Of a stretch of DNA of 64,000 nucleotides, positions 1-64,000 are shown piece after piece. The DNA is from Solirubrobacter pauli (GTDB lineage: Bacteria; Actinomycetota; Thermoleophilia; Solirubrobacterales; Solirubrobacteraceae). The notes beneath the pieces are model-generated. The model made no database searches. It was given only the letters and a program-made list of their open reading frames with translations, and was not told the DNA's origin. Position 1 is the first letter of the stretch. Each line of letters begins with the position of its first letter. Where the stretch lies: positions 3,147,426 to 3,211,425 of the forward strand of contig NZ_RBIL01000001.1 of assembly GCF_003633755.1 (NCBI RefSeq), read 5' to 3'. Position numbers and translations under genes: made by a program.

Positions 1-7
1 TACCTCG

Positions 8-802
8 GTGAGCGACCCAAGCTCGAGCTCGCAGCCGCTTAGGCCACCCACGATCCTCGCGATGGGCGGGGGCGGCTTCACGATGGAGCCGGAGAACCCC
101 GCCCTCGACGACTACGTGCTCGGGCTGGCGAGCGCGAAGGTGCCCAGGATCTGCCTGCTGCCGACCGCCTCCGGCGACGGCGAGGCGCAGATCCGGCAGT
201 TCCACGCGACGTTCGGCGCGCGAGCCTGCGAGCCGATGCACATCTCGCTGTTCCGGCTCGGCAGCCGGCCGATCCCCCTGCGCGAGACGCTGCTCGCGCA
301 AGACATCGTCTACGTCGGCGGCGGGTCGATGCTCGGCCTGCTCGCGGTGTGGCGCGCGCTCGGGCTCGACAAGATCCTGCGCGAGTGCTGGGAGTCCGGC
401 GTGGTCCTCGCGGGGCTGAGCGCGGGTGCGATGTGCTGGTTCGAATGGGGCGTGACGTCGTCGCTGGGCTCGCCCGCGCCGTCGCCGGGGCTCGGCTTCC
501 TGCCCGGGTCGCTCTCCGTGCACATGGACGGCGAGCCCGCGCGGCTCCCCGTCTGCCGAGCGGCGATAGCGGACGGCTCGATCCCGCCCGGCTACGCCGC
601 CGACGACGGCGTGGCGCTGCTCTTCCGCGGTGACGAGCTCGACGAGGTCGTCTCCTCACGCCCGAACCGCCAGGCGTTGCGGATCGGCCCGGACGGCACC
701 GAGGAGCTGCTGACGCCGCGCCTGCTCGCGCGGCCGGACCGGTTCGGCGACGAGGCGGACATCGCCGAGTACCGGGCCGTGCGCGCGCTGCGGGCGCGTT
801 AG
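8..802 (+). CDS. Peptidase S51 family protein (dipeptidase E / cyanophycinase-like)
   Basis: Probable cytoplasmic serine peptidase of the S51 (peptidase E, class I glutamine amidotransferase-like) family, 264 aa. The glycine-rich VYVGGGSML stretch (about residue 101) and the nucleophile elbow GLSAGAM with Ser138 are the family signatures, and a His near 172 is the likely second catalytic residue. Family members cleave Asp-X dipeptides or related substrates; which one applies here cannot be read from sequence. The start is the GTG at base 8. Only seven bases precede it, so an upstream start outside the window cannot be excluded, but the family normally begins close to the ILAMGGGGF strand seen at residue 16. 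Its stop codon overlaps the stop of the convergent next gene. Confidence 0.85.
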   Translation: MSDPSSSSQPLRPPTILAMGGGGFTMEPENPALDDYVLGLASAKVPRICLLPTASGDGEAQIRQFHATFGARACEPMHISLFRLGSRPIPLRETLLAQDIVYVGGGSMLGLLAVWRALGLDKILRECWESGVVLAGLSAGAMCWFEWGVTSSLGSPAPSPGLGFLPGSLSVHMDGEPARLPVCRAAIADGSIPPGYAADDGVALLFRGDELDEVVSSRPNRQALRIGPDGTEELLTPRLLARPDRFGDEADIAEYRAVRALRAR

Positions 803-3357
803 CGGGCGACCGCGCGCCCGCCGTGCCAGGTGGCCTCGACGTAGACGCGCGTCCGCGCCTTGCCGACGCGCACCGTCCGCGTCCCCTTGGCCAGTTTGAC
901 CGTGCGGCGGGCGAGCACGCGCCGGGTCTTCGCGTCCCGCACGCGCACGACGACCGTGCGCGCGGCGTCCGAGCGCAGCCGCACGCGGCCGTCGCGCAGC
1001 CGGGTGACGGTGACGGGCGCGCGGGTCGCGACCCGTGGCGCGGGCGTGGCCGAGCCGCCGCTCGGGGCGCGTGTACCGGGCGCGGGCGAGCCGCCCGGGC
1101 TGGGTGACGCGCCGCCCGGGTCCGACGAGCCGCTGGGGGCCGTCGCGCCGCCCGGGGCCGACGAGCCGTCGGGGTCTGACGCGCCGCCCGGGCCGGTGGC
1201 GCCGCCTGGGTTCGATCCACCGCCTGGGTCCGTGGCCGGGCCCGGGTCCGTGGGCGTCCCCGGCCCCGGCGTGACCGTCGGTGGCACTTCGCCGGTGGGG
1301 CCGAAGCGCGCGAAGTGGTTCGTCGCGCCCTGCGTCATGAAGCTGAAGGTGCCGCTCGCCAGCAGGCGGTCGCCGCCCAGGGCGAGCAGGAAGGACGGGC
1401 CGACGTTCGGCTCGGGACGGAACGCGGTCGGCTGGTTCGTGGTCACGTCGATCGAGCCGAGCTTCCAGCGCGGCTCGCCCGCGATCGTCGAGAAGGTGCC
1501 GCCGAGGAACAGCTGCGAGCCGTCGAGCGCCAGCGACTCGACCCGGCCGTTGACCGCCGGCGCGGGCAGGGCGGCGAGGTTCGCGTCCAGGTGCTGGAGC
1601 CCGCCGGCGATCGTTCCACCGAGCCAGACGCCGCCGGCGCCGTCGGGTTCGATCGCGAAGACCCCGCCCGTGGGCAGGGCGCTCGCGGCGATGGGGGCGC
1701 GCGTCGCCGCGTCGTAGGCGCGCAGCTCGCACCGGCCGACCAACAGCCGCGAGCCGACCACCGCCAGCGAGTACACCGGGCAGGAGTCGTACGGCGCCCA
1801 GTCGAGCACGTGCCCGGTCGTCAGATCGATGGCGCCGAGCCCGAACACCTGGCGGCCGCCGAGCTCGAACACGTCGCCGCCGACGTACAGCGTCGTCCCG
1901 TGCACGGCGAGCGCGCGGACCTCGCCCTGCACTGATGGCAAGCCGGGGCGCCAGGCGCCGGTCCGGGCATCGACCGCCGCGAGGTGCTGCTGCGCGTGGC
2001 CGGCCACCGTCGCGAACGCGCCTCCGAGGTAGAGCGCGTCGCCGGCCCGCGCCAGCGCGTTCACGTGTGGCTCGAGGTAGCGCCCGTTCTGCCACACCGC
2101 GCCCGCGATCTGCGGGTCGAACGGCAGCAGCGCGCCCGTGCGCACGTCCATCGCTGCGAACGCGGTGCGCGGGACCACGTCGACGGTCCCGCCGCCGCGG
2201 CGCCCCGTCGCGACCTGGCCGCCGCCTGCGCCCAGCACGGTGCCGGCCGCTGCGCCCGCGTACGGCAGCCGCGCCCCCGTCAGCAGGTCGAAGGCCACGA
2301 TCCCGGACCGGAACGTCGCGACGTAGAGCGTCTCCCCGTCCAGGGCGATCGCGCTCGCCTGCTCGGCGACGTCCCCGAACCATGGCAGCGGCGCCCTCGA
2401 CGCCGTGTCGAACGCCCGCAGCTCGCCGTCGAGGTACTCGAGCGTCGCGACGGCGCGCGCCCCGACCGCGAGCTGCGCGGTCTCGCCCGTTCCCGGCCGC
2501 CACGGCACCAGCGTCGCCGCGTCGTCCGCGCTGAACAGGGCCGTGCCGTGGAGCTCCGTCCGCTGCGCCGAGTACAGCGAGCCGCCCACGAACACGCGGC
2601 CGTCGCGCGCGGCGATCGCGCTCACGGACGCGTTCCCGTCGAGTCCCGGGTTCCACGCCAGCAGCTGTCCGGTCGTGCGATCCAGGGCGGCGGCGGCGTA
2701 CCGCGTCGCACCCGCCACGGTGCTGAACTCGCCGCCGACGAACACGCGGTCGCCGGCCACCGACAGCGCCGTGACCTGCCCGTTCATCCGGCCACCGTGG
2801 CCCCAGTCGAGCGCCGCCCCGGTCCGCGTATCCAGCGCGACGACGTTGTTGCCCTTCGGCCCGCTGAACGCACCGCCGACGTAGAGCACCTCTCCCGCCC
2901 GCTGGAGCGCGTAGACCGAGCCACTGACCCCCGGCTGGAACGTCGTGTCGAGCGAGCCGTCGGCCCGCAGGTGCGCGAGTCCGTGCCGCCGCACGCCGAC
3001 CACGGAGTCGAAGGTTCCGCCGACGAAGAACCCGCCCGCGCCGTCCGGGGCGATCGCGCGCACCTCCAGCTGGGCCTGCACGTCCTCGTAGCCGATGCCC
3101 TCACCCGGGCCGTCGCTCGTGAGGTCCAGGAACGAGCGGCGCACGGCACCGTCGCCGCCGACCAGCGTCAGCGGGCCGGAGTGGCGGCCGACGCCGGCGA
3201 ACGAGCCGGCGAGGTACGCGGTATCGCCGTCCAGAAGCGCGTCGGACACGACGCCCGCGACGGCCGGGAAGGACTGGGGCGCCGAGTCGGGCGCGGCGCT
3301 CGCCGGAGCGGCGCAGAGCAGCATGGCGAGGCAGGCGAGCAGCGATGAACGGGGCAT
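799..3357 (-). CDS. Secreted beta-propeller (delta-60 repeat-like) protein with Gly/Pro-rich linker
   Basis: Exported protein of about 852 aa with no recognisable enzyme signature. The ATG at 3357 gives a classical signal peptide ending in Ala-Ser-Ala. The body has repeated blades of the type LYVGGxFxxxxG followed by LAxLDxxTG, as in delta-60 repeat and PQQ-like propellers. A collagen-like linker rich in PGG, SDPGG and PAPG triplets (about residues 705-775) follows, then a basic beta-rich C-terminal domain. A longer frame reaches 3465, but it would put about 36 non-signal residues before the signal peptide. It lies 28 bp downstream of the GH20 gene on the same strand. Role unknown; surface adhesion or glycan binding is only a guess. 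Confidence 0.75.
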   Translation of the reverse strand: MPRSSLLACLAMLLCAAPASAAPDSAPQSFPAVAGVVSDALLDGDTAYLAGSFAGVGRHSGPLTLVGGDGAVRRSFLDLTSDGPGEGIGYEDVQAQLEVRAIAPDGAGGFFVGGTFDSVVGVRRHGLAHLRADGSLDTTFQPGVSGSVYALQRAGEVLYVGGAFSGPKGNNVVALDTRTGAALDWGHGGRMNGQVTALSVAGDRVFVGGEFSTVAGATRYAAAALDRTTGQLLAWNPGLDGNASVSAIAARDGRVFVGGSLYSAQRTELHGTALFSADDAATLVPWRPGTGETAQLAVGARAVATLEYLDGELRAFDTASRAPLPWFGDVAEQASAIALDGETLYVATFRSGIVAFDLLTGARLPYAGAAAGTVLGAGGGQVATGRRGGGTVDVVPRTAFAAMDVRTGALLPFDPQIAGAVWQNGRYLEPHVNALARAGDALYLGGAFATVAGHAQQHLAAVDARTGAWRPGLPSVQGEVRALAVHGTTLYVGGDVFELGGRQVFGLGAIDLTTGHVLDWAPYDSCPVYSLAVVGSRLLVGRCELRAYDAATRAPIAASALPTGGVFAIEPDGAGGVWLGGTIAGGLQHLDANLAALPAPAVNGRVESLALDGSQLFLGGTFSTIAGEPRWKLGSIDVTTNQPTAFRPEPNVGPSFLLALGGDRLLASGTFSFMTQGATNHFARFGPTGEVPPTVTPGPGTPTDPGPATDPGGGSNPGGATGPGGASDPDGSSAPGGATAPSGSSDPGGASPSPGGSPAPGTRAPSGGSATPAPRVATRAPVTVTRLRDGRVRLRSDAARTVVVRVRDAKTRRVLARRTVKLAKGTRTVRVGKARTRVYVEATWHGGRAVAR

Positions 3358-3385
3358 GAGGGCGATGCCACTATGCCCCGATCCG

Positions 3386-4645
3386 CTAGCGCTTAGACCA
3401 CTCGATCTGGGTTGAGCGGTGGAACGGCACGCCAAGGCCCTCGAGGAACGCGCCGTGGGCGCCAAGACGCGCCCGGAAGTCCTCCCAGCCCCGGCGTCCC
3501 GACCAGCCGACCTCGGCCGTCGCGAGCAGGCGCGGGAAGACCATCGAGTCGACGTGCTCGCGCGTCTCGGTCGTCTCCGACCACAGCGCCGCCTCGACGC
3601 CCAGCACCTGCGCGCCGTCGATCACGGCCTCCGGGTCCCACTCGTACGCGTCGCGCACGTCGACCGCGCCCGCCCACGTGAGGCCGAGCTCGGTCGTCTC
3701 GTCGTACTTCTGGTCCAGGTACGTGTGCGGCGCGGGGGACATGATCAGCGGCAGGCCCTGCTCGGCCGCGGCCCGCGCGGGCTTCGCGTCGGACCAGTGC
3801 TGCACAATCGTGCCGGGCGGGAGCTTGGCCACGCCGGCCTCCTCCCAGACGATCGGCCGCTTGCCGTGCTCGACCACGAGCGAGCACGCGTCCCACATGA
3901 ACTGCACGTAGTCATCGTGCGAGAGGCCCTCGACCTCGTCGCCGCCGAGGTGGACGTACTCGCCCGGGAGGGCGCGGATCACGTCCGCGAGGAAGCGGTG
4001 CACGACCTCCGAGCGGACGTCGAGCGAGTGGCCGGGGCTGCTCCAGGTGGTGAACGGCTCCGGCGCGTCCTTGCCCCACAGCTCCGGGTAGGCGCGCAGC
4101 GCGGCGTTGACGTGGCCGGGCACGTCGACCTCCGGGATGACCGTGATCGAGTGGCGCGCCGCGTGGTCGACGATCCGCTGGTAGTCCGCGGCCGTGAAGA
4201 ACCCGCCGGCGCCGCCGCCGACCTGCGTCTCCGCGCCGATCGTCGTCAGCTTCGGCCAGCCGGGGACCTCGATCCGCCAGCCCTGGTCGTCGGTCAGGTG
4301 GACGTGGAAGACGTTGAGCTTGTACAGCGCGGCGAGGTCGATCAGCCGCAGCACGTCGTCGACGCCGAAGAAGTGGCGGGCGACGTCGAGCATCAGCCCG
4401 CGCCAGGGGTACTTCGGGGCGTCCTCGATCAGCAGCGGCGTGGACGTCGTGCCCAGTTGACGCAGGGTCGCGCGACCGCGGGCCTCGCCGGCCGCGTCGG
4501 CGGCGCTGAAGGCCACGCCCGACGCGCCGATCTCCAACCGGTAGCTCTCGGCCGCGCCGTCCGTGCGCGTGCACTCGACGTCGGCCGGCAGGCCGACCGG
4601 ATCGCCCGGCCGCGCCTCGAGCACGGCCGGGACCGGGATCAGCAC
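3386..4645 (-). CDS. Beta-N-acetylhexosaminidase, GH20 family
   Basis: Glycoside hydrolase family 20 enzyme, 419 aa, releasing terminal N-acetylglucosamine or N-acetylgalactosamine. A short N-terminal GH20b-like domain leads into the TIM barrel at PWRGLMLDVARHFF (about residue 80). The HLTDDQGWR strand and the catalytic pair in HLGGDEVEG (Asp236-Glu237) are intact. A C-terminal WSET motif fits the substrate-binding tryptophans. No signal peptide is visible, so it probably acts in the cytoplasm on imported or recycled amino sugars. It starts with GTG directly after the TAA stop of the small basic protein gene upstream, so the two are surely co-transcribed. Confidence 0.93.
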   Translation of the reverse strand: MLIPVPAVLEARPGDPVGLPADVECTRTDGAAESYRLEIGASGVAFSAADAAGEARGRATLRQLGTTSTPLLIEDAPKYPWRGLMLDVARHFFGVDDVLRLIDLAALYKLNVFHVHLTDDQGWRIEVPGWPKLTTIGAETQVGGGAGGFFTAADYQRIVDHAARHSITVIPEVDVPGHVNAALRAYPELWGKDAPEPFTTWSSPGHSLDVRSEVVHRFLADVIRALPGEYVHLGGDEVEGLSHDDYVQFMWDACSLVVEHGKRPIVWEEAGVAKLPPGTIVQHWSDAKPARAAAEQGLPLIMSPAPHTYLDQKYDETTELGLTWAGAVDVRDAYEWDPEAVIDGAQVLGVEAALWSETTETREHVDSMVFPRLLATAEVGWSGRRGWEDFRARLGAHGAFLEGLGVPFHRSTQIEWSKR

Positions 4646-4909
4646 TTAGGCAGGAGTGGGCTCGCCGCCCCCGCGCCCCTTGACGACCTTGGTCGCCACG
4701 AGCGCGGCCACACCGGCACCGACGACGACCGGAATCCGCTTCACGATCGGCGTCTTCTTCGCCACCTTGTAGACGGCGGTGCCCTTCGCGGCCTTCTTGG
4801 CGCCCTTCGCGCCGCCCTTCGCCGCCTTCGTGGCGGTCTTGATCTTCAGGTAGTCGACCGCAAGCTCAGCGACCTGCTGCTTGCGGCTCTTCTGCTTTCT
4901 CAGGGCCAT
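4646..4909 (-). CDS. Small Lys/Ala-rich protein with one hydrophobic segment
   Basis: Hypothetical protein of 87 aa. The first 55 residues are highly basic and alanine-rich, with KGAKKAAKG-type repeats resembling H1/HU-tail sequences. A hydrophobic stretch of about 18 residues (VVVGAGVAALVATKVV) follows, then a short Gly/Glu/Pro tail. It may be a small membrane-anchored protein with a cytoplasmic basic arm that could bind nucleic acid or acidic lipid; this is inference from composition only. It lies 18 bp downstream of the pyrophosphatase gene and abuts the GH20 gene. Strand, codon phase and tight packing support it as a real gene. Confidence 0.6.
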   Translation of the reverse strand: MALRKQKSRKQQVAELAVDYLKIKTATKAAKGGAKGAKKAAKGTAVYKVAKKTPIVKRIPVVVGAGVAALVATKVVKGRGGGEPTPA

Positions 4910-4927
4910 CTGGGGACAGTACCCCCT

Positions 4928-6559
4928 CTACAGCGCAGCAAGCACCTTTGGCGCGACCTGCTTCTTGCGGCTCATCACGCCCGGCAGCGGGATCACGTTC
5001 TCCACCGCCGCCTGGCCGAAGGCCTGCTCGAGCGGACCCGGATCGCCGCTCACGTACAGGTCCGTGTCCTTGGCGAGGATGTCCGTGACCATCAGCGCGT
5101 AGATCGGGTAGCCGTTGCGCTCGCGGACGCGCCGCATCGCCTCCATCAGCTCCGGCTTGCGGCCGTCGAGGCCCTGGCCGACGGTCTCGACCTGGGCGAT
5201 CCCGATCGTGTGCCCGCCGCCGACCTCGTACTCCTTGAGGTCACGCGAGACGATCGCGTCGGCCTCGACGCCCTCGAGGTCCGACGTGGCCTCGAACATC
5301 TCGCGCCCGAACTGCATCGGGTCGATCGCGAGCACGCGGCCGAGGTACTCGACGGCGCTCCAGTCGCGCTCGGTCGTCGTCGGGGAGTTGAGGATGACCG
5401 TGTCCGACATGATCGCGCCGAGCAGCAGCAGCGCGGAGGAGCGGCTCGGCTCCATGCCGTTCTGGCGGAAGCGCTCGATCACGAGCGTGGACGTCGAGCC
5501 GACGGGGTCGAACGTCGCGCGGACCGGCACGGTCGTCTCGATCGAGCCGATGTGGTGGTGGTCGAGGATCTCGACGATCTCGGCCTGCTCGACGCCCTCG
5601 ACGCTCTGCGCCTGCTCGGCGTGGTCGACGAGCAGCACGCGGCGCGGACGCGGCGACACGAGGTCGGTGCGCGTCACGAGCCCGATCGGCTTGCGCTTGG
5701 CGTCCACGGCCACGGCGGCGCGGTAGTGGACCTCCTTGACCTCGTCGGCGACGTCCGACAGCAGGTCGTCCGGGCGGACCGTGAGCGGCTCGGGGTCCAT
5801 CAGCGCCCGGCACGGGGCCGACAGCGTGATCATGCGCGCCGTGACGTAGGAGTCCAGGGGCGAGGTGACCACGGGCACGCCGTGCTGGGAGGCGAGCGCG
5901 ACGGTGTCGGCGTCGGGGCGCGTGCCGTTGGACACCACGAGCAGGCCGACGCCGAGCTCGATCGCCGCGCGCTGCGCGTCGTCGCGGTTGCCGACGACGG
6001 CGACGTCGCCCGGACCGATCTCCGACGGGAGCGCGCCGATGTCCATCGCCATGCACCAGATCTGGCCCGAGACCTCCTCGTCGCCGCTGCCGCTGAGGGT
6101 CTCGCCCTGCAGGACCTTGACGATCGCGCTCACGCGCGTGGGCGCGTCCAGCTCCGACGGCTCGCGCGACTCGCGGATGTAGCGGCGGGCGAGCGCCCGC
6201 TCGGTCATCACGCCCGACAGCGTGCCGTCCGGCCCGACGATCGGCACGAGGTCGAGGTCCTGGCGCGCCATCAGGCGACCGACCTCCCGCACCGGCTCGG
6301 TCGACTCCACGAGCGGGGAGTCCTGGCGCATCACGTCACGCACCCGCAGCATCACGTGCGCGAGGAAGTCGGGCTCCGAGGCCTTCGAGCGGTCCAGCAC
6401 CCAGCGCGTCTGGGTGTTCACCTCGCCCAGCCGGACGGGGACGTACGCGTTGTGCGGATCCACGCGGCCCATGAGCTCGGCGTAGCCGACCGCGGCGGCG
6501 ATCGAGTCGGTGTCCGGGTTGCGATGCCCGGTGACGTAGATGACGGGTAGAGCGGCGAT
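4928..6559 (-). CDS. Putative manganese-dependent inorganic pyrophosphatase with CBS and DRTGG domains (DHH family)
   Basis: DHH-family phosphoesterase of the CBS-containing PpaC type, which hydrolyses pyrophosphate and is usually regulated by adenine nucleotides bound at the CBS pair. In order: N-terminal metal-binding loop GHRNPDTDSI, first CBS (VRDVMRQDSPLV), DRTGG-like domain, second CBS (CRALMDPEPLTV), DHH motif (EILDHHHIGSI) and DHHA2 domain (GGHTIGIAQVE). The first in-frame ATG (6472) lies after the metal-binding loop, so it cannot be the true start. Between the loop and an in-frame TGA at 6566-6568 there is no ATG, GTG, TTG or CTG. The ATC at 6557-6559 lies 8 nt after a TATATT box and is the best candidate. 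A frameshift or assembly error remains possible. Confidence 0.85.
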   Translation of the reverse strand: MAALPVIYVTGHRNPDTDSIAAAVGYAELMGRVDPHNAYVPVRLGEVNTQTRWVLDRSKASEPDFLAHVMLRVRDVMRQDSPLVESTEPVREVGRLMARQDLDLVPIVGPDGTLSGVMTERALARRYIRESREPSELDAPTRVSAIVKVLQGETLSGSGDEEVSGQIWCMAMDIGALPSEIGPGDVAVVGNRDDAQRAAIELGVGLLVVSNGTRPDADTVALASQHGVPVVTSPLDSYVTARMITLSAPCRALMDPEPLTVRPDDLLSDVADEVKEVHYRAAVAVDAKRKPIGLVTRTDLVSPRPRRVLLVDHAEQAQSVEGVEQAEIVEILDHHHIGSIETTVPVRATFDPVGSTSTLVIERFRQNGMEPSRSSALLLLGAIMSDTVILNSPTTTERDWSAVEYLGRVLAIDPMQFGREMFEATSDLEGVEADAIVSRDLKEYEVGGGHTIGIAQVETVGQGLDGRKPELMEAMRRVRERNGYPIYALMVTDILAKDTDLYVSGDPGPLEQAFGQAAVENVIPLPGVMSRKKQVAPKVLAAL

Positions 6560-6567
6560 GGCCGATC

Positions 6568-6573
6568 AATATA
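6568..6573 (-). promoter_or_regulatory. -10 box upstream of the DHH pyrophosphatase gene
   Basis: TATATT on the minus strand is an AT-rich island in very GC-rich DNA and lies 8 nt before the in-frame ATC proposed as the start. No convincing -35 box is visible. Confidence 0.45.
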
Positions 6574-6780
6574 CGGCGGAGCTCTCCGAGCGGCCCGGCC
6601 TTCCTGGCCGAGCCGCGGGAGAAGGTGACGCCCTTGACAGGAGGGGGGTCCCGAGCAGGGCGTCGATTCCGGTCCTCGTCGCGCGATACGCACGGTCCCG
6701 TGCGAAGGTTCAACGGTCGCCCGGACGCGGGCCTCGGCCGGACACCGCGCGCTGACCGGTCTGGATGCGACGATCCATCC

Positions 6781-8265
6781 GTGATCGTCGCTGCGCTGGT
6801 GCTTGCGGGAGTGCTGATCGTGGTGCTGGCCGTCGTCGGCGAGCGGCTGCGGCGCGAGAGCGCGCGCGCCGACGCGGCCGAGGCCGAGCACGCGCGGCTC
6901 GTCGCCGAGCTGCTGCGGCGCGACCGCGAGGTGACGGAGCTGACGCCGTTTCGCGCGCGGGTCGAGCGCGCGCCGGACTGGATCTGGACGGCCGACGCGG
7001 GCGGCACCGTGACGTACTCGAACACGCCGGCGCTGCCCGTCGGCAGCACGGTCGAGCAACCCGGGCGCTCCGGCGTGGTGGAGCGGGGCGGGCGTACCGT
7101 CGACACCCGCTCGGTCGCGCTGAACGACGGCTGGCTGGGCGTGGACCGCGACATGACCGAGGCGGTGCCCGCGCGCGTCGCGATCGTGCGGCGGCCGGTG
7201 GTGGACGGGCGTCGCGAGGTGGTCGGCTACGAGCTCGTGGGCGACGGCAGCGTGCTCGCGTCGTTCCCGCCCCGGGAACTCGTCGCGCTGGCCGCAGGAC
7301 GCCCGCTCTGGCTGAGCCTGGACGGCGAGGTCGCCCCTGAGCTGGCCGCGCATGGCCTGACGCTGCTGCTCGCGGCCGACACGTCGCTCGAGCGCGCGCG
7401 GGCGCTGCGGGCCGCGGGCTTCACGCTCGCGCTGGACGGCTACGAAGGGCCGTCGCCCCTGCTGGACGAGTGCCAGACGGTCAAGGTCCGCGCGGACGGC
7501 CGGCCCGACGAGGAGCTGCAGGCGCTGATCGCCGAGCCGGCGGCGCGGGGGCTGGAGCTGGTGGCCACCGACGTGGACGACGCGGACGAGTTCACCCGCT
7601 GCCGCGTGCTCGGCTTCAGCCATTTCCAGGGCGCGTTCTTCGCCCGCCCGCGCGGGGGCGAGGGGCCGGGCACGGGGGCGCTCGCGTCGCTGCAGGCGCT
7701 GGGCGAGCTCACCGCCGCCGACCCGTCGTTCGAGGACCTCGAGCGGATCATCGGCGCCGACGTCGGTCTCTCGCTGGCGCTCATCCGCCACGTCAACTCC
7801 GCCTACTTCGCGCTGCCGCGCAAGATCGACAGCGTGCGCGAGGCGCTGACGCTGCTCGGCACGCGCGCCGTGCGCCGGTGGGCGACCGTCGTCGCGCTCA
7901 CGGCCGCCGCCGACGCGCCCGACCAGGTGGTGGCGCTCGCGCTGCTGCGCGCGCGGATGTGCGAGCTGCTCGGGGCCGGCGCCGACGAGGACGACCGCGA
8001 CGGCCTGTTCACGGTCGGGCTGTTCTCGGTCGCCGACGCGCTGCTGGACGCGCCGATGGACGAGGTGCTCGCGTCGCTCCCGCTCTCAGATGAGATCACG
8101 GGAGCCCTGCTGCGTCACGAAGGCCGCCGAGGGCGCATCCTGGGAACCGTGCTGCGTTACGAGCAGGGCCGCTTCCCGACCGACGGCGCCGATCCCACCG
8201 AGCTGGCCGAGGCCTACCTGGACGCGCTCCGCTGGGCGGACGACACCGGACGCTGGCTCGGGTGA
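6781..8265 (+). CDS. Membrane-anchored HDOD/EAL-like signalling protein
   Basis: Signal-transduction protein of about 494 aa. The GTG at 6781 starts an N-terminal transmembrane helix (VAALVLAGVLIVVLAVVG), followed by a coiled segment and a degenerate PAS-like region (DWIWTADAGGTVTYSN). Next comes a YuxH-like degenerate EAL region (GYELVGDG ... LSLDG ... GFSHFQGAFFARP). The C-terminus is an HDOD domain (about residues 300-400) with the conserved LIRHVNSAYF ... IDSVREALTLLG core. YuxH-type proteins lack the c-di-GMP phosphodiesterase residues and act as regulators. The TGA overlaps the GTG of the histidine kinase gene, so the two are translationally coupled. A longer frame from 6625 is less likely because it adds a basic tail before the membrane helix. 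Confidence 0.78.
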   Translation: MIVAALVLAGVLIVVLAVVGERLRRESARADAAEAEHARLVAELLRRDREVTELTPFRARVERAPDWIWTADAGGTVTYSNTPALPVGSTVEQPGRSGVVERGGRTVDTRSVALNDGWLGVDRDMTEAVPARVAIVRRPVVDGRREVVGYELVGDGSVLASFPPRELVALAAGRPLWLSLDGEVAPELAAHGLTLLLAADTSLERARALRAAGFTLALDGYEGPSPLLDECQTVKVRADGRPDEELQALIAEPAARGLELVATDVDDADEFTRCRVLGFSHFQGAFFARPRGGEGPGTGALASLQALGELTAADPSFEDLERIIGADVGLSLALIRHVNSAYFALPRKIDSVREALTLLGTRAVRRWATVVALTAAADAPDQVVALALLRARMCELLGAGADEDDRDGLFTVGLFSVADALLDAPMDEVLASLPLSDEITGALLRHEGRRGRILGTVLRYEQGRFPTDGADPTELAEAYLDALRWADDTGRWLG

Positions 8266-9587
8266 GGATGCCGCTGCGGTTCAAGCTCACGCTCGCGTTC
8301 ACGGGCGTGATGGCCGTCCTGCTGACCGCCGCCGGGATCGTCCTCAGCGTGCTGGTGGCCGAGAACCTGGACTCGACGATCGACGACGGGCTCGGCGCCC
8401 GCGCGCGCGACGCGGCCGCCGTCGTGCGCGGCGGCGCGCTCGCCGCCACGGGCGAGCCGTACGCGCAGGTGCTCACGCTGGACGGCCGCGTGAAGGACAC
8501 GAGCACCGGGGCGGGCAACCGGCCCCTGCTGGACTCGACCGAGGTGGCCGCCGCGCGGGCGGGCGACGTGATCGCCGAAGCCCGCCGTGACAGCACCGAC
8601 CTGCGGCTGCTCGCCCGCCCGGTGCGGGCCGACGGGGAGCCGGCGATCCTGGTCGTCGGCGAGTCGCTCGTGCAGCGCGAGAAAGCGCTCGCCGCCCTCC
8701 ACGCGCTGCTGCTGGTCGGCGGTCCGCTCGCGCTGCTGATCGCGTCCGCGATCGGCTACGCGCTCGCCGCCGCCGCGCTGCGCCCGGTCGAGCGGATGCG
8801 GCGGCACGCGGCCGCGTTCACCGCCGCCGAGACGAGCGAGCGATTGCCCGTCCCGCCCGCGAACGACGAGATCGGGCGGCTGGGCCGGACGCTCAACGAG
8901 ATGCTCGACCGGCTCCAGGTGGCGTTCAAGCGCGAGCGCGCGTTCGTGAGCGACGCGTCGCACGAGCTGCGCACGCCGCTGGCGATCCTGCGCACGGAGC
9001 TCGAGCTCGCGTTGCGCGGCGAGCACACGCGCGACGAGCTCGAAGACGCGCTGCGCTCCGCCGCCGAGGAGGCCGAGCGGCTCTCACGGCTCGCCGAGGA
9101 CCTGCTCGTGATCGCCCGCTCCGACCAGGGCCGCCTACCGGTGCGACCGGAGCCGATCGAGGCGGGCGAGATGCTCGCGCGCGTCGCCGGGCGGTTCCGC
9201 ACGCGCGCCCGCGCCGAGGGGCGCCCGCTGGCGCCGGACCCGTCGCCCGGCGTGATCTTCGAGGCGGACCCGGCGCGGATCGAGCAGGCGCTGGCGAACC
9301 TCGTCGACAACGCGCTCCACCACGGCACGGGCACGGTGCGGCTGAGCGCGCGGGAGGCCGACGGCGCGGTCGAGCTGCACGTCAGCGACGAAGGGCCCGG
9401 CTTCCCACCCGACTTCATCCCGCGCGCGTTCGAGCGCTTCACGCGCGCGGACGAAGCGCGCACGCGGGGCGGCACCGGCCTCGGGCTCGCCATCGCCGCG
9501 GCGATCGCGACGGCGCACGGAGGTACCGCGCACGCGGCGAACGGAGAACGCGGCGCCGACGTCTGGATCTCGCTCCCATCAACATGA
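8262..9587 (+). CDS. Sensor histidine kinase (HAMP, HisKA, HATPase)
   Basis: Orthodox membrane histidine kinase, 441 aa. TM1 at residues 10-32, an extracytoplasmic loop of about 110 residues, TM2 near 145-168, then a HAMP linker (RPVERMRRHAAAF). The H-box SDASHELRTPLAIL carries the phosphorylated His. N-box NLVDNALHHG, G1 DEGPGF and G2 GGTGLGLAI are all intact. It overlaps the HDOD gene by GTGA. The response regulator follows after about 90 bp, so the kinase and regulator are very likely partners. The signal sensed is unknown. An ATG six bases further in is an alternative start. Confidence 0.93.
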   Translation: MRMPLRFKLTLAFTGVMAVLLTAAGIVLSVLVAENLDSTIDDGLGARARDAAAVVRGGALAATGEPYAQVLTLDGRVKDTSTGAGNRPLLDSTEVAAARAGDVIAEARRDSTDLRLLARPVRADGEPAILVVGESLVQREKALAALHALLLVGGPLALLIASAIGYALAAAALRPVERMRRHAAAFTAAETSERLPVPPANDEIGRLGRTLNEMLDRLQVAFKRERAFVSDASHELRTPLAILRTELELALRGEHTRDELEDALRSAAEEAERLSRLAEDLLVIARSDQGRLPVRPEPIEAGEMLARVAGRFRTRARAEGRPLAPDPSPGVIFEADPARIEQALANLVDNALHHGTGTVRLSAREADGAVELHVSDEGPGFPPDFIPRAFERFTRADEARTRGGTGLGLAIAAAIATAHGGTAHAANGERGADVWISLPST

Positions 9588-9590
9588 GCC

Positions 9591-9622
9591 GCGCTCTCAT
9601 GAAAGCGCTCTCATCTTCTCAT
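9591..9622 (+). promoter_or_regulatory. Direct-repeat operator upstream of the OmpR-type regulator
   Basis: GCGCTCTCAT occurs at 9591-9600 and again at 9605-9614, and the TCTCAT core recurs at 9617-9622, followed by TACGCT (9624-9629), a candidate -10 box. Tandem TCTCAT-like half-sites just upstream of an OmpR/PhoB-class regulator are typical of autoregulatory binding sites. That the neighbouring regulator binds here is inference. Confidence 0.6.
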
Positions 9623-9678
9623 CTACGCTTCATTGACGAGCAGGAAGATGCTCACCAACACGAGAGATGGGGTCTGGA

Positions 9679-10347
9679 ATGCGCGTGCTGGTGGTCGAGG
9701 ACGAGATCAAGATGGCGAGCCTGATCCGGCGCGGTCTGCGCTCGGAAGGGCTGGCGGCCGATGTGGCCATCAAGGGCGAGGACGCGCTTTGGATGGCGGG
9801 TTCTACGGGCTACGACGCGATCGTGCTCGACGTCATGCTCCCCGGGATCGACGGCTTCGAGACGTGCCGCCGCCTCCGTGAGGAGGGCATCTGGTCGCCG
9901 GTGATCATGCTCACCGCGCGCGACAGCGTGGAGGACCGCGTCGCCGGCCTCGACGGTGGCGCCGACGACTACCTGGCCAAGCCGTTCTCGTTCGCCGAGC
10001 TGCTCGCGCGCCTGCGCGCGCTCGCCCGTCGCGGCCCGGTGGAGCGCCCGGCGGTGCTCGAGGTCGGCACGCTCAAGCTCGACCCCGCCGCCCGCCGCGT
10101 CTGGCGCGAGGAGACCGAGGTCAACCTCAGCGCGAAGGAGTTCCAGCTCCTGGAGACGTTCATGCGTCACCCGGGCGAGGTGCTCTCGCGCTACCAGCTG
10201 CTCGAGCACGCGTGGGACTACGACTACGAGAACCGCTCGAACATCGTCGACGTCTACGTCCGCTACCTGCGCGACAAGATCGACCGTCCGTTCGGCGTGA
10301 CGCAGCTCGAGACCGTGCGCGGCGCGGGCTACCGGCTCAAGGACTAG
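9679..10347 (+). CDS. OmpR/PhoB-family response regulator
   Basis: Two-component DNA-binding regulator of about 222 aa. The receiver domain begins MRVLVVEDE, with the phospho-acceptor Asp in VLDVMLPGIDG, the conserved Thr in MLTARD and Lys in DDYLAKPFSF. The C-terminal winged helix has LSAKEFQLLETFMRHPGEV and ends at RGAGYRL. The start at ATG 9679 is preferred because it begins at the family's first beta strand; an in-frame ATG lies four codons upstream at 9667. It is the presumed partner of the kinase at 8262-9587 and probably binds the TCTCAT repeats before its own gene. Confidence 0.94.
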   Translation: MRVLVVEDEIKMASLIRRGLRSEGLAADVAIKGEDALWMAGSTGYDAIVLDVMLPGIDGFETCRRLREEGIWSPVIMLTARDSVEDRVAGLDGGADDYLAKPFSFAELLARLRALARRGPVERPAVLEVGTLKLDPAARRVWREETEVNLSAKEFQLLETFMRHPGEVLSRYQLLEHAWDYDYENRSNIVDVYVRYLRDKIDRPFGVTQLETVRGAGYRLKD

Positions 10348-10390
10348 GTCCGGCGGAACCGGCCCGCGCGGGCCGGTGTAGAAGAGGGCG

Positions 10391-10927
10391 GTGGCTCGAG
10401 CGCTCACGGAGAGCGAGCTCATCGCCCTCGCCGTGGAGGGTGATGGCGACGCGTACGCGTCGCTCGTCCGTGCGCACCAGGACATCGCCTTCCGCACCGC
10501 CATGCTCATCACCCAGGACGCCGCCGAGGCCGAGGAAGCCGCCCAGGACGCCTTCGTGAAGGCGTGGCGGGCGCTGCCCCGCTTCCGCCGGGGTGAGCCG
10601 TGGCGGCCGTGGCTGCTGACGATCGTCGCCAACGAGGCGCGCAACCGGCGCCGCTCGGCGGGCCGTCGCAGCGCGCTGGCGTTGCGCGCCGAGCCGCCGC
10701 TCCCGGACCGCTCGGCCGAGTCCGCGGTGCTCGCGGCGGAGACGCGCGGCGCGCTGCTGAGCGCGCTCTCCCGCCTGCGCGAAGACGACCGCCTCGTGCT
10801 CGGCTGCCGCTACCTGCTCGAGCTCAGCGAAGCCGAGACCGCGGCCGCTCTCGGCGTCCGGCCGGGCACGGTGAAGTCGCGCACGTCGCGCGCGCTCGCA
10901 CGCCTCCGCGAGGAGATCCCGGGATGA
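10391..10927 (+). CDS. ECF-type RNA polymerase sigma factor
   Basis: Sigma-70 family sigma factor of 178 aa with the ECF layout. Region 2 (about residues 20-85) includes the segment DAAEAEEAAQDAFVKAWRALPRF with the usual conserved acidic and aromatic positions. Region 4 (about 118-172) has the helix-turn-helix LSEAETAAALGVRPGTVKSR. It starts with GTG. Its TGA overlaps the ATG of the next gene (ATGA), whose product is a single-pass membrane protein, so the pair looks like a sigma/anti-sigma unit. Target promoters are not evident from the window. Confidence 0.92.
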   Translation: MARALTESELIALAVEGDGDAYASLVRAHQDIAFRTAMLITQDAAEAEEAAQDAFVKAWRALPRFRRGEPWRPWLLTIVANEARNRRRSAGRRSALALRAEPPLPDRSAESAVLAAETRGALLSALSRLREDDRLVLGCRYLLELSEAETAAALGVRPGTVKSRTSRALARLREEIPG

Positions 10928-11637
10928 CGCCCGACCTCGAACGCGCCCTGCGCGAGCTCGACGTGGACTGGCCGGCGACGCCCGACCTGTCTGCGAGGGT
11001 CCACGCGCGGATCGCGACCGAGCCACCGCCGGGCCGCATCCCCGCGCGTCGCTTCGGCCGGCCCCGCGCGCGGCTCGCCGCCGTTGCCGGGGCCGTCGCG
11101 CTCGTGCTCGCCGGCGGGACCCTCGCCGTGCCCGAGGCGCGCTCGACCGTGCTGCGCTGGCTCGGGCTCGAGAGCGTCGAGATCAAACGCGAGGAGCCGC
11201 GCGCCACGCCCGGCGCCGGGCTGCGGCTCGGGACGCCGACCACGCTCGGGGCGCTCGGCGTCCCCGTGCTCCAGGCCCGCGACCTGGGCACGCCGGGCGT
11301 CTACGCGACGACGCTGCCCGACGGGTCGACGGCGGCCTCGCTGGTCTACGACGGGCCGGTGCTCGTGCAGACGTTCAAGGCACGCGTGACGCCGTTCATC
11401 GAGAAGACGGTCGGCTCCGGGGCGGCCGTCGAGCGGCTGCGCGTCGACGGCGCGCCGGCCTTCTGGATCACGAACCCGCACGGGTTCGCGTACCAGTCGG
11501 CGAGCGGGTTCGGGTTCGAGGACCAGCGGATCGCCGGCCGGACGCTGCTCGTCGAGCGGCGCGACGGGCTGCTGCTGCGGATCGAGGGCGTCGACTCACG
11601 CGATCGCGCCGTCGCGCTCGCGCGCTCAGTTCAGTGA
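10924..11637 (+). CDS. Single-pass membrane protein, candidate anti-sigma partner
   Basis: Protein of 237 aa coupled to the ECF sigma gene by ATGA overlap. A cytoplasmic N-terminus of about 45 residues is followed by a transmembrane helix (LAAVAGAVALVLAGGTLAV) and an extracytoplasmic domain of about 170 residues, including a WLGLESVEIKRE segment after the helix and a DUF4367-like C-terminus. The location fits an anti-sigma factor or membrane sensor. The N-terminus lacks the HxxxCxxC zinc motif of ZAS-type anti-sigmas, so binding to the sigma factor is inferred from context only. Its 3' end overlaps the convergent yqgE-like gene by 12 bp. Confidence 0.65.
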   Translation: MTPDLERALRELDVDWPATPDLSARVHARIATEPPPGRIPARRFGRPRARLAAVAGAVALVLAGGTLAVPEARSTVLRWLGLESVEIKREEPRATPGAGLRLGTPTTLGALGVPVLQARDLGTPGVYATTLPDGSTAASLVYDGPVLVQTFKARVTPFIEKTVGSGAAVERLRVDGAPAFWITNPHGFAYQSASGFGFEDQRIAGRTLLVERRDGLLLRIEGVDSRDRAVALARSVQ

Positions 11638-12177
11638 GGGGTCCTCGGGCATCGTCGCCAGCAGCGCGTAGCGATGCCCCTTGCGGCGCAACACCGCGGC
11701 CCACAGCTCCGAGGGGTCGGCGGTGAAGATCTCGTCGCGGGTCGGCGGCTCGATGATCCACGCCTCCTCGGCGAGCTCCTCCTCGAGCTGACCGGGACCC
11801 CAGCCGGCGTGGCCGGCGAACACCCGCGCGCGGCGGATCGCGCCGGACAGATCGTCCGGGTCGTCGGCGTCCGCCCCGATGAAGCCGAGGTCGGTGTCCA
11901 CGAGCGCGCCCGCGAGCTCGGGCCGGTCGAACTCGGCGAGCACGATCACGGCGGTCTCGGCGACCGGACCGCCGACGTAGACGGGCTCCTCGTCACCCGC
12001 GAGCCACGACAGGTCCGGCACCGCCTCGCCGACCGTGGAGCCGGCGGGCCGGTTGAGGACGAGCCCCATCGCGCCCTCGTCCGTGTGCTCCGCGATCAGG
12101 ACGACGGTGCGGACGAAGTTCGGGTCGCGCAGGACGGGCGACGCGAGGATCAGCTTGCCGCGCAGGGACTCGGCCAT
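11626..12177 (-). CDS. YqgE/AlgH family protein (UPF0301)
   Basis: Protein of 183 aa matching the YqgE/AlgH family from end to end. It opens with LRGKLILASPVLRDPNFVRTV, continues with the EGAMGLVLNRP signature, and has VYVGGPV and the FAGHAGWGPGQLEEEL block. The family is widespread but its biochemical role is unsettled. It sits 13 bp downstream of the minus-strand secreted protein gene and overlaps the convergent membrane-protein gene by 12 bp. Confidence 0.93.
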   Translation of the reverse strand: MAESLRGKLILASPVLRDPNFVRTVVLIAEHTDEGAMGLVLNRPAGSTVGEAVPDLSWLAGDEEPVYVGGPVAETAVIVLAEFDRPELAGALVDTDLGFIGADADDPDDLSGAIRRARVFAGHAGWGPGQLEEELAEEAWIIEPPTRDEIFTADPSELWAAVLRRKGHRYALLATMPEDPSLN

Positions 12178-12190
12178 CCCTGCATTGTGC

Positions 12191-13756
12191 CTACGAGCGC
12201 TTCGCCTTGGTCGACTTCGACGTCTTGGACCGCTTCTTGGTCGTCGCCTTCTTCTTCTTGACCGACGACTTCTTCTTCTTGGCGGACGACTTCTTGGCCT
12301 TGCCCGACTTCTTCTTCTTGGAGGACGTGCCCGCCTTGACCTTGGACTTCTTGCCCTTCTTGGAGGTCGAGGAGACCGGGCGGTTGACGCCGGAACCGCC
12401 GACCGGAGCCGTCGGGTTCGAGGCCGCCGCGGCGGACCCGTCGGGGTTCGTGGCCACGATCGTCACGCGCAGGCGACGCCCGAGGTCGTCGCTCGTCACC
12501 AGGTAGGTCTGATCCGTGGCGGCGTCGATGTCCTCCCAGCCGGCGGCCGCGAGGCGCTGCCACTGGTAGGTGTAGCCCGTCGGCCCGTTGCTCCACGCGC
12601 CGGTGCCCGCCGTCAGGGTCGAGCCGCGGCGCAGGCCGCCGGCGACCGTCGGCGGCGCGGTCGCGGCCGGGGGCTGCGGAACCCACTGCGCACCGCCGCC
12701 GCACGCGGGGGCGATCTCGCCGCAGGGCGCCAGGAACGCCGACTCGTACGTGTTCCAGTGCGTCGCCAGGTAGCTGCCCGGGGCCGGGGCGGGGTTGAAG
12801 TAGTCGTCGCGGCCGCAGTCGAAGTTCTGCGGGATCGCGCCCGGCAGGCCCGTGCAGTCGATCTGCATCGCGTGCGCCGCGCCGGCGTCCTCGACGTAGC
12901 ACATGACGTCGGCGCCCTGCCAGCAGTGGCCGTAGTTCGGGGCCGAGCCGCCGCGCGGCTGCGTCGAGTGCGGAGCCCCCCACTGGACGGCGCCGAGGTT
13001 GTGCGTCATCTCGTGCAGGAAGCCCTCCGGCCACCAGCCCCAGCGGGCGTTGGTGGGCGCGGCGGCGCCGTCACGGCTGAAGAGGATCGAGGTGAGCCCG
13101 CCGCGGTTGTGGACGTTCGCGGCGCCGGGCTTCTCGCCGGACGCGCCCATGATCGTCTCGCCGAGGCCGTACTCCTGCGTGCCGCCGGCGAGGCCGTCGG
13201 CGATCACGATCGCGTTGCGCGGCGTGTTCGTCGCGCCCAGCGCGCGCTGGACGGCGCCGGAGATCGCGCCGAAGTTGTCGGCGTACTGGGCGCGCGTGCC
13301 CGGCAGCGGGACGATCTGGATGTCCACGTACTGGGCGCCGCAGCTCGTGCCCATGTCGAAGCGGATCGCCTTGGTGCCGCCGCTCTGGGCGCTCAGGAAG
13401 CGCTGGACGATGGCGACGTTGGCCTGGATGGCGTCGCGCCAGCCGGCGAAGCGGTTGGGACGATCGGCCGCGAACGCGTAGACGACCTTGAACTGCGCCT
13501 TGGTGGCCGGCGTGGCGGCGTTGGCGGTGTTGTCGGTCGTGCGGTCCTCGCCACACCAGCTCGTCGGCAGCCCGTCGCCGCCGTCGGCGGCGGCCCGCGC
13601 GGTCACGACGACCTCGGCGAGGTTGACGTCCTGCAGCTGCCCGCGGGTGTCGAGGTGGGTGAGCCGCTCGCCGGACTGGTGCTGCAAGGCGTACGTCGGA
13701 AGCGCGAGGGTCGCAAGCGCGAATACGGCAGCGCCGATCGAGTGCAGGCGGATCAT
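12191..13756 (-). CDS. Secreted zinc-metalloprotease-like protein with Ig-like domain and lysine-rich tail
   Basis: Exported protein of 521 aa with an N-terminal signal peptide. The central domain (about residues 65-340) contains EGFLHEMTHNLGAVQ, an HExxH motif with a following conserved Gly as in metzincin-like zinc peptidases, and several cysteines. An Ig-like domain (about 365-450) of the WQRL ... TSDDLGRRLRVTIVATN type follows. The last 65 residues are about half lysine (KKKKS-type runs) and resemble a histone H1 tail, which could bind wall polyanions, DNA or lipids. Homologous ends in other secreted actinobacterial proteins suggest an attachment role. Proteolysis is predicted from the motif only. 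Confidence 0.72.
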   Translation of the reverse strand: MIRLHSIGAAVFALATLALPTYALQHQSGERLTHLDTRGQLQDVNLAEVVVTARAAADGGDGLPTSWCGEDRTTDNTANAATPATKAQFKVVYAFAADRPNRFAGWRDAIQANVAIVQRFLSAQSGGTKAIRFDMGTSCGAQYVDIQIVPLPGTRAQYADNFGAISGAVQRALGATNTPRNAIVIADGLAGGTQEYGLGETIMGASGEKPGAANVHNRGGLTSILFSRDGAAAPTNARWGWWPEGFLHEMTHNLGAVQWGAPHSTQPRGGSAPNYGHCWQGADVMCYVEDAGAAHAMQIDCTGLPGAIPQNFDCGRDDYFNPAPAPGSYLATHWNTYESAFLAPCGEIAPACGGGAQWVPQPPAATAPPTVAGGLRRGSTLTAGTGAWSNGPTGYTYQWQRLAAAGWEDIDAATDQTYLVTSDDLGRRLRVTIVATNPDGSAAAASNPTAPVGGSGVNRPVSSTSKKGKKSKVKAGTSSKKKKSGKAKKSSAKKKKSSVKKKKATTKKRSKTSKSTKAKRS

Positions 13757-13790
13757 CTTGCCTGAGTCATCGACCCAGGCGGCAGCGTCC

Positions 13791-14918
13791 TTAAGCCGTC
13801 TTTGTCAGCTGACGAGCCGGATCGATGCCCCAGCGCCCGGCCAGCGCCTCGAGCTCGTCCGAGACCGCCCAGCGGTCCGGCAACGGCTCGTCGCCTTCGA
13901 AGTCGGGCGTGGCGCCCTTGAGCAGCATCGAGCCCGCGTTGTCGCCGATCGCGCGGATCTCGGCGACCTCCTCGGGGCTGAGCGGTGACGGCTCGCTGAC
14001 GGCCGCCAGCTCGGCGCGCTTGTCCTCGATCGACTTCTCGCTGCCCGGCTCTTCGATCAGCGTGGGCGCGACCACGTGCACGGGCCCGTGCGCGAGGTTC
14101 CAGTGGCAGGCGAGCTGCAGCGGCGTCAGCCCGTGGCGCTCGGCGATCGGCCGCATCCGCTCGAGCTTCTCGCGCCCCGCCTCGACCCAGCCCGCGGGCC
14201 GGAAGCCGCGATGGTCGTAGCGCGGGAACGCGTGCCCGGGCAGGACGTCGTCGTGGAAGAGCCCGCCGTAGTCGACGACGCGGGTGATGAGCCGCACGTC
14301 GTGGCGTTCGGCGGCGGGGATCACGAGCTCCCCCGGCCACGGCTCCATCGGGTTGAGGATCACCATCGCCCAGTCGATCCGGTCGCCGAAGCGCTCGAAG
14401 CAGTCGATGACGTCGAGCGTGAAGCCGTTCGCCGGGCCCGGCGCGACGCCGAGCGACCGGGTCAACCCGTCGGCGCGGACCGCCTCCAGCGCGTCCCAGA
14501 CGGCTTCACTCGTGTAGCCCGTGCGGTCCGGGTTGTGCAGCAGCAGGACGTCGAAGGCGTCCACACCGCAGCGCTCGAGGCTGCGCTCGGTCGCCATTCG
14601 GACATAGTCCGCGTAGCCTTCCGGTCCACGCAGGCGCGGATCCGTGAAGCGCGGGAAGCCCTTCGCCCCCTCGCGCTCGCCCTCGTAGAAGTCGTGCCCG
14701 ATCGCCCCGACGAGGGTGTATTGATCGCGCGAAACCCCAGCCAGGGCGCGGCCTAGCACACGATCCGCGTCCCCCGAGCCGTAGGTGTCCGCGGTCAGCA
14801 CTGTCGCGATACCCTGACCAGGGCGCAGGAGGGCAGCGAGCCGGTCGTCGTCGACCGGTTCACCGAAGTGCATGAAGCGGCCACCGCTCCATGTCCCGAC
14901 GGCGGCACTGGACAGCAC
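13791..14918 (-). CDS. Aldo/keto reductase family protein
   Basis: NAD(P)H-dependent aldo/keto reductase-like enzyme of about 376 aa. Family features include TYGSGDADRVLGRAL near the N-terminus (Asp/Tyr region), DVLLLHNPDR, the SLGVAPG strand and a C-terminal region with EEVAEIRAIGDN. The GTG at 14918 is chosen because AAGGGAAG lies about 11 nt upstream and it avoids overlapping the divergent protease gene. A longer frame starts at ATG 14990 but would run into that gene's signal-peptide region. Substrate unknown. Confidence 0.8.
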   Translation of the reverse strand: MLSSAAVGTWSGGRFMHFGEPVDDDRLAALLRPGQGIATVLTADTYGSGDADRVLGRALAGVSRDQYTLVGAIGHDFYEGEREGAKGFPRFTDPRLRGPEGYADYVRMATERSLERCGVDAFDVLLLHNPDRTGYTSEAVWDALEAVRADGLTRSLGVAPGPANGFTLDVIDCFERFGDRIDWAMVILNPMEPWPGELVIPAAERHDVRLITRVVDYGGLFHDDVLPGHAFPRYDHRGFRPAGWVEAGREKLERMRPIAERHGLTPLQLACHWNLAHGPVHVVAPTLIEEPGSEKSIEDKRAELAAVSEPSPLSPEEVAEIRAIGDNAGSMLLKGATPDFEGDEPLPDRWAVSDELEALAGRWGIDPARQLTKTA

Positions 14919-14981
14919 CGGCCGATGGTCTTCCCTTAAGTGTTCACTCAAGGCCCCCAAGAGATTGCCGATGATACGAGG

Positions 14982-16975
<1,994 letters not shown>

Positions 16976-16979
<4 letters not shown>

Positions 16980-17689
16980 CCGCGGGCGTCCTCGCCTTCG
17001 GCGACTCGATCACCAACGGCGGCGGGGAGCTCCAGTGGGGCGTCGCCTTGCAGTCGTGGTCGCTGTGGACCGCGCGCGGGCTCGGCCTCCCGTACACCGG
17101 CTACGCCGTCGACGGGGCGCGCGCCGAGCAGGTGGCCACCGAGCAGGTGCCCGCGTTCGAGGCCCGGACCGCGCTGCCCGGCGCCCGCTACGCCGTCGGC
17201 TGCCTGTACGCGGGCGTGAACGACGTGCGTGCGCCCGACTTCGACGCGGCCGCCTTCGAATCGGCGTACGCGCGGGTCGCCGCGTTCCTGGCCGAGCGGT
17301 GCGACCGGGTGCTGCTGGTCACGCTGCCGGAGGACCTGGGACGCCCGCGGGCCGCCGGGGTGGACGCCGGCAACGCCGCGATCCTGCGCGTCGCCGCCGA
17401 CGTCGGGGCGCTCGTCCTCGACCTGCGGGCGTTCGGGGCGCGCAACCTGGTGATGGTCGACCACGTGCACCCGACGGCCTTCGGGCAGGTGTGGATCGCC
17501 GAGCGGGCGCTGGACGTGCTCGCCGCCGACGGGATGGAAGTGCGTGTCCGCCCCGCCTCGCTGATCCACCCGGGCGGGCGCACGCCGCTGCGCGCCCTGC
17601 AGGGCGACTGGACCTACGTGTACCGGGCGCTCAGGCTGCGGGCTCTGGATGCCGCGGGTCGGGCGCGCCGAGCTGCGCGAGGCGCTTAG
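16976..17689 (+). CDS. SGNH/GDSL-type hydrolase
   Basis: Esterase or acyl hydrolase of 237 aa. Block I is VLAFGDSITNGGG with the nucleophile Ser. Block III is YAGVNDVR (GxND). Block V is DHVHPTAFG with the catalytic Asp and His. The start is TTG at 16976, overlapping the TGA of the protease gene as TTGA, which indicates coupling. There is no signal peptide, so it is probably intracellular. The last 59 bp overlap the convergent DUF3159 gene, the longest convergent overlap in the window. The substrate may be a lipid, acetyl-sugar or other ester. Confidence 0.85.
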
Positions 17690-18278
17690 GCACCCAGCGG
17701 TAGCCGAAGAACAGCAGCGCGCCGAACGCCGGGAGACCCATGGCGAGGGAGGCGACGCCGAGGAACTCGACCTCGCCCGCAAGGATGCCGGTCAGGAAGA
17801 CCAGCGCCCGCAGCAGGAACAGGCCGGCCCAGATCAGCGTGTACTCGGTCATCACGCGCCGGACCTCCGGGATCTTCTGCCACTCGGGGTCCGCGCGGTA
17901 GAGCGTGCTCACGATGTAGCCGGTGAGCGGGCGCCGGATCACGACCGACCCGGCGAAGATCACGAACAGGCCGCCCTGCTGGGCCACCTTCGGCCAGAAG
18001 AAGTCCTCGGCGTTGCCGCTGCGCACCGCGATGAACGCGGCGAGCGCGATGCCGAACAGGCCGCCGAGCGCGTTGACGACCGACTTGCGGCGCACGAGGC
18101 GCTCGACGAACATCACCACGCCGATCCCGACCGCCACGGCGGCGGCGACGTTGACCTCCTTGGTGATCGTGTAGACGATCACGAAGGCGATCGGCGCGAT
18201 CGTGGTGTCGGCGATCGCGCGCGGATCGCGCAGCGCGTCGAACGGGCCGGGCGGGTGCTCTGGGGGCGGTGCGCTCAC
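17631..18278 (-). CDS. DUF3159 family integral membrane protein
   Basis: Polytopic membrane protein of 215 aa with five to six predicted helices. RDPRAIADTTIAPIAFVIVY and the PVVxRPLTGY-like IRRPLTGYIVSTLYR segment are characteristic of the DUF3159 family, common in Actinobacteria and of unknown function. It starts with GTG at 18278, overlapping the TGA of the methyltransferase gene as GTGA, so the two are co-translated. That fits a membrane-linked modification role, but no substrate can be named. Confidence 0.88.
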   Translation of the reverse strand: MSAPPPEHPPGPFDALRDPRAIADTTIAPIAFVIVYTITKEVNVAAAVAVGIGVVMFVERLVRRKSVVNALGGLFGIALAAFIAVRSGNAEDFFWPKVAQQGGLFVIFAGSVVIRRPLTGYIVSTLYRADPEWQKIPEVRRVMTEYTLIWAGLFLLRALVFLTGILAGEVEFLGVASLAMGLPAFGALLFFGYRWVPKRLAQLGAPDPRHPEPAA

Positions 18279-19189
18279 GCGGCGGGCTTCCGCGCCGCGA
18301 GCATCAGGTTGTAGAAGATGCGCGGCGGGAGGCGCGGCTCGAGCAGCGTGCGGTCCACGCGCTGGAGCAGGATGTAGCCACGGTAGGCGTACTGGATCCA
18401 GCCCCACGGGATGTCCTTGGGGTCCGCGCTCGCCTCCAGCGTGCGGTTGAACCAGCCGAACCAGTTCGCCAGCAGCTCCTCGCCCTGCACCTTGACGTCC
18501 GTGAACCCGCCGGCGGTGGCGTGCCGGGTGAGGTCGGCGGGGACGAAGGCGTGGACGTCGACGACGGACTCGAGCGCGTGCTCGTCCTCGTCGGGCGCGC
18601 CGTGGTGGGTCGGCGCGGAGCTCGCCCGCAGCGCCTTGCGCCACAGCGGCGCGGCCTTGACCGCGGCCTGCTTGGGGATCGCGGCGAGCTTGTCGCCCTG
18701 CCGCGACGGCTCGCCCGCGAAGAACAGCAGCCCGCCGGGCTTGAGCACGCGGTGGAACTCGCGGAAGGCCTGGTCGAGGTCCGGCAGGTGGTGGAGGACC
18801 GCGTGGCCGAGGACGAGGTCGAACGTCCCGTCCTCGAACGGCAGCTCGGCGGCGTCACACGCCGCCGTCTCGACCTCGAGGCCGAGGTCCTTGGCGTTCT
18901 GCTCGAGCGTGACGAGCATGCCGGGGCTGATGTCCGTGCACGTGGCCCGCTCGATCACGCCGGTCTGCAGCAGGTTGAGGCTGAAGTAGCCCGTGCCGGA
19001 GCCGATCTCCAGCGAGTGCGCGAACGGCCCGGGGCTCGGCCCGAGCAGCTTGGTGATCTTGCCGAGCACCTGCTGGTGGCCGATCTCGCCGAACGAGATG
19101 CCCCACTTGGAGTCGTACGTCTCGGCCGCCACGTCGTGGTAGCGACGGTTGACGTCGAGGATCTCGTGTTCGGTGGGCGGAGCGGCCAT
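18275..19189 (-). CDS. Class I SAM-dependent methyltransferase
   Basis: Methyltransferase of about 304 aa. Motif I is SLEIGSGTGYFSLNLL, with the acidic residue after beta2 in CTDISPGML. Motif IV-like FDLVLGHAVLHHLPDLDQAF and post-motif LKPGGLLFFAGEP are present. The fold type and C-terminal extension resemble small-molecule or lipid methyltransferases, but the acceptor is unknown. ATG 19189 is preferred; a GTG three codons upstream is possible. The downstream DUF3159 membrane protein gene overlaps by 4 bp. Confidence 0.88.
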   Translation of the reverse strand: MAAPPTEHEILDVNRRYHDVAAETYDSKWGISFGEIGHQQVLGKITKLLGPSPGPFAHSLEIGSGTGYFSLNLLQTGVIERATCTDISPGMLVTLEQNAKDLGLEVETAACDAAELPFEDGTFDLVLGHAVLHHLPDLDQAFREFHRVLKPGGLLFFAGEPSRQGDKLAAIPKQAAVKAAPLWRKALRASSAPTHHGAPDEDEHALESVVDVHAFVPADLTRHATAGGFTDVKVQGEELLANWFGWFNRTLEASADPKDIPWGWIQYAYRGYILLQRVDRTLLEPRLPPRIFYNLMLAARKPAA

Positions 19190-19207
19190 AAGGGCCACTG
19201 AGCGTAG

Positions 19208-20089
19208 CTACGGGGCGACGTACCGGGACCGGACCACGCGCTTGGCCGTGGCGTCGGTGGCGATCCAGCGCAGGAAGCGCGCCAGCGCGGGTCTCGGCTT
19301 GCCGCGGGTGACGAAGCCGAGCGTGCGTCGCGCCGGGTAGCGGCCGTCCTTGAGCGTCGCGCGCGTGCACGCGATGCCCTCGTAGGGAACGGCGTGCAGC
19401 CGGCGGGCGAACTCGAGGTCCACGTAGCCGAACGCCGCGGGCGTGGCCGCGACGAAGTCCCGCACCTGGGCGGACGCGGTGAAGGTGGTCGCGGGGGCGA
19501 GCGGGGTGCTGAGGTCGACGAACGTGGTCAGGAACACGTTGCGCGCGGCGGACGTGACGTCGAACGCGACCCGGGCGATGGGGGCGGTGCCGGCGGCGCC
19601 CGGCACCTCGGCCCAGGTGGAGATCGTCCCGGCGGCGAGCGCCTGGACCTGCGCGTGCGTGAGGTTGGGCACGCGGTTGGCGGGGTTGGTGACGAGGCAG
19701 ATCGCGCTCAGGGCGAGCGGCGTGAACGTCAGGCCCGGCGGGTCGCCGGCGGTCAGCGCGCGGCCGGAGAGCCCGGCGTCGACGATCCCGCGCGCCGCGT
19801 CCGCGATCCCCGTCCCGGTCCCGCCGCCCACGAGCGAGAACCGCGGGGCGTCGGCGTGCTCGCGGCGGTAGAAGTACGCGAGGTCCGCCACCACGGCCTG
19901 GGCGGGGCTCGCGCCGCTCATCGTGATCGTGCGCGCCGCGCCGGTCGCCGGCGGCGGCGTGAGGAGGAGAGCTGCGACCGCCGCCGGCCCGAGCAGGCGG
20001 CGCGCACGCTTGAGGACCGCCCGCGGGGCGCCGCCGCTCGCCGCCGCGTGTTCGGCGGCGGCGCCCCGGGAACGGGTCAGCCGACCCAT
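19208..20089 (-). CDS. PstS-like phosphate-type substrate-binding protein
   Basis: Periplasmic-binding-fold protein of about 293 aa. After a basic N-terminus and signal segment (PAAVAALLLTPPPATGA), the SGASPAQAVV and GGGTGTGIADAARG motifs correspond to the anion-binding loops of PstS-like proteins. TFTPLALSAICLVTNPANRVPNLT and the IAFVTRGKPRP-type end also fit. It has no PstC/A/B neighbours. Its start overlaps the end of the subtilase gene by 13 bp, so the two are translationally coupled. Substrate could be phosphate or another oxyanion, or the protein may be a sensor. Confidence 0.75.
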   Translation of the reverse strand: MGRLTRSRGAAAEHAAASGGAPRAVLKRARRLLGPAAVAALLLTPPPATGAARTITMSGASPAQAVVADLAYFYRREHADAPRFSLVGGGTGTGIADAARGIVDAGLSGRALTAGDPPGLTFTPLALSAICLVTNPANRVPNLTHAQVQALAAGTISTWAEVPGAAGTAPIARVAFDVTSAARNVFLTTFVDLSTPLAPATTFTASAQVRDFVAATPAAFGYVDLEFARRLHAVPYEGIACTRATLKDGRYPARRTLGFVTRGKPRPALARFLRWIATDATAKRVVRSRYVAP

Positions 20090-21429
20090 GCCGACCCTCC
20101 GATCCCGCCGCCGGAGCCGACGTTGCGCTTGCCCGCGCGGACGGCGCGGATGCGGCTCGTCGTGCGCGACAGGCGACGGCCGTCGGCGGCGAACGCCTCG
20201 ACGGTGAGGCGCTTGCCCGTGCGGCCCCGCACGCGGACGTTCAGCACGCTGCGGCCGCCGCGGAGCGTGGCGGCGGTGCGGCGGTCGACCTTGACGACGA
20301 CGCGGCTGACGGCCGCGACGGCGCCGACGATCGCCAGCTGGGCCTGGGTGGTGCGGCCGCTGCGGGTGGCGCTGAGCACGCGCACGGCGGGCGGCTGGTT
20401 GCGGTCGTAGCTGGACGCCTCGCTGGCGGCGAGCACCGCACCGAGCGCGTCGACGTAGCCGGCGCTCACCGGCAGCGAGGCGCGCTCGGCGTGCTGGAGC
20501 AGCAGCGCGCGCAGGTCGGCGGCCGGCAGGTTGGGCGCGACGGCCGCCATCAACGCGGCGACGCCCGCCACGTGCGGCGCGGCCATCGACGTGCCCGACT
20601 TGTACTCGTAGCCGCCGCTCTTGGAGGTCGAGATGACCTCGACGCCAGGCGCGGCGACCGGGACGGTGAGCCGGCCGTAGTTGGAGAAGTCGGGCAGGTC
20701 GCGGCCGTCGTCGGGCTCCGTCGCCGCCACGCCGACGACGTTCGGCGCGGGGATCGACACGGGGAAGACGGGCTTTCGATCGACGTCGATCCCGCTGTTG
20801 CCGGCCGAGCAGACGATCAGCGCGTTGGCGGCCGCGGCAGCGTCGACCGCGGCGCGCATGCGCGGGTCGTCGGTGTCGCCCTCGAGGCTGAGGTTGATGA
20901 TCCGCGCGCCGTTCGCGGCCGCGTAGCGGATGCCCTCGGCGACGGCGCCGGTGGTGCCTGCGCCGCTGTCGTCGAGCACCTTGACCGTCATCAGCTTCGC
21001 CCGGTACGCGACCCCGACCACGCCGCGGTTGTTCGCCGCCGCCGCGATCGTGCCGGCCACGTGCGTGCCGTGCCCGAGCCCGTCGTGCAGGTCCTGGCCG
21101 GTACGGCTGCTGGTCAGGTCCACGCCGTGCACGTCGTCCACGTAGCCGTTGTTGTCGTCGTCGACGCCGTTGCCCGGCACCTCGGCGAAGTTCGTCCAGG
21201 CGTTGGGGGCGAGGTCGGGGTGGTCCAGCTTCATGCCCGAGTCGACGACCGCGACGGTCACGCCCGCGCCCGCCGAGAGCTGCCACGCGCCCGGGAGGTC
21301 GAACACGGTGGCGGGCGCGATCGCCCACTGCTCGCCCTGGAGCGCGTCGGTCGGTGCGGCGTATGTGGGTCCGGCGAACGCGACGACCATCGCTCCGGCG
21401 ACGGCCAGGAAAGCGGTACGGCGAGGCAC
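20077..21429 (-). CDS. Secreted subtilisin-like serine protease (S8)
   Basis: Exported protease of about 450 aa with an intact triad: Asp in VAVVDSGMKLDHPDL, His in GLGHGTHVAGTIAAAA and Ser in SGTSMAAPHVAGVAA. Asp/Asn-rich GVDDDNNGYVDDVHG is a calcium-binding loop. A basic beta-sandwich C-terminus (about residues 345-445) follows. The ribosome-binding site AGGAGGTG lies 6 nt before the GTG at 21429 and overlaps the in-frame GTG at 21438, so 21429 is the true start, giving a signal peptide that begins PRRTAFLAVAG. The next gene, PstS-like, overlaps its end by 13 bp. Confidence 0.92.
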   Translation of the reverse strand: MPRRTAFLAVAGAMVVAFAGPTYAAPTDALQGEQWAIAPATVFDLPGAWQLSAGAGVTVAVVDSGMKLDHPDLAPNAWTNFAEVPGNGVDDDNNGYVDDVHGVDLTSSRTGQDLHDGLGHGTHVAGTIAAAANNRGVVGVAYRAKLMTVKVLDDSGAGTTGAVAEGIRYAAANGARIINLSLEGDTDDPRMRAAVDAAAAANALIVCSAGNSGIDVDRKPVFPVSIPAPNVVGVAATEPDDGRDLPDFSNYGRLTVPVAAPGVEVISTSKSGGYEYKSGTSMAAPHVAGVAALMAAVAPNLPAADLRALLLQHAERASLPVSAGYVDALGAVLAASEASSYDRNQPPAVRVLSATRSGRTTQAQLAIVGAVAAVSRVVVKVDRRTAATLRGGRSVLNVRVRGRTGKRLTVEAFAADGRRLSRTTSRIRAVRAGKRNVGSGGGIGGSAWVG

Positions 21430-21464
21430 TTTGGCCACCTCCTGCTCAGCCGCAACCTACCGCT

Positions 21465-21495
21465 TTGGATGTTCTTCCTGTCAACCCGTTAGGGT
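21465..21495 (+). promoter_or_regulatory. Promoter for a leaderless transcript of the permuted OpuAC gene
   Basis: TTGGAT (21465-21470) and TAGGGT (21490-21495) are separated by 19 bp, and the ATG begins 6 nt after the -10 box. No ribosome-binding site precedes the ATG, so the mRNA probably starts at or next to it. Confidence 0.55.
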
Positions 21496-21501
21496 CGGTC
21501 C

Positions 21502-22410
21502 ATGCGGAGGCTCGCGATCGTCCTGACGTCGGTGGTTTGGCTGTTCACGGCGCCCGCGCAGGCGCAGGAGGTGCGGCTGGCGGCACCGTCCGACTGCCTG
21601 ACCAATACGGGGTGTGGCCTTGGGTTGAAGTCCGCATACGGACTCGACGTGCGCTCCGCGTTCGTGCCGCTCACGGTCGCCGACGCCGGCATCTCCGCGC
21701 TCGACGACGGCACCGCCGAGATCGCCGTCGCGTTCTCCTCCAACCCGCAGGTCTCGCGCCCGGACATCGTTACCCTCCGCGACGACCGCTCGATGATCTA
21801 CCCCGACCGGGTCGTGCCCGCGGTCCGTCGCGGGCTGCTGCGGTCCTACGGCTCCCGCGCGAAGGAGATCCGCAAGCGGCTGAACGGCGCCTCGGCCGCG
21901 CTCAACACGCTCGCGCTGCGCGGCCTGAACCAGTCCGTGATCGACGGTCGGCTGCCCGAGGCGGTCGGTGGCGAGTTCGTCGACGCGAACGGCCTCGGCG
22001 GGACGGCGAAGCGCAAGCCGGGCAAGCGGATCGTCGTCGGCTTCATGGACTTCGACGAGAACGAGACGCTCGCGCACCTGTACGCCGAGGCGCTGCGGGC
22101 GGGTGGGTTCCGCGTGGTCGTGCGGAGCGTCCGCGGGCTGCGTCCCGAGGCCGTGCGCAAGCTGCGCCGCGACCAGATCGACCTCTACCCCGCGTACGAC
22201 GGCTCGCTGCTGCGCTACCTGGTCGGCACGTCGCCGGAGCGGCTGAAGGCGGGCCTGCGGCGCACGCTCGCGCGGATCGACGTCGAGCCGATGCGTCTCT
22301 CGCGCGCCCAGGACAGCAACGTGTTCGTGACCAAGACCGAGACCGCTTCACGGCTCGGCATCGCCAAGCTCTCCGACCTCGCGCGCTACTGGCAGGCTGC
22401 CGGTTCGTGA
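21502..22410 (+). CDS. Osmoprotectant-type (OpuAC) substrate-binding protein with swapped lobe order
   Basis: Exported protein of 302 aa (signal peptide ends AQAQE). It carries both halves of an OpuAC glycine-betaine/choline-binding domain, but in reverse order. Residues about 25-130 match the usual C-terminal lobe (CGLGLKSAYGLDVRSAFVPL ... AEIAVAFSSNPQV ... VVPAVRRGLL). Residues about 170-295 match the usual N-terminal lobe (VGFMDFDENETLAHLYAEAL ... IDLYPAYDGSLLRYL ... TETASRLGIAKLSDLARY). This suggests circular permutation, or loss of the outer halves of a tandem duplication. No permease or ATPase is adjacent. It has a promoter for a leaderless start. Confidence 0.8.
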   Translation: MRRLAIVLTSVVWLFTAPAQAQEVRLAAPSDCLTNTGCGLGLKSAYGLDVRSAFVPLTVADAGISALDDGTAEIAVAFSSNPQVSRPDIVTLRDDRSMIYPDRVVPAVRRGLLRSYGSRAKEIRKRLNGASAALNTLALRGLNQSVIDGRLPEAVGGEFVDANGLGGTAKRKPGKRIVVGFMDFDENETLAHLYAEALRAGGFRVVVRSVRGLRPEAVRKLRRDQIDLYPAYDGSLLRYLVGTSPERLKAGLRRTLARIDVEPMRLSRAQDSNVFVTKTETASRLGIAKLSDLARYWQAAGS

Positions 22411-22775
22411 GCCGCGAGCTCGACCGCGTCCGAGCCCTCTGCCTCGCGCTGCCCGAGGTGACCGAGCGGCTCAGCCACGGCGCGCCCGCCTGGTTCGTGC
22501 GCGGCAAGAAGACGTTCGTGATGTTCCTGGCCGACCATCACGGAGACGGTCGGCTCGCGCTGTGGTGCGCGGCGCCGCGGGGCATGCAGGAGGCGCTCGT
22601 CGCAGCCGAGCCCGAGCACTACTTCCGCCCGCCATACGTCGGCCATCGCGGCTGGATCGGCGTGCAGCTCGACACCGGCCTGGACTGGGACGCGGTCGCG
22701 GGCGCGGTCGAGGACGCGTACGCGGAGGTCGCGCCTACCTCCCTTGTCGAGCGCGCTGCTCGAAGAGCTCCGTGA
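22407..22775 (+). CDS. MmcQ/YjbR family protein
   Basis: Protein of 122 aa with the MmcQ/YjbR double-wing fold: VRALCLALPEVTERLSHGAPAWFVRGKKTFV at the N-terminus and the VGHRGWIGVQLD segment near residue 86. The family is often annotated as DNA-binding, but its role is poorly defined. The GTG overlaps the TGA of the OpuAC-like gene (GTGA), so the two are coupled. Its last 41 bp overlap the convergent phosphoesterase gene. Confidence 0.85.
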   Translation: MSRELDRVRALCLALPEVTERLSHGAPAWFVRGKKTFVMFLADHHGDGRLALWCAAPRGMQEALVAAEPEHYFRPPYVGHRGWIGVQLDTGLDWDAVAGAVEDAYAEVAPTSLVERAARRAP

Positions 22776-23457
22776 TCTCGGCGGCGGGAACCGGTGAGAC
22801 CAGCGCGGCGTCGATCGACATGACGTCCGGCCAGACCTCCTTCATGCGGGCGCCGGCCGCGGCCGCGTCGTAGGGCGTGGCGCGCCGCTCGGGCACGCCG
22901 TCGGCGACCCACAGCCAGCGCGCGACGCCGTCGCCCTCGTAGGGCAAGCCGACGCTGCCGGCGTTGATGAAGCGCGTGCCGCCGACCATCCGGTCGTGCT
23001 GCTGGTGCGTGTGGCCGGCGACGACGAGCCCGTGTGTGACGCCGCTCAGCGCTTCGGCGTAGCGCTCGTCGGGGGAGATCCGGGTCAGGATCTCCGCGTC
23101 GTCGGCGGGGGTGGCGTGGAAGTACAGGACGCCGTCGACCTCGGTCGTGAGCGGCAGCTCGCCCAGCGGGCGTGCGCGAGTGGCGCCGAGCTCCTCGGCG
23201 CTGAGCCTCGCGGTGACGGCGGCCAGGTCCTCGGGGTCCGGTGCCGGGCCGGCGAGGGCGGCGGCGGTCTCGCGTTCGCCGTTCCCGCGGATCCAGCGGG
23301 TGGGGAGCTGGGCGAGCCGGTCGAGGGTCGCGACGGCGAACGGGCCCGGGACGGCGTCGCCGCCGACGAGCACGAGATCCGGCTCCGGCGCCGCGGCCAG
23401 CACGGCCTCCAGCGCATCGACGTTGCCGTGGATGTCGTACAGCGCGAGGACGTTCAC
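22735..23457 (-). CDS. Metallophosphoesterase (YfcE/ApaH-like)
   Basis: Calcineurin-type phosphoesterase of about 240 aa. Metal-binding motifs are LALYDIHGN (Asp, His), LVLVGGDAVPG (GD), IRGNGE (GN), YFHATP and GHTHQQ (GHxH). The GTG at 23457 begins at the first beta strand, as is usual in the family. An ATG eight codons upstream at 23481 lies exactly at the centre of a long palindrome and would add a non-conserved peptide. Substrate unknown; small cytosolic phosphodiesters are likely. Confidence 0.88.
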   Translation of the reverse strand: MNVLALYDIHGNVDALEAVLAAAPEPDLVLVGGDAVPGPFAVATLDRLAQLPTRWIRGNGERETAAALAGPAPDPEDLAAVTARLSAEELGATRARPLGELPLTTEVDGVLYFHATPADDAEILTRISPDERYAEALSGVTHGLVVAGHTHQQHDRMVGGTRFINAGSVGLPYEGDGVARWLWVADGVPERRATPYDAAAAGARMKEVWPDVMSIDAALVSPVPAAEITELFEQRARQGR

Positions 23458-23465
23458 GTCGAGGA

Positions 23466-23496
23466 GACTATCGCAACCCATGGGTTGCGCATAGTC
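23466..23496. promoter_or_regulatory. 31-bp near-perfect palindrome between divergent genes
   Basis: The 18-bp core at 23472-23489 (half-site CGCAACCCA) is a perfect palindrome. GACTAT (23466-23471) and its complement ATAGTC (23491-23496) extend it, with one extra C at 23490. No T-run follows on either strand, so a terminator is unlikely. Location between the divergent phosphoesterase and exoprotein genes fits a dimeric repressor operator. Confidence 0.6.
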
Positions 23497-23541
23497 GCGT
23501 CGCCTGGTCGATCGGGGAGGGTGGCGAGCGGTCGCGGTCCC

Positions 23542-23547
23542 TACGGT
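23542..23547 (+). promoter_or_regulatory. -10 box TACGGT for a leaderless exoprotein transcript
   Basis: TANNNT box ending 7 nt before the GTG at 23555. No ribosome-binding site is seen between them and the -35 region is weak. Confidence 0.45.
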
Positions 23548-23554
23548 GGCGCGC

Positions 23555-24985
23555 GTGAAGTCCTTGGTCCTCGCCTTCCTCCTCGCGCTGGTCTTCGCCG
23601 GAACCGCCGAGGCGCAGTCGGTCTCTGGCTCTGATCCGGCCGACACACCGGCGAGCCCGTACGACATCGAGGCGTTGCGGGTGACCTACGACGCGGCGCC
23701 CGGCACGCTGCAGGTCACTTGGCGGCTCGTGCAGCCGCTGCCCGCTTCGGCCCCGTTCGGCTCCGGTCAGCAGCTGAGCGCGAACGTCAAGCAGGACGCG
23801 AGCTACTACCGCCCGTGCAGTGGTTGGACGTCCGGTGACGTGACGGTCAACGTCGCGAACGGGACGATGCTCGTGGGCGACGTGTGGCCGTACCGCGCGA
23901 GCTACCAGATCTCGGGGCGTAGCGGCTGGATCGAGGCACCGGTCGCGCTTTCGCAGGACCGGCGCGAGGTGACCGCGACCGTGACGGACACCGCGATCAC
24001 GGGCCGGACGTTCTTCTGCGCGGACGCGACGAGCAGCGCCGGGACGAACGTCGTGGCCGACCGCCGCGTCGACACCGTGCCGTTCGTGTACTTCCCGGGC
24101 TTCGCGCCCACTCCGGCCACGCTCGTGCACCCGGTCGGCGGGCTGTTCCACGGGACGACGCCGCAACTGAGCTGGGACTCGTCCGCGACGGCGACGAGCG
24201 AGCTGGTCAAGGTCTACGCCGGTGAGCCGTCCAGCGAGAACTACCCCAAGGTCTCCGAGTACTTCAGCCCGACGTACACGGGCAGCTCCGACGGGTCACT
24301 CCAGCGCATCGGTGGTCGCGCCGTGTACACGCTCAAGGACCCGTTGCCCGACGGCGTCTACACGTGGGTCGTCGAGCGCTCCTTCGGCTCGCTGCCCGCA
24401 CAGCTGGCGGGCAGCCGCTTCGAGATCGGCCCGCCCGACCTGGCCCGGCTCGTGCTGACGCCGAGGATCCGGCAACCCGCGAGCGCGACCGCCGCAGGCA
24501 GCGGCCGGCTGACCGTGGACGCGACCCGCGGCGCCGCGGTGACGCTCACCGTCAAGCGCGGGACGCGGACCGTGCGGACATCCCGGTTCTCGCTCGGGAC
24601 CGACCAAGACGACAAGGTCAAGCCGGTGACGGTGTCCGTGGCGCTCCCGTGCCGGACCCCGGGCCGCTACACCGCCACGGCCATCGCGGCCGACCGCTAC
24701 GGCAAGCAGTTGACCGCGACGGGCTCCTGGACGGTCAGCAAGACGCGCTGCGCGAAGCTCAAGCGCGCCGCGGCTCGCAAGCGCGCGGCGGCGAAGCGGC
24801 GCAAGACCGCGCGCCGCAAGGCCCAGACGCCGCGCAGCAGCTGCATGGGCGGGTACTCGCCGTGCCTGCCCGTGACGAGCGACCTGGACTGCGACGAGAT
24901 CCCCGAGAGCAAGAAGCCGGTGTCGGTCACGGGCAGCGACCCGTACCGCCTCGACGCCGACGACGACGGCGTCGGCTGCGAGTAG
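23555..24985 (+). CDS. Secreted protein with C-terminal Excalibur-like calcium-binding domain
   Basis: Exported protein of about 476 aa. The GTG at 23555 gives a clean signal peptide ending GTAEAQS; a GTG three codons upstream is possible. The N-terminal half is beta-rich without a recognised catalytic motif. Near residue 405 a basic KRAAAKRRKTARRK linker leads to a terminal Excalibur-like module (SDLDCDEIPESKKPV ... DADDDGVGCE) with paired cysteines and a DxDxDG calcium loop. Such modules sit on the surface of Actinobacteria and Firmicutes. A TACGGT box ends 7 nt before the start, suggesting a leaderless transcript. Confidence 0.75.
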   Translation: MKSLVLAFLLALVFAGTAEAQSVSGSDPADTPASPYDIEALRVTYDAAPGTLQVTWRLVQPLPASAPFGSGQQLSANVKQDASYYRPCSGWTSGDVTVNVANGTMLVGDVWPYRASYQISGRSGWIEAPVALSQDRREVTATVTDTAITGRTFFCADATSSAGTNVVADRRVDTVPFVYFPGFAPTPATLVHPVGGLFHGTTPQLSWDSSATATSELVKVYAGEPSSENYPKVSEYFSPTYTGSSDGSLQRIGGRAVYTLKDPLPDGVYTWVVERSFGSLPAQLAGSRFEIGPPDLARLVLTPRIRQPASATAAGSGRLTVDATRGAAVTLTVKRGTRTVRTSRFSLGTDQDDKVKPVTVSVALPCRTPGRYTATAIAADRYGKQLTATGSWTVSKTRCAKLKRAAARKRAAAKRRKTARRKAQTPRSSCMGGYSPCLPVTSDLDCDEIPESKKPVSVTGSDPYRLDADDDGVGCE

Positions 24986-25000
24986 GCGGCGACCCCGCCT
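24984..25000 (+). terminator. Short stem-loop after the Excalibur-type gene
   Basis: AGGCGG (24984-24989) pairs with CCGCCT (24995-25000) around a 5-nt loop, directly after the stop codon. There is only one following T, so it is a weak intrinsic terminator at best. Confidence 0.4.
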
Positions 25001-25007
25001 TAAGTCG

Positions 25008-25036
25008 CTGACAACTCGTTGCCACCTGGTTACGAT
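25008..25036 (+). promoter_or_regulatory. Sigma-70-type promoter for the PP2C phosphatase gene
   Basis: CTGACA (25008-25013) and TACGAT (25031-25036) have a 17-bp spacer, close to the TTGACA-17-TANNNT consensus. The ATG follows after GCCGCC (6 nt), which implies a leaderless mRNA. Confidence 0.65.
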
Positions 25037-25042
25037 GCCGCC

Positions 25043-25813
25043 ATGCCGGCCTTGGCGCTCGAATGCGCCGCCCGCAACGACATCGGGCGACGGGCGAACA
25101 ACGAAGACGCGGTGTTCACGAGCTCCCGCCTGGCGGCGGTGGCCGACGGCGTCGGCGGCGCCGCGGCCGGCGAGGTCGCGAGCGGGCGGATCGTCGAGTC
25201 GCTGGCCTCGCTCGACAAGAGCCGCCTCGAGATCCCCCTCGACGCCGCCCTGGAGAACGCCATCGCGTTCGGCAACGAGTCGATCGGGTTCATCGCCGGC
25301 GCCCGCCCGCAGATGCAGGGCATGAGCACGACCCTCACCGCCGTCGCCCTCTCCAACGACGGCACCTACGTCGTCGCCAACATCGGCGACTCGCGCACCT
25401 ACCTCCTCCGCAGCGGCGAGCTCACCCAGCTGTCCCGCGACGACAGCCTGGTCCAGGACCTGATCGACGCCGGCCACCTCACCCCCGAGCAGGCCCGCCG
25501 CCACCCGGCCCGCAACGTCGTCATGCACGCCCTCGACGGCGACCCGGAACGCCGCCCGAGCACCCAGCTCCTCCCGGCCCTGTTCGGCGACCGCCTCCTC
25601 CTCTGCTCGGACGGCCTCTCCGACGTCGTCGAGTCCGACGTCCTCCGCGAGCTCCTCCTCCGCCACGCCGACCGTGGCGAGTGCGCGGACAAGCTCATCG
25701 CCCTCGCCCTGGAATCGGGCGCGCGGGACAACATCTCCGCGATCGTCTGCGACGTGGTGATCCGCGAGGACCCGGCCACGGCGTGGCAGGCGCCGCTCGT
25801 GCACGAGCGGTAG
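25043..25813 (+). CDS. PP2C-family serine/threonine protein phosphatase
   Basis: Soluble Stp/PrpC-type phosphatase of 256 aa that removes phosphate from Ser/Thr of proteins phosphorylated by Hanks-type kinases. Conserved motifs: DIGRRANNEDAV (metal-binding Asp), VADGVGG, MSTTLTAVAL, ANIGDSRTYLLR, LLLCSDGLSDVV and SGARDNISAIV. The metal-binding Asp residues appear complete. The ATG at 25043 has a strong leaderless-type promoter. It converges on malQ with only 19 bp between them, and no kinase gene is nearby. A role in controlling the neighbouring glucan genes is possible but unsupported. Confidence 0.92.
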   Translation: MPALALECAARNDIGRRANNEDAVFTSSRLAAVADGVGGAAAGEVASGRIVESLASLDKSRLEIPLDAALENAIAFGNESIGFIAGARPQMQGMSTTLTAVALSNDGTYVVANIGDSRTYLLRSGELTQLSRDDSLVQDLIDAGHLTPEQARRHPARNVVMHALDGDPERRPSTQLLPALFGDRLLLCSDGLSDVVESDVLRELLLRHADRGECADKLIALALESGARDNISAIVCDVVIREDPATAWQAPLVHER

Positions 25814-25832
25814 CCAGCGCCGCGGCCCCGGT

Positions 25833-27053
25833 TCACGCCAGCCGGTCGGCTGCCTCCGTGGCGGCTCGAAGCCGACGCGCCAGATCCTCGGACGGCAGCT
25901 CGTCCAGCCGCCAGCCCCAGCCACCCGCGGTGCCCGGCTGGTTCATGCGTCCCTCGTTCCCGAGCCCCAGGATGTCCTGCGCCTGGATCATCGCCAGCCG
26001 CGCCTTCGAGGCGAACGCCAGCCGGATCATCGCCCAGTGCGGCTCGTCCTCGACGATCCCGTGCTCGCGCAGCGACTCCTCGACCAAGGCCAGCGACGCG
26101 GGCCCCAATCCGTCGTACCAGCCGCGGATCGTGTCGTTGTCGTGGGTGCCGGTGTAGACGACCTGGTTCTCCTCGTGGTAGGCGGGCACGTGCTGGGTGT
26201 GCCGCTCGGACGGGGTGAACCCGAACTGGAGCACGGCCATGCCGGGCAGGCCCAGCGACTCGCGCATGCGCTTGACCGGCGGGGTGATGACGCCGAGGTC
26301 CTCGGCGATCACGGGCAGCTCGCCCAGCACCGCGCGGGCGGCGAGCAGGGGCGCGGCGCCCGGGCCGCGCTTCCACGACCCCGCCGACGCCACCGGTGAG
26401 TCCTCCGGCACGGCCCAGTACGCGGTGAACGCCCGGAAGTGGTCGATCCGCACGAGGTCGAAGAGCTCGAAGATGCGACGGAGCCGGGCGATCCACCACG
26501 AGTAGCCGCGCTGCTGCAGCGCCGGCCAGTCGTAGACCGGGTTGCCCCACAGCTGGCCGTCCTCGGTGAACGCGTCCGGGGGGACGCCGGCGACGAAGCC
26601 GGGCTTGAAGATCTCCGGGTGGGCGAGCTCGTCGGCCGACTCGGGCGCGACGTAGATCGGGACGTCGCCGATCAGGCGAACCCCACGGTCAGCGGCATAA
26701 CGCCGGAGCTCGGCCCACTCGCGGTCGAAGCGGACCTGGTCGTCCAGGGCGTCCTCGCCGGCGAACGCGACCCAGTCGCCGATCCAGTCGGCGGCCTTCT
26801 CGCGGAAGGCCGCGCGCTCGGCGTCGCTGACCGGCGCCGACGGATCGGCCAGCAGGGCCGGAGAGGCCGCGAAGGCCGACGCCGACTTGTACGGCGACCC
26901 GTGTTCGTCGGGGGGTGTCAAAGGGAGCATCTGCCACCAGGTCTGGCCCGCCGCGGCGAGCCAATCGATCCAGGCAAACGCTTCCGGACCAAGGCGTCCG
27001 GATGGCAATGAGGTCGGGTGCAGATGCACCCCGGATGTACGAGGAAGGTTCAT
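25833..27053 (-). CDS. malQ: 4-alpha-glucanotransferase (amylomaltase), GH77
   Basis: Disproportionating enzyme of about 406 aa that transfers maltodextrin segments between alpha-1,4-glucans and releases glucose. SGVHLHPTSLPSG opens the catalytic domain. The nucleophile Asp is in VRIDHFRAF, the acid/base Glu in VIAEDLGVI and the third Asp in TGTHDNDT. It is shorter than the roughly 500-residue plant and Thermus enzymes, with reduced inserts. ATG 27053 is used; a longer frame adds a non-conserved 14 residues. It diverges from glgE with 32 bp between start codons, so promoter elements must overlap coding sequence. Confidence 0.92.
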   Translation of the reverse strand: MNLPRTSGVHLHPTSLPSGRLGPEAFAWIDWLAAAGQTWWQMLPLTPPDEHGSPYKSASAFAASPALLADPSAPVSDAERAAFREKAADWIGDWVAFAGEDALDDQVRFDREWAELRRYAADRGVRLIGDVPIYVAPESADELAHPEIFKPGFVAGVPPDAFTEDGQLWGNPVYDWPALQQRGYSWWIARLRRIFELFDLVRIDHFRAFTAYWAVPEDSPVASAGSWKRGPGAAPLLAARAVLGELPVIAEDLGVITPPVKRMRESLGLPGMAVLQFGFTPSERHTQHVPAYHEENQVVYTGTHDNDTIRGWYDGLGPASLALVEESLREHGIVEDEPHWAMIRLAFASKARLAMIQAQDILGLGNEGRMNQPGTAGGWGWRLDELPSEDLARRLRAATEAADRLA

Positions 27054-27085
27054 GTGATCGACTTGGCGGATACTCCTGCCCCGAG

Positions 27086-29029
27086 ATGCCCGCACCGAAG
27101 CGCAGTGAGCGCCCGCGCCGGATCAGGATCGCAAAGCCGGCGCCGGTCCTCGACAATGGACGCTATGCCGTCAAACGAACCGTCGGCGACACGGTCGCCG
27201 TGTCGGCCGACATCTTCCGTGATGGCCACGAGAAGCTGAAGGCCGTCGTCAAGTACAAGGCCCCCGGCGGTCGCCGCTGGCTGGAGGCCGAGCTGCGCGC
27301 CGTCGACGCGCACATCAGCGGCGTGCGCTGGGCGGGTGAGTTCACGGTCGAGACGCCCGGCACGTGGCAGTGGACGGTGGAGGCGTGGACCGACCGCTGG
27401 GCGACCTGGCACGACGAGCTGCGCCGCAAGGTCGACGCCGACCTCGACGAGGACCTCACCTCCGAGCTGTCCGAGGGCGTGATCTTCCTCAAGCGCGCGC
27501 TCGAGCGGGCCAAGGACCAGGACTCCAAGGGCAGCATCGAGTGGGCGATCGGCGTGCTCGAGTCCGACGCGGAGATCAACCACAAGTTCGACGTCGCGCT
27601 CGGCCCGGAGCTCTTCCAGGCGATGGAGCTCTCCCAGGAGCGGGAGGGCGCCGCGAGCCTCGAGAAGCCCGTGACGGTCGAGGTCGACCGCGTCCGCGCG
27701 CGCTTCAGCGCCTGGTACGAGCTGTTCCCGCGCTCGTGGGGCGGCCTCAAGGGCGTCGAGGAGCAGGTCCCGGCGATCGCCGACCTCGGCTTCGACGTCC
27801 TCTACCTGCTCCCGTTCCACCCGATCGGCGTCAACAAGCGCAAGGGCCGCAACAACAGCCTCACGGCCGGCCCCGACGACCCCGGCTCGCCCTACGCGAT
27901 CGGCGGCAAGGAGGGCGGCCACTTCGCCGTCCACCCGGAGCTGGGCACCGAGCAGGACGTCCGCGACCTCACCGCCACCGCCCACAAGCACGGGATGGAC
28001 GTGGCGCTGGACATCGCGCTCAACGCCTCCGCCGACCACCCGTGGCTGACCGAGCACCCCGAGTGGTTCCAGCAGCGCCCCGACGGCACGCTCAAGTACG
28101 CCGAGAACCCGCCCAAGCGCTACCAGGACATCTACAACTTCAACTGGGACACGGACGACTGGCAGGGTCTCTGGAACGCCTGGCGCGACGTCTTCCTGCA
28201 CTGGGTGGACTGCGGCATCAAGGTCTACCGCGTCGACAACCCGCACACGAAGCCGTTCGCGTTCTGGGAGTGGATCATCAAGGAGGTCCACAAGGTCGAT
28301 CGCGACGTGATCTTCCTGTCCGAGGCGTTCACGCGACGGGCCGTCATGCGGGAGCTGGCCAAGCTCGGCTTCACCCAGGGCTACACGTACTTCACGTGGA
28401 AGAACTCGCGCCACGAGATGGTCGAGTACTTCAACGAGCTCGCCTGGGGTGAGGAGAAGGAGTACTTCCGCCCGAACTTCTTCCCGGTCACGCCGGACAT
28501 CCTCCACGCCTACCTGCAGCACGGCGGCCCGCCGGCGTTCGTCACGCGGCTCGTCCTGGCCGGCACGCTCGCCCCGAGCTACGGCATCTACAGCGGCTAC
28601 GAGCACTTCGAGAACGTCCCGGTCAAGGAAGGCTCGGAGGAGTACCTGAACTCCGAGAAGTACGAGATCAAGGAGCGCAAGCTCGACGGCCCGCTGCTGC
28701 CGATGATGCGGCGGCTGAACGCGATCCGCCAGGAGAACGTCGCGCTCCAGCACCTGAGCAACGTCGCCTGGCTGGACGCCCAGAACGACAACCTGCTCGC
28801 CTACGCCAAGCAGGAGCCCGGGAACACGGTCATCACGGTCACGAACCTCGACCCGCACAACGCCCAGTCGGGGCTGGTGACCGTCCCCGCGGTGCTCGGC
28901 CTTCCGCCGGTGTTCGTGGTCGAGGACCAGTTCACCGGCAACCACTACGACTGGCGGATCGGCCCGAACTACGTGGAGCTGGACCCGCACGTCGTCGGCA
29001 AGCAGTTCCACGTCTTCAAGGTGCTCTGA
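27086..29029 (+). CDS. glgE: Alpha-1,4-glucan:maltose-1-phosphate maltosyltransferase (GlgE), GH13_3
   Basis: GlgE adds maltosyl units from alpha-maltose-1-phosphate to the non-reducing end of alpha-1,4-glucans. Protein of 647 aa. The N-terminal beta domain (DUF3416 type, residues about 20-110) has [12 protein letters not shown]. Next comes the barrel domain starting [15 protein letters not shown] with the KRKGRNN loop. The nucleophile is Asp384 in [12 protein letters not shown] and the acid/base is Glu413 in FLSEAFTR. The ATG at 27086 is preferred over a longer frame beginning inside malQ. The TGA and next GTG are separated by 1 bp, so this is the first gene of glgE-treS-mak-glgB. Confidence 0.95.
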
Positions 29030-29030
29030 C

Positions 29031-30706
29031 GTGGCGGCAGGCACGCGGAACGACCCGGGGCAGTGGTTCGAGGCACAGCCGCTGTGGTTCAAGACGGCCG
29101 TGTTCTACGAGATCCACACCCGCGCCTTCTTCGACGCCAACGGCGACGGGTCCGGGGACTTCCGCGGCCTGACCGAGAAGCTCGACTACCTGCAGTGGCT
29201 GGGTGTGGACTGCATCTGGCTGCTGCCGTTCTTCAAGTCGCCGCTGCGCGACGGCGGCTACGACATCAGCGACTTCTTCCAGATCCAGCCCGACTACGGG
29301 ACCGTCGACGACGTCCGTGACTTCATCGAGGCCGCCCATCAGCGCGGCATCCGCGTGATCGCGGACCTCGTGATGAACCACACGTCGGCCGACCACCCGT
29401 GGTTCCAGGAGTCACGCCAAGGGCCCGACAGCCCCAAGCGCGACTGGTACGTGTGGTCCGACGACCCCACGCGCTACTCCGAGGCCCGGATCATCTTCAC
29501 GGACACCGAGACGTCGAACTGGACCTGGGACGACGAGGCGCAGGCCTACTACTGGCACCGCTTCTTCTCCCACCAGCCGGACCTGAACTTCGACAACCCC
29601 GATGTCCGGGACGCGATGCTCGAGGTCCTGCGCTTCTGGCTGGACCTGGGCATGGACGGGTTCCGCCTCGACGCCGTCCCGTACCTGTACGAGCGCGACG
29701 GCACCAACGGCGAGAACCTCCCGGAGACGCACCAGTACCTCAAGCGCGTCCGCGAGGAGATCGACCGCCTCTACCCCGACCGCGTGCTGCTCGCGGAGGC
29801 CAACCAGTGGCCGGCCGACGTGGTCGAGTACTTCGGCGACGGCGACGAGTGCCACATGGCCTTCCACTTCCCGGTGATGCCGCGCATGTTCATGGCCGTC
29901 CGGCGGGAGGAGGCCACCCCGATCTACGAGATCCTCGCCCAGACGCCCGACATCCCCGACAACTGCCAGTGGGGCCTGTTCCTGCGCAACCACGACGAGC
30001 TCACGCTCGAGATGGTCACGGACGAGGAACGCGACTACATGTACGCGGAGTACGCCAAGGACCCGCGGATGAAGATCAACGTCGGCATCCGCAGGCGGCT
30101 CGCCCCGCTGCTCGAGGGCGGCCGCGACGAGATCGAGCTGCTGCACGCGATCCTCTTCAGCCTGCCGGGCTCGCCGGTCCTCTACTACGGCGACGAGATC
30201 GCGATGGGCGACAACGTCTACCTCGGCGACCGCGACGGCGTCCGCACGCCGATGCAGTGGAGCGGCGACCGCAACGGCGGCTTCTCCCGCGCGGACTTCG
30301 CCCAGCTCTATGCGCCGCCGCTGATGGACCCGGTGTACGGCTTCCAGGCCGTCAACGTCGAGGCGCAGATGCGCACGCCTTACAGCCTGCTGCGCTGGCT
30401 GCGGCGGTTCGTCGCGCTGCGCAAGGAGCATCCCGTCTTCGGCCTCGGCACCTACGAGCCGCTCACGCCGTCGAACGGCAAGGTCTTCGCGCACGTCCGC
30501 ACCTTCCACGAGGACGTGATGCTCTGCGTCCACAACCTCGCCCGCTCCGCCCAGGCGGTGGAGCTGGACCTCTCGGCCTACGAAGGACGGTCGCCCGTGG
30601 AGATCTTCGGCCGCTCGCGGTTCCCGCGCATCGGCGAGCTCCCGTACCTCCTCACGCTCGCACCGCGCGGTTTCTATTGGTTCCAACTGGTGAAGGATGA
30701 GCCGGA

Positions 30707-30710
<4 letters not shown>
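29031..30710 (+). CDS. treS: Maltose alpha-D-glucosyltransferase / trehalose synthase (TreS), GH13_16
   Basis: Reversibly isomerises trehalose and maltose. Length 559 aa without a fused maltokinase, as in mycobacteria. [19 protein letters not shown] opens the barrel. The nucleophile is Asp214 in [10 protein letters not shown], the acid/base Glu256 in LLAEANQWP and the third carboxylate Asp322 in [11 protein letters not shown]. The GTG at 29031 sits 1 bp after the glgE stop and the final ATGA overlaps mak. In the GlgE pathway it supplies maltose from trehalose to the kinase encoded next. Confidence 0.96.
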
Positions 30711-32053
<1,343 letters not shown>

Positions 32054-32062
32054 ACTAGAGAT

Positions 32063-34258
32063 ATGAGCGAAGCCGACCAGCTGGTCTCCCGCCAGCACGC
32101 GAACCCCCACGGATACCTCGGTGCCCACCCCGACAACGGCTCGGGCGTGGTGATCCGCACCTTCCGCCCGGCCGCGGCCAAGGTCGAGGTGGTGCTGGCG
32201 GACGGCTCCCACGAGACGCTCGGGTGCGTGCACCCCGGGGGCGTCTTCGAGGGGCACATCAAGGGCGTCGACCTGCCGCTCGACTACAAGCTCGAGGTCG
32301 ACTACGGCGAGTCGGGCACGATCACGATCGACGACCCGTACCGCTTCCTGCCGACGATCGGCGAGCTGGACGTCCACCTGCTGGGCGAGGGCCGGCACGA
32401 GGAGCTGTGGGAGCGCCTGGGCGCGCACGTGACCGAGGTCGACGGCGTCGCCGGTACCGCGTTCGCCGTCTGGGCCCCGTCCGCGAAGTCCGTCTCGGTC
32501 GTGGGCGACTTCAACTACTGGGACGGGCGCATCCACCCGATGCGCTCGCTCGGCTCGTCCGGCATCTGGGAGCTGTTCCTCCCGGGCGTGGCCGACGGTG
32601 CCCGGTACAAGTACGAGATCCTCACGCAGGAGAACGAGATCCGGCTCAAGGCCGACCCCGTCGCGTTCGCGACCGAGGTGCCGCCGAAGACCGCCTCGGT
32701 CGTCCACGACCCGCAGCACGTGTGGAACGACAAGGAGTGGCTGGAGGCGCGGCGCCAGTCCAGCGCGCAGGACGGCCCGATGTCGATCTACGAGGTGCAC
32801 CTGGGCTCCTGGCGGCTGAACCCGCTCGAGGACAACCGCTCGCTGAACTACCTCGAGCTGGCCGACGAGCTGTCGGCCTACGCGAAGGACATGGGGTTCA
32901 CCCACATCGAGCTGCTGCCGGTGATGGCCCACCCGTTCACGGGCTCCTGGGGCTACCAGGTGACCGGCTACTTCGCGCCCACGCCGAAGTTCGGCACCCC
33001 TGACGACTTCCGCGAGTTCGTCGACCGCGTACATCAGAACGGGCTCGGCGTGATCCTCGACTGGGTCCCGGCGCACTTCCCGCGCGACGACTTCGCGCTC
33101 GCCCGCTTCGACGGCACCGCGCTCTACGAGCACGACGACCCGCGCCGCGGCGCGCACCCGGACTGGGGCACGCTCGTCTTCAACTACGGCCGCCACGAGG
33201 TCCGCAACTTCCTCGTGTCCAACGCGCTGTTCTGGCTCGAGGAGTTCCACGCCGACGGCATCCGCGTCGACGCCGTCGCGTCGATGCTCTACCTGGACTA
33301 CTCGCGCGAAGAGGGCCAGTGGGTGCCGAACGAGTACGGCGGCAACGAGGACCTCGACGCGGTCAAGTTCCTGAAGGAGTTCAACGAGGTCGTGCACGGC
33401 CGCGAGCCGGGCGTGATCTCCGCCGCCGAGGAGTCGACGGCGTGGCCGGGCGTCTCGCGGCCCACGTACCTGGGCGGGCTCGGGTTCGGGTTCAAGTGGA
33501 ACATGGGCTGGATGCACGACACGCTGTCGTACTTCCAGAACGACCCGATCTACCGGCGCTACCACCACCACGAGCTGACCTTCAGCCTCGTGTACGCGTT
33601 CACGGAGAACTTCATCCTCCCGCTCTCGCACGACGAGGTCGTGCACGGCAAGGGGTCGCTGCTGGACAAGATGCCGGGCGACCGCTGGCAGCAGCTCGCG
33701 AACCTGCGCTCCCTGTACGCCTACATGTGGGCGCATCCCGGCAAGAAGCTCCTGTTCATGGGCCAGGAGTTCGCCCAGCAGCAGGAGTGGAGCGAGGCGC
33801 GGTCGCTCGACTGGCACCTGCTCGAGAACCCGGAGCACTCCGGGGTGCAGTCGCTGGTGCGGGACCTCAACCACGCCTACAAGGCGGAGCCGGCGCTGTG
33901 GGAGATGGACTTCGACGGCACCGGGTTCTGGTGGACCGAGGCGAACGCGGCGGACGACAACGTGATCGCCTTCGCGCGCCGCACGCGGGACTCCCAGCGC
34001 GTGGCGCTGTTCGTCGGCAACTTCTCGCCGGTCGTGCGCGAGAACTACCGGATCGGCCTGCCGCGGCCGGGCCGCTGGAATGAGGTCGTCAACACCGACG
34101 CGAGCAGCTACGGCGGCTCGGGCGTCGGGAACATGGGCGCGATCGAGGCCGAGGGCGAGGGCTGGCACGGCCAGCCGTTCAGCGCCGAGGTCACGCTGCC
34201 GCCGCTCGGAGCGATCTGGCTGGTGCCCGAGCGAAATGACCGAGCTACTGGCAAGTAG
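32063..34258 (+). CDS. glgB: 1,4-alpha-glucan branching enzyme (GlgB), GH13
   Basis: Introduces alpha-1,6 branches into alpha-1,4-glucan. Length 731 aa, typical for the form with two N-terminal carbohydrate-binding beta domains (AHPDNGSGVVIRTFRP; TAFAVWAPSAKSVSVVGDFN). The barrel begins SIYEVHLGSWR. Catalytic residues are Asp in IRVDAVASMLY, Glu in SAAEESTAWPG and Asp in LSHDEVVHGKGS. It starts 9 bp after mak, ending the four-gene glgE-treS-mak-glgB unit. It diversifies the linear glucan made by GlgE. Confidence 0.96.
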   Translation: MSEADQLVSRQHANPHGYLGAHPDNGSGVVIRTFRPAAAKVEVVLADGSHETLGCVHPGGVFEGHIKGVDLPLDYKLEVDYGESGTITIDDPYRFLPTIGELDVHLLGEGRHEELWERLGAHVTEVDGVAGTAFAVWAPSAKSVSVVGDFNYWDGRIHPMRSLGSSGIWELFLPGVADGARYKYEILTQENEIRLKADPVAFATEVPPKTASVVHDPQHVWNDKEWLEARRQSSAQDGPMSIYEVHLGSWRLNPLEDNRSLNYLELADELSAYAKDMGFTHIELLPVMAHPFTGSWGYQVTGYFAPTPKFGTPDDFREFVDRVHQNGLGVILDWVPAHFPRDDFALARFDGTALYEHDDPRRGAHPDWGTLVFNYGRHEVRNFLVSNALFWLEEFHADGIRVDAVASMLYLDYSREEGQWVPNEYGGNEDLDAVKFLKEFNEVVHGREPGVISAAEESTAWPGVSRPTYLGGLGFGFKWNMGWMHDTLSYFQNDPIYRRYHHHELTFSLVYAFTENFILPLSHDEVVHGKGSLLDKMPGDRWQQLANLRSLYAYMWAHPGKKLLFMGQEFAQQQEWSEARSLDWHLLENPEHSGVQSLVRDLNHAYKAEPALWEMDFDGTGFWWTEANAADDNVIAFARRTRDSQRVALFVGNFSPVVRENYRIGLPRPGRWNEVVNTDASSYGGSGVGNMGAIEAEGEGWHGQPFSAEVTLPPLGAIWLVPERNDRATGK

Positions 34259-34293
34259 CTAAATCGAGGGGGGACCGGGCCGACTACGGGGGT

Positions 34294-35271
34294 GTGCACG
34301 ATGAACGCCGCCTCATGGGCCCGGTCTCCGGGTGGCTCTGGCTCGCCGCCGTGGTGGTGGCGATCGCGTGCCGCGTGGTGCCCGGCGCGCCCGGCGGCGA
34401 CGCCGCGCTCTTCTGGGCGCTCGCCGTCGGCACCGCGGCCTACGGGCTCGGCTGCGTCACCCGGCTGATCCCCTGGCACAAGGTCTCGATCCGCGGTCAC
34501 GCGATCACGGTCGCGGCCTGCCAGCCGCTGATCGTGGCCGCGCTGTCGGTGACCGGCGAGGCGCAGTCCTACCTCGCCCCGGTCCTCGTGCTGCCGGCGC
34601 TGTACGTGGCGTACTTCTTCCCGTTGCGCTACGCCGTCCCGCTCGCCGTGCTCGAGGTCGGGACGTTCGCCTCACCGCTGCTGTACGCGGAGGGGGCGGG
34701 GCCGCTGCTGGCGCGGACGCTGGCCTACGCGGTCGCCTACGCGGCGCTCGTGGCGACGATCCAGTTCTTCAAGCGCCGCCTCGTCGAGGCCGAGCGCGAG
34801 CAGCACCAGATGGCCCGCGTGGACCCGCTCACGGGCCTCGCCAACCGGCGCGCGTTCGACGAGGCGCTGTCCAGCGCGTTCGAGAGCGGCCGCGTGTTCA
34901 CGGTCCTGCTGATCGACGTCGACTTCTTCAAGCAGATCAACGACCGCTTCGGCCACACGACCGGCGACCGCGTCCTGCGTGAGCTGGCCGCGCACGCCTC
35001 GGCCGAGGTCCGCACGAGCGACTGCCTGGCGCGCATCGGCGGCGACGAGTTCGCGCTCGTCGTGCCCGGCGCGGGCGACGAGGCCGCCGCTCGCCTGCGC
35101 GAGACGCTGCGCGAGGCCGGCGCCCGAGTGGACGCCGGGGACCGCCCGCTCAGCCTGACGGTCGTCGCCGCCGTCCATCCGCGGGACGGCGACGACCGCG
35201 CGACGCTCATGCGCACCCTCGACCGGCGACTGCACACGGTCAAGGACGCGCGCGCTAACGCCGCTGCTTGA
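34294..35271 (+). CDS. Membrane GGDEF diguanylate cyclase
   Basis: Predicted c-di-GMP synthase of 325 aa. The N-terminal half has five or six transmembrane helices (about residues 9-150). A short coiled linker leads to a GGDEF domain with DPLTGLANRRAFDEAL, IDVDFFKQINDRFGH and intact active-site loop RIGGDEFALVVPG. No RxxD inhibitory site precedes it. It starts with GTG, 35 bp after glgB, and may be the last gene of that unit or separate. The link to glycogen metabolism is only positional. Its 3' end overlaps the convergent secreted protein gene by 17 bp. Confidence 0.92.
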   Translation: MHDERRLMGPVSGWLWLAAVVVAIACRVVPGAPGGDAALFWALAVGTAAYGLGCVTRLIPWHKVSIRGHAITVAACQPLIVAALSVTGEAQSYLAPVLVLPALYVAYFFPLRYAVPLAVLEVGTFASPLLYAEGAGPLLARTLAYAVAYAALVATIQFFKRRLVEAEREQHQMARVDPLTGLANRRAFDEALSSAFESGRVFTVLLIDVDFFKQINDRFGHTTGDRVLRELAAHASAEVRTSDCLARIGGDEFALVVPGAGDEAAARLRETLREAGARVDAGDRPLSLTVVAAVHPRDGDDRATLMRTLDRRLHTVKDARANAAA

Positions 35272-36472
35272 GGTTGATCACGCGCGAGCTGCCGGAGACC
35301 TGGAGCCCGTCGTTGCGCGGGTTGACCAGGACGCGGTAGTTCATCGCCCGCGTGCGGGAGCGGGTGACCGTGAACGAGTAGCGGGAGCGGTCGCTGCCGA
35401 GCGCTGTCACGCCGGCCCGCTTGACCGGGATCCAGCGACCGCTCCGCGACTGGCGCTGCAGCGAGGCGCGGCCCCTGGGCACCGAGGGCCAGATCGCGCC
35501 GGTGAGCCGGGTGCGACGGGTCGAGACGCGGCTCGTCTTCAGCCCCACCTTGACGGCCACCGACACGGTGCTGACGCCGCTCGTGACCACGGTCGAGGTG
35601 CGGGTCGCGACGCGCAGGCGGGTGGTGGCGAACAGCGGCGGCACGGTCAGCGTGAAGCGGCCGGAGCTGTTCGAATTGGCCGTGGCGAGCGGCGTCCACT
35701 GGCCCTGGAACGGGAAGTCGAGCTTCTCGACGGCGACCGGCGTGGTGCCCGATCCGCTGACGGTGCCCGTGATCGTCAGCCCCGAGCCCCAGGTCGGCTT
35801 GACGGTGGACGGCGTGATCGCGACGCCGGTCGGCACGCGGGAGGTCGTGAACGTGCGGTTCCCGCCGCGGGTGATGCCGGCCGCGCTCGTCGCCACGGCG
35901 CGGTAGTTGTACCGGGTGTTCGGGCGCAGGCCCCCGATCGGGGCGCCCGCGGAGACGGTCGACGTGCCGGCGCCGATCCCCACGGTCGGCGTGCGGGTGC
36001 CGTACGAGGTCGACGTGCCGTACTCGAAGTAGACGTCGGTCGCCAGCCCGCGCGGGTTGATGCCCGCGTTCAGGGTCGCGCCGCCGCCGCTCACGCCGGT
36101 CGCCGCCCGGCTGGAGATCGATGGGGCGGCCGCCGGGGCGCTGGTCTTGAGCGTCCGGTCGCTGCCGCGGGTGACGCCGGAGGCGTTCGTGGCCACGAGC
36201 CGGTAGTGGTAGGTCGTGTTGTTCGTCAGGCTCGTGAGCGTGGCCCGCGCGGCGACGTCGGCGGTGCCGTTGCCGGCGTCCTGCTGGGGCGTCGTGAGCC
36301 CGTAGGACGTCGAGGTCCCGTACTCGAACTGGTACGTGGTGGCTTCACCGCCGGGGTTGACCGTGCCGGTCACGGCGGCCGAGCCGGTCGTGACCGACTC
36401 CGCTCCGCCGGTCGTGACGGTGGGCGCGGATTGGGCGATCAGAGCGGTGGCGAACAGGGCGGCGAGTTGCAT
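35255..36472 (-). CDS. Secreted protein with fibronectin/Ig-like repeats
   Basis: Exported protein of about 405 aa. ATG 36472 gives a short signal peptide (LAALFATALIAQS). Two tandem beta-sandwich repeats of about 90 residues share the pattern FEYGTSTSYG ... YRLVATNASGVTRG and FEYGTSTSYG ... YRAVATSAAGITRG, typical of bacterial surface repeat proteins. A third Ig-like region and a basic C-terminal domain follow. No catalytic motif is visible. Longer frames upstream overlap the nucleoside hydrolase start and are shadows. It splits the two glucan gene blocks and points the opposite way, so it is not part of either transcription unit. Confidence 0.75.
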   Translation of the reverse strand: MQLAALFATALIAQSAPTVTTGGAESVTTGSAAVTGTVNPGGEATTYQFEYGTSTSYGLTTPQQDAGNGTADVAARATLTSLTNNTTYHYRLVATNASGVTRGSDRTLKTSAPAAAPSISSRAATGVSGGGATLNAGINPRGLATDVYFEYGTSTSYGTRTPTVGIGAGTSTVSAGAPIGGLRPNTRYNYRAVATSAAGITRGGNRTFTTSRVPTGVAITPSTVKPTWGSGLTITGTVSGSGTTPVAVEKLDFPFQGQWTPLATANSNSSGRFTLTVPPLFATTRLRVATRTSTVVTSGVSTVSVAVKVGLKTSRVSTRRTRLTGAIWPSVPRGRASLQRQSRSGRWIPVKRAGVTALGSDRSRYSFTVTRSRTRAMNYRVLVNPRNDGLQVSGSSRVINLKQRR

Positions 36473-36512
36473 GGCGACCGTGTGAACACGCGGCCCGCTT
36501 GAATGATGCGCC

Positions 36513-37442
36513 ATGCCGAAGACGCCGGTGATCATCGACTGCGACCCTGGCCACGACGACGCGATGGCTCTGCTGCTCGCGCTCGCGAGCCCTGAGCTCG
36601 AGGTCGTGGCCGTGACCACGGTCGCGGGCAACCAGACGCTCGAGAAGGTCACGGCCAACGCCATCCGGGTGCTGGACGTCGCGGGCGCGCGCGACATCCC
36701 GGTCGCCGCGGGCGCGGGCCGGCCGCTCGTGCACGACACGGCGCGGGTCGCCGACGAGGTGCACGGCGAGACCGGGCTGGACGGCCCGGACCTGCCGCCG
36801 CCGTCGCGTGAGCCCGAGGCCATCCACGCGGTCGAGCTGATGGCGCGCGAGCTGCGCAAGCGCCCTCTGACGCTGATCCCGGTCGGCCCGCTGACCAACA
36901 TCGCGCTGCTGATCGCGATGTATCCCGAGCTCGTCGAGAACATCGAGGACATCATCGTCATGGGCGGCGCCATCGGCCTGGGGAACGTCACGCCGAGCGC
37001 GGAGTTCAACGTCTGGGTCGATCCGGAGGCGGCCAAGCGCGTGTTCGAGTCCGACGCGGACGTGACGATGATCGGCCTCGACGTCACGCACCGGGCGATG
37101 CTGAGCGCCGAGCGGGCGGAAGCGCTGCGCGAGACGGGGCGGGCCGGCGCGGTCGTCGCCGACCTGCACGCGTTCTACCGACGGTTCCATCTGGAGGTGT
37201 ATGGGCATGACGACACACCAGTGCACGATGCCCTTGCGGTCGCCCACGCGATCGACCCTTCCATCCTCCACACCACGCAGCTGAGCGTCGAGATCGACGT
37301 CACCCACGGTCCCGCTCGCGGGCGCACGGTCGTCGACCAGCTGCGCCGCACGGACCGTCCCGCCAACGCGCACGTCGCCGTCGACGTGGACGCCGAGCGC
37401 TTCATCGACCTCCTCACGACCCGGATCGGCTCGCTGGCTTGA
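36513..37442 (+). CDS. Inosine/uridine-preferring nucleoside hydrolase family protein
   Basis: Hydrolyses the N-glycosidic bond of ribonucleosides to base and ribose. Length 309 aa. The calcium-binding signature IIDCDPGHDDAMAL is at the N-terminus, followed by VTTVAGNQTLEKVTANA, LIPVGPLTNIALL, IVMGGA and AEFNVWVDPEAA. Asp and His (VYGHDDTPVHDALAVAHAID) at the C-terminus are conserved. Its TGA overlaps the TTG of treZ (TTGA), so it is the first gene of a four-gene unit with treZ-glgX-treY. A nucleoside hydrolase in a trehalose operon is unusual. Confidence 0.93.
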   Translation: MPKTPVIIDCDPGHDDAMALLLALASPELEVVAVTTVAGNQTLEKVTANAIRVLDVAGARDIPVAAGAGRPLVHDTARVADEVHGETGLDGPDLPPPSREPEAIHAVELMARELRKRPLTLIPVGPLTNIALLIAMYPELVENIEDIIVMGGAIGLGNVTPSAEFNVWVDPEAAKRVFESDADVTMIGLDVTHRAMLSAERAEALRETGRAGAVVADLHAFYRRFHLEVYGHDDTPVHDALAVAHAIDPSILHTTQLSVEIDVTHGPARGRTVVDQLRRTDRPANAHVAVDVDAERFIDLLTTRIGSLA

Positions 37443-39165
37443 GCACCGACTACCCCTTCCTGCGGCGCCTGGGCGCCACCCCGCTGCGCAACGGCCGCAC
37501 GCAGTTCCGCGTCTGGGCGCCGACGCCGGGCGAAGTGCGGCTGCGCACCGGCGGCGCCGACCACGCGCTCGACCTCGTGGGCCACGGCATCTACGAGACC
37601 GAGCTCGACGTCCCGGCCGGCACCGACTACCAGTACCTGATCGACGGCGACGCGCTGCCGGACCCGTGCTCGCGCTGGCAGCCCGAGGGGCTGCGCGGCC
37701 CGTCCCGGGTCTTCGACGCGCACGCCTTCGAGTGGACCGACAACGCGTTCCGCACCCCGGGCCTGCACGACGCGGTGATCTACGAGCTGCACGTCGGCAC
37801 GTTCTCGCCCGAGGGCACGTTCGACGGCGCGATCGGCCACCTGCAGGAGCTCGCCGACCTCGGCGTCACCGTCCTGGAGATGATGCCGGTCGCCGAGTTC
37901 CCCGGCGCGCGCGGCTGGAGCTACGACGGCGTGTACCTGAGCGCCGCGCAGTCCTCCTACGGCGGCCCGGAGGCGCTGCAGCGGCTCGTCGACGCGGCGC
38001 ACGCGCTCGGCCTCGCGGTGATCCTCGACGTGGTCTACAACCACATCGGCGCCTCGGGCGACAAGGCGATGCTGGCCTTCGGCCCGTACTTCACCCACAA
38101 GCACGAGACGCCGTGGGGTGCCTCGATCAACGTCGACGGCGAGGACTCCGACGCCGTCCGCGAATGGGTGTGCCAGAGCGCGGAGCAGTGGATCCGCGAC
38201 TTCCACTTCGACGGGCTGCGCCTGGACGCGATCCACGCGATCGTAGACTCGAGCCCGGAGCACCTCGTGGCCGAGGTCGCCCGCCGCGTGCACGCGATCA
38301 ACCCGGGCGCGCTCGTCGTCGCCGAGTCGGGCATGAACGACCCGAAGGTCATGCGCGCGCCGGAGCTGGGCGGCTGGGGCTGCGACGCGGCCTGGGCGGA
38401 CGACTTCCACCACGCGCTGCGCGTGCTGCTGACCGGCGAGACGCAGGGCTGGTACGAGGAGTTCGACTCGATGGAGTGCCTGGCGAAGGCGTTCCGGCGC
38501 CCGCACGTCCACGACGGCAACTACTCGACGTTCCGCAAGCGCCGCTTCGGGGCACCGGCGTTCGACGTGGCCCCGGAGCGCTTCGTCGTCTTCTCGGCCG
38601 ACCACGACCAGGTCGGCAACCGAGCGCTCGGCGACCGCCTGCCGGTGCAGGCCCGGCCGCTCGCGGCGTTCTGCACGCTTTTGTCACCCTTCACGCCCAT
38701 GCTGTTCCAGGGTGAGGAGTACGGCGAGCGGGCGCCGTTCCAGTTCTTCACGGACCACATCGACCCGGAGATCGCCGACGCCACCCGCGAGGGCCGCCGG
38801 CGCGAGTTCGCCTCGTTCGCGGCGTTCGCCGGCGAGGAGGTGCCCGACCCGCAGGACATCGCCACGTTCGAGCGCTCCAAGCTCACCCGCGAGGGCGAGC
38901 CGGACGGCCTGCGCGAGCTGCACCGGGCGCTGCTGCACGTCCGCCGCGAGCTGCCCGCCGGCGACGTCGACGACGTCACGTTCGACGAGCGCGCCGGCTG
39001 GATCGCCGTCCGGCGCGGCGACTACACGCTGCTGGCGAACTTCGCCCGCAACGCGACGCACATCCCGCGCGAGCACACCGAGGAGATCGTCCTGAGCACC
39101 CACGAGCCGACGCTCGAACCGGGCTACGTCGTCCTGCCCCCGCTGTCCGGAGCGCTGGTGCGTTG

Positions 39166-39166
<1 letters not shown>
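37439..39166 (+). CDS. treZ: Malto-oligosyltrehalose trehalohydrolase (TreZ), GH13_10
   Basis: Releases trehalose from the end of maltooligosyltrehalose made by TreY. Length 575 aa. Features: N-terminal beta domain RFRVWAPTPGEVRLR-like, VIYELHVGTFSPEGTFDGA, WSYDGVYLSAAQSSYGGPE, nucleophile Asp in LRLDAIHAIVD, acid/base Glu in VVAESGMND and the third Asp in SADHDQVGNR. Start is TTG overlapping the hydrolase stop. The TGA overlaps the glgX ATG by one base. Confidence 0.95.
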
Positions 39167-43218
<4,052 letters not shown>

Positions 43219-43232
<14 letters not shown>

Positions 43233-44322
43233 TCGCGCCCTGGTACACGAGGCTGCTGCCGCGCAGGCCGTACAGGCCGTAACGGCGCAGCGTCGTGTCG
43301 CCGTTGGCGTCGAAGCCGTAGGTGCCGAGGACGCTCGTCCGGTTCTGCACCGTCGGCAGCCAGCCGAGCAGGCCCGCGCGGGTGCCGCCGGATGCCTTGA
43401 GCCCGTCGACGATGAGCTTCATCGCTTCGTAGCCGGCCGCGTAGTAGGGGTCGCGGTTCGCCGGCGTGCCGTAGTCGGTCGGGCTCAGCGTGGCGACGAG
43501 GACGGTCGTGCGGCGGTCCACGCTCTTGGGCAGGCGGCTGACGAAGTCGGTCTCGGCCACGCCGTCGGAGCCGAACAGCCGCATGCGCTTGAGCGCGCTC
43601 GACCGGAACAGCCGCACCGCGCCGTTCGCGGTGATGCCGGTGTAGGCCATGCAGTCGGCACCGGCGCGGCGGACCGCCGACGGCGCCTTGCGCGTGATCT
43701 TGCGGCTCGTCACCACCGCGACGCCGAGTCGCGCCAGCGTCGCCTTCACGTCGGCGTTCATGCCCCTGCCGTACACCTCGCCGTCGTGGACGAGGCCGGC
43801 CTTCTTGCAGCCCCGGTCACGCATCACGGTGGCGAGCGCGGCGGCCTGCACGTGGTCGTTGGGCAGCAGGCGGAAGTAGGTGCGAGCGCCGGTCGGGTAG
43901 TACTTGTCCGGCTCGCCGGGCTCGGTCCCCGGGCCGCTCGTCGTCAGGCCGTTGTAGGTGTTGGACGGGCTGATCTGCGGGATGCCGGCCTCGCTCAGGA
44001 TCGGCAGCGAGACCTTCGTCGCGCCGGAGTTGAACTCGCCGATCACGGCCACGGTCGACTCGTCCTGCGCCGCCTTGAGCGCGTTCCGAGCGGTGCGCTC
44101 CGGCGTCCACGATCCAGCCTTCTTGGTCGCGCTGTTGAGGGTCCTGAAGCGCACCGGGTTGCCGGCCTCTCCGAGCGCCTGGCGCGCGCCGTCGTTGATC
44201 GCCTTGGTCTGCACACGCGAGGCTCCGCTGAGCGGCAGGCTCGAGTAGACCGTCGGCTGCTGCGCCGCGGCGGTCGCCGGGAACGCGCCCGCGATCAGGA
44301 AACCCGCAATGATCCGTTTCAT
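43219..44322 (-). CDS. Branched-chain amino acid-type ABC substrate-binding protein (LivK-like)
   Basis: Exported type I periplasmic-binding protein of 367 aa. ATG 44322 gives a signal peptide ending ATAAAQQ. SSLPLSGASRVQTKAINDGARQALGEAG, VAVIGEFNSGATKVSLPILSEAGIPQISPSNTY and YFRLLPNDHVQAAALATVM are family patterns. Substrate could be an amino acid, aromatic acid or other carboxylate. No Liv permease or ATPase genes are next to it. A longer frame extends into the next gene and lacks a signal peptide. Confidence 0.85.
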
Positions 44323-44351
44323 CGTGGCGCGAACCGTACCCGCCTCGCTCG

Positions 44352-44357
44352 TAGAAT
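44352..44357 (+). promoter_or_regulatory. -10 box for the leaderless 151-aa protein gene
   Basis: TAGAAT ends 8 nt before the ATG at 44366 without a ribosome-binding site between them. Confidence 0.45.
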
Positions 44358-44365
44358 GAACCGGG

Positions 44366-44821
44366 ATGGACCGCAGTGCCGCGGAACGCCTCGTCAAGAA
44401 GGACTTGGACGCAGCAACCGGGCTGGGCAAGCCGATCTCCAGCCGTGCGCGGATGTCGCAGCGCACGGTCGAGTCCTACCTGAAGGCCGGCGTCAAGCCG
44501 CGCTGGATGGAGCGGATCGCCGAGATCGACAACGCGATCGCCTACCAGAAGCGCCGCTTCGCGCGAGCTCACCGCACGCTGCGTGAGGAGTCGGCGGGGG
44601 ACGAGGCCGCGTTCGCCCAGCGGTGGACCGAGTTCGCTCAGCGCGCGCGCTTCGACGAGCTCAACGAGCTGATCTCCCAGCACAACGAGTGGTACCCGAT
44701 CGAGCGCGACCTGCCGATGGACCTGCGCACGCGCGACTACGTGCTGGTGGGCGGCAAGAACTACCGCCGCGAGCCGCTCTCCGCGGAGTGGGTGCTCCGC
44801 CAGTTTCCCGCGTCGTACTAG
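44366..44821 (+). CDS. Conserved-looking hypothetical protein, possible helix-turn-helix
   Basis: Protein of 151 aa, charged and mostly helical, without a known domain that I recognise. The segment RMSQRTVESYLKAGVKPRWMERI (residues about 29-51) could form a helix-turn-helix. The C-terminal part has DYVLVGGKNYRREPLSAEWVL. It starts 43 bp from the divergent LivK-like gene and precedes the GT4 gene by 12 bp on the same strand, so the two may be co-transcribed. Leaderless-type promoter upstream. Function unknown. Confidence 0.6.
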   Translation: MDRSAAERLVKKDLDAATGLGKPISSRARMSQRTVESYLKAGVKPRWMERIAEIDNAIAYQKRRFARAHRTLREESAGDEAAFAQRWTEFAQRARFDELNELISQHNEWYPIERDLPMDLRTRDYVLVGGKNYRREPLSAEWVLRQFPASY

Positions 44822-44833
44822 GCTCCGCACCTC

Positions 44834-46018
44834 GTGCGCATCCTCACGCTGTCCTGGGAGTACCCGCCCGTCGTCGAGGGCGGGCTCGCGCGTCACGTCC
44901 GCAAGCTTTCCGAGCAGCTCGTGCGCGACGGCCACGAGGTGCACGTCGTCACGCGCGGCGGCGGCCGGCTGTCCGAGCACGAGGAGCGTCACGGCGTGCA
45001 CGTCCATCGCGTGCGCGAGCCCGAGTTCCCGAAGGACGACCTGGACGCGTTCATCGCCTGGGTCGACCACATGAACGACGACATGCTCGCGGCGGGCGCC
45101 GAGCTCGGCAGTGGGTTCGACCTCGTGCACTCGCACGACTGGCTCGTCGCCGCGGCCGCCCGCCAGCTCGCGCGCAAGCGCCGGATCCCGTGGCTGGTCA
45201 CCGTCCACGCGACCGAGTACGGCCGTCACCAGGGCTGGGTGGACAAGCATCCGCAGTCGCACATCCACGGCGTCGAGAAGCGGATGACCCGGGCCGCCGA
45301 CCGCGTGATCACCTGCTCGGAGTTCATGCGCCAGCAGGTCACCGAGATCTACGGCCTCCCACGCGCGAAGGTGACCGCGATCCCGAACGGGATCGACCCG
45401 ACCGACCTGCAGCCCGTGTCCGACCTCCCGCGGCTGCGCGCGAAGTTCGCGGCGCCGGACGAGCAGCTCGTGCTCCTCGTCGGCCGGCTCGTCTACGAGA
45501 AGGGCTTCCACCTCGCGCTCGACGCGCTGCCCGGCCTCATCCGCCGCGTCGGCAAGATCCGCTTCCTGATCGCCGGCTCCGGCACCGCGGAGGCCGAGCT
45601 GAAGGCCCAGGCCGAGCGGCTCGGGCTGATGGAGCACGGCACGTTCATCGGCTGGACCGGCGACGACGTGCTGCACTCGCTCTACCGGATCGCCGACCTG
45701 TGCCTGGTGCCGTCGATCTACGAGCCGTTCGGGCTCGTCGCGCTGGAGGCGATGGCGTCCGGCTGCCCGACGATCGTCGCCGACACGGGCGGGCTGCGGG
45801 AGGTCGTCCCGCGCGGGCGCAAGGTCGGCCTGCGCTTCCGCGCGTCCTCGGTGCGCTCGCTGGAGCGGATGGCGCAGCAGCTGCTGACCGACGAGGAGCT
45901 GCGCGAGCGGCTCGTCGCCGAGGCCGGCGAGCACGTGCTGCGGTTCGACTGGGCCGACGTCGCGCGCCAGACCGTGGCGGTCTACGAGCGGCTGGTCGCG
46001 TCGCGCACGACGGCGTAG
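44834..46018 (+). CDS. GT4-family glycosyltransferase, possible glycogen or maltose-1-phosphate synthase
   Basis: Retaining GT-B glycosyltransferase of 394 aa. N-terminal domain: ILTLSWEYPPVVEGGLARHV, with the HSHDWLVAAAA and VHATEYGRHQGW segments. C-terminal domain: VLLVGRLVYEKGFHLALDALP (nucleotide-sugar phosphate-binding Lys), IAGSGTAEAEL and the E-x7-E motif PSIYEPFGLVALEAMASG. The length and opening resemble GlgM-type enzymes, which join ADP-glucose to glucose-1-phosphate to give maltose-1-phosphate, and short GT4 glycogen synthases. The role is inferred from proximity to the GlgE and TreYZ genes. GTG start, overlapping the convergent LbH gene by 37 bp. Confidence 0.82.
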   Translation: MRILTLSWEYPPVVEGGLARHVRKLSEQLVRDGHEVHVVTRGGGRLSEHEERHGVHVHRVREPEFPKDDLDAFIAWVDHMNDDMLAAGAELGSGFDLVHSHDWLVAAAARQLARKRRIPWLVTVHATEYGRHQGWVDKHPQSHIHGVEKRMTRAADRVITCSEFMRQQVTEIYGLPRAKVTAIPNGIDPTDLQPVSDLPRLRAKFAAPDEQLVLLVGRLVYEKGFHLALDALPGLIRRVGKIRFLIAGSGTAEAELKAQAERLGLMEHGTFIGWTGDDVLHSLYRIADLCLVPSIYEPFGLVALEAMASGCPTIVADTGGLREVVPRGRKVGLRFRASSVRSLERMAQQLLTDEELRERLVAEAGEHVLRFDWADVARQTVAVYERLVASRTTA

Positions 46019-46425
46019 GGCGCGACGCTCGCGCCGGCGGGGATCGTCGCGCCGGCGCCGATCACGGCGTGCACGCCGACCGTCGCGCCCGCCCCGATCC
46101 GGACGAGCGCGCGCGTCTGCGGCTGCTCGGCGATCGGCCGCTCCGGGTCCGCGAACGTGGGCGCGGCGCCCTCGATCGCGGACCAGTCGCCGATCAGGGC
46201 GCCCTCGCCGATCTCCACGCCCGCGTGCGAGACGACGATCACGCGCTCGCCCAGCCGCGCGCCCGCACCGACCTTCACCGTGCCGCCGAGCGCGCTGATG
46301 CGGGCGTCCGGCCCGAGCACCGCGCCGCGCCCGAGCACCACGCGCGCGCCGCGCGCGACCTCGATCCGCGCGGTCGGGTGCACGCGCGCCTCGGGACCCT
46401 TCGACACGCGCCGGCGGTTGAACAC
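45982..46425 (-). CDS. Left-handed beta-helix (hexapeptide repeat) protein, acyltransferase/carbonic anhydrase-like
   Basis: Protein of 147 aa made of about eight [LIV]GxxAxI-type hexapeptide turns (for example ARIEVARGARVVLGRGAV and VRIGAGATVGVHAVIGAGAT). No metal-binding His triad of a gamma-carbonic anhydrase is obvious, so acyl or sugar-acetyl transferase is equally plausible. It starts with GTG at 46425. An ACACCC/GGGTGT stem-loop includes that GTG. The last 37 bp overlap the GT4 gene on the other strand. Confidence 0.7.
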   Translation of the reverse strand: MFNRRRVSKGPEARVHPTARIEVARGARVVLGRGAVLGPDARISALGGTVKVGAGARLGERVIVVSHAGVEIGEGALIGDWSAIEGAAPTFADPERPIAEQPQTRALVRIGAGATVGVHAVIGAGATIPAGASVAPYAVVRDATSRS

Positions 46426-46638
46426 CCGGCAAGGGTGTCGGAGAGACCGCGCGTGTTCAAGGGCACGGCTCGACTCGCGAGCAAGCTCCCGCCCGGAGGC
46501 AGCGGGAGAAGAGCGGGTGCGAGTCGACCTCCTGCCCGCGAGCCTCCTGGGCGGGCGCGACAGGGACGGGAACCGCGGTCGGCTCGCTGGGTAGGCGTTC
46601 CGCCCGCGCGTCGGATCCTGCCGCCGGTCGGAACCGTA
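46422..46638 (-). promoter_or_regulatory. Candidate promoter and long structured 5' leader of the hexapeptide gene
   Basis: An extended -10 element (TGC before TACGGT, 46633-46638) would start a leader of about 200 nt before the GTG at 46425. It contains nested inverted repeats: TCGACTCGC (46470-46478) with GCGAGTCGA (46519-46527), and CTCCCGC (46486-46492) with GCGGGAG (46502-46508). A start-codon hairpin ACACCC (46422-46427)/GGGTGT (46433-46438) also occurs. This could be a structured RNA controlling translation. I do not recognise it as a known riboswitch. No other gene is seen in 46426-46688. Confidence 0.4.
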
Positions 46639-46641
46639 GCA

Positions 46642-46674
46642 ACGTGCCCGCCCCCGGGGCGGAGGCGGGCACGT
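46642..46674 (-). terminator. Strong stem-loop after the haloperoxidase-like gene
   Basis: ACGTGCCCGCC (46642-46652) pairs perfectly with GGCGGGCACGT (46664-46674) across an 11-nt loop, 14 nt beyond the minus-strand stop codon. There is no long T-run, as is common for GC-rich hosts. Confidence 0.65.
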
Positions 46675-46688
46675 CCATCACCTCGGAG

Positions 46689-48785
46689 CTAGGGGATCGT
46701 CTCCGCGCAGGTCCAACCCGCGCAGGTCTTCGTCAGCTGCAGCTCGTTCGTCGCCACGTGCGCGCCGACGCTGCGCCCGCTGGCCAGCCCCGCCTCGGCG
46801 TCGACCGGGTAGTGCACGCCGAGCCAGATGCGGCTGTCGGCGTTCTCCTGCGCTGCCTCGGCGAAGCTGTCGAAGGTGCGCGAGGTCGCCGACCGCTCGA
46901 TCGCCTCCGGGTCCTCGGACGTCAGCGTGAGCGGGAACGGATCGGCGTGCTCGGCGTTGGCGAACTCGTGCTCGAAGACGCGCTCCCACGCGCCGGCGAA
47001 CGTCGCGTGCCCGGACGAGTAGGCCGGGAAGCAGGGCGAGAAGTGGTTGCCGTCCTCGTCGATCGACAGCGGCTGCCAGTCCGGGTCGGCGGTGGTGGCC
47101 GTCGTGTAGTCGGTGTTCGCGAGCCTGATCGCGCTCACCGGGCGCCATAGGTCGATCGCGCCCAGGAACTTCCGGTCCCAGGCCACGATCGCGGCGTCGG
47201 CCATCGCGATCGACACCTCGGCGTACAGCCGGGCGACGCGCACGCCCTGGCGCGTCCAGTGGGCGAAGAACGCCTCGGGATCCCCGCTGGTGGCCGCGGC
47301 CGGCTGGGACAGCGCGACGAGCCGGGTGTGCTCGAGCAGCTGACCGGGTGGCTTGTACGTGCCGACGAGGTCGTTGGCCCAGAAGAACGCCGCCTTCTCC
47401 TGGTCGGGAGACCGCAGCGACGACGTCTCGCCGCCGTAGTCCTTGACCGTGTTCACCTGGTCGGCGTAGAACGAGCTGGCGAGCAGCGCGGCGTAGGTCG
47501 AGTAGCTGCCGGGGTTCGCGGGCCGGAAGGCGCTGCCGCTCGCGATCGAGAACGGCGTCACGTTGCCCCAGCCGGGCGTCGCGATGTTGCTGTCGTCCGC
47601 ACAGGGCGCCACGGGGGAGTCGGATGTGTCGTCCGGGCGGTACGCGCCCGGCGTGAGTGGGTCGGACGTGTATGTCATCGACGCGGTCGAGCCGTCGCCG
47701 CTGCGGTTCGTGAGCACCTTCTGGGCGACGAAGTGCCCCAGCTTGTACTCGGCCGTGCTCGTCGTCGGAGTCGATCCCTGGTTCGGGTAGTCGGCGTTCA
47801 ACGCGGCCTCGATGTCCGAGGTGAACAGCGGGTACAGCGCCTTGAGGATCTCGACGGCGGCGTGGCCGACGGCCAGCTCGGTGTTCACGGTCGCCGTGGT
47901 TTCGGCGAGCGTCAGGTACGGCTGCCACCCGCAGACGTCGGCGGCGCCCGGGGAGCCGGTGCTCAGCGCCTCGAGCTTGGCGAAGAACGCGGAGTTGAGG
48001 ACGTCGAAGATGCCGACGTTGAGCATCGCGGCGGCCCGTGAGGTGCGCGTGGGCGCCGGCAGCGTCAACGGCGACAGGTCTTCGTGGTCGCGGATGATCT
48101 GGAGGAAGACGTTGTTCCAGTCGTAGACCGTGTCCTCGTCGCCGCTGGTCGCGGCGGCGTAGGGATCCGACGGGCAGCCGGTCTCGTAGGTGATCTCGAG
48201 CCATGGCTCCCACAACGTCCCGTAGCCCTCCGCGAGGTACTGCTCGAGGCTGTCCACGGCCGGTCCGCCGACGCTGAAGCCGTAGTCGGCCCGGGTCCCG
48301 GCGATGATCTCCCGCACCGTCTTCGTGACGTCGAACACGACGCCGAACGAGTCGGCGCTCGACGGGATCGCCGCGCCGAAGTCACCGGCACCCCACGGCG
48401 TCGTGCCGTTGCGCGTGTCGTAGGTCACGGACGAGGTCCATGGGGCGAGCACCGGGCGGGCGTTGAGGTCCTCGCCGACGTTGTAGCGGTCGCCCTCGTA
48501 CGCGGTCGTGACGAAGTTCAGCGTCGCGCTGGTGATGATCGCGTTGGCGGGCAGGCTGAGGCCGGCAGTGTCGAACTTGACCAGCGACCGCACCGGCGTG
48601 CCACCTGGTCCAGGCTCGTCGGAGATCGCCAGCACGGAGGAGTTGCAGCCTCCGTACGTGGGACTCAACGTCTCGCAGGCCAGCTGCAGGTCGGGTTTGA
48701 CCGTTGTCGCTGCGCGAGCCTCGGCGGCCGGGAGCAGCGCCAGCAAGACGAGGAGCAGCGACCACCGTGCGCGAGGCACCGGCAT
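46689..48785 (-). CDS. Secreted vanadium-dependent haloperoxidase/PAP2-family protein with N-terminal DNRLRE domain
   Basis: Exported protein of about 698 aa. After a signal peptide ending EARAAT, residues about 30-200 form a DNRLRE-type beta-sandwich (SLVKFDTAGLSLPANAII ... WEPWLEITYE). The rest is an alpha-helical vanadate-binding domain: KFLGAIDLWRP (Lys and Arg), FPAYSSGHATFAG (SSGH) and SRIWLGVHYPVDAEAG (Arg, His), the three vanadate/phosphate motifs. It may oxidise halides or act as a phosphatase. The start is uncertain. In-frame codons exist up to TTG 48923, but ATG 48785 begins a clean signal peptide. Confidence 0.82.
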   Translation of the reverse strand: MPVPRARWSLLLVLLALLPAAEARAATTVKPDLQLACETLSPTYGGCNSSVLAISDEPGPGGTPVRSLVKFDTAGLSLPANAIITSATLNFVTTAYEGDRYNVGEDLNARPVLAPWTSSVTYDTRNGTTPWGAGDFGAAIPSSADSFGVVFDVTKTVREIIAGTRADYGFSVGGPAVDSLEQYLAEGYGTLWEPWLEITYETGCPSDPYAAATSGDEDTVYDWNNVFLQIIRDHEDLSPLTLPAPTRTSRAAAMLNVGIFDVLNSAFFAKLEALSTGSPGAADVCGWQPYLTLAETTATVNTELAVGHAAVEILKALYPLFTSDIEAALNADYPNQGSTPTTSTAEYKLGHFVAQKVLTNRSGDGSTASMTYTSDPLTPGAYRPDDTSDSPVAPCADDSNIATPGWGNVTPFSIASGSAFRPANPGSYSTYAALLASSFYADQVNTVKDYGGETSSLRSPDQEKAAFFWANDLVGTYKPPGQLLEHTRLVALSQPAAATSGDPEAFFAHWTRQGVRVARLYAEVSIAMADAAIVAWDRKFLGAIDLWRPVSAIRLANTDYTTATTADPDWQPLSIDEDGNHFSPCFPAYSSGHATFAGAWERVFEHEFANAEHADPFPLTLTSEDPEAIERSATSRTFDSFAEAAQENADSRIWLGVHYPVDAEAGLASGRSVGAHVATNELQLTKTCAGWTCAETIP

Positions 48786-48928
48786 CGCTCTGCGGTCCGC
48801 CCAGGCGGACATGGACAAGCACCAGCGCACGACTCGACGAACCGCAGAAGCGACCATCGCAGCACCCGCTCTTTCATTGGAGGTCTGCCGTGAGGACCCC
48901 TCCTCACGACACGCGTGACTCAATCAGC

Positions 48929-48947
48929 CACGGCTTCGCCGTGTCAA
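48929..48947 (-). promoter_or_regulatory. -35 box and spacer inverted repeat upstream of the haloperoxidase-like gene
   Basis: TTGACA on the minus strand (48942-48947) is followed by an inverted repeat CACGGC-TTC-GCCGTG (48929-48943). The -10 is weak (ATTGAG region). The whole stretch 48786-49134 between the divergent genes has no other convincing gene. It holds this promoter, the 49000 palindrome and the forward promoter. A dimeric regulator could bind the repeat. Confidence 0.45.
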
Positions 48948-48999
48948 CGCGCTCAACATGCCCTCATCTTGTTTTGGTCGCTGCGCTGACAGAACACCA

Positions 49000-49027
49000 C
49001 GTGGAGATCTCTCCACGCGCATTGACA
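49000..49027 (+). promoter_or_regulatory. Palindromic operator and -35 box upstream of the M6 protease gene
   Basis: CGTGGAGA (49000-49007) and TCTCCACG (49010-49017) form 8-bp arms with a 2-nt centre. TTGACA follows at 49022-49027, with a weak -10 (GAGCAT, 49045-49050). The arrangement suits a regulator binding just upstream of the polymerase site. Confidence 0.5.
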
Positions 49028-49134
49028 TCTGATGGCAGCACGATGAGCATGAGATGACGCCTGTGGTCGCGGACACGGGATTGGGGTGAGGGTTCCAATG
49101 GGGGTCTCCGCGGGGCTCTTGAGTGGAGGGGCAG

Positions 49135-51675
49135 TTGATCAAGAAAGCAGTACTCGCCGCGGCGGTCGCCGCGGCGACCGCCGTAGCGGCTTCGCCCGCT
49201 ACCGCGGCGCCGCCGGCGCCGCTCGACAAGCAGAACTGGTCGTTCCAGGACAACCTGACCTGGGCCGACTACAAGAAGCTTCCTGGGCCGGACTACTCGG
49301 ACCCGGCGCTCACGCCGACGGCTCGGTGCTCGAACACCGCTCCGGTCGTCGGCCCGCCGTGCAAGTGGCGCGTCGCGCTGATCCTCGTGGACTATCCGGA
49401 CAAGCCGTTCACGATCACGCAGGCGGCGGGCGCAACGGTCTTCGGCACGCCGTCGGCGAAGGCGCACAGCATCCCGCGTGAGCAGGTCCCGCAGTTCTAC
49501 GCCGACTTCCTCAACAAGCCGTCGGAGCTGAACAACTTCCAGACGATCAACCGGTACTGGATGGAGAACTCCTACGGCAAGTACGGCGTCGAGCTCGTGC
49601 CGTACGGCCCGTACCGCATGCCGCTCGAGTCGTACCGGTACAACATCACGAGCGACATGAACAACTTGGACAACGACTGTCCAAACCCGACGCGCGCGGT
49701 GCCGAACCCGAATCCGTGCAACCAGAACTACAACAACGCGGTCACCGCGCTCTGGAACGCGAACACGACGGCCGCTGAGCGCGCGACGTTCAACAACCAG
49801 TACCGCGTGTCCGCCGGCCAGGACGAGAGTGGAAGCTGGCAGGAGTTCGGCGAGATGCGCTTCACGGCGCCCGAGACCGTCACCGACGCCTTCGGCCCGA
49901 AGCTCTTCGACCCGACGCACCCGCGCGGCAACTGGGCCAAGACCCGGTACGTGCCGTGGACGTCGTGGGCCTCCGCTTCGACCATCTGGCCGAGCGCCAG
50001 CGGCTCCTCCTCGACCGAGGCCGAGTCCTCTGGCATGGGCGTGTACGCCCACGAGCTCTCCCACAACCTGGGCCTGCCGGACAACTACAACAACCCGTTC
50101 GCGCCGGTGCCGCAGCGGACCGCCGGCGGCATGTGGGACATGATGAGCCGCGGCTCGTTCAACGGCCCGGGCGGTCAGCACACGCGCTGGCAGATCCCGC
50201 CGACCGACGGTGGCTCGCTCGGCGCGCAGCACGGCGTGCGCAACAAGCAGAAGCTCGGCTTCCTCGCGGCTGACGACGTCCTGACGCTCAACCGTGGCGG
50301 CCTCGCCCAGACCGGCACGATGGTGGCCGAGGTCAAGGCGCGCGAGGTCGATCCGGGCAACGACCTCGCCGGCGTGCGCGTCGTGCTCAACGACGGTGGC
50401 GACAAGAACCCGGCCTGCCGCTACACGGTCGATCCGATGTGCGAGGGCCCCTGGTACTACACGACGGGCAACCCCCCGGTCGAGCGGATCTCGCCCGGCT
50501 TCGACGACTACACGGTCGAGGTCGTGCAGCAGATCGGCTCCGACTCGTTCACCGGCGGCAGCGGCGTGCTGATCGGCAAGAACAAGACGCAGAGCTCCAC
50601 CTGCGGCTCGTTCAACTGCCAGACCTGGTACATCGACGCCAACCCCGAGGACATCAACCAGGTCGACTACGTCAAGGCTGACGGAACCGTCGTCAAGGCC
50701 ACGCCCGGCGACGAGCGCCAGACGAACGACGGCACGTTCCACGCGGGCACGAACTCGGGCTCCGAGTACGAGTTCAAGGCCGCCGACAACCAGCTGCAGT
50801 TCTACATCCTGGACAAGCGCGTGGATGCGGACGGCATCAACCGCTACAAGGTCGGCATCCGCTCGCTCGCGGGCACCGGCCCGCAGACGCGCGGGGTGAG
50901 CCTCGCCGCGCCCACCAAGGGCACGTCCGAGGGGCTCCCGACCTGCACCTTCTCGCTCAAGAACACGGGCACGGCGGCTGACGTCCCGGCCAGCGCGCAC
51001 CCGACGGCGGACATCGCGAAGTACTTCAACAGCGACATCTACCGCCTGACGGCGACCAGCAACACGACGGGCTGGACGGCGCACCTGAAGAACGCGCTGG
51101 CCACGGCCGAGTTCGGCCAGTCGGTCGACGTTCCGGTCTACATCGACAAGGTCGCCGGCGCGTCCGCGACCGGCTCGATCACGCTCAACGCCACGTCGGA
51201 GAGCGATCCGTCCAAGACGCAGTCCGTCACGTGCTCGTTCGGGACCGGCGACACCGTGGGCGGCACCGTCCCGGCGACGCTCGCCCTGAACCTGGGCGCG
51301 CCGGCCAGCTTCGGGCCGTTCACGCCGGGCGCGCAGAAGGACTACTACGCGTCCACGAAGGCGACGGTCGTCTCGACGGCCGCCGACGCGACGCTGAGCG
51401 TCTCGGACGCGAGCACGACCGCCACCGGTCACCTCGTCAACGGCGCGTTCTCGCTGCCTGAGGCGCTGCAGGTCAACGGCACGCGCGGCGAGACGCCGGG
51501 CAACACCTACGCGCCGCTCGGCACGGGCGCGACGACGCTGTTCACGTGGGGCGCCCCGGCGTCCAACGACGACATCGTGGTCGGCTTCAAGCAGCCGGTC
51601 AAGGCCAACGACGCGCTGCGTACGGGCACGTACGCCAAGACGTTGACCTTCACGCTGTCGACGACCAACCCGTAG
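49135..51675 (+). CDS. Secreted M6-family metalloprotease (immune inhibitor A-like)
   Basis: Exported zinc peptidase of 846 aa. The signal peptide ends SPATAAP. The M6 domain starts VALILVDYPDKPF, and the zinc site is YAHELSHNLGLPDNYNN (HExxHxxGxxD). MWDMMSRGSFNGPGG is the Met-turn and following loop. Several beta-sandwich domains follow, two of them similar to NEW3/CARDB types. The start is TTG at 49135 because GGAGGGG lies 5 nt upstream. The in-frame GTG at 49123 precedes that site and would overlap it. Likely a secreted degradative enzyme, divergent from the haloperoxidase-like gene. Confidence 0.9.
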   Translation: MIKKAVLAAAVAAATAVAASPATAAPPAPLDKQNWSFQDNLTWADYKKLPGPDYSDPALTPTARCSNTAPVVGPPCKWRVALILVDYPDKPFTITQAAGATVFGTPSAKAHSIPREQVPQFYADFLNKPSELNNFQTINRYWMENSYGKYGVELVPYGPYRMPLESYRYNITSDMNNLDNDCPNPTRAVPNPNPCNQNYNNAVTALWNANTTAAERATFNNQYRVSAGQDESGSWQEFGEMRFTAPETVTDAFGPKLFDPTHPRGNWAKTRYVPWTSWASASTIWPSASGSSSTEAESSGMGVYAHELSHNLGLPDNYNNPFAPVPQRTAGGMWDMMSRGSFNGPGGQHTRWQIPPTDGGSLGAQHGVRNKQKLGFLAADDVLTLNRGGLAQTGTMVAEVKAREVDPGNDLAGVRVVLNDGGDKNPACRYTVDPMCEGPWYYTTGNPPVERISPGFDDYTVEVVQQIGSDSFTGGSGVLIGKNKTQSSTCGSFNCQTWYIDANPEDINQVDYVKADGTVVKATPGDERQTNDGTFHAGTNSGSEYEFKAADNQLQFYILDKRVDADGINRYKVGIRSLAGTGPQTRGVSLAAPTKGTSEGLPTCTFSLKNTGTAADVPASAHPTADIAKYFNSDIYRLTATSNTTGWTAHLKNALATAEFGQSVDVPVYIDKVAGASATGSITLNATSESDPSKTQSVTCSFGTGDTVGGTVPATLALNLGAPASFGPFTPGAQKDYYASTKATVVSTAADATLSVSDASTTATGHLVNGAFSLPEALQVNGTRGETPGNTYAPLGTGATTLFTWGAPASNDDIVVGFKQPVKANDALRTGTYAKTLTFTLSTTNP

Positions 51676-51685
51676 TCGCAGGGGT

Positions 51686-51716
51686 GACGCGGGCCCGCAC
51701 GGCGCGGGCCCGCGTC
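51686..51716. terminator. Bidirectional stem-loop between convergent genes
   Basis: GACGCGGGCCCG (51686-51697) and CGGGCCCGCGTC (51705-51716) form a perfect 12-bp stem with a 7-nt loop, between the stops of the M6 protease and the DsbA-like gene. No T-run on either strand. Confidence 0.7.
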
Positions 51717-51723
51717 GGTCTGC

Positions 51724-52626
51724 CTAGGCGGCCGCGGCGAGCTTCGCCGCGGCGGTCTGGGCCGGCACCCAGAGCGCGTCGTGGCCGAACGCCAGGCGCT
51801 GCGCGGTGCCGGCGCCGAGCGCGTCGATGAGCGCGTCCTCGGCGGCGCCGAGATCCGGCGTGAACTTGTCCTCGGCCATGATCAGCGCGACCTCGGCGGT
51901 GGTGAGGCCGTCCGGGAACCCGTCGAGCACCTCGGCCACGTCTGTCGCGGGCGCGCGGCGGGTGAGGCTCGTGTCGAGGTTCGCGATCAGCACGTCGTAG
52001 GCCTCGAAGCTCTGGAAGCCGCCGGCCTCGAGCGTGAGGCTGCCGTTGGAGATCTTCAGGCTCGGCGCGGTGTAGCGCACGCGGCCGTCGGAGTTGGCGT
52101 GCTTGTCCTGGAACTCGGTCGGGCTGCCGGCGGCCGTGCGCGCCTCGTCGCGGTCCTGCTCGAAGGCGGTCTCCGTCTCCGGGGACTGGGCGGCCGCGAT
52201 GATCGCGTCGGGATCGATGCCCGGCACCCACTCGATCGCGGCCTTCAGGTCCGCGTAGTCCTCCAGGAAGCCCGTGCCCGTGAACTGCGCGAACTGCAGC
52301 GCGCGGAACACCGCGTACTCGCGCTCGGGGGCGAGCCGCCGCGTGGCGACCACGACGCGGCACATCGGCCACGTGCCGTGCACGCGCTCACGGACGTCGG
52401 TCGCGAACGGCATGCCGCGGTCGCGGAACGTGCGGTACCCCCGCGCCATGCGGTCGGGCGTGTAGCCGCGCTCCTCATAGACCGAGCCCTGCTCGGTCAG
52501 GCCGATCATGACGTTGCGCCACTGCAGCTGGTCGCCGTAACGCCATTTGAGCGCGGCGAGGGCGGGTGAAGCCGACCAGGCCCAGGGACAGCCGGGGTCG
52601 GTGAAGTGGGTGACTTGGAGGGACAC
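51724..52626 (-). CDS. DsbA-like thioredoxin-fold oxidoreductase (FrnE type)
   Basis: Thioredoxin-fold protein of 300 aa. VTHFTDPGCPWAWSASPAL near the N-terminus has the CPWA pattern of the FrnE/2-hydroxychromene-2-carboxylate isomerase group, with a single Cys instead of CxxC. The helical insert (about residues 60-200) and conserved C-terminal strands follow. It is cytoplasmic. Possibly a thiol-disulfide or glutathione-like transferase; the real substrate is unknown. GTG start. A peroxidase-like gene follows 10 bp upstream on the same strand, suggesting a shared redox context. Confidence 0.85.
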   Translation of the reverse strand: MSLQVTHFTDPGCPWAWSASPALAALKWRYGDQLQWRNVMIGLTEQGSVYEERGYTPDRMARGYRTFRDRGMPFATDVRERVHGTWPMCRVVVATRRLAPEREYAVFRALQFAQFTGTGFLEDYADLKAAIEWVPGIDPDAIIAAAQSPETETAFEQDRDEARTAAGSPTEFQDKHANSDGRVRYTAPSLKISNGSLTLEAGGFQSFEAYDVLIANLDTSLTRRAPATDVAEVLDGFPDGLTTAEVALIMAEDKFTPDLGAAEDALIDALGAGTAQRLAFGHDALWVPAQTAAAKLAAAA

Positions 52627-52636
52627 GTACGAAAGG

Positions 52637-53593
52637 TTAGAGAAGTGATTGCGCGATGAATGAGTTGGGTGCTGCGCCGGGTGGGATCGCGAACACGGCG
52701 CTGCCCGTGGCGCGCGTGTGCCGATGCAGCGCGTCGTGCTTGGCGAGACGCCGCTGGAGCGGGACGAACTGTCGTCGTGGGTCGGCCATGAACGCGAGGA
52801 ACAGCAGCCCCTCGTCCGTGTCGTACCCGCGCCGGAGGATGGCGACGCTGGACGTCCGCGGCGCGGCGACCCGGATGTGCGCGTCCGGCGGCAGCCGCTC
52901 CAGGATCGGCGGGTCGTACAGGCGCGTGCCGGACAGCGGCGCGCCGGTCCGCTTGTCGCGGCCGATCACGCGCTCCTGCTCCCGCTCGGGCAGCTCCGCC
53001 CAGCTCGGGTTCACCGCGATGTCCCGCACGACGAGGTACGTGCCGCCGATCATCCCGCTGCGGTCGTCGCGGCGGACCCACACGTGCCGGTCGAAGTCGC
53101 GCGGCCGCTTGAGGTTGAGCGTGCCCTCGCGGAACCCGAGCGCGCCCCGGTCACCCCGGATGCCGCGGCGGCTCCAGCGTGCGTGCGCTTGGAGCGCGAG
53201 CGGTTCGGGCGGCCCGTCGTCGGCGCAGATCAGCACCGCGAGGTCGCCGCCGCAGCGCGCGGGGTCCAGGTCGTCGCCGGCGAAGGCGGGAAGCGGCCGG
53301 AGCGCCGTGGGGCGATGGGCGTCGTCGAACGCGCCCGGCCCGAGACCGATCGTGACGGTCCCACCGGCTTCGCGCATCCGTGCCTCGGCCCGCTCGGTGA
53401 CCTCGCGCAGATCCGCCATCTCGTACGCGGTCAGCAGCGCGTGGCGCAGATGCGGGGTGACGATCCCGGGTTGGCGCGGGTTGTGGACGCTGGGCGTGGT
53501 GTCGTCGGGCCGGTAGGTCCAGCCCGGCCCGCGTTGGGCGATCGGCACGCCTTTGCCCCACTTCCGCCCCGGCTCACGTCGTGGCACGGACAC
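52637..53593 (-). CDS. DyP-type heme peroxidase-like protein
   Basis: Heme peroxidase of about 318 aa. PGIVTPHLRHALLTAYEMADLREV is the N-terminal ferredoxin-like repeat. GFREGTLNLKRP corresponds to the usual GFxDGxxNP loop with Asp replaced by Glu. HIRVAAPR provides the proximal heme His. SSVAILRRGYDTDEGLLFLAF has the distal Arg. It lacks a Tat signal, so it is likely cytoplasmic. Start codon uncertain (GTG 53593 or 53587; TTG 53614). The 10-bp gap to the DsbA-like gene suggests co-transcription. Confidence 0.82.
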   Translation of the reverse strand: MSVPRREPGRKWGKGVPIAQRGPGWTYRPDDTTPSVHNPRQPGIVTPHLRHALLTAYEMADLREVTERAEARMREAGGTVTIGLGPGAFDDAHRPTALRPLPAFAGDDLDPARCGGDLAVLICADDGPPEPLALQAHARWSRRGIRGDRGALGFREGTLNLKRPRDFDRHVWVRRDDRSGMIGGTYLVVRDIAVNPSWAELPEREQERVIGRDKRTGAPLSGTRLYDPPILERLPPDAHIRVAAPRTSSVAILRRGYDTDEGLLFLAFMADPRRQFVPLQRRLAKHDALHRHTRATGSAVFAIPPGAAPNSFIAQSLL

Positions 53594-53667
53594 ATCGTGA
53601 CGCGTTTCCCGCAACGTCCGGGAGGTTCTCCGCGGCGTCCGGAGCGGCCCCTAATCTGCCTCCTCCC

Positions 53668-55323
53668 GTGACGTACGAGATCGACGCTCCTCCCCGCCCC
53701 ACGGCGGGCCGGTACCTCCCGGCCTGGCCGACCCACCGTCCGCTGCGGAAGTGGCAGCAGGCTGCCGCCGCGCAGGTGTTCGAGTCCTCCAACGACGCGT
53801 TCCTGGCGTCGGCGACGCCCGCGGCCGGCAAGACGACGTTCGGCTTGCACGTGGCGCACCGGATGCTGTCGGAGGGGCGCGTGTCGCGCGTCGCCGTGGT
53901 CGCGCCGACGACGCACATCTGCCGGCAGTGGGCGCTGGACGCTGCGCGGTACGGGATCCACCTGGAGCCGAACCGGCCGAACAGCGCGGGCCCGGAGCCG
54001 CGGGACCGGCACGGGATCTCGGTCACGTACGCGACCGTCGCGGCCGGAGCGGAGATCCACCGGCGGCGGTGCGCCGAGCGGCCCACGCTGCTGATCGCGG
54101 ACGAGCCGCACCACATGGGCGAGGACGCGTCGTGGGGCCAGTCGACGGTCACGGCGTTCCGGGACGCGAAGTTCCGGCTGCTGCTGTCGGGCACGCCGTT
54201 CCGCTCCGACAACTCGCCGATCCCGTGGGTCGTGTACGACGACGAGGGCGTGTCGGCGGCGGACTACGACTACGGGTACACGCAGGCGCTGATCGACAAC
54301 GTCTGCCGGCCGGTTACGTTCCACACGTACGGCGGCGAGATGGAGTGGGTGTCGGACGGCAAGGTCCGGCGGGCGGGGTTCGACGTCGTGCTGCCGGCGC
54401 CCGAGGCGGCGCGGCGGCTGCGCACGGCGCTGGACGCCGACGGCGACTGGATCACGCACGTCCTGCGCGACGCCAACGACGAGCTGGTCAAGATCCGCGC
54501 CGGTGACCATCCGAACGCGGGTGGGCTCGTGATCGCGATGGACAAGGAGCACGCCGACAAGCTGGCGGGCCGGATCGCGCGGATCACCGGCGAGAAGCCG
54601 GACGTCGTCCACTCGGACGCGGCGGACGCGTCGCAGCGGATCGCGCGCTTCTCCGCCGGCAGCGAGCCGTGGCTCGTGTCGGTGCTGATGGTCTCCGAAG
54701 GGGTCGACGTGCCGCGCCTGCGCGTCGGCGTGTACGCGACCAACTCGCGCACCGAGCTGTTCTTCCGCCAGGTGATCGGGCGGTTCATCCGCCGCACGCC
54801 GGAGCCGAAGGACCAGATGGCGCACGTCTTCCTGCCGTCGGACCCGCGGCTCAAGCGGCTCGCGATCGCGATCGAGGAGGAGCGCAAGCACGCGCTGGTC
54901 TTCGAGTCGGTCGCGCCCGAGGAGACCGAGCGGGCCGAGCGGACGGAGGCGAAGGAGCCGTTCCGCGCGCTGTGGTCGTCCGCCCAGCGCGACGAGGAGG
55001 TGCTGCAGACCACGCAGCCCGGTGAGGCGATGCAGCTGTTCGCCGACCCGGAGCCGGAGATCTCGCCCGCGCTGGCCGCGTTCGCGATGCCGGTCGTGCA
55101 GGCCGCGCCGCCGGAGCCCGAGACGTCGTTCGAGAAGCGTGAGCGCCTGCGGGCCGAGCGGCACAACCTGGTGGCGCTGATCGCGCGGCGCGACAAGGAG
55201 CCGCACAGCAAGGTCAACGCGTGGGTGAACCGCGAGGTCGGCGTCAAGTCGGTCGACAAGGCGACGGACGAGCAGCTCGAGCGCGCCAACCGGCTGCTCG
55301 AGAAGGAGCTGAACCGCAAGTAG
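53668..55323 (+). CDS. SF2 DEAD/DEAH-box helicase-like ATPase
   Basis: Superfamily 2 helicase of 551 aa. Motif I LASATPAAGKTTFG, motif II LLIADEPHHMGED, motif III LLLSGTPFRSD and motif VI FFRQVIGRFIRRTP are present, as are the C-terminal helicase conserved blocks. The final 150 residues (coiled, charged: FEKRERLRAERHNLVALIARRD) lack a known domain. The GTG at 53668 follows a TAATCT box by 10 nt. It has no nuclease or methylase neighbour, so a defence role is not supported; DNA repair or RNA remodelling is open. Confidence 0.85.
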   Translation: MTYEIDAPPRPTAGRYLPAWPTHRPLRKWQQAAAAQVFESSNDAFLASATPAAGKTTFGLHVAHRMLSEGRVSRVAVVAPTTHICRQWALDAARYGIHLEPNRPNSAGPEPRDRHGISVTYATVAAGAEIHRRRCAERPTLLIADEPHHMGEDASWGQSTVTAFRDAKFRLLLSGTPFRSDNSPIPWVVYDDEGVSAADYDYGYTQALIDNVCRPVTFHTYGGEMEWVSDGKVRRAGFDVVLPAPEAARRLRTALDADGDWITHVLRDANDELVKIRAGDHPNAGGLVIAMDKEHADKLAGRIARITGEKPDVVHSDAADASQRIARFSAGSEPWLVSVLMVSEGVDVPRLRVGVYATNSRTELFFRQVIGRFIRRTPEPKDQMAHVFLPSDPRLKRLAIAIEEERKHALVFESVAPEETERAERTEAKEPFRALWSSAQRDEEVLQTTQPGEAMQLFADPEPEISPALAAFAMPVVQAAPPEPETSFEKRERLRAERHNLVALIARRDKEPHSKVNAWVNREVGVKSVDKATDEQLERANRLLEKELNRK

Positions 55324-55727
55324 TGGACGCGCTGCCGGACTGGCCGGAGGGCACCGTCACGGTGCTCTCCACGGGGGCGGGCGACCCGCACGCCATCCCC
55401 GTGTCGACGGCGGTCCGGCGCGGCGACCGGGCGCTCGCGTTCGCGCTGGCGCTGCGCCGCGAGTCGCTCGTACGGCTGCGGAGCGACCCGCGCTGCGCGG
55501 TCACGATCCTCGCCGAAGGGCTCTCGTTCACCGTGCACGGCCGGGCGACGGTCGAGCGGGAGCTGGAGCGGATCGCGGTGGTGCGCGTCGACGTCGACTC
55601 GATCTCAGACCACGCGAGCCTCCGCTTCGAGATCGACGCCGGGGTCGCGTGGCACTGGACGTCCGCGGACGCCGCCGAGGGCGACGCGGAGACCCGCTCA
55701 GCCCTGCGCGGTCGGGACGACGACTAG
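55323..55727 (+). CDS. Pyridoxamine-phosphate-oxidase-like flavin/F420-binding protein
   Basis: Small split-beta-barrel protein of 134 aa. TVTVLSTGAGDPHAIPVSTAVRRGDRALAFALALRRESLVRLRSDPRCAVTIL is the PNPOx-like core and RATVERELERIAVVRVDVD the following helix-strand. Such proteins bind FMN, F420 or heme; the cofactor is undetermined. The GTG shares its G with the TAG of the helicase gene. The last 30 bp overlap the convergent SDR gene. Confidence 0.78.
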   Translation: MDALPDWPEGTVTVLSTGAGDPHAIPVSTAVRRGDRALAFALALRRESLVRLRSDPRCAVTILAEGLSFTVHGRATVERELERIAVVRVDVDSISDHASLRFEIDAGVAWHWTSADAAEGDAETRSALRGRDDD

Positions 55728-56435
55728 CTCGGCGACGTTGACGTGCGCGGGGGCGGCCGCGGCGTAGAGGATCGCGTCGGCGATGTCGCCCGCCTCGAGC
55801 GTCACCATCTCCCGCAGCTGCTCGAGGACGGCCAGCCCGGCCGGGTCGGTCATGTCGGCCCCGAGCTCGGTCGCGACGACGCCCGGCTCGACGGTCCGCA
55901 CGCGCACGCCGCGCGGGCCGAGCTCGGTGCGCAGGTTGCGCGTGAGGTGCGCGACGGCCGCCTTGGTCGCGCAGTACACGCCGTAGTTCGGGAACGCCAC
56001 GTGCGAGGCGATCGACCCGACGTGGACGAGGTCGGCCGGCCCACCGTCCGCCGCGGCGGCGAGCAGGTCGTCGGCGAAGACGCGCCCGGTGCGGATCAGG
56101 CCGCGGACGTTGACGTCGATCATCCGCTCCCACTCGTCGACGGCGGCGGTCTCGAACGGCGCGCCGAGCATCACGCCGGCGTTCGCCACGACGAGGTCGA
56201 CGCGGCCGAGCTGCGCGTGGACGGCGTCGGCGACGCGCTCCACGGCCTCGGGGTCGGAGATGTCGGCGGTGACGGGGAGGACGCCGTCGAGGCCCTGCAG
56301 GCGGTCGGCGCGGCGCGCGACGGCGGCGACCTTCGCGCCCGCCGCGACGAGGCGCTCTGCGGTGGCGGCGCCGATGCCGCTGGACGCGCCGGTGACGACC
56401 GCGACGCGGCCCTCGAAGCTCAAGTTCGTGCTCAT
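55698..56435 (-). CDS. Short-chain dehydrogenase/reductase (SDR)
   Basis: NAD(P)-dependent oxidoreductase of 245 aa. Rossmann motif VVTGASSGIGAATA, NAG in LVVANAGVM, catalytic Ser in VHVGSIASHV and YGVYCATKAAV with Tyr and Lys. C-terminal PGVVATELG is conserved. ATG 56435. It diverges from an MmyB-type regulator gene, with 102 bp between starts, a layout typical of a regulator controlling an SDR. Confidence 0.93.
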   Translation of the reverse strand: MSTNLSFEGRVAVVTGASSGIGAATAERLVAAGAKVAAVARRADRLQGLDGVLPVTADISDPEAVERVADAVHAQLGRVDLVVANAGVMLGAPFETAAVDEWERMIDVNVRGLIRTGRVFADDLLAAAADGGPADLVHVGSIASHVAFPNYGVYCATKAAVAHLTRNLRTELGPRGVRVRTVEPGVVATELGADMTDPAGLAVLEQLREMVTLEAGDIADAILYAAAAPAHVNVAELVVVPTAQG

Positions 56436-56483
56436 GGCCTCCACGGTGGCGGCGGACGGCGGCCGTAGCCAGAGCCCTCCCGA

Positions 56484-56531
56484 CCCTGGACCTGCCAGGG
56501 CCACCCTCGACGGCGCGGCGCGCACTACGGT
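56484..56531 (+). promoter_or_regulatory. Operator-like inverted repeat and -10 box in the SDR/regulator intergenic region
   Basis: CCCTGG (56484-56489) and CCAGGG (56495-56500) are a perfect 6-bp inverted repeat with a 5-nt spacer. The regulator gene's -10 (TACGGT, 56526-56531) is 25 bp downstream, and its GTG begins 6 nt after that box. GGAGG (56532-56536) overlaps the same gap. Binding by the neighbouring MmyB-type regulator is inferred. Confidence 0.5.
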
Positions 56532-56537
56532 GGAGGC

Positions 56538-57410
56538 GTGGACAACCGGATCGGCGACTTCCTGCGCGCACGCCGCGAGCTCGTCCGCCCCGAGGACGTG
56601 GGCCTCGAGGGCAGCGGCCGCCGCCGCGTGCCCGGCTTGCGTCGAGAGGAGCTCGCGCTGCTCGCGGGCGTCTCGGCCGACTACTACGTGCGGCTCGAGC
56701 AGGGCCGCGACCGCCATCCCTCCGCCCAGGTGCTCGACGCCCTGGCGACGGCCCTGCAGCTCGACGGCGACGCGACCGCGCACCTGCACGAGCTCGCGCG
56801 CCACGCGGACGCGCCGCCGCGGCGCTCCCGTCCGCGCGTCGAGCGCGTGCGCCCCGGCCTGCTGCGGATGATGGAGGCGTGGCCGCACTCGCCCGCGTTC
56901 ATCACGGGCCGCCACTTCGACGTCCTGGCGGCCAACCGCCTCGCCGAGGCCCTCTACCCGGTCTGCGCCACCCGCGGCAACATCGTCCGGACGATCTTCC
57001 TCGAGCGCGACGCCTCCTGCATCCTCTACGCCGAGTACGACCAGGTCGCCGCGGACACCGTCGCCGCCCTCCGGGCCACGGCCGGCGCCGACGTCGACGA
57101 CCCCGAGCTGATCTCGCTCGTCGGCGAGCTGTCCCTCAAGAGCGAGCACTTCCGCCGGTTGTGGGCCCGCCACGACGTGCGCGCCAAGACCGAGGGCCAG
57201 AAGATCCTCAACCACCCGCTCGTCGGCGGGGTCACGGTCGAGTACGAGACCCTGACCGTCAACGGCGCCGAGGGTCAGCAGCTCGTCGTCTACCACGCCC
57301 AGCCGGGCAGCCCGAGCGAACGCGCCCTGAACCTGCTGGCCACGATGGTGGCCGGCGAGTCGTCTGACTCGCGGAAACCGCGGGTCAAGCGACTCACGCG
57401 CGGCGCCTGA
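56538..57410 (+). CDS. XRE-family transcriptional regulator with MmyB-like ligand-binding domain
   Basis: Regulator of 290 aa. The N-terminal helix-turn-helix (about residues 1-75) has VPGLRREELALLAGVSADYYVRLEQGRD. The C-terminal MmyB-like PAS domain (about 105-270) has FDVLAANRLAEALYPVCATRGNIVR and the NHPLVGGVTVEYETLTV segment. Such proteins bind fatty-acyl or other hydrophobic ligands and usually control the adjacent SDR gene, present here at 55698-56435. GTG start with TACGGT 6 nt upstream and a GGAGG possible SD, so the mRNA may be leaderless. Confidence 0.92.
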   Translation: MDNRIGDFLRARRELVRPEDVGLEGSGRRRVPGLRREELALLAGVSADYYVRLEQGRDRHPSAQVLDALATALQLDGDATAHLHELARHADAPPRRSRPRVERVRPGLLRMMEAWPHSPAFITGRHFDVLAANRLAEALYPVCATRGNIVRTIFLERDASCILYAEYDQVAADTVAALRATAGADVDDPELISLVGELSLKSEHFRRLWARHDVRAKTEGQKILNHPLVGGVTVEYETLTVNGAEGQQLVVYHAQPGSPSERALNLLATMVAGESSDSRKPRVKRLTRGA

Positions 57411-57421
57411 GCCCGCGCGGC

Positions 57422-57449
57422 GGCGCCCGTCGCCGACACGACGGGCGCC
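57422..57449. terminator. Bidirectional stem-loop between regulator and M23 genes
   Basis: GGCGCCCGTCG (57422-57432) and CGACGGGCGCC (57439-57449) form an 11-bp perfect stem with a 6-nt loop between the two convergent stops. Confidence 0.7.
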
Positions 57450-57468
57450 ACCAGCCGCGGACGAGCCG

Positions 57469-59559
57469 CTACCCGACGGGTGCGACAGCCGCGCCCGTCT
57501 CCTCAGCGGGGGCAGCGTCAGCCGGAGCGGCAGGCGTTTCCGCGACAGGCGCGGGAGTGGACTCGGCCACCGGCGCCGGCGTCTCGGCGACGGGAGCGGC
57601 CTCGGCGGGAGCCGGGGCGGGCGTCTCGGCGACGGGCGCCGGAGTGGTCTCGGCCGGAGCCTCGGCGACGGGAGCCGGAGCGGGCGCTTCGGCGGCCGGC
57701 GCGGTCTCGGCGGGCGCCGGCGCGGGCGTCTCGGCGGCCGGCGCGGTCTCGGCGGGAGCCGGGGCGGGCGTCTCGGCGGCCGGCGCGGTCTCGGCGGGAG
57801 CCGGCGCGGGCGCTTCGGCGGCCGGCGCGGTCTCGGCGGGAGCCGGCGCGGGCGCTTCGGCGGCCGGCGCGGTCTCGGCGGGAGCCGGCGCGGGCGCTTC
57901 GGCGGCCGGCGCGGTCTCGGCGGGAGCCGGCGCGGGCGCTTCGGCGGCCGGCGCGGCCTCGGCGGCCGGGGCGGGCGCGGGCGTCTCGGCGGCCGGCGCG
58001 GTCTCGGCGGGCGCCTCGGCGGCCGGGGCCGGCGCGGGCGTCTCAGCGGCTGCGGCCGGCGTCGCGGCGGGGGCGGTCTCGGCCGGAGCCGCGGCGGCGT
58101 CGGTCGTGGCCGGGGCGGCTTGGCCGGCCGACCCGTCCGTCGATGCGCCGTTCGCCGGCGTCGTCGCGGCGTCCGTCGCCGGCGCGACCTCGCCCGTGGC
58201 AGCGGCAGCCGCGGCGGCGTCCGTCGTGACCGGAGCGACCTCGCCCGTCGTGGCCGGCGCGACCGCAGCCGTCGCCGTCGCGTCCGCCGCGGCGTTGTAG
58301 GCCGCGGCCAGCGTCGCCTCGGTCTCGGCCGAGGAGGCCGGCGTGGCCTCGCCCCAGGCGGCGGCGCTGCCGGTCGACTCCGTGGCGAGCTTGCCGGTCT
58401 TCGGGGCGGCGCCCGCGATCGTCTTGGCGCCGGTCAGGTAGCTGTCCGGGTTGACGGTCTTGCCGTTCTCACGGACCTCGAAGTGGAGGTGCGGGCCGGT
58501 GCAGGAGCCGGTGCAGCCGACCTTGCCGATGACGTCGCCGACATGGACGTACGTGCCGACCTTGGTGTTGATCTGCGAGAGGTGGGCGTAGCAGGTGGAG
58601 ACGCCGCCCTCGTGCTCGATGCACACGAGGTTGCCGTAGCCGGACCCGTCCATGCCGGCCTTGGTGACCGTGCCGCACTGGGCGGCGCGGACGGCGGTGC
58701 CGGTCGGCGCGGCGATGTCCTTGCCCGCATGGGCGTGCGAGCCGCGGTTCTCCCCGTAGACGCCGGTCGTCGTGCCGGAGACGGGCGAGGCGATCTTGCC
58801 CGCGCCGCAGCCGCCGCCCGTCTGCGCCGGGGCCGGCGCCGGGGCGGTCTCCTCGGCCGGAGCCTGGACCGTCTGGTCGGTCACCGACTGCGGCTTGGTG
58901 ATGGCGTTGCGGTTCTTCTCGGCGACGTCGCTGCGCTTCGACGACGGCTTCTGCTTCGTCCGCGGCTTGGTCGTCGTCGGCGCCGGGCCGTCCACGCCGC
59001 CGGTCGATCCCCGCGGGGTGGAGGTCTTGTCGTTCACCGTGACGGTCGTCTTGCCGTCCTTGCCGACGTACGACACCGACGACTGGAACATCTTCGTCCA
59101 GGTCTTCGCGTCCACGGCGCCGGTCGCGGGCAGGCCGTTCGCCTGCTGCCAGCGCTTGACGCCGCCCTGCGTGATCGGGCCGAAGATGCCGTCGTTGTCG
59201 ACGCCGACGACCTTCTGGACGGCGGCGACGGCCTCGCCCGTGTCGCCGTAGTCGACCAGCGCGCCCGACGGCAGCGAGATCGCGGAACCACCCGCGCCGC
59301 CGCCGGCCGTCTTCGTGGACACGGCGGAACCACTGCCCACCGACGCCACCGCCGCGAACGGCGCGGCGACCGGACCGGCCGCCATCGAGGCGGTCACGGC
59401 CACCGCCGCGCTCTTGCGGCGCATCGCGTGCTTGCGCGCGGCCTCGGTGATCTCACGCCGATGGACCGACTGGCGCAGCGAGCGCTGCCACAGATCCGCG
59501 TCGCTCAGATCGCGGTTACGGGCAACTTCATACGGGAACGACAACTCGTGAGCCGACAA
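57469..59559 (-). CDS. Peptidoglycan endopeptidase M23 with PG-binding domain and long Pro/Ala-rich repeat tail
   Basis: Cell-wall hydrolase of 696 aa. N-terminal cytoplasmic part and a membrane or signal segment (AVAVTASMAAGPVAA, about residues 50-70). A peptidoglycan-binding type 1 domain (about 105-158: AVQKVVGVDNDGIFGP ... ATGAVDAKTWTKM). The LytM/M23 domain (about 255-370) has HAHAGKDIAAPTGTAV (His, Asp) and PHLHFEVRENG (His pair), the zinc ligands. The last 300 residues are PAPAETAPAAEA-type repeats, an extended wall-spanning tail. The TTG start has AAGGAG 6 nt upstream. A cyclic-di-AMP riboswitch precedes it. Confidence 0.92.
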   Translation of the reverse strand: MSAHELSFPYEVARNRDLSDADLWQRSLRQSVHRREITEAARKHAMRRKSAAVAVTASMAAGPVAAPFAAVASVGSGSAVSTKTAGGGAGGSAISLPSGALVDYGDTGEAVAAVQKVVGVDNDGIFGPITQGGVKRWQQANGLPATGAVDAKTWTKMFQSSVSYVGKDGKTTVTVNDKTSTPRGSTGGVDGPAPTTTKPRTKQKPSSKRSDVAEKNRNAITKPQSVTDQTVQAPAEETAPAPAPAQTGGGCGAGKIASPVSGTTTGVYGENRGSHAHAGKDIAAPTGTAVRAAQCGTVTKAGMDGSGYGNLVCIEHEGGVSTCYAHLSQINTKVGTYVHVGDVIGKVGCTGSCTGPHLHFEVRENGKTVNPDSYLTGAKTIAGAAPKTGKLATESTGSAAAWGEATPASSAETEATLAAAYNAAADATATAAVAPATTGEVAPVTTDAAAAAAATGEVAPATDAATTPANGASTDGSAGQAAPATTDAAAAPAETAPAATPAAAAETPAPAPAAEAPAETAPAAETPAPAPAAEAAPAAEAPAPAPAETAPAAEAPAPAPAETAPAAEAPAPAPAETAPAAEAPAPAPAETAPAAETPAPAPAETAPAAETPAPAPAETAPAAEAPAPAPVAEAPAETTPAPVAETPAPAPAEAAPVAETPAPVAESTPAPVAETPAAPADAAPAEETGAAVAPVG
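57691..57984 (-). repeat. 42-bp tandem repeat (7 copies) in the M23 gene
   Basis: Copies beginning with GGCGGCCGGCGCGG occur at 57691, 57733, 57775, 57817, 57859, 57901 and 57943, exactly 42 bp apart. Each encodes 14 residues of the Pro/Ala/Glu tail. Adjacent copies are nearly identical, with more divergence at the ends. Such arrays expand and contract by slippage or recombination. Confidence 0.95.
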
Positions 59560-59576
59560 CTCTCACTCCTTAGGGC

Positions 59577-59710
59577 CTCGTGCCTACGGGGTTAGCTGTC
59601 GGGCTCGCGCAAAGGCCTGCGCTACGCCGCCAACCAGGCGGCGATTCGCCCCAAAGTCGGCCTGACCATGGCCGTTTGGGTCCCCCGTTCCGCCCACCTC
59701 GGAAGGCGAG
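59577..59710 (-). promoter_or_regulatory. Cyclic di-AMP riboswitch (ydaO-yuaA type)
   Basis: The minus strand carries hallmark ydaO-yuaA blocks in order: CGGGGGACCCA, TTGGGGCGAATCG, then GCCCGACAGCTAACCCCG and GTAGGC. The outer stem pairs CTCGCCT (revcomp of 59704-59710) with AGGC-AC-GAG (59577-59585). It lies between a possible TAGGCT -10 box and the ribosome-binding site of the M23 gene. In Actinobacteria this class often precedes cell-wall hydrolase genes and shuts expression when c-di-AMP is high. No other gene occupies 59560-59780. Confidence 0.88.
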
Positions 59711-59780
59711 CGGACTCGGCGTTGCTGAATTTCAGGCCGGAAGCCTACACGACGGGCGAGCGGACTTCTGTAAACCTGAG

Positions 59781-61268
59781 CTATTCGGCCGGGATCGTCA
59801 CATTTCGGCCGGAGGACTTCGCGGCCGAGAGCGCATCCTGGGCGCGGAGCATCAGCAGCTCAGCCGGCTCCTCGCCGTCCCAGCGCGCCACGCCGGCCGA
59901 TGCGGTCTGCCCACGCGGCGTCGCGCCGCGCACGCGGTCGAGCACCTCGACGGCCTCGGCGAGCCCGCAGCCCGGCAGGACCAGCGCGAACTCGACGCCG
60001 TCCAGCCGCGCCAGCACGTCCACCTCGCGGAGCTCGCCGCGCCAGAACGCCGCGGTCTCCTTGACGAGCCGGTCGCCCTCGCCCTCGCCGCGCATCATGT
60101 TGAACGCGGCCATGTGGTCGAGGTCGAGGATGGCGACGGACACGGGCGTGTCGGCACGGCGGGCGCGCGCCAGCTCGCGCGGCAGCTCCTCGTCGAAGAC
60201 GCGCTTGGTGACGAGCCCGGTCAGCGAGTCGGTCAGCGCCAGCGCCTCGACACGGGCGCGCAGGCCCGCGTGCTCGATCGCGATCGCCGCCTGCGCGGCC
60301 ACGAGCTTGAGCATCCCGCCCGACGCCTCGGGCAGCTTCTCCAGCGCACGCTGCCAGATGACGATCAGCACGCCGGCGACCTCGCCGTCGCGCAAGACCG
60401 GCTCGAACACGGCCGAGCGCGCGGAGGTGGCCTCCACGAGCGGCGCGGCCAGCGCCGGGTGGTTGCGCGCGTCGGCGACGAAGTACGCCTCCTTGGCGGT
60501 GAACGCCTTGCCGCCGCCCGACCCGTCGCCACGCGGCTGGATCGTCACGGGCTGGACGTTCGCGCCGGCCATCGCGGTGGAGGCGAAGTCGCGTCCCGAG
60601 GGCTCGAGCAGGAACGCGACCGGCGCGTCCATGACCTCGCAGGCCGCCTCGCAGATCGACTGGCGGGCGTCATCACCCGCCGCGAGCGCCTTGGCCACCC
60701 GGCCGATCGCTCCCATTCCCCTGGCCTGATCTCGAAGCATGTCGTTGAACCTGCGCAAATCTCGTGCGTTGGACTCTCGTTCGAGCTCGCCCGCCAATAC
60801 GCGGGCGAGCATCACGAACAGCTGCTCGTCGGCAGCGGTGAAGGCGTTGCGGCGCCGCGAGACCGCGGCGAGGGACCCGACCTTGGTGCCGTCGGAGAGC
60901 TCGAGGGGCACGCCCAGGTAGGACCGGGCGCCCGTGCGCTGGCGCATCGCGAGCTTCTTGTAGACGTCGACGTCCCCGAGCTCGCCGACCAGGCGCGGGC
61001 CGCGGCCCTCCGCCATGTGCGAGCAGAACGCGTCGCCGAGGGGTAGCGCCTGATTCGAGCGTAGGCCGTAGTCTGCGCCACGGCGCACGTCCACGATCCG
61101 GTGGATGAACTGACCCCGGTCGAGGTGGGCCATGAAGACCGCGGAATCCGGGACGTGACGCTCCAGCAGGTCCAGCACCGACCGCGTCGCGTCGGCGAAC
61201 GAGCGATAGGTCGTCGAGGTCGCTTCAGCCGCAGCCTGAATCGCAGTCACATCCACGTCCGACATCAT
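59781..61268 (-). CDS. GAF-GAF-degenerate GGDEF protein
   Basis: Cytoplasmic sensor protein of about 495 aa. First GAF (about residues 30-165), second GAF (about 185-325), and a C-terminal GGDEF-like domain with LTDSLTGLVTKRVFDEEL and LDLDHMAAFNMMRGEGEG. The active-site loop reads ARLDGVEFAL, so GGDEF is replaced by DGVEF and cyclase activity is unlikely. It may bind GTP or c-di-GMP, or only signal through the GAF domains. The start is one of two adjacent ATGs (61265 or 61268), 40 bp from the divergent FAH gene. Confidence 0.85.
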   Translation of the reverse strand: MMSDVDVTAIQAAAEATSTTYRSFADATRSVLDLLERHVPDSAVFMAHLDRGQFIHRIVDVRRGADYGLRSNQALPLGDAFCSHMAEGRGPRLVGELGDVDVYKKLAMRQRTGARSYLGVPLELSDGTKVGSLAAVSRRRNAFTAADEQLFVMLARVLAGELERESNARDLRRFNDMLRDQARGMGAIGRVAKALAAGDDARQSICEAACEVMDAPVAFLLEPSGRDFASTAMAGANVQPVTIQPRGDGSGGGKAFTAKEAYFVADARNHPALAAPLVEATSARSAVFEPVLRDGEVAGVLIVIWQRALEKLPEASGGMLKLVAAQAAIAIEHAGLRARVEALALTDSLTGLVTKRVFDEELPRELARARRADTPVSVAILDLDHMAAFNMMRGEGEGDRLVKETAAFWRGELREVDVLARLDGVEFALVLPGCGLAEAVEVLDRVRGATPRGQTASAGVARWDGEEPAELLMLRAQDALSAAKSSGRNVTIPAE

Positions 61269-61308
61269 CGTCAAAGATCCGAGATCTCTAAAGCCGGTCA
61301 TCCGTCCA

Positions 61309-62094
61309 ATGAAACTCGCCACGTTCAATCCTCCAGGCACATCCGAGACGCTCGCGGGAGAGGTTCGCGGCGACCGGATCGTGACCTTCACGACCGGCAA
61401 GACCGTCCTCGAGCTGCTCGCCGACGGTGACCGGACCCCCGCGACGGGCACCGAGCACGCCCTCGCGGACGTCACGCTGCTCGAGCCGATCCTGCGCCCG
61501 CCGGCGATCTTCTGCATCGGCCGCAACTACGCCGCGCACATCGCGGAGCTGGGCAACGAGCGACCCGAGAAGCCGATCGTCTTCCTCAAGCTGCCGCTGT
61601 CGAGCGCGCCCCCGAGCGGTCCCGTCGTCACCCCGAGCGCCAGCCACGCCCTCGACTACGAGGCCGAGCTCGTCCTCGTGATCGGTGCCGACCACGAGAT
61701 CGCGGGCTACGCGGTCGCCGACGACGTCTCCGCGCGCGACCTCCAGCGCAGCGAGAAGCAGTGGACGCGCGCCAAGGGCTTCGACACGTCCTGCCCGTGG
61801 GGTCCGTGGATCACGACCGCGGACGAGCTGACCGACCCGATCGGCCTGCGGATCACCACGCACGTCAACGGCGAGCTGCGCCAGGACGGCAACACGCGCG
61901 ACCTGATCTTCAACCCGCGCGAGCTCGTCGACTTCATCGGCGAGGCGTGCACGCTCGAGCCGGGGGCGATCGTCCTGACGGGCACGCCGAGCGGCGTCGG
62001 CGAGGCGTTCGATCCGCCCCGCTACCTGCAGCCCGGCGACACCGTCAGGTGCGAGATCGAGCAGCTAGGCGCGATCGAGCACCGCATCGCCTAG
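61309..62094 (+). CDS. Fumarylacetoacetate hydrolase (FAH) family protein
   Basis: FAH-fold enzyme of 261 aa, acting on a beta-diketo or oxo-acid substrate in a catabolic route. ICIGRNYAAHIAELG and EKPIVFLKLPLS are family blocks. LDYEAELVLVIG contributes metal-binding Glu residues, and WTRAKGFDTSCPWGPWI and LTGTPSGVGEAF complete the site. ATG 61309. It diverges from the GAF protein, and its TAG abuts the ClpP TAG. No tyrosine-degradation genes lie nearby. Confidence 0.9.
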   Translation: MKLATFNPPGTSETLAGEVRGDRIVTFTTGKTVLELLADGDRTPATGTEHALADVTLLEPILRPPAIFCIGRNYAAHIAELGNERPEKPIVFLKLPLSSAPPSGPVVTPSASHALDYEAELVLVIGADHEIAGYAVADDVSARDLQRSEKQWTRAKGFDTSCPWGPWITTADELTDPIGLRITTHVNGELRQDGNTRDLIFNPRELVDFIGEACTLEPGAIVLTGTPSGVGEAFDPPRYLQPGDTVRCEIEQLGAIEHRIA

Positions 62095-62676
62095 CTAGTG
62101 CGTGTGGATCACGCGGTCGATCAGGCCGTACTCGGCGGCCTGATCGGCGGTGAAGAAGCGGTCCCGCTCCATGTCCCGGTGCACCTGCTCCTCGGACTGG
62201 CCCGTGTGCTTCGCGTAGATCTCGTCGGTGCGCTTGCGCGTCTTGATGATCTCGCGCGCGTGGATCTCGATGTCCGTCGACTGGCCCTCGAAGCCGGCCG
62301 ACGGCTGGTGGATCAGGATGCGCGAGTTCGGCAGCGCGAAGCGCTTGCCCTTGGCGCCGCCCGTCAGCAGCAGCGAGCCCATCGACATCGCGATCCCGAC
62401 GCACATCGTCGCCACGTCGGGCTTGATGAAGTTCATCGTGTCGTAGATCGCCAGGCCCGCGTAGATCGACCCGCCGGGCGAGTTGATGTACAGCGAGATG
62501 TCCTTGTCGGGGTCCTGGGACTCCAAGTGGAGCATCTGCGCGACGATCAGGTTGGCGATCTGGTCGTCGACGGGCTGGCCGAGGAAGATGATCCGCTCGT
62601 TCAGCAGGCGCGAGAAGATGTCGAACTCGCGCTCGCCGCGGGCGGTGCGCTCGATGACCATGGGGACGAGAGGCAT
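62095..62676 (-). CDS. clpP: ATP-dependent Clp protease proteolytic subunit
   Basis: Serine protease subunit of the Clp complex, 193 aa, which degrades substrates delivered by ClpX or Clp[19 protein letters not shown] is the GG strand region. The catalytic Ser is in [13 protein letters not shown], one residue pattern off the usual AASMGA but with Ser retained. The catalytic His is in ILIHQPSAG and Asp in MERDRFF. ATG 62676 is preceded by TATCGT and GGGGA. Only one clpP is visible in the window; Actinobacteria commonly have two copies. Confidence 0.93.
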
Positions 62677-62696
62677 TACGTCCCCACGATAGACGT

Positions 62697-63254
62697 CTAG
62701 GCGACCGTGGCGCGTGGCGGCCGGAGCCGCACGAGCAGGCGCTCGATCCGCCGCGCCAGTTTGCGCGGGTTCTGCCGCAGCGCGGCGGCCACGTCGGCGG
62801 GCTCGGTGCGGTCCACGAGCATCGCCAGCAGCGCGAGGTCCTCCGGCTCCACGCGGTGGGCGACGGCGTCCAGCTGGGCGCGGTCCAGCGCCGGCAGCGC
62901 GGTGCCGCCCCGGCCGACCGCACGCAGGGCCGCGTACAGCAGCTCGGCGTCCGCGTGCTTGGAGACCAGCCCGTCCGCGCCCGCGACGCGCGCGGTGACG
63001 TTGAGCGCCGGGTCGTCGACGCCGGCGTAGAGCACGACGCGCGGAGCGTGCTCGAGGGCGCGCAGGCGGCGCGTGAGCGCGAGTTCGCCGGCATCGAGGA
63101 GGACGACGTCCGGGCGCTGGCGCTCGACCAGCTCCAGGCCGTCCTTCGCTCCCACGGCCACACCGACCGGAACCAGGCCCGGCTCGGTGCGCAGCATCAT
63201 CGCGAGACCGGCGCGAACGGCCGGCTGCGGATCGATGACCACGATGCGCGTCAT
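62697..63254 (-). CDS. NarL-type response regulator with receiver domain
   Basis: Regulator of 185 aa. Receiver domain: [16 protein letters not shown] (acidic site), VVLLDAGEL with likely phosphorylated Asp, and VSKHAD with Lys. The C-terminal region ([35 protein letters not shown]) resembles a divergent LuxR/NarL helix-turn-helix. No kinase gene lies adjacent. ATG 63254 begins the first beta strand; an in-frame start four codons earlier is possible. It is upstream of clpP on the same strand, with 20 bp between genes. Confidence 0.75.
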
Positions 63255-63288
63255 GGCGGGGAGCATTTCTGAGTGCCCTGAACTCAGG

Positions 63289-64000
63289 CTAAAGGGAAAC
63301 TCGGAGCTTCGTGATCCGCAGCCCTTCGAGATCCTCCACGCGGAGGGCGACGCCGTCGACGTCGACCACGTCCCCAGGCCGAGGACGGCGCCCGAGCGCG
63401 TCGAACGCGAGCCCCGCGAGGGTCCGCGGACCCTCCTGCGGCAATTGCGTTCCTACGGTCTCATTGAAGTCATCGATGGTCATCGACCCGGCCACCTCGA
63501 CCGTCTTGTCGTCGATCCAGTCGAGCGCGTTGTTCGGGAGGTCGAACTCGTTCTCGATCTCGCCGACGATCTCCTCGAGCACGTCGTGCACGGTCACGAT
63601 CCCGGCGGTGCCGCCGTACTCGTCGACCACGACCGCCATCTGCTGGCGCCCCTCGCGCAGCTCGCGCAGGAGCGCGCCCAGGTCCTTGGTCACGGGCACG
63701 ATCGGCGGCTGGCGTGCGAGCGCGCCCACCAGCTCCCCGCGGGAGGCGACCAGGTCGCGGAAGTGGACGACGCCGACCAGGTGGTCCAGCGTCTCCCGGC
63801 CGACCGGATAGCGCGCGTGCCCGTGCTCGACGAGCGTCGCCAGCGCCTCCTCCCCGGTCAGCGACGCCTCGAGCCAGACGACGTCGGGCTCGGGCACCAT
63901 CACGTCCCGCACCTCGCGGGCGGCGAAGTCGAAGACGTTGTGCAGCAGCTCCTCCTGCGCGCGCGGGATCACGCCCTGGCCCTCGGCCTCGTCCACCAGC
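63289..64000 (-). CDS. CNNM/CorC-type CBS-domain protein (N-terminus beyond the window)
   Basis: C-terminal part of a hemolysin C/CorC-like transporter-associated protein, truncated at the window end. AREVRDVMVPEPDVVWLE is the first CBS and VTKDLGALLRELREGRQQMAVVVDEYGGTAGIVTVHDVLEEIVGEIENEFD the second. The CorC_HlyC C-terminal domain (TIDDFNETVGTQLPQEGPRTLAGL) ends the protein. The frame is open through position 64000 without a start codon that fits, so the membrane domain lies outside the window. Probably linked to magnesium, cobalt or sodium transport. Confidence 0.85.
   Translation of the reverse strand, partial: LVDEAEGQGVIPRAQEELLHNVFDFAAREVRDVMVPEPDVVWLEASLTGEEALATLVEHGHARYPVGRETLDHLVGVVHFRDLVASRGELVGALARQPPIVPVTKDLGALLRELREGRQQMAVVVDEYGGTAGIVTVHDVLEEIVGEIENEFDLPNNALDWIDDKTVEVAGSMTIDDFNETVGTQLPQEGPRTLAGLAFDALGRRPRPGDVVDVDGVALRVEDLEGLRITKLRVSL

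What the first reader, a model, noticed from the sequence alone, without database searches (positions are those of the whole stretch)
21502..22410. OpuAC substrate-binding protein with its two lobes in swapped order
Motifs of the usual C-terminal lobe (GLKSAYGL, AVAFSSNPQV, VVPAVR) come before those of the usual N-terminal lobe (DFDENETLAHLYAEAL, IDLYPAYDGSLLRYL, KTETASRLGIAKLSDLA). This looks like a true circular permutation or the middle of a collapsed tandem duplication. It has its own promoter and no transporter partners, so it may be a sensor or a spare binding protein.
Basis: partly seen in the sequence, partly recalled or inferred. Interest (0 to 1): 0.75.

Follow-up and report, generated by a model that had tools for sequence, protein, structure and literature searches.

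The report
Rearranged binding protein tied to protease
A soil bacterium (Solirubrobacter) secretes a small-molecule-binding protein whose two sequence halves really are in swapped order; swaps of this kind have happened several times in related actinobacteria, and here the protein has left its transporter and travels with, or is fused to, a secreted protein-cutting enzyme.

Summary
ORF 21502-22410 (+, 302 aa) matches PF04069 (OpuAC) in swapped order: residues 38-161 fit profile 135-256 and 175-296 fit 1-111. Against a profile of canonical relatives only, the protein scores 85 bits in its best single stretch and 170 bits after rotation. The AlphaFold2 model (pLDDT 94.6) superposes end to end on B. 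subtilis OpuAC (Z 20.6; next family 10.5). OpuAC itself has this order, and permutation among betaine-binding proteins was reported in 2008. By sequence, however, the protein belongs to the AfProX/EgtUC/OsmF group, so its permutation is separate from OpuAC's. In that group in Actinomycetota, permutation is recurrent: three cut points, one origin rejected (AU p=4e-6), at least four order switches in every bootstrap tree. Most permuted relatives are SBPs of ABC operons. The window's clade is not: signal peptide, no lipobox, no transporter, changed pocket. It is divergent from a subtilase lacking a recognised propeptide, which is followed by a PstS-like binding protein. Relatives carry OpuAC-subtilase, subtilase-PstS-like and VWA-OpuAC fusions. 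Best reading: a transport SBP that lost its transporter and became a secreted partner of a protease. Ligand and mechanism are untested.

The parts
21502..22410 (+). Circularly permuted OpuAC/ProX-type substrate-binding protein, 302 aa; Sec-type signal peptide (aa 1-21), no lipobox cysteine
   Evidence: ORF; PF04069 in swapped order; rotated profile test; AF2 model pLDDT 94.6
21568..21996 (+). Usual C-terminal half (aa 23-165), here first; holds most of lobe D2 and the second part of D1
   Evidence: Pfam positions 135-256; matches EgtUC residues 155-274
21997..22023 (+). Linker joining the old C-terminus to the old N-terminus (aa 166-174, GGTAKRKPG)
   Evidence: Lobe HMM borders, alignment A3
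22024..22392 (+). Usual N-terminal half (aa 175-297), here last; ends at the helix ...KLSDLARYW
   Evidence: Pfam positions 1-111; matches AfProX residues 5-134
21439..21501 (.). 63-bp divergent intergenic region shared with the subtilase gene; conserved block CCTACC..TTTGGATGTTC..TGTCAACC..TAGGGT-N5/6-ATG, read as overlapping promoters
   Evidence: Alignment of five Solirubrobacter sequences (four species), A5; promoter function is inference
20077..21438 (-). Secreted S8 subtilase, 453 aa, with the D/H/S catalytic motifs (VVDSG, HGTH, GTSMAAP) and no recognised I9 propeptide
   Evidence: PF00082 E 3e-53 and no other Pfam hit; motifs
19208..20089 (-). PstS-like secreted binding protein (PBP_like_2) directly after the subtilase; the true start may lie further inside
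   Evidence: PF12849 E 6e-24; TIGR02136 below its cut-off
22407..22775 (+). YjbR-family gene whose start overlaps the stop of the OpuAC-like gene by 3-4 bases; probably co-transcribed, not conserved in the fused loci
   Evidence: PF04237 E 1e-14; same overlap in G232/L034

Best explanation
The gene encodes a complete, confidently modelled, circularly permuted substrate-binding protein. The sequence halves of an AfProX/EgtUC/OsmF-type SBP are exchanged at the linker after the 'isDLa' helix (shown). The permutation arose inside an Actinomycetota SBP subfamily where such permutations are recurrent and apparently compatible with transport (shown for distribution and phylogeny; transport inferred from operons). 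In Solirubrobacter and two neighbouring genera the protein lost its transporter and lipid anchor and entered a secreted module with a subtilase and a PstS-like SBP (shown by synteny, co-occurrence and three kinds of fusion). Most likely mechanism (inferred): the secreted SBP fold still opens and closes on a small ligand that is not betaine, and acts as an accessory domain of the extracellular subtilase, either targeting it or making its activity, folding or stability depend on the ligand or surface bound. In two genera it is covalently the N-terminal domain of that protease.
For: Swapped order. Fold: pLDDT 94.6, Z 20.6 to B. subtilis OpuAC over 244 residues. Sequence kinship to AfProX/EgtUC/OsmF, not OpuAC: permuted-family profile E 6e-39 to EgtUC in two swapped stretches against 6e-4 to 2b4l in one colinear stretch; OsmF model. 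Recurrence: architectures, AU p 3.6e-6, 4e-47 without the long-branched clade, at least 4 switches in all 1000 bootstrap trees. Permuted relatives in ATPase-permease-permease-SBP operons. Module: L034, L045-L048, L104; OpuAC-S8 fusion in G270 and S. soli without an internal signal peptide; S8-PstS-like fusion in S. soli L149; VWA/SpaA-OpuAC fusion in L104. OpuAC and S8 orthologues are present or absent together in the genus, with G301 lacking both. Pocket change.
Against: No ligand, protease or binding data exist. Gene neighbourhood and fusion can reflect shared secretion or regulation and not a physical complex. S. soli also has an unlinked solo copy (L102) and a subtilase without OpuAC beside it (L149). 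The fused model gave pTM 0.45, so no domain contact can be claimed. Many subtilases lack I9, so the missing propeptide is weak evidence. Two of the seven genus genomes are the same strain (CPCC 204708), so co-occurrence rests on five lineages with and one without.
Confidence: 0.6

Rival explanations
1. Spare binding protein: it still binds a solute and feeds the one Opu-type transporter elsewhere in the genome in trans.
For: One canonical ATPase-permease-SBP operon exists on C2; permuted relatives are transport-type SBPs.
Against: No lipobox, so in a Gram-positive it would diffuse away; the canonical operon has its own SBP; pocket residues equivalent to AfProX K13, Y111, R149 and Y214 are M, N, N and D; synteny and fusions are with a protease, never with a permease, in this clade.
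Confidence: 0.12
2. Foldase or inhibitor: the OpuAC-like protein replaces the missing propeptide and helps the subtilase fold or keeps it inactive, with ligand binding secondary or lost.
For: The subtilase has no I9 hit and starts right after its signal peptide; in fusions the OpuAC domain sits where a propeptide would be; shared divergent promoter region.
Against: No known likeness between OpuAC folds and subtilase propeptides; S. soli has a subtilase of this group without an adjacent partner (L149); domain arrangement not resolved.
Confidence: 0.15
3. Decayed, non-binding leftover of a transport SBP that only rides along with the subtilase locus.
For: Long stem branch of the clade; changed pocket.
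Against: Conserved across three genera down to 42-46% identity with Y63, N111, N149 and F190 equivalents invariant; high-confidence intact fold; duplicated and fused copies.
Confidence: 0.1
4. Nothing was permuted in this lineage: it is simply a distant vertical member of the B. subtilis OpuAC type.
For: Same order and best structural match.
Against: Sequence places it in the AfProX/EgtUC/OsmF group; in the tree it nests among canonical N-C proteins, with OpuAC across a branch of 3.87 substitutions per site; no tryptophan prism, as the only Trp residues are W14 (signal peptide) and W297 (sequence).
Confidence: 0.03

Closest known systems
B. subtilis OpuAC (PDB 2B4L, 3CHG, 5NXX)
   Same: Same type II SBP fold and the same order of halves with about the same cut point; full-length colinear superposition
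   Different: 14% identity; binds glycine betaine with a Trp prism that is absent here; part of an ABC transporter; belongs to another SBP branch
AfProX (1SW1) / EgtUC (7TXL, 9EGH) / OsmF-YehZ group
   Same: Closest solved relatives by sequence, half by half
   Different: Canonical N-C order; quaternary-amine aromatic cage and Lys/Arg (AfProX, EgtUC); work in transporters
M. tuberculosis ProX (PMC5894108)
   Same: An actinobacterial ProX-like SBP that also lacks the aromatic cage and was reported to bind polyphenols, not betaine; precedent for a changed ligand
   Different: Sits in the proXVWZ operon; its order was not tested here
Circular permutation in glycine-betaine-binding proteins (CPSARST, PMC2395249)
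   Same: Already reported permutation among 2B4L, 1R9L and 1SW1
   Different: A comparison of three structures, not the recurrent actinobacterial events or the protease-linked clade
S8 subtilases, mycosin-like by NCBIfam
   Same: Partner protease has the S8 domain and catalytic motifs; best NCBIfam hit mycosin, below cut-off
   Different: Below the mycosin cut-off; linked to SBP folds; a type VII secretion context was not looked for systematically

Membership tests
PF04069 OpuAC superfamily | HMM match above the curated cut-off | tested here: met
   82.2 bits against 21.2
PF04069 OpuAC superfamily | Profile matched in profile order in one stretch | tested here: not met
   Two stretches in swapped order; 85 bits native, 170 bits rotated
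Circular permutant of an SBP | Rotation restores a full-length colinear match and one compact fold is predicted | tested here: met
B. subtilis OpuAC type (Trp-prism betaine SBP) | Same order of halves | tested here: met
   Colinear superposition of model residues 1-274 on 12-272, Z 20.6
B. subtilis OpuAC type (Trp-prism betaine SBP) | Tryptophan prism and sequence kinship | tested here: not met
   No Trp in the mature protein except W297; E 6e-4 against 6e-39 for EgtUC
AfProX/OpuC/EgtU cluster F-III quaternary-amine SBP | Aromatic cage (AfProX Y63, Y111, Y190, Y214) and K13/R149 | tested here: not met
   Window: Y, N, F, D for the cage and M, N for K13/R149; cage described in PMC9732360
Transport SBP of an ABC importer | Linked ATPase and permease genes | tested here: not met
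   None in the flanks of the Solirubrobacter module loci or of G270 and L104; present for the wider permuted family
Transport SBP of an ABC importer | Lipid anchor, as usual in Gram-positives | tested here: not met
   Signal peptide ...APAQA-QEV without cysteine (sequence); relatives L036/L037 have a lipobox
Transport SBP of an ABC importer | Binds and delivers a substrate | not testable with these tools
   Needs a binding or uptake assay
Partner of an S8 subtilase | Conserved linkage, fusion and co-occurrence | tested here: met
Partner of an S8 subtilase | Physical interaction or effect on activity | tested here: inconclusive
   Fused model pTM 0.45

The most novel reading that the evidence does not exclude
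A three-part secreted module (permuted OpuAC-like SBP, propeptide-less subtilase, PstS-like SBP) in which transport-type binding folds act as ligand-sensing subunits of an extracellular protease, within an SBP subfamily whose chain order has been circularly permuted repeatedly at several cut points.
Probability: 0.3. Interest if true: 0.75.

Novelty: new variant of a known kind. Interest (0 to 1): 0.55.

Why it matters
Natural circular permutations are usually seen as rare, old events. Here one SBP subfamily offers several apparently independent ones, at three cut points, next to unpermuted sisters. That is a direct test bed for how permutations arise and why binding proteins tolerate them, and it bears on the design of permuted biosensors. 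The protease-linked clade may show a transporter part being reused to control or aim a secreted enzyme.

Tried and rejected
(1) Frameshift or assembly artefact: rejected, since the same order is found in five Solirubrobacter species and other genera. (2) One permutation shared by all permuted actinobacterial SBPs: borderline on the first tree (AU p 0.042), clearly rejected with more rows and without long branches; half-by-half trees agree. (3) Leftover halves beside the gene as a trace of duplication: none found. (4) Fused-protein model for domain contacts: subtilase part poorly modelled, pTM 0.45, so not used. (5) Sigma-70 and terminator scan: nothing. (6) Literature on OpuAC-subtilase fusions: no paper in the open library; only CPSARST on permutation in betaine-binding proteins. 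(7) AfProX and the other N-C relatives score low in the fold comparison (1SW1 Z 10.0, 194 residues), probably because a sequential aligner can use only part of a permuted chain; this was not taken as a fold difference. (8) Foldseek against the viral library was not run, as it is irrelevant to a chromosomal SBP. (9) Grouping the type-2 permuted rows with the Solirubrobacter clade is not rejected (AU p 0.146), so the number of origins is given only as a minimum number of switches.

Full report
What is there. The ORF at 21502-22410 (+) encodes 302 aa with a Sec signal peptide (MRRLAIVLTSVVWLFTAPAQA-QEV) and no lipobox cysteine. Pfam PF04069 (OpuAC) matches well above its cut-off, but aa 175-296 fit profile positions 1-111 and aa 38-161 fit 135-256. 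PDB sequence hits show the same: the second half of EgtUC and OsmF aligns to aa 40-165, and the first half of AfProX aligns to aa 174-296. A profile built only from canonical relatives gives 85 bits for the best single stretch of the native protein and 170 bits when the protein is rotated; the profile rotated the other way covers the native protein in one 168-bit stretch. The swapped order is therefore real.

What 'swapped lobes' means. EgtUC lobe D1 is residues 233-331 plus 445-506 and D2 is 341-432 (PMC9732360). Mapped through the alignments, the cut lies inside D2, at the linker after the 'KTISDLKK' helix. The permuted chain therefore makes D1 continuous and splits D2 between the two termini. 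Sequence halves are exchanged, not structural lobes. The AlphaFold2 model has mean pLDDT 94.6 and pTM 0.90. Its best match among solved structures is B. subtilis OpuAC: Foldseek E 7e-11, VIA Z 20.6, 244 residues aligned over the full length, against Z at most 10.5 for every other family. That protein has the same order. Its own relative in L. lactis, 3L6G, does not: the two match in swapped halves. CPSARST reported circular permutation among betaine-binding proteins in 2008 (PMC2395249). The order as such is therefore known.

Kinship. By sequence the window protein is not an OpuAC of the Bacillus type. A profile of the permuted family hits EgtUC at 6e-39 in two swapped stretches and 2B4L at 6e-4 in one colinear stretch. 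The only NCBIfam hit is OsmF, below its cut-off. In the tree it nests inside a canonical actinobacterial group, while the Bacillus-type proteins lie across a branch of 3.87 substitutions per site. Its permutation therefore arose separately from OpuAC's, at about the same cut point.

Recurrent permutation. Lobe-specific HMMs sorted the relatives. Besides canonical N-C proteins there are type-1 permutants (C-N, cut at the half boundary: the Solirubrobacter clade, Patulibacter, Allobranchiibius, Pseudofrankia, Marmoricola, Nocardioides, Streptacidiphilus and several MAGs), type-2 permutants cut about 30 residues into the C half (L055, L057, L118, L122), one type-3 permutant cut about 63 residues in (L125), and tandem N-C-N-C domains fused to a permease (L010, L011). 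On a tree of concatenated halves put back into one order, permuted and canonical rows interleave within one supported 63-row clade. One origin of all permuted rows is rejected (AU p 3.6e-6), as is one origin of type 1 without the long-branched clade (p 4e-47). All 1000 bootstrap trees need at least four order switches, and half-only trees give the same picture at lower resolution. Reversal to canonical order cannot be told from fresh permutation, so only the number of switches is claimed. With few exceptions (such as the short contigs L050 and L117), the type-1 rows outside the Solirubrobacter clade and the type-2 and type-3 rows lie beside permease genes, and where flanks are long enough mostly in ATPase-permease-permease-SBP order. 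Permutation is evidently compatible with transport; that is an inference from the operons.

The window's clade. In Solirubrobacter (the window, S. phytolaccae, S. taibaiensis, S. deserti and S. soli) and in two other genera of the family (G270, G327) there is no transporter beside the gene. In the window it stands 63 bp from a divergent S8 subtilase (20077-21438), which is followed by a PstS-like binding protein (19208-20089); the S. phytolaccae contig ends before the PstS-like position. The divergent spacer is conserved in sequence in four species, with an actinobacterial-type TANNNT box 5-6 nt before the ATG, read as a leaderless promoter (inference). The subtilase has the three catalytic motifs and no I9 propeptide hit. 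In G270 and in one S. soli locus the permuted OpuAC domain is fused to the N-terminus of the subtilase with no signal peptide in between. In a second S. soli locus the subtilase is fused to a truncated PstS-like domain. In G327 a VWA/SpaA_4 protein carries a permuted OpuAC at its C-terminus, followed by a second permuted OpuAC gene, with PstS-like genes on both sides. Within the genus, OpuAC-like gene and subtilase orthologue are present or absent together; two of the records are the same strain, so the number of independent cases is small.

Ligand. The positions of the AfProX cage and carboxylate site (K13, Y63, T66, D109, Y111, R149, Y190, Y214) read M, Y, S, D, N, N, F, D in the window. Y63, N111, N149 and F190 are invariant in all nine members of the clade. 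The nearest canonical and permuted transport SBPs mostly share N111, F190 and D/E214 (or D111 and Q214) but nearly all keep R149. Betaine or choline binding is unlikely; a kept but different pocket is likely. M. tuberculosis ProX is a precedent for an actinobacterial ProX that ignores betaine (PMC5894108). The use of AfProX residue numbers as ligand contacts rests partly on recall; the equivalent EgtUC cage is cited above.

How it most likely works. Shown: a permuted, confidently modelled SBP fold; secretion signal without anchor; loss of the transporter; linkage and fusion to a protease and to a second SBP-type protein. Inferred: the SBP folds are accessory, ligand-responsive or targeting parts of an extracellular subtilase. 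A propeptide-like foldase role is the main alternative within the same frame. The fused model did not resolve domain contacts (pTM 0.45).

Verdict. The feature is a new variant of a known kind: a permuted SBP whose order has a precedent in B. subtilis OpuAC, but which arose separately in a subfamily with repeated permutations, and which has been recruited into a protease module for which no description was found in the open literature.

Noticed in passing
L055:6968-7822, L057:6980-7822, L118, L122, L125: Type-2 and type-3 circular permutants of the same SBP family, cut about 30 and about 63 residues into the C half, with the missing piece reattached at the C-terminus; next to permease genes.
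   Followed up: yes
L010:1018-2691, L011:1012-2706 (also L041): Permease fused to two tandem OpuAC units (N-C-N-C), the kind of intermediate from which a C-N protein could be cut out; they branch outside the permuted clades.
   Followed up: partly
L104:2212-4485: 757-aa protein with VWA and SpaA_4 (prealbumin-like) regions and a C-terminal permuted OpuAC domain; a second permuted OpuAC gene follows at 4486-5403 and PstS-like genes lie on both sides.
   Followed up: partly
L149:5506-7086: S. soli subtilase fused at its C-terminus to a truncated PstS-like domain, near a TSP3-bearing subtilase as in the window.
   Followed up: partly
window 14940-16979: Another secreted subtilase with a thrombospondin type 3 repeat, a syntenic neighbour of the module in Solirubrobacter.
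   Followed up: no
window 22407-22775: YjbR-family gene overlapping the stop of the OpuAC-like gene by 3-4 bases, conserved in G232; function in this context unknown.
   Followed up: no
L052:6992-8775, L053:6947-8878: Two tandem permuted SBP genes in one transporter operon in Allobranchiibius and Patulibacter.
   Followed up: no
G000:C2:1554334-1555323 (L038:5335-6324): The genome's only canonical Opu-type SBP, with ATPase and permeases; it keeps K13, Y63, R149, Y190 and Y214 equivalents (but N at Y111) and may bind a quaternary amine.
   Followed up: partly
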